Source of the DNA: Acetobacteraceae bacterium
GTDB taxonomy: Bacteria > Pseudomonadota > Alphaproteobacteria > Acetobacterales > Acetobacteraceae
Reading direction: 5' to 3'
Assembly: GCA_019750475.1 (NCBI GenBank)
Contig: JAIEOO010000115.1
Span: 1-35,565, forward strand
DNA: 35,565 bases
Numbering within the stretch: position 1 is the stretch's first letter; the number at the start of each line of letters is the position of its first letter. Of this stretch, positions 1 through 35,565 are shown in pieces. A model generated the notes under the pieces. The model saw only the letters and a program-made list of their open reading frames with translations, searched no databases and was not told the DNA's origin. Both the position numbers and the translations under genes were made by a program.

Positions 1-297
1 GCCCTGGCCGAGGCGCGCGCGGCGCAGCGCGCGGCCCAGCGCGCGCTGGGCGCGGCGCTCGACGGCTGGGACGTGATCCTCACCAGCTCTGCCCCGGGCG
101 AGGCGCCGCGCGGCCTCGCCGAGACGGGCGACCCCGTCTGCAACACGCTCTGGACGCTCGCGCACCTGCCGTCGGCCACCTTCCCGGCGGGCCGGGGACC
201 GCATGGCCTTCCGCTCGGCTTGCAGGTCGTCGGCCATTGGGGGCGCGACGGCACCATGCTGCGCTGGGCCGCGTGGATCGAGGCCGCGCTGGGATGA
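1..297 (+). CDS. Amidase family protein, C-terminal end (partial)
   Basis: Only the last 98 codons are present; the start lies before the window. The end of the protein carries features of the amidase signature family: a small-residue/Pro segment, then GLPLGLQVVG and a terminal helix. Those residues belong to the C-terminal part of the fold that closes over the Ser-Ser-Lys catalytic centre, which is not visible here. The family hydrolyses amides to acid plus ammonia; the substrate cannot be told. The stop overlaps the start of the flavin monooxygenase by four bases (ATGA), so the two are probably one catabolic operon. Confidence 0.82.
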   Translation, partial: ALAEARAAQRAAQRALGAALDGWDVILTSSAPGEAPRGLAETGDPVCNTLWTLAHLPSATFPAGRGPHGLPLGLQVVGHWGRDGTMLRWAAWIEAALG

Positions 298-1556
298 CGC
301 GCATCCTCGTCATCGGCGGCGGCATCGGCGGCCTGGTCGCGGCGCTGTCGCTCCAGGCGGCGGGGTTCGCGCCCGAGGTGTTCGAGGGCGTGCCGGAGAT
401 CCGCCCGCTGGGCGTCGGCATCAACCTCCAGCCCCATGCCGTGCGGGAGCTGACGGAGCTCGGCCTCGCGGAGGAGCTGGCGGCGACGGGGGTCGCCACG
501 CGGGAGCTGCGCTACGTCTCGGCTCACGGGCAGCTGATCTGGGCCGAGGATCGCGGCCTCGCGGCCGGGTACAAGTGGCCGCAATACAGCATCCATCGCG
601 GCCGCCTGCAGATGCTGCTCTGGGAGGCCTGCGTGAAGCGCGGCATCCCGGTCGCGGCGGGCCGGCGCTGCACCGGCTTCGCGCAGAGCGCCTCGGCGGT
701 GACCGCCCGCTTCGCCGACGGGACCGAGGCGACGGGCGAGGCGCTGATCGGCGCCGACGGCATCCACTCCGCCATCCGGGCGCATTTCGCGCCGGGGGAG
801 GGGCCGCCCTGCTGGCAGGGCGCGATCCTGTGGCGCGCGACGACCGTCGCGCCCGCCTTCCTCACCGGCGCGACGATGGTCCAGGCCGGCCATCACGACC
901 AGAAATTCGTCGTCTATCCCATCGAGCGGCGCGCGGACGGCACGGCGCTGATCAACTGGATCGCCGAGATGAAGGTGGACGCGTCCCAGGGCTTCGCGCG
1001 CGAGGACTGGAACCGGGAGGTGGACCGCGGCCGCTTCCTGCCCGCCTACGAATCCTGGAACTGGGGCTGGCTCGACGTGCCGGGGCTGATCCGGGGGGCG
1101 GAGCGCGTCCTCGAATACCCGATGGTGGACCGGGACCCGCTGCCCGCCTGGACCGACGGCCGCGTCACGCTGCTCGGCGACGCCGCGCATCCCATGTACC
1201 CGATCGGCTCCAACGGGGCGTCGCAGGCGGTGCTCGACGCGCGATGGCTCGCGCGGTCCCTGGCGCTGGCGGGCGACGTCGCGCGTGGCCTGCGGGACTA
1301 CGAGGCGGCGCGGCGCCCGGCGACGGCGAAGCTCACCCTCGCCAACCGCGACCTCGGCCCCGACATCATCCTCGAGGAGGTGCATCGCCGCGCGCCGGAC
1401 GGGTTCGCCGACCTGCACAGCGTGATCTCGCGCGAGGAGCTCGAGGAGACGGCGGCGAACTACAAGCGCCTCGCCGGCTTCGACCCGCGCCTGCTGAACG
1501 AGCGGGAGAGCTGGAGCGTGCCGCCCGGCGGGCGGGCGGGACGGCCCGCGGCCTGA
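294..1556 (+). CDS. FAD-dependent aromatic monooxygenase, PhzS-like
   Basis: A 420-aa class A flavoprotein hydroxylase. It starts with a dinucleotide-binding loop (VIGGGIGGLVAALSL, about residues 6-20), has the middle DG motif (GADGIHSAIR) and the late GD motif (LLGDAAHPMYPIGSNGASQ) that binds the FAD ribityl and phosphates. Segments such as YPMVDRDPLP and the QPHAVREL region closely resemble what I recall of PhzS, the phenazine-1-carboxylate hydroxylase family, but there are no phenazine genes nearby. The substrate is probably another aromatic or heteroaromatic acid. I chose the ATG at 294 because it overlaps the amidase stop and gives a normal N-terminus; an upstream ATG at 237 would add 19 residues before the Rossmann strand. 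It is expected to be soluble and cytoplasmic, using NAD(P)H and O2. Confidence 0.88.
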   Translation: MTRILVIGGGIGGLVAALSLQAAGFAPEVFEGVPEIRPLGVGINLQPHAVRELTELGLAEELAATGVATRELRYVSAHGQLIWAEDRGLAAGYKWPQYSIHRGRLQMLLWEACVKRGIPVAAGRRCTGFAQSASAVTARFADGTEATGEALIGADGIHSAIRAHFAPGEGPPCWQGAILWRATTVAPAFLTGATMVQAGHHDQKFVVYPIERRADGTALINWIAEMKVDASQGFAREDWNREVDRGRFLPAYESWNWGWLDVPGLIRGAERVLEYPMVDRDPLPAWTDGRVTLLGDAAHPMYPIGSNGASQAVLDARWLARSLALAGDVARGLRDYEAARRPATAKLTLANRDLGPDIILEEVHRRAPDGFADLHSVISREELEETAANYKRLAGFDPRLLNERESWSVPPGGRAGRPAA

Positions 1557-1910
1557 GCGGGGGCGCGGCGCGCGGGGCGGGCACCTGCTCCGAACTCGTC
1601 TGCCGCGAGGGGCGGGCGATGGCGGGGCCGCTCCAGACGCACCCCCCGCCGAGCACGGTCGAGGTCGCCCGCATCCGCGAGCGCGACGGGATGACGCCGC
1701 CGGTGGCGGAGGTGGGGCTGCGGGACGACCGCCTCGTCCCCCGCCTGCTCGTGGACGGGGGTGGCGGATCCTGCCCCCGCGCGCTGCGGCCTGGCGGAGG
1801 TCATCGCGGCCGGCGACGCGGCGGCGCTCGCTCTCCGGCCGCGCGCCCGGGGATGGCGGGGCGCGGGGCGGCGGTGGTATGCCCGCGCGCATGATGCCGG
1901 GCCCCCGCCG
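1557..1910 (+). pseudogene. Possible decayed gene fragment (FAH-like N-terminus?)
   Basis: No intact gene is evident between the monooxygenase stop and the membrane protein core. From the ATG at 1619 one frame reads a plausible coding stretch (ARIRERDGMTPPVAEVGLRD, then DDRLVP). Near the G-run at about 1756-1765 the sensible reading moves to another frame (CGLAEVIAAGDAAALALRPR). Joined, this has the flavour of the N-terminal part of fumarylacetoacetate hydrolase-family proteins. That is only an impression; no catalytic motif is present. It could equally be non-coding GC-rich sequence. Confidence 0.25.
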
Positions 1911-2936
1911 CTGACCCCACCGAGCGACAGCGCTGCCCTGCCCGCATGGCAGAAGGGGTTCCGGAACGGCGCGGTCTTCGCCGGGCTCGCGCTCGCCGTC
2001 GTCGTCGCCCTGAACCATGCCGAGCTGCCCGGCCTCGGGCGGGTCCTGGTGGATCTGCCGCTCGCGGTGCTGATCTCCGCGCTGGTGCACCTCCCGCAGA
2101 TGTTCTTCACCGGCCTCGCCTGGCGGGCGCTGCTGCCGCGGGAGCTGCGGCCCTCGCCCGGGGCGATGATGCTGCTGCGCTGGTACCGCGAGTCCGCCAA
2201 CGCCCTGCTGCCGGCGGGCGCCATCGTCGGCCAGGCGGCGGCGGCGCGGCTGCTGGCGAAGCGCGGCGTGCCGGGCGACCTCGCCGGGGCGACCGCGACG
2301 CTCGACCTCACGCTCGAGGCCGTGTCGCAGTTCTTCTTCACCCTGGCCGGGGTCGGGCTGCTGATCATCGGCATCGAGACCGGGGGCCTCGCGGGCTTCG
2401 CCTTGGCGGGGCTCGGCATCGCGCTCGCCGGCGCCTTCGCCATGGTGGTGTTCCAGCGCAACCTGCCGCTGGCGCTGATCGAGCGCGGGCTGGAGCGCCT
2501 GTCGCGCCGCTGGGCCTGGATCCGGCCGGATTCGGTGCGCGACTTCCACGCGGCGCTGCTGACGCTGCACGCCGATTGGGGTCGGCTCGCCGCCGGGACG
2601 CTGTGGCACACCGCGTCCTGGCTGCTCGGCGCCGTCGAGATCTGGGGGGTGGCCTGGCTGCTCGGCCACCCCATCTCGCTCACCGACGCGCTGGTGATCG
2701 AGGCGCTGGCCCAGGCGCTGCGGAATGTGGGCTTCATGCTGCCCGGCGCCCTCCTCGTGCAGGAAGGGGCGATCATCGGCGCCGCCGCCCTGTTCGGCAT
2801 GCCGCCGGAGGCGGCGCTGGCGATGGCGCTCGCCCGCCGCGCGCGCGAGGTGTGTTTCAGCCTGCCGGGGCTTTTCGCGTGGCACCGGGCGGAGTTGCGG
2901 GCTATGCGCGGGGCCAAGAACGGGATCACTCCATGA
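1761..2936 (+). CDS. HpnL-like integral membrane protein (LPG synthase TM family)
   Basis: A multi-pass membrane protein of up to 391 aa. Hydrophobic segments lie near residues 70-84, 97-121, 188-205, 209-231, 282-301 and 322-345. The motif around ESANALLPAGAIVGQ (residues 144-158) and the late LLVQEGAIIGAAALFGMPPE (331-350) are hallmarks of the lysylphosphatidylglycerol synthase transmembrane/UPF0104 family, which includes HpnL of hopanoid loci. Members move or present lipids; the substrate here is unknown. The start is doubtful: GTG 1761 is the only conventional in-frame start, but the first 60 residues are low-complexity and look like remnant sequence, so initiation may be at a CTG near 1911 or 1938. 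The stop overlaps the radical SAM gene by four bases, so the two are coupled. Confidence 0.8.
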   Translation: MADPAPARCGLAEVIAAGDAAALALRPRARGWRGAGRRWYARAHDAGPPPLTPPSDSAALPAWQKGFRNGAVFAGLALAVVVALNHAELPGLGRVLVDLPLAVLISALVHLPQMFFTGLAWRALLPRELRPSPGAMMLLRWYRESANALLPAGAIVGQAAAARLLAKRGVPGDLAGATATLDLTLEAVSQFFFTLAGVGLLIIGIETGGLAGFALAGLGIALAGAFAMVVFQRNLPLALIERGLERLSRRWAWIRPDSVRDFHAALLTLHADWGRLAAGTLWHTASWLLGAVEIWGVAWLLGHPISLTDALVIEALAQALRNVGFMLPGALLVQEGAIIGAAALFGMPPEAALAMALARRAREVCFSLPGLFAWHRAELRAMRGAKNGITP

Positions 2937-4027
2937 ACCAGATGCTCGACCTGATCCGTCTCGTCCCCAGGGGCGGGCCCGCGATCTGCAATGTCTCGGT
3001 CACGAACATGTGCAACGCGACCTGCGACTTCTGCAATTTCGCGCATGACAAGGGCTTCGTGACGCACCGCTCCTGGCTCGATGCCACGCGCTTCGCGGAC
3101 GCGCTCGCGCATCTGCGCGCCCAGGCGGATGTCCGCTTCGTGACCTTCATGGGGGGCGAGCCGCTGCTGCACCCGGGCATCATGAGCATGCTGAACGCCA
3201 CGACCGCCGCCGGCATGCAGCCCACCATGGTGACCAATGGCTGGCTGCTGCCGGGCAAGCTCGACGACCTGGTGAAGACGGGCCTGACCACCCTGTTCAT
3301 CTCGATCGACAGCGAGGACGCCGCGAAGCACGAGGCCAATCGCGGCCTCAAGGGCGTCTGCCAGCGCATCAGGGAAAGCACGGGCCGGCTGCACGAGGCC
3401 GGGATCACGCCCATCGCGTCCGTCGCCATGACGCGGCTCGTTTCCGACTACGAGGCGCTGGCGCGCTTCCTGCGGGAGCTGGGCTTCGCCGCCGTCACCT
3501 TCTCCTACCCGCGGAAGGCCGCGCTCGGCTCCAACTCGCTCGTCTTCTCGGAGGAGAGCGACCTGGTGGACATGTCGGTCGAGGAGCTTCTGGCGGCCTT
3601 CGACGGGGTGGAGAAGGCGCGGGCCATCATCCCCGTGCATAACCCGCGCGAGGGCATCGCCGACATGAAGCGCCGCCTGACCGGGCAGGGCGAGCGCTTC
3701 GTCTGCCACGCGGGCTACAAGTATTTCTACCTCGACTGGAACTACGACCTCTGGCGCTGCGAGGACTGGAAGGAACCGATCTCCTCGCTGTGGGACTACA
3801 CGCCGGACAAGGCGATGCGCGATGGCTGCCAGGCCTGCTCGACCGATTGCTACCGCGACGCCTCGATCATGCTGCATTTCTCGGTGGCGCTCGGGGACAG
3901 CTTCGCGCGGCTGCGCGAAGGCAAGCTCGGCCAGGCGCTGGCCGCGTTGGCGGACCGGCGGAATGTCGGCTCGCTCAAGGCCGTCGTCGGGCATGGCAAG
4001 CGGCTGAAGTCGCTGGTCGGCGCCTGA
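2933..4027 (+). CDS. Radical SAM protein with SPASM/twitch-like C-terminus
   Basis: A 364-aa protein with the radical SAM cluster motif CX3CX2C (C27, C31, C34), which binds the 4Fe-4S cluster that cleaves S-adenosylmethionine. The GGEP motif (residues 74-77), the usual SAM amino-group contact, follows. Five further cysteines near the end (C258, C276, C299, C302, C306) fit an auxiliary cluster of the SPASM/twitch type. The ATG at 2933 overlaps the stop of the HpnL-like gene. It is not HpnH by sequence layout: that enzyme has a different N-terminus and lacks this Cys-rich tail. The pairing with a lipid-type membrane protein suggests modification of a lipid or a membrane-associated substrate. 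The reaction itself cannot be read from the sequence. Confidence 0.87.
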   Translation: MNQMLDLIRLVPRGGPAICNVSVTNMCNATCDFCNFAHDKGFVTHRSWLDATRFADALAHLRAQADVRFVTFMGGEPLLHPGIMSMLNATTAAGMQPTMVTNGWLLPGKLDDLVKTGLTTLFISIDSEDAAKHEANRGLKGVCQRIRESTGRLHEAGITPIASVAMTRLVSDYEALARFLRELGFAAVTFSYPRKAALGSNSLVFSEESDLVDMSVEELLAAFDGVEKARAIIPVHNPREGIADMKRRLTGQGERFVCHAGYKYFYLDWNYDLWRCEDWKEPISSLWDYTPDKAMRDGCQACSTDCYRDASIMLHFSVALGDSFARLREGKLGQALAALADRRNVGSLKAVVGHGKRLKSLVGA

Positions 4028-4085
4028 GAGGCATCCCGGCGGAGAGGGCTTTCGGCGGGGCCGCGCTTCGCGCATCGTCCCGCCG

Positions 4086-5402
4086 ATGGAGTTCGACCTG
4101 CTGATCGAGGGCGTGACCCTCATTCCTTCGGCCTTCGAGCCGCCGATGACCGACGCCTGCGTCGGCATCACGGAGGGCCGCTTCACCCATGTGGGCGGCG
4201 CCCTTCCGGACGCCGTGGCCAGGCGCCGCCTGCGCCGGCCCGGCCACCTCGCGCTGCCCGGCCTCGTGAACACGCATCTGCATGCGGCGCTCGTCATGGT
4301 GCGGGGCACGGCGGAGGATATGGGCTTCGCCCCCTCCTACACGCGCGGCGTGCCGCAGGGGCACCATCTGACCACGGGGGAGGCCGTGGCGCTGGCGCGG
4401 CTCGGCGCGCTGGAGGCGCTGCTGGCCGGCTGCACCACGGTGAACGACGTCTACGTCCACGCGCGGCACACCATGCCGGAGCTCGCCGCCATGGGGCTGC
4501 GCGTGCATGGGTGCCAGCGCATCCACGACGTGGATTTCGACGCGGTGCTGGAGGGGCGGTGGGAGCATCGCCAGGAGATCGGCGAATTCCACCTGGCCGA
4601 GGCGGCCGCGATGATCGAGGGCCTGCACGGGCGCGGCCTGATGCGCGTGCAGATCGCCCCGCACGCGCCCGACACCTGCACCACGCCGCTCCTGGGCCGC
4701 GTGCGCGAATTGGCCGAGCGCCACGGCCTCTCGGTGCAGACGCATCTCTGCCAGAGCCATGCCGAACTGGCCCGCCTGCGGGAGCGCGAGGGCTGCACGC
4801 CCGTCGAATATCTGGAGGAGCTGGGGCTGCTGCACGACCGGCTGGTCGCGGCCCACTGCATCCACGTGACGGCGGACGACATCGCGCGGATCGGTGCCGC
4901 GCGCGTCCATGTCGCCCACATCCCGCGCAACAACGCCGTCACCGGCCGGTATGCCCCCACGCGGGCCCTGGTGGAGGCGGGCGCGCGCCTGACCCTCTGC
5001 ACCGACAACCGCCATGGCGACCTGATCGAGGCGATGCGCTGGGGCCTCGCCATGGGGCGCATCCAGGCGGGCCGCGTGGACGAAGCCTGGCAGCCCGAGC
5101 ACATGCTCCACGCCGCGACCGAGGCGGGGGCCGCCGCGCTCGACCTGGGGGGCGAGCTGGGCGCGGTGCGGGAGGGCTGGCTCGCGGATCTGGTGCTGGT
5201 GGATCTGCGCCGCCCGCACCTCGTCCCGCACAACGACCCGCTCGGCACGCTGGTGCACACGGGGATGGGGCGCGACGTGACCCATGTGATCGTCAACGGG
5301 GAGGTGGTGGTGGAAGACGGACAGGCGACGCGCTGCGACGCGGCCGGGATCATGCGTGAGGGTGCCGCGGCGGCCGCCGCCATCTGGGCGAGGGCCGCCT
5401 GA
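4086..5402 (+). CDS. Amidohydrolase (TRZ/ATZ or cytosine deaminase-like)
   Basis: A 438-aa member of the metal-dependent amidohydrolase superfamily (TIM barrel with a split beta-sandwich). Metal-binding candidates are H64 and H66 (THLH), H220 (QTHLCQS), H257 (AHC) and D307 (CTDN). Family members deaminate or dechlorinate heterocycles such as cytosine, guanine, triazines and S-adenosylhomocysteine. Many have a catalytic Glu three residues after the third histidine (HxxE); here that place is Q223, so the substrate or mechanism may differ. The stop overlaps the start of the dehydrogenase gene by one base (TGATG), so they are an operon. The exact substrate is unknown. Confidence 0.85.
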   Translation: MEFDLLIEGVTLIPSAFEPPMTDACVGITEGRFTHVGGALPDAVARRRLRRPGHLALPGLVNTHLHAALVMVRGTAEDMGFAPSYTRGVPQGHHLTTGEAVALARLGALEALLAGCTTVNDVYVHARHTMPELAAMGLRVHGCQRIHDVDFDAVLEGRWEHRQEIGEFHLAEAAAMIEGLHGRGLMRVQIAPHAPDTCTTPLLGRVRELAERHGLSVQTHLCQSHAELARLREREGCTPVEYLEELGLLHDRLVAAHCIHVTADDIARIGAARVHVAHIPRNNAVTGRYAPTRALVEAGARLTLCTDNRHGDLIEAMRWGLAMGRIQAGRVDEAWQPEHMLHAATEAGAAALDLGGELGAVREGWLADLVLVDLRRPHLVPHNDPLGTLVHTGMGRDVTHVIVNGEVVVEDGQATRCDAAGIMREGAAAAAAIWARAA

Positions 5403-6298
5403 TGCGCGCCGCCTTCATCGGCCTCGGCAGCATGGGCGGGGGCGCCGCCGAGAGCGCGATCCGCGCCGGGCTCGACGTCACGGGCGTGGACCCGACGCCG
5501 GCGGCCCGCGCCCGCTTCGGCAACCGCGCCGTGGCGCGTGGTGCCGACCTCCCGCCGGGACAGGAGGGCTGCGTCGTGCTGACGGTGAACGCCGCCCAGG
5601 CCGGCGCCGCGCTGTTCGGGCCGGAGGGCGCGGCCGACCGGCTCGCCCCCGGGGCGGTGATCGTCTGCTCCGCCACCATGGCGCCGGGCGAGGCGCGGGC
5701 GCTGGCGGCGGAGGCCGCGGCGCGCGGCCTGCTCTACCTCGACGCGCCGGTGTCGGGCGGCGCGGCGGCGGCGCGCGAGGGGCGAATGACCGTGATGGCC
5801 AGCGGACCGGACGCCGCCTTCGCCGCGGCGAAGCCCATCCTCGACGCCGTCGCCGGCAAGGTGTGGCGCCTCGGCGCGGAGCCGGGGCAGGGGGCGGCGA
5901 TGAAGGTCGTCCACCAGCTGCTCGCCGGGGTGCACATCGCCGCCGCGGCCGAAGCGATGGCGCTGGCGATCCGCGCCGGCCTCGATCCCGAAACCGTCTA
6001 CGGCGTCGTGACGAGCGCCGCCGGCAATTCCTGGATGTTCGGAAACCGCATGGCGCATGTGCTGGCGGGCGACGACACGCCGCTCTCCGCCGGGGACATC
6101 TTCGTGAAGGATCTCGGCCTGGTGGAGGCGATGGCGCGGGAGGTGGCGCTGCCCGTGCCGCTGGCGGCGCAGGCCTTGCAGCTCTTCGTGGCGCAGCGGG
6201 CGCTCGGCCATGGCGGGCGGGACGATGCCTTCGTGATCCGCGTCTGGCAGAGGCTGGCGGGGTTCCGTCTGCCCGGGGAGCCCGCGAACGAGGCGTGA
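5402..6298 (+). CDS. ltnD: L-threonate dehydrogenase-like 3-hydroxyacid dehydrogenase
   Basis: A 298-aa member of the beta-hydroxyacid dehydrogenase family. It has the N-terminal NAD(P) loop (FIGLGSMGGGAAESA), the substrate-binding DAPVSGG motif at about residues 114-120 and the catalytic lysine K168 within MKVVHQLLAGVHIAAAAEAM. The segments AAGNSWMFGNRM and DIFVKDLGLV closely match what I recall of LtnD, which oxidises C2 of L-threonate to 2-oxo-tetronate as the first step of threonate use. The other genes of that pathway (otnK/otnC/denD-type) are not in the window, so another 3- or 4-carbon hydroxyacid is possible. It is translated with the amidohydrolase gene upstream and is followed directly by a hairpin terminator. 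Confidence 0.8.
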   Translation: MRAAFIGLGSMGGGAAESAIRAGLDVTGVDPTPAARARFGNRAVARGADLPPGQEGCVVLTVNAAQAGAALFGPEGAADRLAPGAVIVCSATMAPGEARALAAEAAARGLLYLDAPVSGGAAAAREGRMTVMASGPDAAFAAAKPILDAVAGKVWRLGAEPGQGAAMKVVHQLLAGVHIAAAAEAMALAIRAGLDPETVYGVVTSAAGNSWMFGNRMAHVLAGDDTPLSAGDIFVKDLGLVEAMAREVALPVPLAAQALQLFVAQRALGHGGRDDAFVIRVWQRLAGFRLPGEPANEA

Positions 6299-6325
6299 AC
6301 AAACCCCTTGCGTTTGGGTTTTGTT
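6298..6325 (+). terminator. Hairpin terminator after the dehydrogenase gene
   Basis: Starting within the ltnD-like stop codon, the arms AACAAACCC and GGGTTTTGTT pair around a short loop (one bulged T), and the descending arm is T-rich. It is an unusually AT-rich spot in this region and fits a rho-independent terminator for the two-gene operon. Confidence 0.6.
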
Positions 6326-6343
6326 CATGGCTTGATCCCCGCC

Positions 6344-6535
6344 ATGAGCGCGACCCTCTTCGACGAGTTCGAGATCCCGCCGCCCCCGCGGGGCGCCGCC
6401 CCCGGGCGTGAGCCGCGCGTGCTCCGCCCCATCTCGCTCACCTTCAGCCGCCCCGCCCCGCTGCGGGAGGTGCCGGTGGCCGCCTTCGCCGGGCTGGCGA
6501 TGGCCTGGGCCTGCGCCTCGCTGCTGGCGCCCTGA
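6344..6535 (+). CDS. Small hypothetical protein with one C-terminal membrane segment
   Basis: A 63-aa ORF starting at ATG 6344, just after the terminator. The first 45 residues are polar and proline-rich (FEIPPPPRG, LTFSRPAPL). The last 18 (PVAAFAGLAMAWACASLL) form one hydrophobic helix. I do not recognise the family. Small proteins of this design with a C-terminal single membrane helix occur widely in alphaproteobacteria. An in-frame TTG at 6308 would extend it, but it lies inside the terminator hairpin and is unlikely to be the start. Confidence 0.5.
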   Translation: MSATLFDEFEIPPPPRGAAPGREPRVLRPISLTFSRPAPLREVPVAAFAGLAMAWACASLLAP

Positions 6536-6608
6536 CCACCCTCTCATCCGCCGGACCCGCCGGCGCAACCTGCTGCGGCGTTTCATGGCCAGGGCAGGAG
6601 GAACGGCG

Positions 6609-6791
6609 ATGAGGCTCGGGGTCTTCGCGGTGCTGGCGGTGGTGGGGCTGGGCGGCTGCGCCGTCTAGCCGGCGCCCGTCTACGGGCCTGGCTACTACCG
6701 CCCGGCGCCGCCCGTCGTGGTCGGTGGCTATTACGGGCCGCGCTACGGCTATTCCCGGCCCTATTACGGCCCGGGCTGGCGCCGCTGGTGA
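6609..6791 (+). pseudogene. Lipoprotein gene with in-frame TAG (YGP-rich)
   Basis: A good ribosome binding site (AGGAGG at 6596-6601) precedes ATG 6609. The signal peptide MRLGVFAVLAVVGLGGC ends in a lipobox (LGGC), followed by Ala-Val and then TAG at 6666-6668. Reading on in the same frame gives 40 more codons of clearly non-random sequence rich in Tyr, Gly and Pro (YGPGYYRPAPP, YYGPRYGYSRPYYGPGW), ending in TGA at 6789-6791. This is the usual make-up of small YXXGP-type outer-surface lipoproteins. One base change would restore a 60-aa protein. It may be a recent pseudogene, a sequencing error or a readthrough site. Confidence 0.65.
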
Positions 6792-6996
6792 GGCGGGCGG
6801 CCTCGATCGCCTGGTGAGAGGCCAGGTGGTCCGGGCCCGCGACGTCGCCGGGCCGCGGCGCGGGCGCGAGGATGACGGTCCCGTCGCTGGCGCCGGCGGC
6901 GCGACGGAGCCCCTCGCGCGGGGGCCACGCGCGTGCCCGCCCAGGTCTCGTCGAGGACTCCTCGGAGCCTGACCCGGACAGCCGGCCGGTGCCGCT
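6792..6996. other. Gene-free spacer between lipoprotein remnant and pdeM
   Basis: About 205 bases with no convincing gene on either strand. One reverse-strand frame reads DGTVILAPAPRPGDV followed by DHLASHQAIEAARL, which is protein-like but has no start, no stop-defined limits and no family I can name. No tRNA, terminator or repeat is visible. Confidence 0.4.
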
Positions 6997-7707
6997 TCAG
7001 GCCTGTTCGCAGGACGCGGCGAAGGGTCGCCGCAGCGCCTCCCAGGGCACGCTGTGGAGCCGTGCCTCGCCCAGCAGGAAGACCCGCCGCGCGCCGCGCG
7101 CCACGGCGCCCAGGGCCGGGTCCAGCACGTCGAGCCCGCCCGTGTAGGCGCCGAAGCTCGGCAGCAGCAGGCGCTGCGCCGTCGCCAGGAAGCAGGGGCG
7201 CGTGACGCCGCCGGCGCGCGTCGGCAGCGTCGCCTTGGGGTGGAAATGCCCCGACAGCTCGGCCTGGAAGCGGGGCAGGGCAGCCGTGCCGCCGATGTGG
7301 CGGAAGTGCAGGCCGTCCTCCACCAGCTCCGGCACGAAGGTGCCGGGCAGGCCCGCCTGCGGGGCGGGGTCGTGGTTGCCCGCGATCCAGATGGTCTCGA
7401 CGCGGCCCAGGACGCGGCCGAGCTGCGCGCGATCGGCCTCCGCCATGCGGGCGAAGGCCGCGCCGTCGTGCAGCCCGTCCCCCAGCACCAGGACGCGCGC
7501 GGCCGAATGCCGGCGGATCGCCTGATGCAGGCGCTCCAGCGTCTCCCGCGTGTCGTAGGGCGGCACCATCCGGCCGCGCGCGGCGAAGTGGCTGCCCTTC
7601 TCGAGATGCAGGTCGGCGACGATCAGCGTGCGCCGGCCGGGCCACCACACGGTGCCCGAGGGGCAGAGCATCAGCCGCTCCCCCGCGAGGTGCAGCGGCG
7701 CCATCAT
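6997..7707 (-). CDS. pdeM: Ligase-associated DNA damage response endonuclease PdeM
   Basis: A 236-aa calcineurin-like metallophosphoesterase. Metal-binding motifs in order are DLH (D32, H34), GD (D77), GNHD (N111, H112) and GHFH near residue 181. PdeM is a DNA endonuclease/phosphoesterase found with an Lhr-like helicase, an ATP-dependent ligase and a beta-CASP-type exonuclease in a bacterial DNA repair set. All four are present here. Its ATG at 7707 overlaps the helicase stop by four bases, so the two minus-strand genes are translated together. The second Met (codon 2) is an equally possible start. Confidence 0.88.
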   Translation of the reverse strand: MMAPLHLAGERLMLCPSGTVWWPGRRTLIVADLHLEKGSHFAARGRMVPPYDTRETLERLHQAIRRHSAARVLVLGDGLHDGAAFARMAEADRAQLGRVLGRVETIWIAGNHDPAPQAGLPGTFVPELVEDGLHFRHIGGTAALPRFQAELSGHFHPKATLPTRAGGVTRPCFLATAQRLLLPSFGAYTGGLDVLDPALGAVARGARRVFLLGEARLHSVPWEALRRPFAASCEQA

Positions 7708-10262
7708 GACTGGCCGAGGCCCTTGGGCGCGTGGCGGATGAAGCGGTTGTACCGCTTCGGGTCGCGCCCGCGGTCGCGCGTCCTGAGCCGCGTCTCGGGC
7801 GAGCCGCGGGGGGCGAAGGGCTCGGTGACCTCGGCCAGCAACTCCGAAAACTCCTCCTCGCCGTCGGTCGCCTCGTTCACGAGCGCCGCCGCCTCGGCGA
7901 GCAGCGCGTCCTCCGCCCCGCCGGCGACCCATTCGCGCCCCTCCTCGATCAGCGCCGGCACCGCGAGGGGGGAGACGCGATCCAGCACGCGGTGCCGGAT
8001 GCGGCCCTTCACCCGCGCCAGCAGCCGGGCGAGGCGCGCGACGTCGGTCAGGCCGCCCGCGGCTTCGGCCCGTGTCGCGCGCAGCAGGATGTGGTCGGGC
8101 TCGTGCTTGCGGAGCACGTCGTAGATCAGGTCGCTGTTCATGGTCATCTGGCGGCCGGACTTCTCCGCGCCCGGGTGGTGCTTCTCGATGAGGCCCGCGA
8201 TGGTGGCGATGTTGCGGAAGGTGCGGCGGAGCATGGTGCTCTCCGCCATCCATTCCTCCAGCTCGTCACCGAGCAGGTCTTCCTCGAACAGGGCGGCGAC
8301 GTCCGTCGGCTCGAAGGCGGACCAGCAGGCGATGACGTAGTCGGTCGCGACGAAGCCGAGCGGGCCGTAGCCCAGCCGCTCCATCCGCTTCGTGACCAGC
8401 ATGCCGAGCGTCTGATGCGCGAGGCGCCCCTCGAAGGTGTAGGCGACGAGGAACCATTTTCCCCCGCGCGGGAAGCTCTCGACCAGCAGGCCGTCGGGCT
8501 TCGGCAGCTCGCTGCGGCGCTGCTGGAGGCGCAGCCATTCCTGCACCGGCTCGGGCAGGTTCTTCCAGCGCTCCGGATCGGCGAGCAGCGCGCGCACCCG
8601 CGCCGCGAGGCTGGTCGTGAGCGGCATGCGGCTGCCGGCATAGGCGGGCACGCGCGGCTCCTTCTCGCCGCCGCGGCTGACGATGGCGGTGACGCCTTCC
8701 ATCCCCTCGAAGCGCAGCAGCTGGCCGGCGAAGATGAAGTTGTCGCCCTGGGTGAGCGTGGAGACGAACCACTCCTCCACCTCGCCGAGGACGGGCCCGC
8801 CGCGGAGGCGCACCTTCATCAGCGGGCTCTCGACGATGGTGCCGAGATTCATCCGCAGCTGGCGCGCGACCGCGGGGCCGCGGACATGCACCATCCCCTC
8901 GGCGTCGCGGAAGAGGCGCCGCCACCGCTCATAGGCGGACAGGGCGTAGCCCCCATCCTCGACGAAGCGGAGCGTGTCGTCGAAGTCGCGGCGGGAGAGG
9001 GCGGCGTATGGCGCCGCGCGCGTGACCTCGGCGAAGAGGTCGTCCGGCCGGAAGGGACCGAAGCAGGCCATGGCGAGGATGTGCTGCGCGAGCACGTCGA
9101 GGCCGCCGGGGCGCGGCGGCTCCCCGTCCAGCTCGTGCTCGGCCACGGCCTCGATCGCGGCGAGGCACTCCAGCACCTCGAAGCGGTTGGCGGGGACGAG
9201 CGCGGCGCGCGAGGGCTCGTCCATGCGATGGTTGGCGCGGCCCACGCGCTGCAGCAGCCGCGACACGCCCTTGGGCGCGCCGAGCTGGATCACCTGGTCC
9301 ACATCGCCCCAGTCGATGCCGAGATCGAGGGAGGAGGTGGCGATGACGCCGCGCAACTGCCCCGCCGCCATCGCGGCCTCGACCTTGCGGCGCTGCTCCA
9401 CCGTCAGGCTGCCGTGATGCAGCGCGATCGGCAGGCTGTCCTCGTTCAGGCGCCACAGCGCCTGGAAGATCAGCTCGGCCTGGGCCCGCGTGTTGACGAA
9501 GACGATGGTGACGCGCGCCTCCTGGATGCGCGCCAGCACCTCCGGCGCGGCGGCGAGGCCCATATGCCCGCCCCAGGGCAGCCGGCCCGCGGGAAGCTGG
9601 ATGTCGAGCTTCGGGTCGGCGCCGCCCTTGGCGCGCACCAGCGTCACGTCGTCCGGCCGCGCCGTGGGGGACAGCCAGGCGCGCAGCTCCGCCGGATGCG
9701 GCACCGTGGCCGAGAGGCCGACGCGCCGATGCCCCGGCGCGAGCACGGCAAGGCGCGCCATGCAGAGTGCCAGCTGGTCGCCGCGCTTCGTGCCGGCCAG
9801 CGCATGGACCTCGTCCACCACGACGGCCTGAAGTTCGGAAAACATCTCCCGCGCATCCTCGTGGGCGAGGAGCAAGGTGAGGCTTTCCGGCGTGGTGAGC
9901 AGGATGTTGGGCGGCGTCTCGCGCAGGCGGGCGCGGCGGTTCTGCGGCGTGTCGCCGGTGCGCGTCGCGAGCGTCACCGGCAGCCCCATCTCGGCCACCG
10001 GCGCCTCGAGGTTGCGCGCGATGTCCACCGCCAGCGCCTTGAGCGGCGAGATGTAGAGCGTGTGGAGGCCCGTCCCGGGCCTGGCCGCCAGCTCCACCAG
10101 CGAGGGCAGGAACCCGGCGAGCGTCTTGCCGCCGCCCGTCGGCGCGATCAGCAGCGCCGAGCGCCCGGCCCGCGCCTCGGCCAGCATGTCGAGCTGGTGG
10201 GGCCGCGGCGCCCAGCCGCGCCCGGCGAACCACCGCTCGAACTGTTCGGGCAATGTTCCCAT
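7704..10262 (-). CDS. Ligase-associated DEXH-box helicase (Lhr-like)
   Basis: An 852-aa superfamily 2 helicase. Motif I is PTGGGKT (residues 41-47), motif II is DEVH near 150 and motif III is LSAT. The C-terminal RecA domain carries a TSSLDLGIDW segment and the arginine finger region QRVGRANHR. The long C-terminal part matches the Lhr-core architecture, where a winged-helix and a DNA-tracking domain follow the RecA pair. It moves 3' to 5' on DNA in studied homologues and belongs to the ligase-associated repair set. I chose ATG 10262 (MGTLPEQFERWF) because it matches the family N-terminus; an upstream ATG at 10343 would add 27 atypical residues and run into the divergent promoter. Confidence 0.9.
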   Translation of the reverse strand: MGTLPEQFERWFAGRGWAPRPHQLDMLAEARAGRSALLIAPTGGGKTLAGFLPSLVELAARPGTGLHTLYISPLKALAVDIARNLEAPVAEMGLPVTLATRTGDTPQNRRARLRETPPNILLTTPESLTLLLAHEDAREMFSELQAVVVDEVHALAGTKRGDQLALCMARLAVLAPGHRRVGLSATVPHPAELRAWLSPTARPDDVTLVRAKGGADPKLDIQLPAGRLPWGGHMGLAAAPEVLARIQEARVTIVFVNTRAQAELIFQALWRLNEDSLPIALHHGSLTVEQRRKVEAAMAAGQLRGVIATSSLDLGIDWGDVDQVIQLGAPKGVSRLLQRVGRANHRMDEPSRAALVPANRFEVLECLAAIEAVAEHELDGEPPRPGGLDVLAQHILAMACFGPFRPDDLFAEVTRAAPYAALSRRDFDDTLRFVEDGGYALSAYERWRRLFRDAEGMVHVRGPAVARQLRMNLGTIVESPLMKVRLRGGPVLGEVEEWFVSTLTQGDNFIFAGQLLRFEGMEGVTAIVSRGGEKEPRVPAYAGSRMPLTTSLAARVRALLADPERWKNLPEPVQEWLRLQQRRSELPKPDGLLVESFPRGGKWFLVAYTFEGRLAHQTLGMLVTKRMERLGYGPLGFVATDYVIACWSAFEPTDVAALFEEDLLGDELEEWMAESTMLRRTFRNIATIAGLIEKHHPGAEKSGRQMTMNSDLIYDVLRKHEPDHILLRATRAEAAGGLTDVARLARLLARVKGRIRHRVLDRVSPLAVPALIEEGREWVAGGAEDALLAEAAALVNEATDGEEEFSELLAEVTEPFAPRGSPETRLRTRDRGRDPKRYNRFIRHAPKGLGQS
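10244..10258. promoter_or_regulatory. LexA-type box GTTC-N7-GTTC
   Basis: The plus strand reads GTTC, seven bases, GTTC (10244-10247 and 10255-10258). This direct repeat is the SOS operator recognised by LexA in many alphaproteobacteria. It sits at codons 2-7 of the helicase gene and about 70-84 bases upstream of the 92-aa gene, at the divergent centre of a DNA-damage cluster. The short motif could occur by chance somewhere in a window this long, so the case rests on position. Confidence 0.4.
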
Positions 10263-10327
10263 GTCGGACCCGGTATATGGGGCGCATCGGTTGGCGGAAA
10301 GCGGGGCGCTCCGCATATGCTGCGGCG

Positions 10328-10606
10328 ATGGAAGAGATCTCATCCAGCCAACCGGACGACGACCTCCTCGGCCTCGCCGAGGCGCCGGAGCTCTTCGTCG
10401 AGGGCTACCGCGGCGCGCTGCTGCGGGGCGGCGTGGTCAAGCTCAACCTCTTCACCAGCCTGCTGGAGAACAGCCCCCGCCGGGTGCGCAAGCGCGCCGT
10501 GGCGCGGCTGGCCATGCCGGTCGAGGATTTCCTCGAAGTCGTGGCGGCGCTCTCCGCCCTGCGCGACGACATCCTCGCCGCGCGCGAGACGGGAGACGCG
10601 CCATGA
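10328..10606 (+). CDS. Small hypothetical protein, first gene of PIN cassette
   Basis: A 92-aa acidic-to-neutral protein from ATG 10328, divergent from the helicase gene with a 65-base gap. An acidic N-terminus (SSQPDDDLLGLAEAPE) is followed by a core that alternates strand and helix (ELFVEGYRGALLRGGVVKLN, then AVARLAMPVEDFLEVVAAL). The pattern faintly recalls DUF3467-type small proteins, but I cannot confirm it. The stop overlaps the next gene by four bases (ATGA). It could be a regulator or structural partner of the downstream pair. Confidence 0.65.
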   Translation: MEEISSSQPDDDLLGLAEAPELFVEGYRGALLRGGVVKLNLFTSLLENSPRRVRKRAVARLAMPVEDFLEVVAALSALRDDILAARETGDAP

Positions 10607-10827
10607 ACGCCTTCACCCCGAGCCGCGCTCGGGCCTGGGGCGGCGGCGGGGAGGGACCGGCCTGGATTCCTGGAGAGCGGCGAAGCCCGGCCGCGACGGC
10701 CGATGCCTTCCGGGCGGAGATGGCCCGGCTGCGCGCCGAGGTGCTGGAGGCTGGGGTGCCGCTTCTCGACCTCGACGCCATCAATCGGTCCGTCGCGGAG
10801 CTTCGGCGGCGCCCCGAGGCCGGATGA
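10603..10827 (+). CDS. Small antitoxin-like protein upstream of PIN protein
   Basis: A 74-aa ORF with overlapping stop/start signals on both sides (ATGA at 10603 and at 10824). The first 30 residues are Gly/Pro/Arg-rich and probably disordered. The rest is predicted-looking amphipathic helix (ADAFRAEMARLRAEVLEAG, LDLDAINRSVAELRR). Its size, its place just before a PIN gene and the translational coupling fit an antitoxin of VapBC type, although no AbrB, RHH or Phd DNA-binding motif is evident. Function is inferred from context only. Confidence 0.6.
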   Translation: MNAFTPSRARAWGGGGEGPAWIPGERRSPAATADAFRAEMARLRAEVLEAGVPLLDLDAINRSVAELRRRPEAG

Positions 10828-11240
10828 GCCTCATCTATCCCGACACGGGCGTGTTGCTGGCGCTGGCCCAAGGTGACGGGAGGTGGCACGCGGCCGCGGT
10901 CGCGACGCTGGGATCCGCGGACGTCCGGATCGTCACCTCGGACATGATCTGGCTCGAGGTGCTGCCTTCGACGCATGGCCCGCGCGGAGCCGTGCTCCGG
11001 GACATCTACGCGGCGGTGTTCCAGCGGGCGTCGCTCCACCACGCGGTGGATGTGCGGACGCTGCGCCTCGCGCGGAGCATCGCCGAGAGCAGCCCGGTGG
11101 GCGGCGCCGACGCCATCCATGCGGCGGCCGCCCTGCTTGCCGGCGCCGCCGAGTTCGTGACGACGGAAGCGGAAACCAAGCCCCTCCATGCCGCGCTGCC
11201 TCGCCATGGATTACGGGTGCGGCGCCTCGGCGTTCCGTGA
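10824..11240 (+). CDS. PIN-domain ribonuclease (VapC-like toxin)
   Basis: A 138-aa PIN-domain protein. Acidic residues that would hold Mg or Mn are D7 (YPDTGVLLAL), E45 (IWLEVL), D96 (GADAIHAAAAL) and E115/E117 (FVTTEAE). The usual last acid is Asp; here it is Glu. VapC-type proteins cleave tRNA or rRNA and are held inactive by a partner encoded just upstream, here the 74-aa gene. The stop is two bases from the exonuclease start, so the cassette is read into the repair genes. A role as a repair-linked nuclease rather than a toxin is possible. Confidence 0.8.
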   Translation: MSLIYPDTGVLLALAQGDGRWHAAAVATLGSADVRIVTSDMIWLEVLPSTHGPRGAVLRDIYAAVFQRASLHHAVDVRTLRLARSIAESSPVGGADAIHAAAALLAGAAEFVTTEAETKPLHAALPRHGLRVRRLGVP

Positions 11241-11242
11241 TC

Positions 11243-12262
11243 ATGCCGCCCCATCCCGAAACCTGGCTCCGCGTCACCGAAGCGGGGCTGTATTGCGCGC
11301 CCGGCGACTTCTTCGTGGACCCCGTCCGCCCCGTCGAGCGCGCGGTCATCACCCATGGCCACAGCGACCACGCACGCCCGGATCACGAGGGCGTGCTGGC
11401 GACGCCCGAGACGCTCGCCGTCATGCGCGCCCGCATGGGGGAGGAGCGCGCGGGCCGCCGGCCCCAGGCGCTGGCCTACGGCGAGAGCCTGACCATCAAC
11501 GGCGTGAAGCTGCGCCTCGTCCCGGCGGGGCATGTGCTGGGCTCCGCCCAGGTGGTGATGGATTACGACGGCAGCCGCTGCGTCGTCTCGGGCGACTACA
11601 AGCGCCGCGCGGACCCCACCTGCGCGCCCTTCGAGCCGGTGCCCTGCGACGTCTTCGTCACCGAAGCGACCTTCGGGCTTCCCGTGTTCACGCACCCGCC
11701 CGTCGCGCAGGAGATGGCGCGGCTGCTGCACTCCCTGGCGCTGTTCCCCGAGCGCACGCACGTCATCGGGGCCTACGCGCTCGGCAAGGCGCAGCGCCTG
11801 ATCGCCGAGCTGCGGGCGGCGGGCTACGACAAGCCCGTCTACATCCACGGCGCCCTCGCCCAGCTCTGCGCCCTGTTCGAGGCGCATGGCGTGCGCCTCG
11901 GCGAGCTGCGGCCCGCGACGGTCGCGGACAAGGCGTCGCTGGTGGGCGCCGTGGTCATCGCGCCGCCCTCCGCCATCGCCGATCGCTGGGCGCGGCGCCT
12001 CAACGAACCCGTCCCCTGCATGGCGAGCGGCTGGATGCGCGTGCGGCAGCGCGCCAAGCAGAAGGGCGTCGAACTCCCCCTCGTCATCAGCGACCACGCC
12101 GACTGGCCCGAGCTGCTCGCCACCTGCGCCGAGGTCGAGGCGCCGGAGATCTGGATCACCCACGGGCGGGAGGAGGCGCTGATCCATGCCCTCGGCACGC
12201 GCGGCCAGCGCGGCCGCGCGCTCCACCTCATCGGCCGCGACGAGGACGAGGAAGGCGAATGA
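11243..12262 (+). CDS. Ligase-associated DNA exonuclease (metallo-beta-lactamase fold)
   Basis: A 339-aa protein related to SNM1/CPSF-type nucleases. The metal motif HGHSDHARPDH lies at about residues 34-44, followed by GHVLGSAQ and SGDYKRRADPT with further ligand residues, and late SDHADW and ITHGREEAL motifs of the beta-CASP region. In this family the protein is encoded beside an ATP-dependent ligase and trims DNA ends for ligation. ATG 11243 is two bases after the PIN gene stop; the ligase start overlaps its stop (ATGA). The neighbours pdeM and Lhr-like helicase complete the set on the other strand. Confidence 0.88.
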   Translation: MPPHPETWLRVTEAGLYCAPGDFFVDPVRPVERAVITHGHSDHARPDHEGVLATPETLAVMRARMGEERAGRRPQALAYGESLTINGVKLRLVPAGHVLGSAQVVMDYDGSRCVVSGDYKRRADPTCAPFEPVPCDVFVTEATFGLPVFTHPPVAQEMARLLHSLALFPERTHVIGAYALGKAQRLIAELRAAGYDKPVYIHGALAQLCALFEAHGVRLGELRPATVADKASLVGAVVIAPPSAIADRWARRLNEPVPCMASGWMRVRQRAKQKGVELPLVISDHADWPELLATCAEVEAPEIWITHGREEALIHALGTRGQRGRALHLIGRDEDEEGE

Positions 12263-13887
12263 GCGTGGCCGCCTTCGCGGAGCTGCTGGAAGGGCTGCTC
12301 TACACCCCCTCGCGCCTCGGCAAGCTGCGGCTGCTGCGGGAGTGGTTCGCGACCCAGCCCGACCCCGACCGCGGCATGGGCCTCGCCGCGCTCGCGGGCG
12401 ACCTCGTCTTCCGCACCGCCAAGCCCTCCGTCATCCGCGACCTGGTGGCGGCCCGGACCGACCCCGTGCTGCTCGCCCTCAGCCACGACTATGTCGGCGA
12501 CTTCGCCGAGACCGTCGCCCTCATCTGGCCCGAGGATGCGCGCCGCAACGCCGAGCCCCCCGCCCTGTCCGAGGTGGTGGAGGGGCTGGAGGTCGCCCCC
12601 AGGGCGGAGATCCCGGCGATGATCGCCGCCTGGCTCGACACGCTCGACGCCTCGGCGCGCTTCGCCCTCATCAAGCTCGTCACCGGCGGGCTGCGCGTCG
12701 GCGCCTCCGGCCGCCTCGCCAAGACGGCGCTGGCGGAATGGAGCGGCCAGGACATCGCCGAGATCGAGGAGGTCTGGCACGGGGTCGCGCCGCCCTACCT
12801 GCCGCTCTTCCGCTGGCTGGAAGGGCAGGGGCCGCGCCCCGATCCGAACGGCGCGCCCGTCTTCCGCCCGCTGATGCTGGCGAACCCGCTGGAAGCGCTG
12901 GATCTCGCGGCGCTCGACGCGGCGGCGCACCGCGCCGAGTGGAAATGGGACGGCATCCGCGTGCAGCTCACCGCCGGGCCCGGCGGCCACCGCATCTGGT
13001 CGCGCGGCGGGGAGGACATCTCGGGTGCCTTTCCCGAGATCCTCGACGCCATGGCGGGGCTGCACGGCGTGCTGGACGGGGAGTTGCTGGTGATCCGTGA
13101 GGGTATCGTGGCGCCCTTCTCCGACCTGCAGCAGCGCCTCAACCGCAAGGCGCCGGGCCCCAAGATGCTGCGGGAGCATCCGGCGGCGATCCGCCTCTAC
13201 GACATCCTCTTCGACCGCGACCAGGACCTCCGCCCGCTGCCCTTCGACAGCCGGCGCGCGCATCTCGAAGCCTGGTTCGAGCGGGAGCGGCCGCCGCGGA
13301 TGGATGTCTCGCCCCTCATTCCCTTCGCCACGATCGAGGAGCTCTCCGCCATCCGCGACGGCGCGCGCGCCGCCTCGATCGAGGGGCTGATGCTCAAGCG
13401 CGCCGACAGCCCCTACCAGCCCGGCCGGACCAAGGGCCTCTGGTGGAAGTGGAAGCGCAACCCGCTCACCCTCGACGTGGTGATGATGTACGCGCAGCGC
13501 GGCCACGGGAAACGTTCGAGCTTCTACAGCGACTACACCTTCGGCGTCTGGCGCGGGCCCCCTGGAAGCGATGAGCTGGTGCCCGTCGGCAAGGCCTATT
13601 CCGGCTACACCGATGAGGAGCTGGCCTGGCTCGACCGCTGGATCCGCAACCACACCACCGCCCGCTTCGGCCCCGTGCGCGAGGTCGAGAAGCAACTCGT
13701 CCTCGAGGTCGCCTTCGACGCGGCCCAGCGCTCGACCCGCCACAAATCCGGCTTCGCGCTGCGCTTCCCGCGCATCCTGCGCATCCGCAAGGACAAGCCC
13801 GCCGCGGAAGCCGACCGCATCGAGGCGGTGGAGGCGCTGGTCGCGACGAATGCGGTTCCAACGGAGGCCGGGGCCGACCTAGGCTGA
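12259..13887 (+). CDS. ATP-dependent DNA ligase (LigB/LigC-type, repair cluster)
   Basis: A 542-aa ligase. The N-terminal 200 residues form an all-helical DNA-binding domain (LKLVTGGLRVG-like segment near 138-148). The adenylation motif KWDG starts at K229, the lysine that takes AMP, and later motifs include DGELLV, the EGLMLKR region and WWKWKR, followed by an OB-fold ending near residue 520. It seals nicks after end processing by the exonuclease encoded just upstream. It is not LigD: there are no Ku, primase or phosphoesterase domains here. The last 15 residues are low-complexity. Confidence 0.92.
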   Translation: MSVAAFAELLEGLLYTPSRLGKLRLLREWFATQPDPDRGMGLAALAGDLVFRTAKPSVIRDLVAARTDPVLLALSHDYVGDFAETVALIWPEDARRNAEPPALSEVVEGLEVAPRAEIPAMIAAWLDTLDASARFALIKLVTGGLRVGASGRLAKTALAEWSGQDIAEIEEVWHGVAPPYLPLFRWLEGQGPRPDPNGAPVFRPLMLANPLEALDLAALDAAAHRAEWKWDGIRVQLTAGPGGHRIWSRGGEDISGAFPEILDAMAGLHGVLDGELLVIREGIVAPFSDLQQRLNRKAPGPKMLREHPAAIRLYDILFDRDQDLRPLPFDSRRAHLEAWFERERPPRMDVSPLIPFATIEELSAIRDGARAASIEGLMLKRADSPYQPGRTKGLWWKWKRNPLTLDVVMMYAQRGHGKRSSFYSDYTFGVWRGPPGSDELVPVGKAYSGYTDEELAWLDRWIRNHTTARFGPVREVEKQLVLEVAFDAAQRSTRHKSGFALRFPRILRIRKDKPAAEADRIEAVEALVATNAVPTEAGADLG

Positions 13888-13912
13888 CGGCGCCCACAGA
13901 GGAGGCTCCCGC

Positions 13913-14347
13913 ATGCTCCGTCCGCTCACCCTCGCCGCGATGCTCCTCGCGGCGCCCGCCTTCGCCCAGCCGCAGGTCGTCGCCACGCGCGACGCGCCCG
14001 AGGCGATCGGCCCCTACAGCCAGGCGATCCGCGTCGGCAACACGCTCTACCTCGCGGGCCAGATCGCGCTCGATCCCGCGACCAACCAGATGATCGCCGA
14101 CCGCTCGATCGAGGCCGAGACGCGCCGCGTCCTCGACAACCTCAAGGCGGTGGTGGAGGCCGCCGGCTTCCGCATGAGCGACATCGTCTCCACCACCGTC
14201 TTCATGGCCGACCTCAACGAGTTCGGGCGGATGAACGCGGTCTACGCCACCTACTTCCCGACCAACCCGCCGGCGCGCGCGACGGTGCAGGCCGCCCGCC
14301 TGCCGCGCGACGTGCGCGTGGAGATCGCGGCCATCGCCGCGCGCTGA
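13913..14347 (+). CDS. RidA-family protein with signal peptide
   Basis: A 144-aa protein. Residues 1-18 (MLRPLTLAAMLLAAPAFA) form a cleavable signal peptide ending AFA before Gln19, so the protein should be periplasmic. The mature part is a full RidA/YjgF domain with the conserved arginine R122 (PPARATV) and glutamate E137 (RVEIAAIA) used for deaminating enamine/imine intermediates. Cytoplasmic RidA protects PLP enzymes from 2-aminoacrylate; a periplasmic version must act on something else. A strong ribosome binding site (AGAGGAGG) sits upstream. The gene stands alone between the ligase and aldolase genes on the same strand. Confidence 0.88.
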   Translation: MLRPLTLAAMLLAAPAFAQPQVVATRDAPEAIGPYSQAIRVGNTLYLAGQIALDPATNQMIADRSIEAETRRVLDNLKAVVEAAGFRMSDIVSTTVFMADLNEFGRMNAVYATYFPTNPPARATVQAARLPRDVRVEIAAIAAR

Positions 14348-14359
14348 TTGACCGCCCTG

Positions 14360-14396
14360 CGCTCCTCTGGTCCCCTCCGCGGAAACCGGAGGAGCG
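14360..14396 (+). promoter_or_regulatory. Hairpin enclosing the aldolase ribosome binding site
   Basis: Arms 14360-14371 (CGCTCCTCTGGT) and 14385-14396 (ACCGGAGGAGCG) pair over 12 positions with one G-U wobble. The second arm contains the GGAGGAG ribosome binding site of the aldolase gene at 14403. Folding would hide the site. There is no T-tract, so it is not a typical terminator. Confidence 0.5.
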
Positions 14397-14402
14397 ACGC
14401 CC

Positions 14403-15185
14403 ATGCCCATCGTCACCAACCATTGCCGCGAGCGGCTGGATGCGGGCGGCCTCGCCCTCGGCTTCGGCGTGCACCACCTGCGCGGCTCCGCTGCCGGCAT
14501 GATCGCCAGGGCCAGCGGCTTCGACTGGCTCTTCATCGACATGGAGCACGGCGCGCTCTCGGTGGATGACGCCGCGCAGATCTCCATGGCGGCGCTCTCC
14601 CAGGGCGTTACCCCGATTGTTCGCATCTGCAAGGACGCGCTGTTCGAGGGCACGCGCTGCCTCGACAACGGGGCGATGGGCGTCGTCGTGCCGCATGTGG
14701 ACACGGTGGACGAAGCCAAGGCCGTCGCCGCCGCCTACCGCTTCCCGCCGCAGGGCCACCGCTCCTGGGGCGGGCCGCCCTTCGCCTACGGCCTCGGCCC
14801 GGTGAACCCGGCCGACGCGCAGAAGGAACTCAACGCCTCCATCATCGTGGCCTGCATGGTCGAGACCGAGGAGGCGGTCGCGAACAGCGACGCCATCGCC
14901 GCGGTGGAGGGCGTGGATGTGCTGATGTTCGGCACCTCCGACCTCACGGCCACCATGGGCATCCCGGGCCAGATCGGCCACGCCCGCGTCCGCGCCGCCT
15001 ACGAGAAGGTCGCCGCCGCCTGCAAGAAACACGGCAAGGTGATGGGCATGGGCGGCGTCTACGACGAGGTCGTCGCGCGGGACTACATCGCCCTCGGCGC
15101 GCGCTTCCTGCTCTCGGGCTCGGACCACGCCTTCCTCATGGCGGGCGCGTCGCAGCGGGCGAAGTTCCTGCGCGGCCTCGGTTGA
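14403..15185 (+). CDS. HpcH/HpaI aldolase / citrate lyase family protein
   Basis: A 260-aa class II pyruvate-type aldolase. Conserved points are the DMEHG motif (H49), R74 in IVRICK (pyruvate carboxylate contact), and the metal ligands E154 (MVETEEA) and D180 (GTSD). Family members cleave or form 4-hydroxy-2-oxo acids, usually with Mg, Mn or Co. Length is normal for HpaI. No other genes of an aromatic meta-cleavage pathway are adjacent, so the substrate is open. The ribosome binding site GGAGGAG lies eight bases before the ATG and is contained in a hairpin. Confidence 0.88.
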   Translation: MPIVTNHCRERLDAGGLALGFGVHHLRGSAAGMIARASGFDWLFIDMEHGALSVDDAAQISMAALSQGVTPIVRICKDALFEGTRCLDNGAMGVVVPHVDTVDEAKAVAAAYRFPPQGHRSWGGPPFAYGLGPVNPADAQKELNASIIVACMVETEEAVANSDAIAAVEGVDVLMFGTSDLTATMGIPGQIGHARVRAAYEKVAAACKKHGKVMGMGGVYDEVVARDYIALGARFLLSGSDHAFLMAGASQRAKFLRGLG

Positions 15186-15207
15186 GCGCGACACCGGCGG
15201 TGGGAGT

Positions 15208-15268
15208 TCCAGGGGCTCCGCCCCTGGACCCCGGCAGGAACCTCAGGTTCCTGCACCTCCGGTTTTTT
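15208..15268 (+). terminator. Tandem hairpins and T-run after the aldolase gene
   Basis: Two perfect stems follow the aldolase stop. The first pairs 15208-15216 with 15220-15228 (TCCAGGGGC / GCCCCTGGA, loop of three). The second pairs 15234-15242 with 15246-15254 (GCAGGAACC / GGTTCCTGC, loop TCA). A run of six T follows at 15263-15268. The first stem resembles palindromic units I recall from intergenic DNA of Acetobacteraceae. The pair probably ends transcription, though the T-run is nine bases from the second stem. Confidence 0.55.
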
Positions 15269-15316
15269 GAGATTCGGGCGATTTGACATTTTGAGGCGGC
15301 TTTTGCAGCTTGAATT

Positions 15317-15330
15317 CCTAGTTATATAGG
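15317..15330. promoter_or_regulatory. Promoter region with operator-like inverted repeat
   Basis: An AT-rich patch (about 15270-15350) precedes the AbrB-like gene. CCTA and TAGG arms flank GTTATA, and a TATATA (15323-15328) that could serve as a -10 element lies within. An AbrB-fold protein binding here would block its own promoter. A TTGACA at 15283 is too far from this -10 to be its partner. Confidence 0.35.
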
Positions 15331-15362
15331 TCTATTGTCCTTGTCTTGAACAGGAGCCGCCT

Positions 15363-15644
15363 ATGCCCCGCCGCAGCCGCACCACCTGGATCCTCAAGAT
15401 CTCGCGCAGCAACCAGGTGACCATCCCGGCGGCCGTCATCGCGCGGTTCGGCCGCCCCACGCACCTGGAACTGTTTCACAACGACGAAATGATGGGCCTC
15501 TTCCCGTGCACCGTCATGACCTATGAGGAACAGGCGAAGCAGGCCGGGATCCCCGACGTCGTCCTGAACGAGGCCCGCCGCATCCTGCGCGAGCGCGCGG
15601 CGCAAGCCGCCACCCCACCACGAGGGCGCAGCTCTCCCGCCTGA
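15363..15644 (+). CDS. AbrB/MazE/SpoVT-type DNA-binding protein
   Basis: A 93-aa protein. Residues 9-30 (WILKISRSNQVTIPAAVIAR) match the swapped-hairpin AbrB fold, in which a Lys/Arg-Gln-Val-Thr-Ile-Pro core contacts DNA as a dimer. The C-terminal half is helical and charged, with a basic Pro-rich tail. The ribosome binding site AGGAG is six bases before ATG 15363. The gene lies 94 bases upstream of a restriction-modification enzyme on the same strand, with no toxin gene beside it, so a controller of that enzyme is more likely than a classic antitoxin. The control role is inferred. Confidence 0.8.
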   Translation: MPRRSRTTWILKISRSNQVTIPAAVIARFGRPTHLELFHNDEMMGLFPCTVMTYEEQAKQAGIPDVVLNEARRILRERAAQAATPPRGRSSPA

Positions 15645-15653
15645 CTTCCTTCC

Positions 15654-15659
15654 TATAAT
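15654..15659 (+). promoter_or_regulatory. Perfect -10 hexamer before the type IIL enzyme gene
   Basis: TATAAT at 15654-15659, 79 bases before ATG 15739, is a rare perfect -10 element in such GC-rich DNA. I see no good -35 hexamer at 17 bases, so the promoter may need an activator. This gives the enzyme gene a possible promoter separate from the AbrB-like gene. Confidence 0.35.
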
Positions 15660-15738
15660 CCAGCGGGAAGCCGGAACGCAAGCGAAATGCATTGCGCCTT
15701 GCGGAACGCCCGCCCAAGCCGTCAAGATTCCTGCCCGC

Positions 15739-18693
15739 ATGACGCCCGAAGCCTTCATCGCCAAGTGGCGCGCCAACACCCGGCCCGAGCGCGCCTGTTA
15801 TGTCGAGCATTTCAACGACCTCTGCGCCCTTCTCGGCGAACCCACGCCGAACGAAGCCGACCCGGACGGGCGGGACTACGCCTTCGAGAAAGGGGCGACC
15901 AAGATCACGGGCGGCCGCGGCTGGGCCGATGTCTGGCGCCGCAACCGCTTCGCCAAGGAATACAAGAAGAAGGGCACCGAGCTGCGCAAGCACTTCGGGC
16001 AGCTCCAGTCCTACGCCATCGTCCTCGACAATCCGCCGCTGCTCGCGTTGTGCGACACCGAACGCTGGCTCATCCGCACCAACTGGACCAACACCGTCAG
16101 CGAGGAGATCGAACTTCACCTCGATGACCTCGTGCGGCCCGATGCGCGGCAGCGGCTTCGCGCCATGCTGGCCGAGCCCGAGCTGCTTCGCCCCGCCAAG
16201 ACGCGGGAGAAGCTGACCGAGGAAGCCGCCGCCGAACTCGCCGAACTCGCGCAGCGCCTTCGGGCGCGCGGGCATGACGCGCAGGCCGTCGCGCACTTCG
16301 TCAACCGCCTTGTCTTCTGCTTCTTCGCCGACAGCGTCGGGCTCATGCCGCCGGGGCTGCTCCGCAAGCTGCTGGATGCCGGCAGCCGCGCCCCGGACCA
16401 GTTCGAGGCCTTCTGCCGCCAGCTCTTCGCCGCGGCGAGCAAGCCCCAGGGCGCCGTCGGCTTCGACCTCGTTCCCTGGTTCAATGGCGGCCTGTTCGAT
16501 TCCGACGCGGCGCTGCCGCTCGTCCCCGCGGATATCCGCCTGCTCAACCGCCTGTCGGAACCTTCCTGGTCCGACATGGACCCGACGATCTTCGGGACCC
16601 TGTTCGAGCGCGGGCTGGACCCCGACAAGCGCGGCCAACTCGGCGCCCACTACACCGACCGCGACAAGATCATGCGGATCGTGGAGCCGGTGGTCGCCCG
16701 GCCTTGGGCGCGGCGCTGGGACGAGACGCGCGCCCGCATCGAGACGCTGATGGAGCGCCGGGCGCCGTTGCTCGCCGCTGATGCCGAAGCCGCCGCCGCC
16801 GAGATGGCCCGCCGCGCTGGCAGCGCCGCGATGCTGCCGGCCGCCGAGCGCAAGCGTCTCAAGGCGCAGGCCGACGCCCGCGCCCGGCAGGAGCGCGAGC
16901 TTCTCGCCCAGGCCGAGGGCGAGCTGACCCGCTTCCTCGAATCGCTGCGCGGCTATCGCGTGCTCGACCCCGCCTGCGGCAGCGGAAACTTCCTCTACCT
17001 CGCGCTGATGGCGCTGAAGGATGTGGAGCACCGCGCCATCATCGAGGCCCATGCCCTTGGCCTCGCCAATCGCCAGCGGGAGGTGGGGCCGGAATGCGTG
17101 CTGGGGCTGGAGATCGCGCCCTACGCCGCGGAACTCGCCCGCGTCTCCGTCTGGATCGGCGCGATCCAGTGGGCCGTGCGCAACAGCCAGCCCGTGCCCA
17201 TGGACCCGGTGCTGCGTCCGCTGGACCACATCGCCTGCCGCGACGCGCTGCTCGACGCGGACGGCAATCCTGCCGCTTGGCCCGAGGCCGACGCCATCAT
17301 CGGCAACCCGCCCTTTATTGGCGGCAAGGGAATGCTTCGCGCGCTGGGCGAGGATTACGTGACGAGGCTCAGGAGAGCGTATGCGGGGCACGTGCCGGGC
17401 GGCGCGGACTTCGTCTGCTACTGGTTCGAACGTGCGCGCGAGGCATTGGGTGGACGCGCGGAACGTGCAGGCTTGGTCGCCACCAACTCGATACGCGGTG
17501 GGTTGAACCGGCAGGTTCTGAGGCAAATCATCGATACATGTCGGGTTTTCGAAGCCTATGGTGACGAGCCCTGGACATTGGATGGGGCCGCCGTGCGGGT
17601 TTCCATTGTTTGCTTCGGTAGATCGGACGCAGGCGATCCGCTGGTTGTCGATGGATCACCCGCCGCGTTCGTCAACGCGGACCTCACGGCCGACAGGGCG
17701 GATCTCACGCAAGCGGCCCGACAAGCAGAGAACGCAAATGTCGCGTTCATCGGAGTTCAGCTAACGGGGCGCTTCGACATTCCACGCAGCAAAGCCGCCG
17801 AGTGGATATCTGAGCCCACGCATCCTACCGGAGTTACCAATGCCGAAGTGCTCAAGCCGTGGTGGAACGGCATCGATGTAACTTCGCGGAATCGCGATAT
17901 GTGGTGCGTTGACTTTGGGTTGTCTCGCTCCGAGGCCGATGCCGCAGCATTCATTCAACCCTACGCTCACATCGCAAAGGTGGTCAGGCCTGAGCGTGCA
18001 ACGAACAAGGTTCGTGCGCTTCGAGAGTTATGGTGGCGGCATTGGTGCCCCCGGCCGGAACTGATGCAGCGCTTAACCACGCTGCGGCGTGCCATCGTCA
18101 GCCCGGAGGTGTCGAAACACCGGCTCTTCGCTTGGCTACCGGCGGGATACGGCGCGGACAAGAACCTCATCGTGATCGTCCGCGCAGACGACGAGACATT
18201 CGGCATTCTGCATAGCCGCTTCCACGAAGCCTGGGCGCTTAGGCTGGGTACTTCGTTGGAGGATAGGCCTCGCTATACGCCGACCAGCGCGTTCGCGACC
18301 TTCCCCTTCCCCGAGGGCCTCACCCCCGACCTCCCGCCCGAAGGCGCCGCCACCCGCAACCCGGCCGCGCCGCGCATCGCCGCCGTCGCCCGCGCCCTGC
18401 ACGAAGCCCGCGAACGCTGGCTGAACCCGCCCGAATGGGTGGAGGAAGTGCCCGACCTCCTGCCGCACCTGCCGCTCCGGAAGATCCCGCGGGACGCCGA
18501 ATGCGCCCGCCGCCTCAAGGCCCGCACCCTCACCAACCTCTACAACACGCGCGGCAAGCCCGAAGGCGCCTGGCTCGACGCGCTCCACGCCGAACTCGAT
18601 GCCGCGGTGGCCGCCGCTTATGGCTGGCCCGCAGACATCCCGACCGAGGATGCGCTGTCCAGGCTGCTCACCCTCAACCAGGCCCGCGCATGA
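15739..18693 (+). CDS. MmeI-like type IIL restriction-modification enzyme
   Basis: A 984-aa single-chain enzyme that should both methylate and cut DNA. The N-terminal nuclease has D64, E74 and K76, the same D-X9-E-X-K spacing described for MmeI, within GWADVW and FAKEYKKKG. A helical spacer follows (about 150-400). The methyltransferase has motif I DPACGSGNF (D410) and motif IV NPPF (N523-F526), typical of gamma-class adenine methyltransferases. Residues of about 600-850 form the target recognition part, then a C-terminal helical tail. No catalytic residue is visibly missing. GC falls to 50-55% in the recognition part against 73-77% on both sides. The stop overlaps the next gene by four bases. 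Such enzymes methylate one strand and cut about 20 bases away. Confidence 0.9.
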   Translation: MTPEAFIAKWRANTRPERACYVEHFNDLCALLGEPTPNEADPDGRDYAFEKGATKITGGRGWADVWRRNRFAKEYKKKGTELRKHFGQLQSYAIVLDNPPLLALCDTERWLIRTNWTNTVSEEIELHLDDLVRPDARQRLRAMLAEPELLRPAKTREKLTEEAAAELAELAQRLRARGHDAQAVAHFVNRLVFCFFADSVGLMPPGLLRKLLDAGSRAPDQFEAFCRQLFAAASKPQGAVGFDLVPWFNGGLFDSDAALPLVPADIRLLNRLSEPSWSDMDPTIFGTLFERGLDPDKRGQLGAHYTDRDKIMRIVEPVVARPWARRWDETRARIETLMERRAPLLAADAEAAAAEMARRAGSAAMLPAAERKRLKAQADARARQERELLAQAEGELTRFLESLRGYRVLDPACGSGNFLYLALMALKDVEHRAIIEAHALGLANRQREVGPECVLGLEIAPYAAELARVSVWIGAIQWAVRNSQPVPMDPVLRPLDHIACRDALLDADGNPAAWPEADAIIGNPPFIGGKGMLRALGEDYVTRLRRAYAGHVPGGADFVCYWFERAREALGGRAERAGLVATNSIRGGLNRQVLRQIIDTCRVFEAYGDEPWTLDGAAVRVSIVCFGRSDAGDPLVVDGSPAAFVNADLTADRADLTQAARQAENANVAFIGVQLTGRFDIPRSKAAEWISEPTHPTGVTNAEVLKPWWNGIDVTSRNRDMWCVDFGLSRSEADAAAFIQPYAHIAKVVRPERATNKVRALRELWWRHWCPRPELMQRLTTLRRAIVSPEVSKHRLFAWLPAGYGADKNLIVIVRADDETFGILHSRFHEAWALRLGTSLEDRPRYTPTSAFATFPFPEGLTPDLPPEGAATRNPAAPRIAAVARALHEARERWLNPPEWVEEVPDLLPHLPLRKIPRDAECARRLKARTLTNLYNTRGKPEGAWLDALHAELDAAVAAAYGWPADIPTEDALSRLLTLNQARA

Positions 18694-19580
18694 CCTACGC
18701 TTCCCTCGTCGTCCCCCACGCCGAAGAAGGCGGTCATGGCTGGCACTGGGAACCCTTCACGGACGACATCCACGGCCAGCTTCCGGTCTGGATCACCGAG
18801 GTGGTCGAGGGCGGCGTCGTCGCCGTCCGGCACCCGATGCTGGACCGCTGGCGCCTCCCTCTGCCCGGAGGCGCCCCGCGCGCAGTCGCGCTGCTGCGAA
18901 CCGACACGGACATCGGCCTGTGCGCGATCATCGAAATCGCGGAGGACAGCAACAATCTCGCCTCGTTGTTCCCCTTTGTCGGGCGTGGCGTGCAGACCAC
19001 GGCCACGCCTCGCGAAATCCGCCTCCTGGCCGGGGCCAACGAGGCGATCCTGACGCTGGAGGTGGGCGGCGCGCTCGTCACGGCCTTCGATACCTCCTGG
19101 GCCGACGCGCGCACGGTCTATGCGCCGGGCCGCGCCGTCGAGGTGCTGCTGTCCGGGCTCGCGCTGGAGCTTCGGCCCGCCCTGCCGGAGACCGTCGAAG
19201 TCGCACTTCCGGACAACCTGCCCGAAGGCCTGCCGGGCGGCCGCCGCCACGTCCGTCTCGACACTGGCGCTTGGATCCTGCCCCTTGCGGACGGCACGGC
19301 CGATCACGCTCAGGTGCAGGGCCTTGTGCGCCGCGTGGAGGTCCTCCGGCCCGTCCTTGGCCGACCCGCTTGGTTGCTGCGCGTCGCGGCGCTGCGGCCT
19401 CTCGGCGCCGATGAAGGCGAGGAGCATTGCCTCGACCTCCTCGTGACGGACCGCGCCTGGCACGACGTGAAGCCCCCGACCCCAGGCCAGACGGTCCAGG
19501 GCATCGCCTGGCTGCAATGCCGCATCTGGGGCGTCACCGCCGACTTTCCCGAGGATCAGCGCGGCGGACCGGCGCCGTAG
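18690..19580 (+). CDS. Unknown protein coupled to the type IIL enzyme
   Basis: A 296-aa protein whose ATG at 18690 overlaps the restriction-modification stop (ATGA). I recognise no family. It has no signal peptide or membrane segment. The make-up suggests mostly beta structure: short alternating hydrophobic strands (LPVWITEVVEGGVVAVRHP, AILTLEVGGALVTAFDTSWA, WLLRVAALRPLG) and a late GQTVQGIAWLQCRIWG segment that could be an OB-like strand pair. Because it is translated with the enzyme it is likely a partner, a modulator or a second effector of the defence module. It ends three bases before the stop of the convergent receptor gene. Confidence 0.75.
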   Translation: MTYASLVVPHAEEGGHGWHWEPFTDDIHGQLPVWITEVVEGGVVAVRHPMLDRWRLPLPGGAPRAVALLRTDTDIGLCAIIEIAEDSNNLASLFPFVGRGVQTTATPREIRLLAGANEAILTLEVGGALVTAFDTSWADARTVYAPGRAVEVLLSGLALELRPALPETVEVALPDNLPEGLPGGRRHVRLDTGAWILPLADGTADHAQVQGLVRRVEVLRPVLGRPAWLLRVAALRPLGADEGEEHCLDLLVTDRAWHDVKPPTPGQTVQGIAWLQCRIWGVTADFPEDQRGGPAP

Positions 19581-19583
19581 CGC

Positions 19584-20579
19584 CTACTCCATCCGCACAT
19601 TGGCGAAGCGCACGATCTCCGCGTGCCGCCGCAGCTCCGCCGTCAGGTGCTGCGTCAGCCGCTCCGGCGGGCCGCCCATCACGTCGAGGCCCTGCGCCTC
19701 GAAGCGCGCGCGGCTCTCGGGCTCGGCCAGGATCTCGTTGAACAGCCGGTTCATCGCCTGGATGATCGGCTGCGGCGTGCCGCGCGGGGCCAGCAGCCCG
19801 AACCACGTCCCGAACTCCAGCCCCGGCATCCCCAGCTCCGCCGTCGTCGGCACGTCGGGCAGGACGGGGCTGCGCCGGTCGGACAGCACGGCGATCGCGC
19901 GCGCCCGCCCCTCCCGCACCTGCGGCGCGGAGCCGGTGATCAGGTTGAACATCAGCTGGATGCGGCCGGTGAACAGGTCCGCCACCGCCTGCGACAGGCC
20001 ATTGTAGGGCACATGGGTCATCTCGGCGCCCGTCGCCTGGCTGTAGAGCGCGGCCGCCATGTGCATCGAGCTTCCGATGCCCGAGGACCCGTAGGAGAGC
20101 TGGCCCGGATGGGCGCGAACGTGGCGCGTGAACTCCTCGAGGCTGCGCGCCGGGAAATCGGGCGTCACGATCAGGATGTTCGGCACGTTGCCGATCAGGA
20201 TCACCGGCTCGAAGTCGCGCAGCGGGTCGAAGGGCAGGGAGGCGTACATGGCCGGGTTGGTCGCCAGCGTCCCGGCCCAGCTCCACAGGAAGGTATAGCC
20301 ATCGGCCGCGCTGCGGGCGGCGACGCCGGCGCCGACATTCCCGTTCGCCCCCGGCCGGTTGTCCACCACGCTCCGCTGCGGCAGCCGCTTGTCGAGCTCG
20401 GCCGCCATGATGCGCGCCAGCGTGTCGGCCGTGCCCGCCCCGCCCGCCGCCGGCAGCACCAGCCGGACGGGCCGCTCGGGCCAGCCCGGCACGGGTTGCG
20501 CCGGCTGGGCGAGCGCCGGCGCCACGCCCATCCCGGCGCCCATCGCGGCGGCCAGCAGGCGTCGGGTCGGGAAGGTCAT
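19584..20579 (-). CDS. Bug-family tripartite tricarboxylate transporter receptor
   Basis: A 331-aa periplasmic binding protein. The signal peptide (MTFPTRRLLAAAMGAGMGVA, cut after ALA) is followed by the family's WPERPVRLVLP start, an AGGAGTADTLAR loop and an N-RPGANGNVGAGVAA segment that binds carboxylates by water-mediated contacts. FDPLRDF and VPYNG motifs are also present. Bug proteins feed TctAB-type membrane permeases or act as orphans that sense carboxylic acids. No permease genes are here. I chose ATG 20579; upstream in-frame sequence to 20693 has no signal-peptide character. It is divergent from the flavoprotein gene. Confidence 0.9.
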   Translation of the reverse strand: MTFPTRRLLAAAMGAGMGVAPALAQPAQPVPGWPERPVRLVLPAAGGAGTADTLARIMAAELDKRLPQRSVVDNRPGANGNVGAGVAARSAADGYTFLWSWAGTLATNPAMYASLPFDPLRDFEPVILIGNVPNILIVTPDFPARSLEEFTRHVRAHPGQLSYGSSGIGSSMHMAAALYSQATGAEMTHVPYNGLSQAVADLFTGRIQLMFNLITGSAPQVREGRARAIAVLSDRRSPVLPDVPTTAELGMPGLEFGTWFGLLAPRGTPQPIIQAMNRLFNEILAEPESRARFEAQGLDVMGGPPERLTQHLTAELRRHAEIVRFANVRME

Positions 20580-20706
20580 GGACGGCACCTCGGGGACGAT
20601 GCCGGCAATCTGGGGGGTCGCCCCGGCGCGCTGCAAGGCTCGGCCGGACCGTCCCCGCGCGGCCATGGACAGGCGTGGCCGGCGGGCCGACATTCACGGC
20701 GGCCTC

Positions 20707-22149
20707 ATGAACCAGACGACCCGCATCCCCGCTCCTGGCCTCACCGCGCTGGAAGCCCGCCTCGCCCGTGACCTGGAGGCGCTGAACCTGCCCCCGCGCC
20801 CCTGGGTGCCGGCCCGCTTCCGCGGCGGGGAACGGGTGTGGGACGTGGTGGTGATCGGCGCCGGCATGAACGGCATCGCCGCCGCCGGCGCGCTGCGGCT
20901 GCACGGCATCGCCCATATCCGCGTGCTCGAGGCGGCCGAACCGGGACGGGAAGGGCCCTGGACCAGCTTCGCGCGGATGGACACGCTGCGCAGCCCGAAG
21001 ACGCTGCCCGGCCCCTGCCTCGGCCAGCCCGCGCTCACCTTCCGCGCCTGGTACGAGGCGGGCTTCGGCGAGGCGGCCTGGGACGCGCTCTACAAGATCC
21101 CCAACGCCGTCTGGCAGGACTACCTCTCCTGGCTGCAGCGGGCGCTCCGGCTGCCCATCACGCATGGCGCCGCGGTGACCCGCATCCAGCCCGCGGATGG
21201 GCTGCTCCGCGTCGAGACCGCGGCGGGGGAGGCGATGCTGGCCCGGCGCGTCGTGAAGGCGTCGGGCCGGATGGGGGCAGGGGGCCTCGTCACGCCCGGC
21301 TTCATCCCGCGCGACCTCTGGTCCGACCTCGCCGCCCATGCGGGCGAGGCGATCGACTTCGCGCGCCTCGCCGGCAAGTCGCTCGCCGTGCTCGGCGGCG
21401 GCGCCTCCGCCTGGGACAACGCGGCGACGGCGCTCGAACAGGGGGCGGCCGAGGCGCATCTCTACATCCGCCGCGCCGCCTTGCCCCAGGTGAACAAGAG
21501 CCGCGGCGCCGGCTTCCACTTCCACCTGGGCTGGGCCCAGCTGCCCGACGCCGACCGCTGGGACCTCATCGCCTACATGCACGACCACATGGCCCCGCCC
21601 CCGCACGAGACGGTGAATCGCGGCCTGCGGCAGAAGGGGCTGCGCGTCCATCTCGGGTCGCCCCTGCGCGCGGCGCGGCGGGAAGGGGCGAAGGTCGTCG
21701 TCGCGCTGGCGGACGGGCGGGAGGTCGCGCACGACTTCCTCATCGTCGGCACGGGCTTCCTCGTGGACGTGTCCCGGATCCCCGAGCTCGCGGAACTCGG
21801 TCCCCACATCGCCCGCTGGCGGGACCGCTACACGCCGCCCCCCGGCCTGGAGCGCGAGGAGATGGCGGAATTCCCCTATCTCGGCGAAGGCTTCGAACTG
21901 CTGCCGCGGACCGCCGCCGCGCCGCCGGAACTCTCGGCCATCCACCTCTTCAACTACGGCGCCCATGCCAGCCAGGGCGGCATCGCGAGCGACATCCCCG
22001 GCATCAACGTCGCCGCCGACCGCCTCGCCAAGTCCATCGCGCGCGACTTCTTCCGCGCCGACATCGCCGAGCTCCGCGAGGAGGTCGCCGCCTACGACGA
22101 GCCCGAGCTCAAGGGCACGCCCTACTTCATCCCGGGAGAGACCCCATGA
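20707..22149 (+). CDS. FAD/NAD(P)-binding flavoprotein (BVMO/N-hydroxylase-like)
   Basis: A 480-aa protein with two dinucleotide folds: VVVIGAGMNGIAAAGAL near residue 48 binds FAD and SLAVLGGGASAWDNAATAL near residue 228 binds NAD(P)H. The layout is that of class B flavin monooxygenases and related NAD(P)-dependent oxidoreductases. The classic Baeyer-Villiger fingerprint (FxGxxxHxxxWP) is not visible, so the reaction is uncertain. The stop overlaps the start of the CMD-domain gene by four bases, and a Bug receptor is divergent 127 bases away. This suggests uptake and oxidation of one organic acid or related compound. Confidence 0.82.
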   Translation: MNQTTRIPAPGLTALEARLARDLEALNLPPRPWVPARFRGGERVWDVVVIGAGMNGIAAAGALRLHGIAHIRVLEAAEPGREGPWTSFARMDTLRSPKTLPGPCLGQPALTFRAWYEAGFGEAAWDALYKIPNAVWQDYLSWLQRALRLPITHGAAVTRIQPADGLLRVETAAGEAMLARRVVKASGRMGAGGLVTPGFIPRDLWSDLAAHAGEAIDFARLAGKSLAVLGGGASAWDNAATALEQGAAEAHLYIRRAALPQVNKSRGAGFHFHLGWAQLPDADRWDLIAYMHDHMAPPPHETVNRGLRQKGLRVHLGSPLRAARREGAKVVVALADGREVAHDFLIVGTGFLVDVSRIPELAELGPHIARWRDRYTPPPGLEREEMAEFPYLGEGFELLPRTAAAPPELSAIHLFNYGAHASQGGIASDIPGINVAADRLAKSIARDFFRADIAELREEVAAYDEPELKGTPYFIPGETP

Positions 22150-23213
22150 CGCTGCAAGGGGCGGCCACGGCGCCGCACGACATCCTGGCCGAGCTGTCGC
22201 GCCGGGCTCCCGCCGCCTGGGCCGATTGGCGCCCCGAGGGCAAGGCCGCCATCGCCGGCAGCGAACGCGCGATCTTCGAGGGGCCCTCGGGCCTGACGCG
22301 CGCCGAGCGCCACGCCGTCGCCGCCATCTGCGCCGAGCTCTGCGGGGAGAGCGAGCTGGCCGGCTACCACCGCGCCCTCGGCGAGGAGGACAAGGCGACG
22401 CACCGCCTGCCGGCGCTGGCGGCGCACGCCGAGATGCTGTCGCTCCGCCCGCACAAGGCGAGCCGCGCCTGGATCCAGGAGCTGGAGCGCGCGCATCTCG
22501 CGCCGCGCGACATCGTGATGCTGTCCCAGCTGGTGGCTTATGTGCATTTCGTCGCGCGCATGCTCGCGGCGCTGCGCGCCATGGCGGCGCCCGCCGTCGC
22601 CGACGCGCCGCCCGCCCTCGTCCTGCCCGCGCGGGAGGCCGGCACGGCCGATTTCGGCTTCACCATGGAGAAGCTCGAATGGGATGCCTGGGCCCCCGTG
22701 CTCGACCTCGCCCAGGCCGGCCCGGACGAGATCGCCGTGCTGGAGGAGAGCCACCCCCAGGCCAGGACGAGCGACTACTACCTGCTGCTCGTGCAGGAGC
22801 CCGAGGTGCTGCGCCAGCGCTCCAGGCTGTTCAACACCATCATGTACGGCCCGCGCGGCGGCTCCCGCGCCGAGCGCGAATGGGCCAGCACGGTCGAGAG
22901 CCTTCTGAATGGCTGCCCCTACTGCGCCTCGGTCCACGCGCAGCGCTACGTGCAGCTCGCGAAGGACGAGGTGGGCATGCGCCGCCTGCTGATGGAGGGG
23001 GCGCGGGCCGAGATGCCGCCGCGGCTGCGCGCCATCACCGACGCGTCGCTGCGCCTCTCCCTCACGCCGCCGGCGCTCACGCCCGCGGCGATCGGCGCGC
23101 TGCGCGGGCAGGGCATGGCCGATGAGGAGATCCTCGACGTGCTGGCGGCCGTCGCGATGTTCGCCTGGGCCAACCGCCTGATGCAGACGCTGGGCGAGCC
23201 GCGGCGGCCCTGA
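22146..23213 (+). CDS. Double CMD/AhpD-domain protein (Avi_7170 + Avi_7169-like fusion)
   Basis: A 355-aa protein built from two carboxymuconolactone decarboxylase-like domains. The second carries the redox CxxC and histidine (C257-P-Y-C260, H264, in NGCPYCASVHAQRY) typical of alkylhydroperoxidases. The first lacks CxxC (C62 and C66 only) and ends in a helical region. I recall two separate families that are usually neighbours, a CMD protein of the Avi_7170 type and an alkylhydroperoxidase of the Avi_7169 type; here both seem joined in one chain. It overlaps the flavoprotein gene and probably detoxifies peroxide formed by it, or acts in the same pathway. Confidence 0.82.
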   Translation: MTLQGAATAPHDILAELSRRAPAAWADWRPEGKAAIAGSERAIFEGPSGLTRAERHAVAAICAELCGESELAGYHRALGEEDKATHRLPALAAHAEMLSLRPHKASRAWIQELERAHLAPRDIVMLSQLVAYVHFVARMLAALRAMAAPAVADAPPALVLPAREAGTADFGFTMEKLEWDAWAPVLDLAQAGPDEIAVLEESHPQARTSDYYLLLVQEPEVLRQRSRLFNTIMYGPRGGSRAEREWASTVESLLNGCPYCASVHAQRYVQLAKDEVGMRRLLMEGARAEMPPRLRAITDASLRLSLTPPALTPAAIGALRGQGMADEEILDVLAAVAMFAWANRLMQTLGEPRRP

Positions 23214-23230
23214 CGCCGGGCTTGCCGCGC

Positions 23231-23271
23231 GCCGCCCCGCCGGGGTTGTATTCCCGTCGGGGAGGGGCGGC
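23231..23271 (+). promoter_or_regulatory. Inverted repeat covering the protease ribosome binding site
   Basis: GCCGCCCC (23231-23238) and GGGGCGGC (23264-23271) can form an 8-bp all-GC stem. The second arm includes the purine-rich ribosome binding site just before ATG 23274. In DNA this GC-rich such a repeat may be chance. Confidence 0.3.
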
Positions 23272-23273
23272 CC

Positions 23274-25250
23274 ATGTGCGTCCTGTGTGCCCGGCAGGGC
23301 CTGTTCGTCGAGGCGGTTCCGGCCGCCGCCGGCCTCGTCGCCGGGGCCCCGTCGCCCACCGCCAACGCGCTGCTCGCCGGCGCGGCGCCGGGCTGGAACG
23401 GCACGAACGGGGCGCCGGCGGTCCTCAACTACAGCTTCGCCCTCAACCCGGAGGGCGGGACGGGCGCCGGCAGCTTCCTGCCCTTCACGGCGCAGCAGCA
23501 GGCCGCCGCGCGCGAGGCGCTGGGCCTCTGGGCCGCCGCCTCCGGCCTCGTCTTTGTCGAGGTGCCGGACCGGCCGAACGGCCAGGGCATCGACATCCGC
23601 TTCCAGCGCGACGCGGTGGCCGGCGGCTTCGCGGGAACGGGCGGCTATCCGCAGGACGGCACCATCACCCTGTCCTCGACGATCTACGCGACCGACCCGC
23701 TGTCGCGCGGCACCGGCGGCTTCGTCGTGCTGCTGCACGAGATCGGCCACACCCTCGGGCTCAAGCATCCCTTCGAGGCGAGCGGCGGGAACCCGGCGAC
23801 GCTGCCCACGGCGCAGGACAACTGGAACAACACGGTCATGTCCTACACCATGCCGTGGCCGCCGCCCTCCGACATCGGTCCCTATGACCGCGAGGCCGTC
23901 CAGTTCCTCTACGGCGCGCAGGCGCAGGAGCCCGCTTGGGTCCGCGACGCGCGCCACGACCCGGCGACCAACGCCACCCTCCTGCCGGGCGACGACACGG
24001 CGGAGGTGATCTGGGGCAGCGCGCGCTCGAACGCGGTGCAGGCCGGCGGCGGCGACGACCGCGTCACCCTCGGCACCACCTTCGGCTTCAACGGCGACAA
24101 CTGGGTCTGGCTCGGCGCCGGCAACGACACGGTGACGCAGACGGGCACGGGCAGCAGCCGTGTCTGGGGCGGCGCGGGCAACGACGCCATCGCCCTCGGC
24201 ACCAGCTTCGCCGGCAACGCCGCCAGCTTCGCCTGGGGCGAGGCGGGCAACGACGTCCTGCGCGGCGGCACCGGCAACGACCTGCTCTCGGGCGGCGCCG
24301 GCACCAACAGCCTCGACGGCTCCTTCGGCGTGGACATCGCGGTGTTCGAGGCCGCGCGCCGCAGCGTCACCCTCACCCGGAGCGTCGAGTTCTTCACCAC
24401 CGTCAACGGCGACCGCGTCAACGCCTTCCGCGGCACGGCGACGAGCGCGCTGGAGACCACGACGTTCCAGGGGGTGGAGAATTTCGGCTTCCTCGACGGG
24501 CGCCTCGTCTTCGCGGTGTTGGACCCGCTCATGCAGGCCTACCGCCTCTACCAGGCCGTGCTCGGCCGCGGCCCCGACCCGCTGGGGCTGAACGGATGGG
24601 CGGCGGCGATCCAGGGCGGGATGACGGTGGCGCAGGCCGCCGGCGGCTTCGTCGGCAGCCCGGAATTCGCCGCCCGCTTCGGCAGCCCGGACAATGGCGG
24701 CTTCGTCACCATCACCTACCGCAACGTCCTCGCCCGCGATCCCGATCCGGGCGGCTACGCCAACTGGCTCGCCGCGCTCAACGGCGGCCTGTCCCGCGCG
24801 GAGATGATCGCCGGCTTCTCCGAGAGCGCCGAGTTCAAGGCGCGGATCGCGGCGCAGCTCCCCAACGGCCTCTGGGACCAGGACGAGACCGCCGCCGCCG
24901 TCGCCCGCCTCTATCAGGCGACGCTCGGCCGCCGGCCGGAGGAGGCGGGGCTGCGCGGCTGGAAGCAGCTGCTCGATGGCGGGGCGGCGCTGCGCGACAT
25001 CGCGCCCGGCTTCATCGGCAGCCCCGAATACGCGGCCCGCTTCGGCAACCCCGACCATCCGGGATTCGTCACGCTGCTCTACCAGAACGTGCTGGGCCGC
25101 GCGCCGGACCCCGGGGGGCTCGACGGCTGGGTGGGCGCGCTGGCCTCGGGCCAGCTGGACCGCACGGGCGTCGTCCTCGGCTTCTCGGAGAGCCAGGAGT
25201 TCCGGGGCGCGACTCAGTCCTGGATCGAGGGCGGCATCGTCTTCGCCTGA
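23274..25250 (+). CDS. Secreted zinc metalloprotease with Ca-binding and DUF4214 repeats
   Basis: A 658-aa protein without a signal peptide. The protease part (about 40-215) has the metzincin motif HEIGHTLGLKH (155-165) and a Met-turn VMSY (M189). Residues 256-350 hold glycine/aspartate-rich nonapeptide repeats (GGAGNDAIA, GGTGNDLLSGGAGTN) that bind calcium outside the cell. Four units of the form LYQxVLGRxPD...W (near 425, 481, 547 and 602) make two DUF4214 domains. The C-terminus ends in a hydrophobic GGIVFA, like type I secretion signals. It is therefore a serralysin-type export candidate, but no ABC/MFP/TolC genes are in the window. The stop abuts the fabI-like gene. Confidence 0.87.
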   Translation: MCVLCARQGLFVEAVPAAAGLVAGAPSPTANALLAGAAPGWNGTNGAPAVLNYSFALNPEGGTGAGSFLPFTAQQQAAAREALGLWAAASGLVFVEVPDRPNGQGIDIRFQRDAVAGGFAGTGGYPQDGTITLSSTIYATDPLSRGTGGFVVLLHEIGHTLGLKHPFEASGGNPATLPTAQDNWNNTVMSYTMPWPPPSDIGPYDREAVQFLYGAQAQEPAWVRDARHDPATNATLLPGDDTAEVIWGSARSNAVQAGGGDDRVTLGTTFGFNGDNWVWLGAGNDTVTQTGTGSSRVWGGAGNDAIALGTSFAGNAASFAWGEAGNDVLRGGTGNDLLSGGAGTNSLDGSFGVDIAVFEAARRSVTLTRSVEFFTTVNGDRVNAFRGTATSALETTTFQGVENFGFLDGRLVFAVLDPLMQAYRLYQAVLGRGPDPLGLNGWAAAIQGGMTVAQAAGGFVGSPEFAARFGSPDNGGFVTITYRNVLARDPDPGGYANWLAALNGGLSRAEMIAGFSESAEFKARIAAQLPNGLWDQDETAAAVARLYQATLGRRPEEAGLRGWKQLLDGGAALRDIAPGFIGSPEYAARFGNPDHPGFVTLLYQNVLGRAPDPGGLDGWVGALASGQLDRTGVVLGFSESQEFRGATQSWIEGGIVFA

Positions 25251-26069
25251 TCAGGCGAGCACGTGCTGCCCGCCATCCACCGGGATCACCGTCCCCGTGA
25301 TGCGCCGCGCCCCGTCCGAGACGAGGAAGGTCGCCAGCGCCCCCACATCCTGGATCGTCGCCAGGTGCCGCGCCGGGGCCTGCGCCGCCGCGCGCTCCAG
25401 CAGCTCGTCGAAGCGGTCGAGGCCGGAGGCCGCCCGCGTGGCGATGGGCCCGGGCGAGATGGCATGGACGCGGATGCCCTGCGGGCCGAGTTCCGCCGCC
25501 AGGTAGCGCACCGAGCTCTCCAGCGCCGCCTTCACCGGCCCCATCAGGTTGTAGTTCGCCACCACCCGCTCCGACCCGTAGAAGGTGACGGTCAGCAGCG
25601 TGCCCCCCTCGCGCATCAGCGGCTCGGCCAGCTTCGCGCAGCGCAGGAAGGAATGGCAGGAGACGTCCATCGCCTGGGCGAATCCGGCGGCGCTCGCGTC
25701 GGTCACGCGGCCGTGCAGGTCCTCGCGCGGGGCGTAGGCGATGGAGTGCAGCACGAAGTCGAGCCCGCCCCAGCGCCGCTCCACCTCCGCGAACACCGCC
25801 TCGAGCTGGCCGGGCACGCGCACGTCGCAGGGGACGAGCCAGGCGCCCAGCCGCTCGGCGAGCGGCGCGACCCAGGTCAGCGCCTTCTCGTTGAGGTGGG
25901 TGAGCGCGAGCTCGGCGCCCGCGAGGCGCAGGGCCTCGGCGCAGCCGAAGGCGATGGACTGGGCGTTGGCGACGCCGATGACGAGGCCGCGCTTGCCGCG
26001 GAGGTCGAAGGCCGGGTGCATGGCCAAGGCATGGCCCGGCCGGGCCGATTCCGCCAGCGAAGCTTCCAT
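25251..26069 (-). CDS. fabI: Enoyl-ACP reductase, FabI-type
   Basis: A 272-aa short-chain dehydrogenase of the FabI subgroup, which reduces trans-2-enoyl-ACP with NADH in fatty acid elongation. It has the FabI-style cofactor loop [11 protein letters not shown] in place of the usual TGxxxGxG, and the Tyr-x6-Lys pair Y173/K180 (NYNLMGPVK) with the earlier Tyr in [23 protein letters not shown] and the end VDGGQH also fit. ATG 26069 gives the family length with a G-rich stretch upstream; ATG 26021 would start directly at the core and is the alternative. It is divergent from ihfA. Confidence 0.87.
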
Positions 26070-26130
26070 GTCGGCCCCCCGGCCCCACTTCGCCTTGCAA
26101 ATGAAGCACTTGCCGGGCAAGCTTGGGCGG

Positions 26131-26442
26131 ATGGAGACTCTGACGCGCTCAACCCTGGCCGAAGCGATCTACGCCGAGGTCGGCCTGTCCCGCACCGAAT
26201 CGGCCCAGCTGCTGGAGGCGGTGCTGGAGCGCGTCGCCCTCACGCTCGAGACGGGCGAGAGCGTGAAGATCTCCTCCTTCGGAACCTTCCTGGTCCGGAA
26301 GAAGGGGCGCCGGATCGGCCGCAACCCCAAGACCGGCGTCGAGGTTCCCATCCTGCCCCGCCGCGTCCTGACCTTCCGCCCCAGCCAGGTGCTCCGCGCG
26401 CGGATCAACGGCACACCCGTCCCGGCGACCGAGGACGCCTGA
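26131..26442 (+). CDS. ihfA: Integration host factor subunit alpha
   Basis: A 103-aa HU/IHF-family protein. Helical N-terminus ([20 protein letters not shown]), the central [13 protein letters not shown] strand pair, and the beta-arm with the DNA-intercalating proline ([12 protein letters not shown]) are all present. It pairs with IHF-beta to bend DNA by more than 160 degrees. The divergent fabI-like gene starts 61 bases away. The stop overlaps the MerR start by one base (TGATG), matching the conserved ihfA-merR order of alphaproteobacteria. Confidence 0.94.
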
Positions 26443-26834
26443 TGCAGCAGGACCGCCTGATCCCGGACCAGGACGAGGGCGCGGAACGCTCCCGCGCGCG
26501 GAAATCGGCCAACGCCTTCCGCACCATCAGCGAGGCCGCGGACGAGCTGAACGTGCCGCAGCACGTCCTCCGCTTCTGGGAGACGAAGTTCCCGGCGCTG
26601 CGCCCGATGAAGCGCGCCGGCGGCCGCCGCTACTACCGCCCGGAGGACCTGGTGCTGCTGCGGCGCATCGCCGACCTGCTCTACACCCAGGGCTACACCA
26701 TCAAGGGCGTGCAGCGCGTGCTGATGGACACCACCCCCGTCGAGCCGCCACCATCGCCGGTCACCGAGGCCATGGCGGAGCTGGACAGGATCGCCCAGGC
26801 CCTGCGCCGCCTCGCCGGGCGAACCGAAGGATAG
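26442..26834 (+). CDS. MerR-family transcriptional regulator
   Basis: A 130-aa regulator. After a polar 25-residue start it has the winged helix-turn-helix ([41 protein letters not shown]) and a helix ending in [11 protein letters not shown]. The effector part is short, with no cysteine pair for metal binding, as is usual for the MerR protein next to ihfA. Function in that conserved pair is not well defined. It is coupled to ihfA and followed eight bases later by the aminotransferase gene, which has its own AGGAGG site. Confidence 0.92.
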
Positions 26835-26842
26835 GAGGCACC

Positions 26843-28105
26843 ATGGACGGGGACTGGAGCGCGCGGGCGGCGGAGGTGCTGCCGGGCGGAAGCCTCGGGA
26901 ACATGGGCGGCGACCTCACCATCGTCGAGGGCACGGGCAGCCGCGTGCGCGACGATGCGGGCCGCGAATACGTGGACTTCCTGCTGGGCTCGGGCCCCAT
27001 GTTCGTGGGCCATGCCCACCCCGAGGTGAACGAGGCCGTGCGGCGCCAGCTCGCGCGCGGGACCACCTTCTTCGCCAACAACCCGGCCGCCATCGAGCTC
27101 GCGGAAGCCATCCGCGACGCCGTGCCCTGCGCCCGGCAGGTGCGCTTCCTCGCCTCGGGCACCGAGGCGGACATGTACGCGATGCGGATCGTCCGCGCCT
27201 TCCGCGGGCGGGAGCTGATCCTGAAGTTCGAGGGCGGCTACCACGGCATGAGCGACCCCGCGCTCATGAGCCTCTGGGCCAGGCGCCCCGGCAACTTCCC
27301 GCGCCCCGTCCCCGACAGCGCCGGCATCCCGCGCGCCGTGCAGGACCAGGTGCTCGTCGCGCCCTTCAACGACGCGGCCGGGGCCGCCGCGCTGATCGAC
27401 AGCCGCGCCGAGGAGATCGCCGGCGTCATCGTCGAGCCGCTGCAGCGCCTCATCCCGCCTGCGCCCGGCTTCCTTGAGACGCTGCGGGAGGCGACGGCCC
27501 GGCACGGCATCCCGCTCATCTTCGACGAGGTCGTGACCGGCTTCCGCCTCGCCTATGGCGGCGCGCAGGAGGCCTTCGGCGTCACGCCAGACCTCTGCAC
27601 CCTCGGCAAGATCATCGGCGGCGGCTTCCCGCTCGCCGCCGTCGCCGGGCGCGCCGACATCCTCGCCGTGCTCGACCGCGCCGCCGGGGAGGACCGCTTC
27701 TGCCCGCAGATCGGCACGCTCTCCGGCAACCCGGTCGCCTGCGTCGCCGGCCTCGCGACGCTGGCCATCCTGCGCCGGCCGGGCGCCTACGCGGCGGTCG
27801 AGGCCACGGGCCGCGCCCTGATGGCGGGGATGGAGGCGGCGCTGCGCCGCCGTGGCATCGCGGCCGGGATCGTCGGCCTGCCCGCCCTGTTCGACGTCGT
27901 CTTCGGGCTCGACGCCCCGCCGCGCAACCACCGCGACATGCTGCGCGCCGACGCCGCCCTGCAACGCGCCGTGAACGCCGGGCTGCGCGCCCGCGGCGTG
28001 CTCAAGGGCGAGAGCAAGTACTATGTGGGCCTCTGCCACGACGCGGCCGATGTCGCCCTCACCCTCGCCGCCTTCGAGGAGTCGCTCGCGGCGGCGCGGG
28101 CATGA
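26843..28105 (+). CDS. Class III aminotransferase (glutamate-1-semialdehyde aminomutase-like)
   Basis: A 420-aa PLP enzyme. The PLP-binding lysine is K256 in LGKIIGGGFP, with D228 (IFDEVVTGFR) contacting the pyridine nitrogen and SGTEAD/GGYHG loops earlier. Overall it resembles glutamate-1-semialdehyde 2,1-aminomutases, but it lies outside a heme locus and many relatives are omega-amino acid aminotransferases, so I do not call it hemL. The ribosome binding site AGGAGG is four bases before ATG 26843. The stop overlaps the SnoaL-like gene by four bases (ATGA). Confidence 0.87.
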   Translation: MDGDWSARAAEVLPGGSLGNMGGDLTIVEGTGSRVRDDAGREYVDFLLGSGPMFVGHAHPEVNEAVRRQLARGTTFFANNPAAIELAEAIRDAVPCARQVRFLASGTEADMYAMRIVRAFRGRELILKFEGGYHGMSDPALMSLWARRPGNFPRPVPDSAGIPRAVQDQVLVAPFNDAAGAAALIDSRAEEIAGVIVEPLQRLIPPAPGFLETLREATARHGIPLIFDEVVTGFRLAYGGAQEAFGVTPDLCTLGKIIGGGFPLAAVAGRADILAVLDRAAGEDRFCPQIGTLSGNPVACVAGLATLAILRRPGAYAAVEATGRALMAGMEAALRRRGIAAGIVGLPALFDVVFGLDAPPRNHRDMLRADAALQRAVNAGLRARGVLKGESKYYVGLCHDAADVALTLAAFEESLAAARA

Positions 28106-28545
28106 GCCGCCCGGCACTCGCCCTGCTCGGCCTCCTCGCCGCCGGGCCGGCGGCGGCGCAGGCCACGCCGGCCGAGCTGCTCCGCGCCTGGGCCGAGGCC
28201 TACGCGACCCAGGACGGCCCCCGCGCCGCCGCCCTCTACACCGAGGAGGCGCGGCTCTGGGGCAGCGTCAGCCGCGCGCAGACCGTCGGCCGCGCGGCGA
28301 TCGCGGACTATTTCGGCCGGGTGCGGCCCGGGGCCGTGCAGATCTCCGTGAGCTTCGGCGACCACGCGCTGCGGCTGCTGACGCCGGAGGTCGCGGTCGC
28401 GTCCGGCCACTACACCTTCGGCCGCCGCGCCGCGGACGGGACGCCCTCCGAGGAGCCCTCGCGCTTCAGCATGACCCTGCTGCGCGGGCCCGACGGCGCG
28501 TGGCGGATCGCCGACCACCACTCCTCGCGGCTGCCGGCGCGGTAG
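28102..28545 (+). CDS. Secreted SnoaL-like (SgcJ/EcaC-type) protein
   Basis: A 147-aa protein. The signal peptide is MSRPALALLGLLAAGPAAAQ, with cleavage after AAA. The mature part is a cone-shaped NTF2-like fold: AWAEAYATQDGPRAAALYTE, then strands ending in WRIADHHSS. Such proteins bind or isomerise small molecules, or serve as binding domains; nothing here fixes the function. Its ATG overlaps the aminotransferase stop. It converges with the histidine kinase gene, with 12 bases between. Confidence 0.85.
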   Translation: MSRPALALLGLLAAGPAAAQATPAELLRAWAEAYATQDGPRAAALYTEEARLWGSVSRAQTVGRAAIADYFGRVRPGAVQISVSFGDHALRLLTPEVAVASGHYTFGRRAADGTPSEEPSRFSMTLLRGPDGAWRIADHHSSRLPAR

Positions 28546-28557
28546 GAAGGGCCGCGA

Positions 28558-30618
28558 TCAGCCGCGCTTGGCGGGGGGGCGGGCGTCCTGCTGCGCCCGC
28601 TGGCCGGGGAAGGCCGCGATGGTGCGCTCGGCCAGCACGGACAGCCCCGCCAGCACGCGGCGCACGCCGTTCTCGTCATGCACGCGGCACGCCTCCTCGA
28701 GCGCCTTCGCCGCGTCGCGCAGCGCCGCCGCGCCGAAGGTGGCCGCCGCCGCCTTCAGCCCGTGCGCCTCGTCCTCGATGGCCGCGTGGTCGGAGAGGCC
28801 GAGGATGCGCTGCACGCGCTCCTGCGTCTCCTGGGTGAAGACGGTGATGAGGCGGGGCAGGCGGCCCGGCCCGACGGCGGCGCGAAGCTCCTCCAGCGTC
28901 TCGCGGTCGAGCAGCGGCGCCGCGATCACCGGCTCGTCGGCCGGTGCCGGCGCCCGCGGGCGGCGCGGGCGCGATTCCAGCACGCGCTCGACCGCGGCGA
29001 GGAGCTGGATGCGGTCGAGCGGCTTGGCGAGGTGCCCGTCCATGCCGGCGTCCAGGCACTTCTCGGCGTCGCCCGGCATGGCGGCCGCCGTCATCGCGAT
29101 GATCGGCACGCGGCCGCGGCTGCCCTGCAGCGCGCGGATCGCCCGCGTGGCGGCGAAGCCGTCCATCAGCGGCATCCGCACATCCATCAGGATCAGGTCG
29201 TAGTCGCCCGATTCGGCCGCCGCCGCCGCCTCCGCCCCGTCGCGGGCGAGTTCGACGGTGTAGCCCGCCTTGCGCAGGATCGCCGCGGCGACGAGCTGGT
29301 TGGCCTTCCCGTCCTCGGCCAGCAGGATGCGGCCATGCGCGGCCGGCGGGTGCTCGCCATTGGTGGGCGCGGGTTGCAGCCGCGCGGGGGGCGATCCGCT
29401 CTCGGGCAGCGGGGTCAGCGGCAGGTCGAAGAAGAAGGTGCTGCCGCGGCCGGGCGTGCTGTCCACGGCGATCTGCCCGCCCATGAGGGCGACGAGCCGC
29501 TTGCAGATGGCGAGGCCGAGGCCCGATCCGCCCTGTTCGCCGGTGGGCTCCGCCTGGGCGAAGCGGCTGAACAGGGTGGCGCGCAGCCGCGGCGGGATGC
29601 CGATGCCCGTGTCGGTCACGGCGAAGCCGATGCGCCCGTCGGGCAGGGCGGCGAGGCGGATCTCGACGCTGCCGCGATGGGTGAACTTCACCGCGTTGTC
29701 GCCCAGGTTGATCAGCACCTGGCGCAGCCGGCTCGCATCGCCGATGAAGCGCGCGGGCAGCAGGTGGTCGAGGCTGGCCGAGAGGTCGAGGCCCTTCTCC
29801 GCCGCCGCGGGGGCGAGGACGTCCAGCACCTCCTTCACCACCTCGGCCAGGGCGAAGGGCTCCTGCGAGATGACGAGCTTGCCCGCCTCGATGCGCGACA
29901 GGTCGAGCAGCTCGTTCACGGTCTCGAGCAGCGTCAGGCCGCAGCGGCGCGCCGTCTCGGCATAGGCGCGCTGCTCGGCGTCGAGCGTGGTGTCGAGCAG
30001 GAGCGACAGGGTGCCCATCACGCCGTGCAGCGGCGTGCGGACCTCGTGGCTCATGAAGGCGAGGAAGTCGCTCTTCTCCTTGCTGGCGCGCTCGGCCTCG
30101 CGCCGCGCCTTCAGCGTCTCCTTCTCGGCGCGCTTGCGGGCCGTGACGTCGTGCTGGATGCCGACATAGGCCAGCAGCTCGCCGCCGGCGCCGAAGACCG
30201 GGGCCATGCGCAGCTCGTTGACGAAGCGCCGGCCGTCGCGACGGTGGTTGGTCAGCTCGACGGTGATCGGCTGGCGCTCGGCGATCGCGCGGCGCAGCGC
30301 GCGGACCGTGTCCTTCTCCGTGCCCGGGCCCTGGAGGAAGCGGCAGTTGCGGCCCAGCACCTCCTCGGGCGGGTAGCCGGTGATCTTCGAGAAGGCCGGG
30401 TTGCAGAAGACGATGGGGCAGTCGGGCAGGTTCGGGTCCGCCACGACCATGCCGGTGGGGGCGGAGGCGATGGCGAGCGCGAGCACGCCCTCGAGCCCGG
30501 CGGCCGTGATGGCGCCGCCGCCCGCGTGCAGCATCGCGTTGCCGGCGACGTCGCGCCGGATCGGCAGGCCGCCGCCCGCCTCAGTCGTCGTAGGCGACGA
30601 GCGTTTCAGCCGGGACAT
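28558..30618 (-). CDS. LOV-domain hybrid sensor histidine kinase
   Basis: A 686-aa cytoplasmic kinase with no membrane segment. Domains: LOV/PAS (about 45-160), coiled-coil linker (160-182), HisKA with H191 ([10 protein letters not shown]), ATPase with N308, DTGIGIP and GSGLGLAI, receiver with D479 and K532, and a histidine phosphotransfer domain with H619 (AHGLKAAA). The LOV core has the photoactive cysteine C92 in GRNCRFLQG and the flavin contacts N124, N134 and Q155, so all known FMN-binding and adduct-forming residues are kept. It should sense blue light through FMN and pass phosphate through a four-step relay; the output regulator is not nearby. ATG 30618 has an AGGA site and overlaps the end of apt by 38 bases. 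Confidence 0.92.
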
Positions 30619-31108
30619 CGAGGCGGTTCCTGCCGCCGAGGAAGGTGAGCTCGATCATGGCGGCCACCGCCGGCACCTCGGCGCCGGCCTGGCGCAGCAG
30701 GCGCACGCCGGCGGCCATGGTGCCGCCCGTGGCGAGCAGGTCGTCGAGCAGGATCACACGCTGGCCGCGCTCCTCGATGGCGTCGGCCTGCATTTCGAGA
30801 CGGTCCGCCCCGTATTCGAGCGCGTAGTCGAGGCCGATGGTCTGGCCCGGCAGCTTGCGAGGCTTGCGCAGCATGATGAAGCCGAGGCCGAGTTCGAGCG
30901 CGAGGGGGGCGGCCACCAGGAAGCCGCGGCTCTCGATGCCGGCGAGCAGCTGCGGCCGGTAGGGGCGCAGCCGGTCGGCCATCGCGGCCATCGCCGCCTT
31001 CCAGGCCGGTCCATGCCGCAGCAGCGTCGAGATGTCGTAGAACAGGATGCCCGGCTTCGGGAAATCGGGAATGCCGCGGATATGGGCCTTGAGGTTGTGC
31101 GCGTCCAC
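30581..31108 (-). CDS. apt: Adenine phosphoribosyltransferase
   Basis: A 175-aa enzyme that makes AMP from adenine and PRPP in purine salvage. Motifs are the N-terminal [19 protein letters not shown], the mid-region ESRGF loop, the KPRKLPG flexible loop and the PRPP site [14 protein letters not shown] chose GTG 31108 because it gives the typical length and the family N-terminus ([12 protein letters not shown]); GTG 31183 would add 25 acidic, unconserved residues. No in-frame ATG is available. The gene end overlaps the LOV kinase start, so the two are co-transcribed. Confidence 0.9.
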
Positions 31109-31274
31109 GTCGTCGAAATCCTGGGCGTCGTCCTGTTGTGCCGGGGGCGGGGCGTTGCGGTGGAGGGCGCCGGCCGAACCCACGGCGCCATATGAAGCCT
31201 AGTGCCGCAAGGGGCTTCGCCGCAAGCGCGGCGGCGGCCTTGGCAAGTCAAATTCCGTCCACCATGTGGCGCTC

Positions 31275-31463
31275 ATGTCAAAAAGCACCCTCGCCATCCT
31301 GATCGGATTGATCGGGTTTTTTGCCTACATTGGGGTGGTCGTCGTCCTGGGCGACTTCTTCGTCCACAGCCACTGGGCCTTGCAGTTCATTTATTACGCC
31401 GCTGTCGGCATCTTGTGGGTGTGGCCAGCGAAACGGTTGATGTATTGGGGCGCCGGGAAGTAA
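31275..31463 (+). CDS. DUF2842 small membrane protein
   Basis: A 62-aa protein with two membrane helices (LAILIGLIGFFAYIGVVVVL and FIYYAAVGILWVWPAKRLM). HWALQFIYYAAVGILWVWP matches the alphaproteobacterial DUF2842 pattern, where the second helix is followed by an aromatic-Pro turn. Its function is unknown. I took ATG 31275 rather than the GTG at 31266. It is divergent from apt and runs into the end of the efflux gene, 22 bases away. Confidence 0.8.
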   Translation: MSKSTLAILIGLIGFFAYIGVVVVLGDFFVHSHWALQFIYYAAVGILWVWPAKRLMYWGAGK

Positions 31464-31485
31464 AGGCCGAAGACGCCAGCGCCCC

Positions 31486-34400
31486 TCACTCGGCCGGTAC
31501 GGCGGCACGCGGCCGGAACCGCCGCAGGCACCAGTCCCCGAAATCGTCCACCACCGTGTAGAAGGCCGGCACCACGACGAGGCTCAGCAGCGTCGAGGTG
31601 ACCAGCCCGCCGATGACGACGAGGGCCATGGGCGCGCGGAACTCCGCATCCGCCCCGATGCCCGCGGCGATATGGGCCATGCCCGCCGTCATCGCGATCG
31701 TCGTCATCACGATCGGCCGCGCCCGCTTGCGCGCGGCCTCGATCAGCGCCGCCTGCCGCGGCAGCCCGCCCCGCCGCGCCTCGATCGCGTACTCGACCAG
31801 CAGGATCGAGTTCTTGGCGACGATCCCCATCAGCATCAGCACGCCGATGACGGCCGAGACGCCGAGCGCCTTCTGCGCCAGCAGCAGCGCCATCAGCGCC
31901 CCGCCGAGCGAGAGCGGCAGCGCCGACATGATGGTGATGGGCTGCAGGAAGCCGCCGAACAGCAGCACGAGCACGAGGTAGATCAGCAGCACCCCGGTCG
32001 CGAGCGCGAGGACGAAGCCGCCGAACAGCTCGCTCATGATCTCCTTGTCGCCCGTCTCGCGCTCCCGCACGCCGGGGGGAAGGTTGCCCATGATGGGCAG
32101 GGCGGCGATGCGCGCGGTCGCCTCGCCGAGCGGCATGCCGTTCATCTCGGCCTCGATCGTGGCCTTGCGCACCCGGTCCAGCCGGTCGATCTGGGCGGGG
32201 CCCGCGCCGTGGCGGATCTCGGCCACGGCGTCGAGCGGCACCGGCATGTCGGCCCGCCCCGCGACGCGCAGGCTGCGCAGCGCGTCGAGGTCGTTGCGCG
32301 CCCCTTCCTCCAGCATCACGCGGATGGGGATCTGCCGGTCGGGCAGGTTGAACCGCGCCAGGTTCTGGTCCGTGTCGCCGATGGTGGCGATCCGCGCCGT
32401 CAGCCCGATGGCGGTCGGCGAGACGCCCAGCTCCGCCGCCCGCGCCTCGCGCGGGACGATCTGCAGCTCCGGCCGCTCCAGCGCGGCGACGGAGCGCGCC
32501 CCCGACAGGCCGGGGATGGTCCGCATCTGCCGCTCCAGCTCGCGCGCGGCGGCCGCCAGCGCCTGCCGGTCCTCGGCGACGAGGGTGATGGAGGCCTTGG
32601 CGCCGCTCATGCCGTCGGCGCCGAAGCGCACGCGCGCGCCGGGAATGGCCTCGAGCGCCGGCCGCACCTCGCTCTCGAAGCGCTGCTGGGAAAGGCCGCG
32701 CTCCCCGCGCGGGACGAGCGTGACGATCAGGTTCGCGTTGCGTGGATCGCCCTGGATGGTGGTGCTGCCCATGCCAGGCCCGCCGATGGCGTTGGCCGTG
32801 CCGAGCGAGGCGAAGACGGACGCGACCTCGGGCCGGGCGCGCAGGATGCGCGTCGCCTCCCGCACCACGGCGTCGGTGTCTTCCAGCGTCGCGCCAGGCG
32901 CCAGCTCGATCGCCAGCGCCGAGCGCCCGCGGTCGGCGGCCGGCACGAAATCCTGCGGGATCAGCGGCACGAGGGCGAGGGAGAGGGCGAAGAACCCGCC
33001 CGCGGCGGCCAGCGTCAGCCAGCGGTGCCGCAGGCTCCAGCCCAGGAGGCGCAGGTAGTTCCGCCCGACCCAGCCCTCGCCCAGCTCCACCTCCTGGGCG
33101 CGGGTGGGCGGTCGCAGCAGGTAGGCCCCCATCAGCGGCGTCAGGAGCCGCGCCACGATCAGGGAGAAGGTGACGGCGGCCGCGACGGTCAGCCCGAACT
33201 GCCGGAAGAACTGCCCCGGGATGCCGGGCATGAAGGCCACGGGCACGAAGACCGCGAGGATCGCCCCCGTGGTCGCCATCACGGCGAGGCCGATCTCGGC
33301 CGAGGCGTCGAGCGCCGCCTGGTAGGCGCCGCGCTCCGGCCGCTCCTTCAGGTGGCGGACGATGTTCTCGATCTCGACGATGGCGTCGTCCACCAGCACG
33401 CCGACGACGAGCGTGAGCGCCAGCAGCGTGATGTTGGACAGCGCGTAGCCGAGCCAGGACAGGACCAGGAAGGTCGGGATCAGCGACAGCGGCATGGCGA
33501 TGCAGGCGATCAGCGTCGCCCGCCACTCGCGCAGGAACACCCAGACCACGACGACCGCGAGCGCCATGCCGACCAGCAGGGCCTCGACCGCGGCGATGTA
33601 GCCCGCCTCGACGAAGGCGACGGTGGAGGTCACCTTGCGGATCTCGATGCCCGGGTGCTCGCGCTCGAGCTGCGCCGCGCGCAGCGCCACCTCCCGCGCG
33701 ACCCGCACCTCCGAGCTGTCCCGCGTGCGCAGCACCTCGAAGGCGACGACCGGCAACCCGTCGAGCCGCGCGGCGGTGCGCACCTCGGCCGTGCTGTCGG
33801 TGACGTCGGCCAGCTCCTCGAGCCGCGCCGTGCGCCCGCCCGGCAGGATGATGGGCCGCGCCCGCAGCGCCTCGACCGAGGCGGCGGAACCGAGGGTGCG
33901 GATGGACTGCTCGCTCTCGCCGAGCGTGCCCCGCCCGCCCGGCAGGTTGATGTTGGCCGCGCGAAGCTGGTCGTTCACCTGCGCCGCCGTGATGCCGAGG
34001 GCGAGCAGCCGGTCGGGCTTCAGCGCCACGCGGATCTCGCGCTCCACGCCGCCGATGCGGTTGACCTGGCCCACGCCGCGCACCGAGAGCAGCGCCTTGG
34101 CCACCGTGTCCTGCACGAACCAGGACAGCTCCGCCTGGCTCATCTGCGGCGCGGCGACGGTGTAGGTCAGGATCGCGCCGCCCGTGACCTCGATGCGCGA
34201 AACGATGGGGTCGCGGATGGAGGCGGGCAGGTCGGCGCGGATCTGCGCCACCTTGTCGCGCACGTCGTTGGTCGCGCGGTCCGGGCTCTTGCCCAGCGCG
34301 AACTCGATGATGGTGAGCGACAGCCCGTCCTGCACGATGGAGGTGATGCGCTTGACGTCGCCGAGGCCCGCCACCGCGTCCTCGACGCGGCGGGTGATCT

Positions 34401-34608
34401 GCGTCTCCATCTCGGAGGGCGCCGCACCGGGCTGCAGGATGCTGACCGTCACGGCCGGCAGGTCGATGTCCGGCGTGTTGTTGATGCGCAGCCCGGGATA
34501 GGCGGCGAGGCCGCCCAGCGTCAGCAGCAGGAACAGGACGATGGTCGGGATGGGGTTCCGGATCGCCCAGGCCGAGACGTTCCGGTAGTCGAAGCGGCTC
34601 TCGTCCAT
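31486..34608 (-). CDS. RND efflux transporter permease (AcrB/MexF family)
   Basis: A 1040-aa inner membrane proton antiporter that pumps drugs or lipophiles. Two copies of the helix/porter layout are present. The proton relay pair D407/D408 lies in VVGVLVDDAIVEIENI at the same numbering as in AcrB, and the partner lysine lies in GIVAKNSILLVEYA. The first helix is IPTIVLFLLLTLGGLAAYPG. The adaptor gene ends four bases upstream, so the two form an operon. No outer membrane factor gene is in the window. Substrates are unknown. Confidence 0.93.
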   Translation of the reverse strand: MDESRFDYRNVSAWAIRNPIPTIVLFLLLTLGGLAAYPGLRINNTPDIDLPAVTVSILQPGAAPSEMETQITRRVEDAVAGLGDVKRITSIVQDGLSLTIIEFALGKSPDRATNDVRDKVAQIRADLPASIRDPIVSRIEVTGGAILTYTVAAPQMSQAELSWFVQDTVAKALLSVRGVGQVNRIGGVEREIRVALKPDRLLALGITAAQVNDQLRAANINLPGGRGTLGESEQSIRTLGSAASVEALRARPIILPGGRTARLEELADVTDSTAEVRTAARLDGLPVVAFEVLRTRDSSEVRVAREVALRAAQLEREHPGIEIRKVTSTVAFVEAGYIAAVEALLVGMALAVVVVWVFLREWRATLIACIAMPLSLIPTFLVLSWLGYALSNITLLALTLVVGVLVDDAIVEIENIVRHLKERPERGAYQAALDASAEIGLAVMATTGAILAVFVPVAFMPGIPGQFFRQFGLTVAAAVTFSLIVARLLTPLMGAYLLRPPTRAQEVELGEGWVGRNYLRLLGWSLRHRWLTLAAAGGFFALSLALVPLIPQDFVPAADRGRSALAIELAPGATLEDTDAVVREATRILRARPEVASVFASLGTANAIGGPGMGSTTIQGDPRNANLIVTLVPRGERGLSQQRFESEVRPALEAIPGARVRFGADGMSGAKASITLVAEDRQALAAAARELERQMRTIPGLSGARSVAALERPELQIVPREARAAELGVSPTAIGLTARIATIGDTDQNLARFNLPDRQIPIRVMLEEGARNDLDALRSLRVAGRADMPVPLDAVAEIRHGAGPAQIDRLDRVRKATIEAEMNGMPLGEATARIAALPIMGNLPPGVRERETGDKEIMSELFGGFVLALATGVLLIYLVLVLLFGGFLQPITIMSALPLSLGGALMALLLAQKALGVSAVIGVLMLMGIVAKNSILLVEYAIEARRGGLPRQAALIEAARKRARPIVMTTIAMTAGMAHIAAGIGADAEFRAPMALVVIGGLVTSTLLSLVVVPAFYTVVDDFGDWCLRRFRPRAAVPAE

Positions 34609-34612
34609 CGCG

Positions 34613-35565
34613 TCAGCGCCCCGCCGCGCGCACGCGGTCGCCCTCGGTCAGGAAGCCCGCGCCCTGCGCCACCACCGCCTCGCCCTCGGCGAGGCCGCGC
34701 GTCACCTCCACCATCCCCTCCCGCCGCTGGCCGGTGGCGACGGGCTTCTGCGCGACGCGGTCGGAGCCGGGCGCCAGCACGAACACCACCGCCTGCCCGT
34801 CGCGGAACACGACGGCCTCCTGCGGCACGACGAGGGCAGGGGCCGCGCCCGCCGCGATCTCGGCGCGGGCGAACTGGCCCGGCCGCAGCCCGGCCCCGGG
34901 CGGCAGCGCGACATGCACGGTGCCGAGCCGCGTCGAACCCTCGACCGTCGGGAAGACGGCGCGGACCCGGGCCGCGATCTCGCGCTCCCCATGCAGCACG
35001 CGCACCGGCTGGCCGGGTTCGACGCGGGCGAGCTCGAGTTCCGGGATGCGGGCGTTCAGCTCCAGCCGGTCGTCGCGGATCAGGCGGAACATCTCCTGCC
35101 CGGGCTGCACCACGGCGCCCACCAGCACGCCGCGCTGGGAGATCGTGCCGTCATGCGGGGCGGCGATCCGCGTCTGGGCGAGGCGAGCCGCGGCCTCCTC
35201 GCGCCGGGCGCGGGCGGAGGCGAGGCGCGCCTCCGCCTGGCGCAGCACCGATTGCCGCTGATCGAGGGTCGCGCGCGCCAGGGTCTCGCTGCGCGCGAGG
35301 TCGGCGCCGCGGCGCAGCTCGGCCTCGGCCAGCCGCAGCGCCGCCTCGGCCTCGCCCACCGAGGCTTCGGCCTGGGCGAGCGTCGCCGCGGGCACCGCCG
35401 GGTCGAGACGCACCAGCACCTGCCCGGCGCGCACGCGGTCCCCGGGCTCGAACCCGGCCTCGATCACGCGCAGCCCGCCCGTCTCCACGCCGACCACCAG
35501 CTCCTGCCAGGCGACGACGGAGCCGTCGCCCCCCACCGGCCGCCCCCGCGGCCGGCGCGCCACCC
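34613..35565 (-). CDS. RND periplasmic adaptor subunit (partial)
   Basis: The end of a membrane fusion protein, cut by the window edge: 317 codons are visible and the signal peptide is missing. Lipoyl halves (VIEAGFEPGDRVRAGQVLVR and later RIAAPHDGTISQRGV) flank a long coiled coil rich in Ala, Glu and Arg. A beta-barrel (LELNARIPELELARVEPGQ) and a membrane-proximal domain (VVPQEAVVFRDGQAVVFVL) follow. It links the RND permease to an outer membrane channel. The in-frame GTG at 35563 is not taken as the start because the preceding N-terminal part must lie outside. Confidence 0.92.
   Translation of the reverse strand, partial: VARRPRGRPVGGDGSVVAWQELVVGVETGGLRVIEAGFEPGDRVRAGQVLVRLDPAVPAATLAQAEASVGEAEAALRLAEAELRRGADLARSETLARATLDQRQSVLRQAEARLASARARREEAAARLAQTRIAAPHDGTISQRGVLVGAVVQPGQEMFRLIRDDRLELNARIPELELARVEPGQPVRVLHGEREIAARVRAVFPTVEGSTRLGTVHVALPPGAGLRPGQFARAEIAAGAAPALVVPQEAVVFRDGQAVVFVLAPGSDRVAQKPVATGQRREGMVEVTRGLAEGEAVVAQGAGFLTEGDRVRAAGR

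Follow-up and report, generated by a model that had tools for sequence, protein, structure and literature searches.

An MmeI-like type IIL restriction enzyme gene in an Acetobacteraceae genome and its overlapping neighbour from an unnamed protein family

Organization of the locus

The window, meaning the whole analysed stretch of 35,565 nucleotides from an Acetobacteraceae bacterium (GCA_019750475.1, contig JAIEOO010000115.1), contains three consecutive genes on one strand, designated here gene 1, gene 2, and gene 3 (Table 1). The frame of gene 3 is nested in a longer listed frame at 18435-19580, and its ATG shares four nucleotides with the stop codon of gene 2 (ATGA). The gene upstream of the locus encodes an HpcH/HpaI aldolase. 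The first-pass annotation had placed three same-strand genes between a pair of hairpins and a convergent metabolic gene, with the third gene overlapping the second, and all these points of layout were borne out.

Table 1. Coordinates of the features of the locus in the window.
Feature	Position	Strand	Description	Source
Double-hairpin element	15208-15262	.	Follows the aldolase gene; resembles a terminator, T run next	
Gene 1	15363-15644	+	93 aa, AbrB/MazE-like	ORF list
Gene 2	15739-18693	+	984 aa, MmeI-like type IIL enzyme	ORF list
Gene 3	18690-19580	+	296 aa, unnamed family	Read from sequence
TctC-type receptor gene	19584-20693	-	Convergent with gene 3	

The two hairpins were computed to fold with -35 kcal/mol (z -4.66), and none of 200 shuffles was equally stable. 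The 31-base core of this element is single-copy in its own genome when up to two mismatches are allowed, and stretches 91-98% similar to the double hairpin were found in seven genomes of the same genus (G596, G598, G599, G600, G604, G605, and G607), with 1-3 copies per genome among the matches listed; possibly, the element arrived with a foreign piece. The metabolic blocks flanking the locus were found apart in two genomes of the genus, G596 and G599, and the locus is therefore regarded as a composite place. Five of the six neighbouring frames of the window that were scanned had no match in the defence library. The sixth, a RidA-type (Ribonuc_L-PSP) protein at 13913-14347, hits the C-terminal portion of PD-T4-2_B from PADLOC; this probably reflects a shared domain and not a defence gene.

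The MmeI-like enzyme

Type IIL enzymes methylate one strand of their site and cut at a fixed distance from it. The product of gene 2 matches MmeI_N, MmeI_hel, MmeI_Mtase, and MmeI_TRD, all over the Pfam cut-offs, and its chain runs in the order nuclease, helical spacer, gamma-class methylase, and target recognition domain. The helical spacer (PF20465) scores 40.2 bits and the target recognition domain (PF20466) 31.6 bits, each against a cut-off of 27, the latter match covering residues 763-859 and profile positions 103-206 of 207. In the defence library the top match is the PADLOC type IIG restriction-methyltransferase model (6.4e-269). The D-X9-E-X-K nuclease motif (D64, E74, and K76) aligns with D70, E80, and K82 of MmeI (5hr4), the gamma-class methylase motifs DPACGSG and NPPF lie at 410 and 523, and H304 and W612 align with H314 and W570 of MmeI; the roles of these five MmeI residues are given in PMC4833311. 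The complete MmeI-like enzyme described previously, with the same nuclease residues and methylase motifs, was thus confirmed. As gene 2 is open and full-length, the enzyme is probably active, judging by its sequence.

In two 300-base blocks at 17539-18138 the G+C content of gene 2 falls to 0.61 and 0.59, versus 0.66-0.76 in the other eight blocks. The dip precedes the matched target recognition domain, reaches into its beginning, and would fit an exchanged segment.

The upstream AbrB/MazE-like gene

The AbrB-fold assignment of gene 1 was upheld as a resemblance and not at the level of curated profiles, since gene 1 scores 15.6 bits against PF04014 (AbrB/MazE; Pfam cut-off 24.7) and 12.6 bits against TIGR01439 (NCBIfam cut-off 28.3); by profile comparison the protein resembles AbrB/MazE under these cut-offs only. 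Of the 199 other family-sample genomes, 10 hold relatives with 25-44% identity, and for this reason gene 1 looks like a real gene. Further relatives were found in 9 other genomes of the same genus, one of which (G124) is counted in the family sample too.

An MmeI-like match accompanied none of the 10 fetched family stretches with gene 1 relatives. Within the genus the MmeI-like matches (1e-20) were confined to G600, where the match lies on another contig than the gene 1 relative, and to G608, where no gene 1 match was obtained. Read by eye, the relatives of gene 1 stand in varied settings, and gene 1 as a dedicated controller of the enzyme was rejected. One relative (L103) is followed by a gene pair resembling ParD/ParE.

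Upstream of small AbrB-like genes, direct repeats with an 8-bp period were observed, for example CTTACTAT CTTACGAT CTTACTAT. They precede the gene 1 relatives of L098-L100, L102-L104, L106, and L119-L126, while those of L101, L105, and L107 were excluded from the octamer test as unplaced by tblastn. Over these 15 loci and the window the mean self-similarity was 0.795 at period 8 versus 0.615-0.694 at periods 5-7 and 9-12, and the period-8 value was reached by 0-3 of 200 shuffles per locus. No clear 8-bp repeat array stands upstream of gene 1 in the window itself. The array before the 15 relatives looks like a self-operator, and because the tested relatives carry it, gene 1 most likely acts elsewhere.

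Neighbourhoods of the enzyme in relatives

MmeI-like matches of 1e-50 or better were obtained in 21 of the 200 genomes of the family sample, the window's own included. For 15 of the 20 others the gene 2 neighbourhood was fetched, with at least 2.5 kb of 3' flank in 14 loci and at least 1.2 kb of 5' flank in 13, and the remaining five genomes (G084, G185, G068, G096, and G014) were searched in short loci, which include roughly 1.5 kb of flank unless the contig ends sooner. Gene 3 was found beside none of the 15, either by tblastn or with a profile built from nine of its relatives; gene 1 was likewise found beside none of the 15, the lone tblastn match being a chance-level one inside an enzyme (22 residues, E 0.036). 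Neither gene was present in the five short loci, nor in the five fetched plasmid loci with MmeI-like relatives (5 of 25 records). In G600 of the same genus, all that remains of a close MmeI relative is a 64-aa piece (81%) located elsewhere, with neither gene 1 nor gene 3 in the 1.1 kb before or the 10.7 kb after it.

The first-pass annotation had proposed a fixed arrangement of an AbrB-like gene, an MmeI-like gene, and a 296-aa gene. These neighbourhood counts (0/15, 0/5, and 0/5), together with those of gene 1 relatives, led to the rejection of the three-gene module: the AbrB-like gene is unlinked from the enzyme in relatives (0/10 family stretches), and the gene 3 homologues found in the samples searched lie away from type IIL genes. 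The ATGA overlap was also rejected as proof of partnership, as the MmeI-like gene of L093 is overlapped at its stop (GTGA) by a YdjC-like gene in the same manner. A 330-aa gene following the MmeI-like gene of plasmid pAtK84c (L240) was considered as a gene 3 relative and discarded, since neither gene 3 profile matches in that locus.

Two MmeI-like genes of the set are of separate note. The gene of G088 (L087 4304-7155) is fragmented, contains an in-frame stop, and looks broken, and the gene on a Lichenicola cladoniae plasmid (L244 5858-8216) is annotated in two parts; downstream of it stand two genes for annotated TIR-domain proteins, separated by a hypothetical gene.

The family of the third gene

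Gene 3 had no match at E 1 in Pfam, NCBIfam, PADLOC, or PHROGs, and its relatives are distant (20-30% identity). In overlapping samples, and with the window's own genome included, gene 3 was found in 2 of 200 genomes of the family sample, 4 of 397 of the larger family sample, 4 of 398 of the phylum sample, and 3 of 385 of the class sample; a search of 147 relatives of G197 returned three genomes, all found previously. The profile revealed G197, G154, and G050 as the sole three other carriers in the window's family.

In Moraxellaceae a form of gene 3 is common: one scan with a Moraxellaceae query pair gave 237 tblastn-confirmed stretches, the best 80 of which all belong to Psychrobacter or Moraxella (L137-L216). 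The family is also present in Acinetobacter (L113), where the neighbours of the relative in one record include serC, lolD, and comEC, and the relative of L007 adjoins a PolyA_pol-family gene. The one Moraxellaceae member scanned (L009) had no Pfam model match. A profile of the window clade with Caballeronia aligned to that of 22 Moraxellaceae sequences by hhalign at full length (probability 98.4%, E 4.3e-15, 260 columns), and on this profile similarity gene 3 is assigned to an unnamed family with Moraxellaceae members.

Among plasmid and phage records the window protein gave one plasmid match and no phage match, and the members from G213, G197, and G050 gave no plasmid match. The Caballeronia relative matched its own record, four Acinetobacter records of the plasmid set, and two contigs filed as Acinetobacter phage; three of these plasmid-set records exceed 3.6 Mb and are therefore probably chromosomes. 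No relative of two gene 3 queries was detected in viral contigs.

When the PDB was searched by sequence with the profile of gene 3, two matches at E 0.5 were obtained, which is chance level. The structure model of the window protein is poor (pLDDT 42.6) and not usable; the Moraxellaceae form was modelled at pLDDT 67.7, with two beta-rich parts. No PDB entry matched the latter model at E 0.001 or better; the best weak match was 1h9m (ModG; 9.9e-3), and further weak matches were a mixture with many of SSB type, in which PriB and subunits of RNA polymerase also occurred. OB-type folds are frequent in this set. Because no match reaches E 0.001, the model of this distant relative gives only a hint that gene 3 may have an OB-like fold.

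The third gene beside restriction-modification genes

The gene 3 proteins of the window, G197, G154, and G050 form one clade in a tree of 12 sequences (local support 0.974). In G197 (L114 6572-9116) the gene 3 relative is followed after 97 nt by a fusion of N6_N4_Mtase and Mrr_cat, and then by Acyltransferase and Radical_SAM/UPF0004/TRAM genes, which places the pair in an ordinary gene setting. In G154 (L115 4817-8871) a convergent 1068-aa N6_Mtase/Eco57I type IIG-like enzyme ends 59 nt from the end of gene 3. In G050 the gene 3 relative is followed by a HIRAN protein and by a convergent type I specificity subunit near the contig end (9452). Together with the MmeI-like gene of the window, the four loci adjoin four different types of restriction-modification gene. 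The defence linkage of gene 3 that had been suggested earlier is thereby favoured by three relatives in the family, and its type IIL partner is not, the gene 3-MmeI pairing having been seen in one instance only.

A scan for frames with paired methylase motifs found a DNA methylase frame in three of the four loci, the G050 locus having the specificity gene and no such frame. As a positive control it detected 13 of the 15 MmeI loci, missing two cut by contig ends. No methylase frame was found in 964,156 control bases, among them the 10 gene 1 loci, the 6 genus loci (chosen for likeness to the window's flanks, one of them holding the G600 remnant), and 800,000 bases of 40 stretches at round coordinates from seven genomes. 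If the control count is raised by one, at least three methylase frames in 24 kb have a probability of about 2.5e-6, and two in 18 kb with the window excluded one of 1.7e-4, in a test that is post hoc and motif-based and whose control comes from a small number of genomes. Restriction genes tend to lie together in islands; for this reason and because the test is post hoc, the pairing of the gene 3 clade with restriction-modification genes is graded as a strong lead.

Outside the window's family a methylase motif was found near none of 7 and none of 80 gene 3 relatives, the two counts sharing one place (L009 = L137). The G154 enzyme has relatives in 13 viral loci (24-32% identity) and 2 plasmid loci, and gene 3 was found beside none of these 15, nor beside relatives of the G197 enzyme in 3 plasmid loci. 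In the two plasmid searches 2 of 13 and 3 of 12 records were fetched. As the partners differ and the relatives of these enzymes stand without gene 3, gene 3 seems to travel beside restriction-modification genes and to be tied to no single one.

Interpretation

The locus is best explained, with a probability of roughly 0.55, as a stand-alone type IIL enzyme with a co-translated accessory gene 3 and an independent upstream gene 1. By analogy with its family, gene 2 would be a self-sufficient single polypeptide that methylates adenine in its site and cuts at a distance if the site is unmodified. Gene 3 would probably be translated together with gene 2 by coupled translation at the ATGA overlap, as an accessory from a lineage that appears to have landed repeatedly beside unrelated restriction-modification types in this family, and its role would most likely be that of a nucleic-acid- or enzyme-binding helper adjusting restriction or the cost to the host. 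Gene 1 would be an independent AbrB/MazE-like gene, perhaps self-regulating, upstream by happenstance. In the four gene 3 loci, which are all the members of the clade found in the window's family and include a window chosen for its enzyme, the order, strand, and partner differ each time, and thus no fixed unit is seen.

A possible reading, which we hold as a minority view, is that of a plain stand-alone type IIL enzyme to which genes 1 and 3 are neighbours by chance, in an acquired patch bounded by two conserved blocks. It agrees with the examined relatives of gene 2, none of which retains either neighbour, with the separation of the flanking blocks in G596 and G599, and with the G600 remnant, near which both genes are absent; shared hotspots could also explain the pairing of gene 3. 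The three family relatives adjoining restriction-modification genes, with no such motif in the 964 kb control, argue against mere chance. It is somewhat unlikely that gene 3 is a member of a general housekeeping family of the Moraxellaceae kind, unconnected with defence and carried here by chance: the abundance of the Moraxellaceae form, its Psychrobacter and Moraxella distribution, the serC, lolD, comEC, and PolyA_pol-family neighbours, and the lack of methylase motifs in the 80 loci all suit a housekeeping gene, whereas in the window's family gene 3 does not resemble a core gene, being rare (4/397) and having a restriction-modification gene next to it in every case. A true three-gene defence module of an AbrB-type controller, a type IIL enzyme, and a gene 3 effector, to which the same strand, short gaps, and 4-nt overlap point, is largely refuted and highly improbable, as none of the examined gene 2 relatives occurs with gene 1 or gene 3 and MmeI-like matches are separate from gene 1 relatives in the family stretches and in the genus.

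If, under the preferred reading of an enzyme with an accessory gene 3, the pairing is real, it would represent a new accessory family that is independent of the type of restriction enzyme served. A step common to these systems, such as the handling of cut or single-stranded DNA or host protection, would then be implicated in place of site recognition, and a Moraxellaceae family whose scanned members have no Pfam match would gain a first handle. Otherwise, what stands here is an ordinary type IIL enzyme. A bolder extension, which we consider rather doubtful, is that the gene 3 clade is a general, interchangeable restriction-modification helper, a single small protein recruited repeatedly beside enzymes of unrelated mechanism (type IIL, type IIG-like, methylase-Mrr fusion, and type I) and co-translated with one of them here; it could be an OB-like nucleic-acid binder with two barrels and kinship to a housekeeping family.

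Comparison with known systems

The HIRAN and type I specificity genes of G050 are likewise neighbours of the gene 3 clade; however, they encode other proteins than the enzyme of the window, and their contig ends at 9452. The controller (C) proteins of type II systems are encoded by small helix-turn-helix DNA-binding genes upstream of the enzyme. Gene 1 is similarly small, putatively DNA-binding, and upstream of gene 2, but it is AbrB/MazE-like and absent beside the enzyme in relatives. With type IIG enzymes, BREX PglX, and DISARM DrmMI gene 2 shares the adenine methylase core, while the PglX and DrmMI models of PADLOC score lower on it than the best type IIG model, and, unlike in BREX and DISARM, five of the six scanned neighbours in the window have no defence match, the sixth being the RidA-type protein with its PD-T4-2_B end. 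The closest likeness is to MmeI (PDB 5hr4; PMC4833311), with which gene 2 has in common the domain order, the D64/E74/K76 nuclease residues, the DPACGSG and NPPF motifs, and the counterparts H304 and W612; it differs from MmeI in being only distantly similar in sequence (131 bits) and in the extra gene that overlaps it here.
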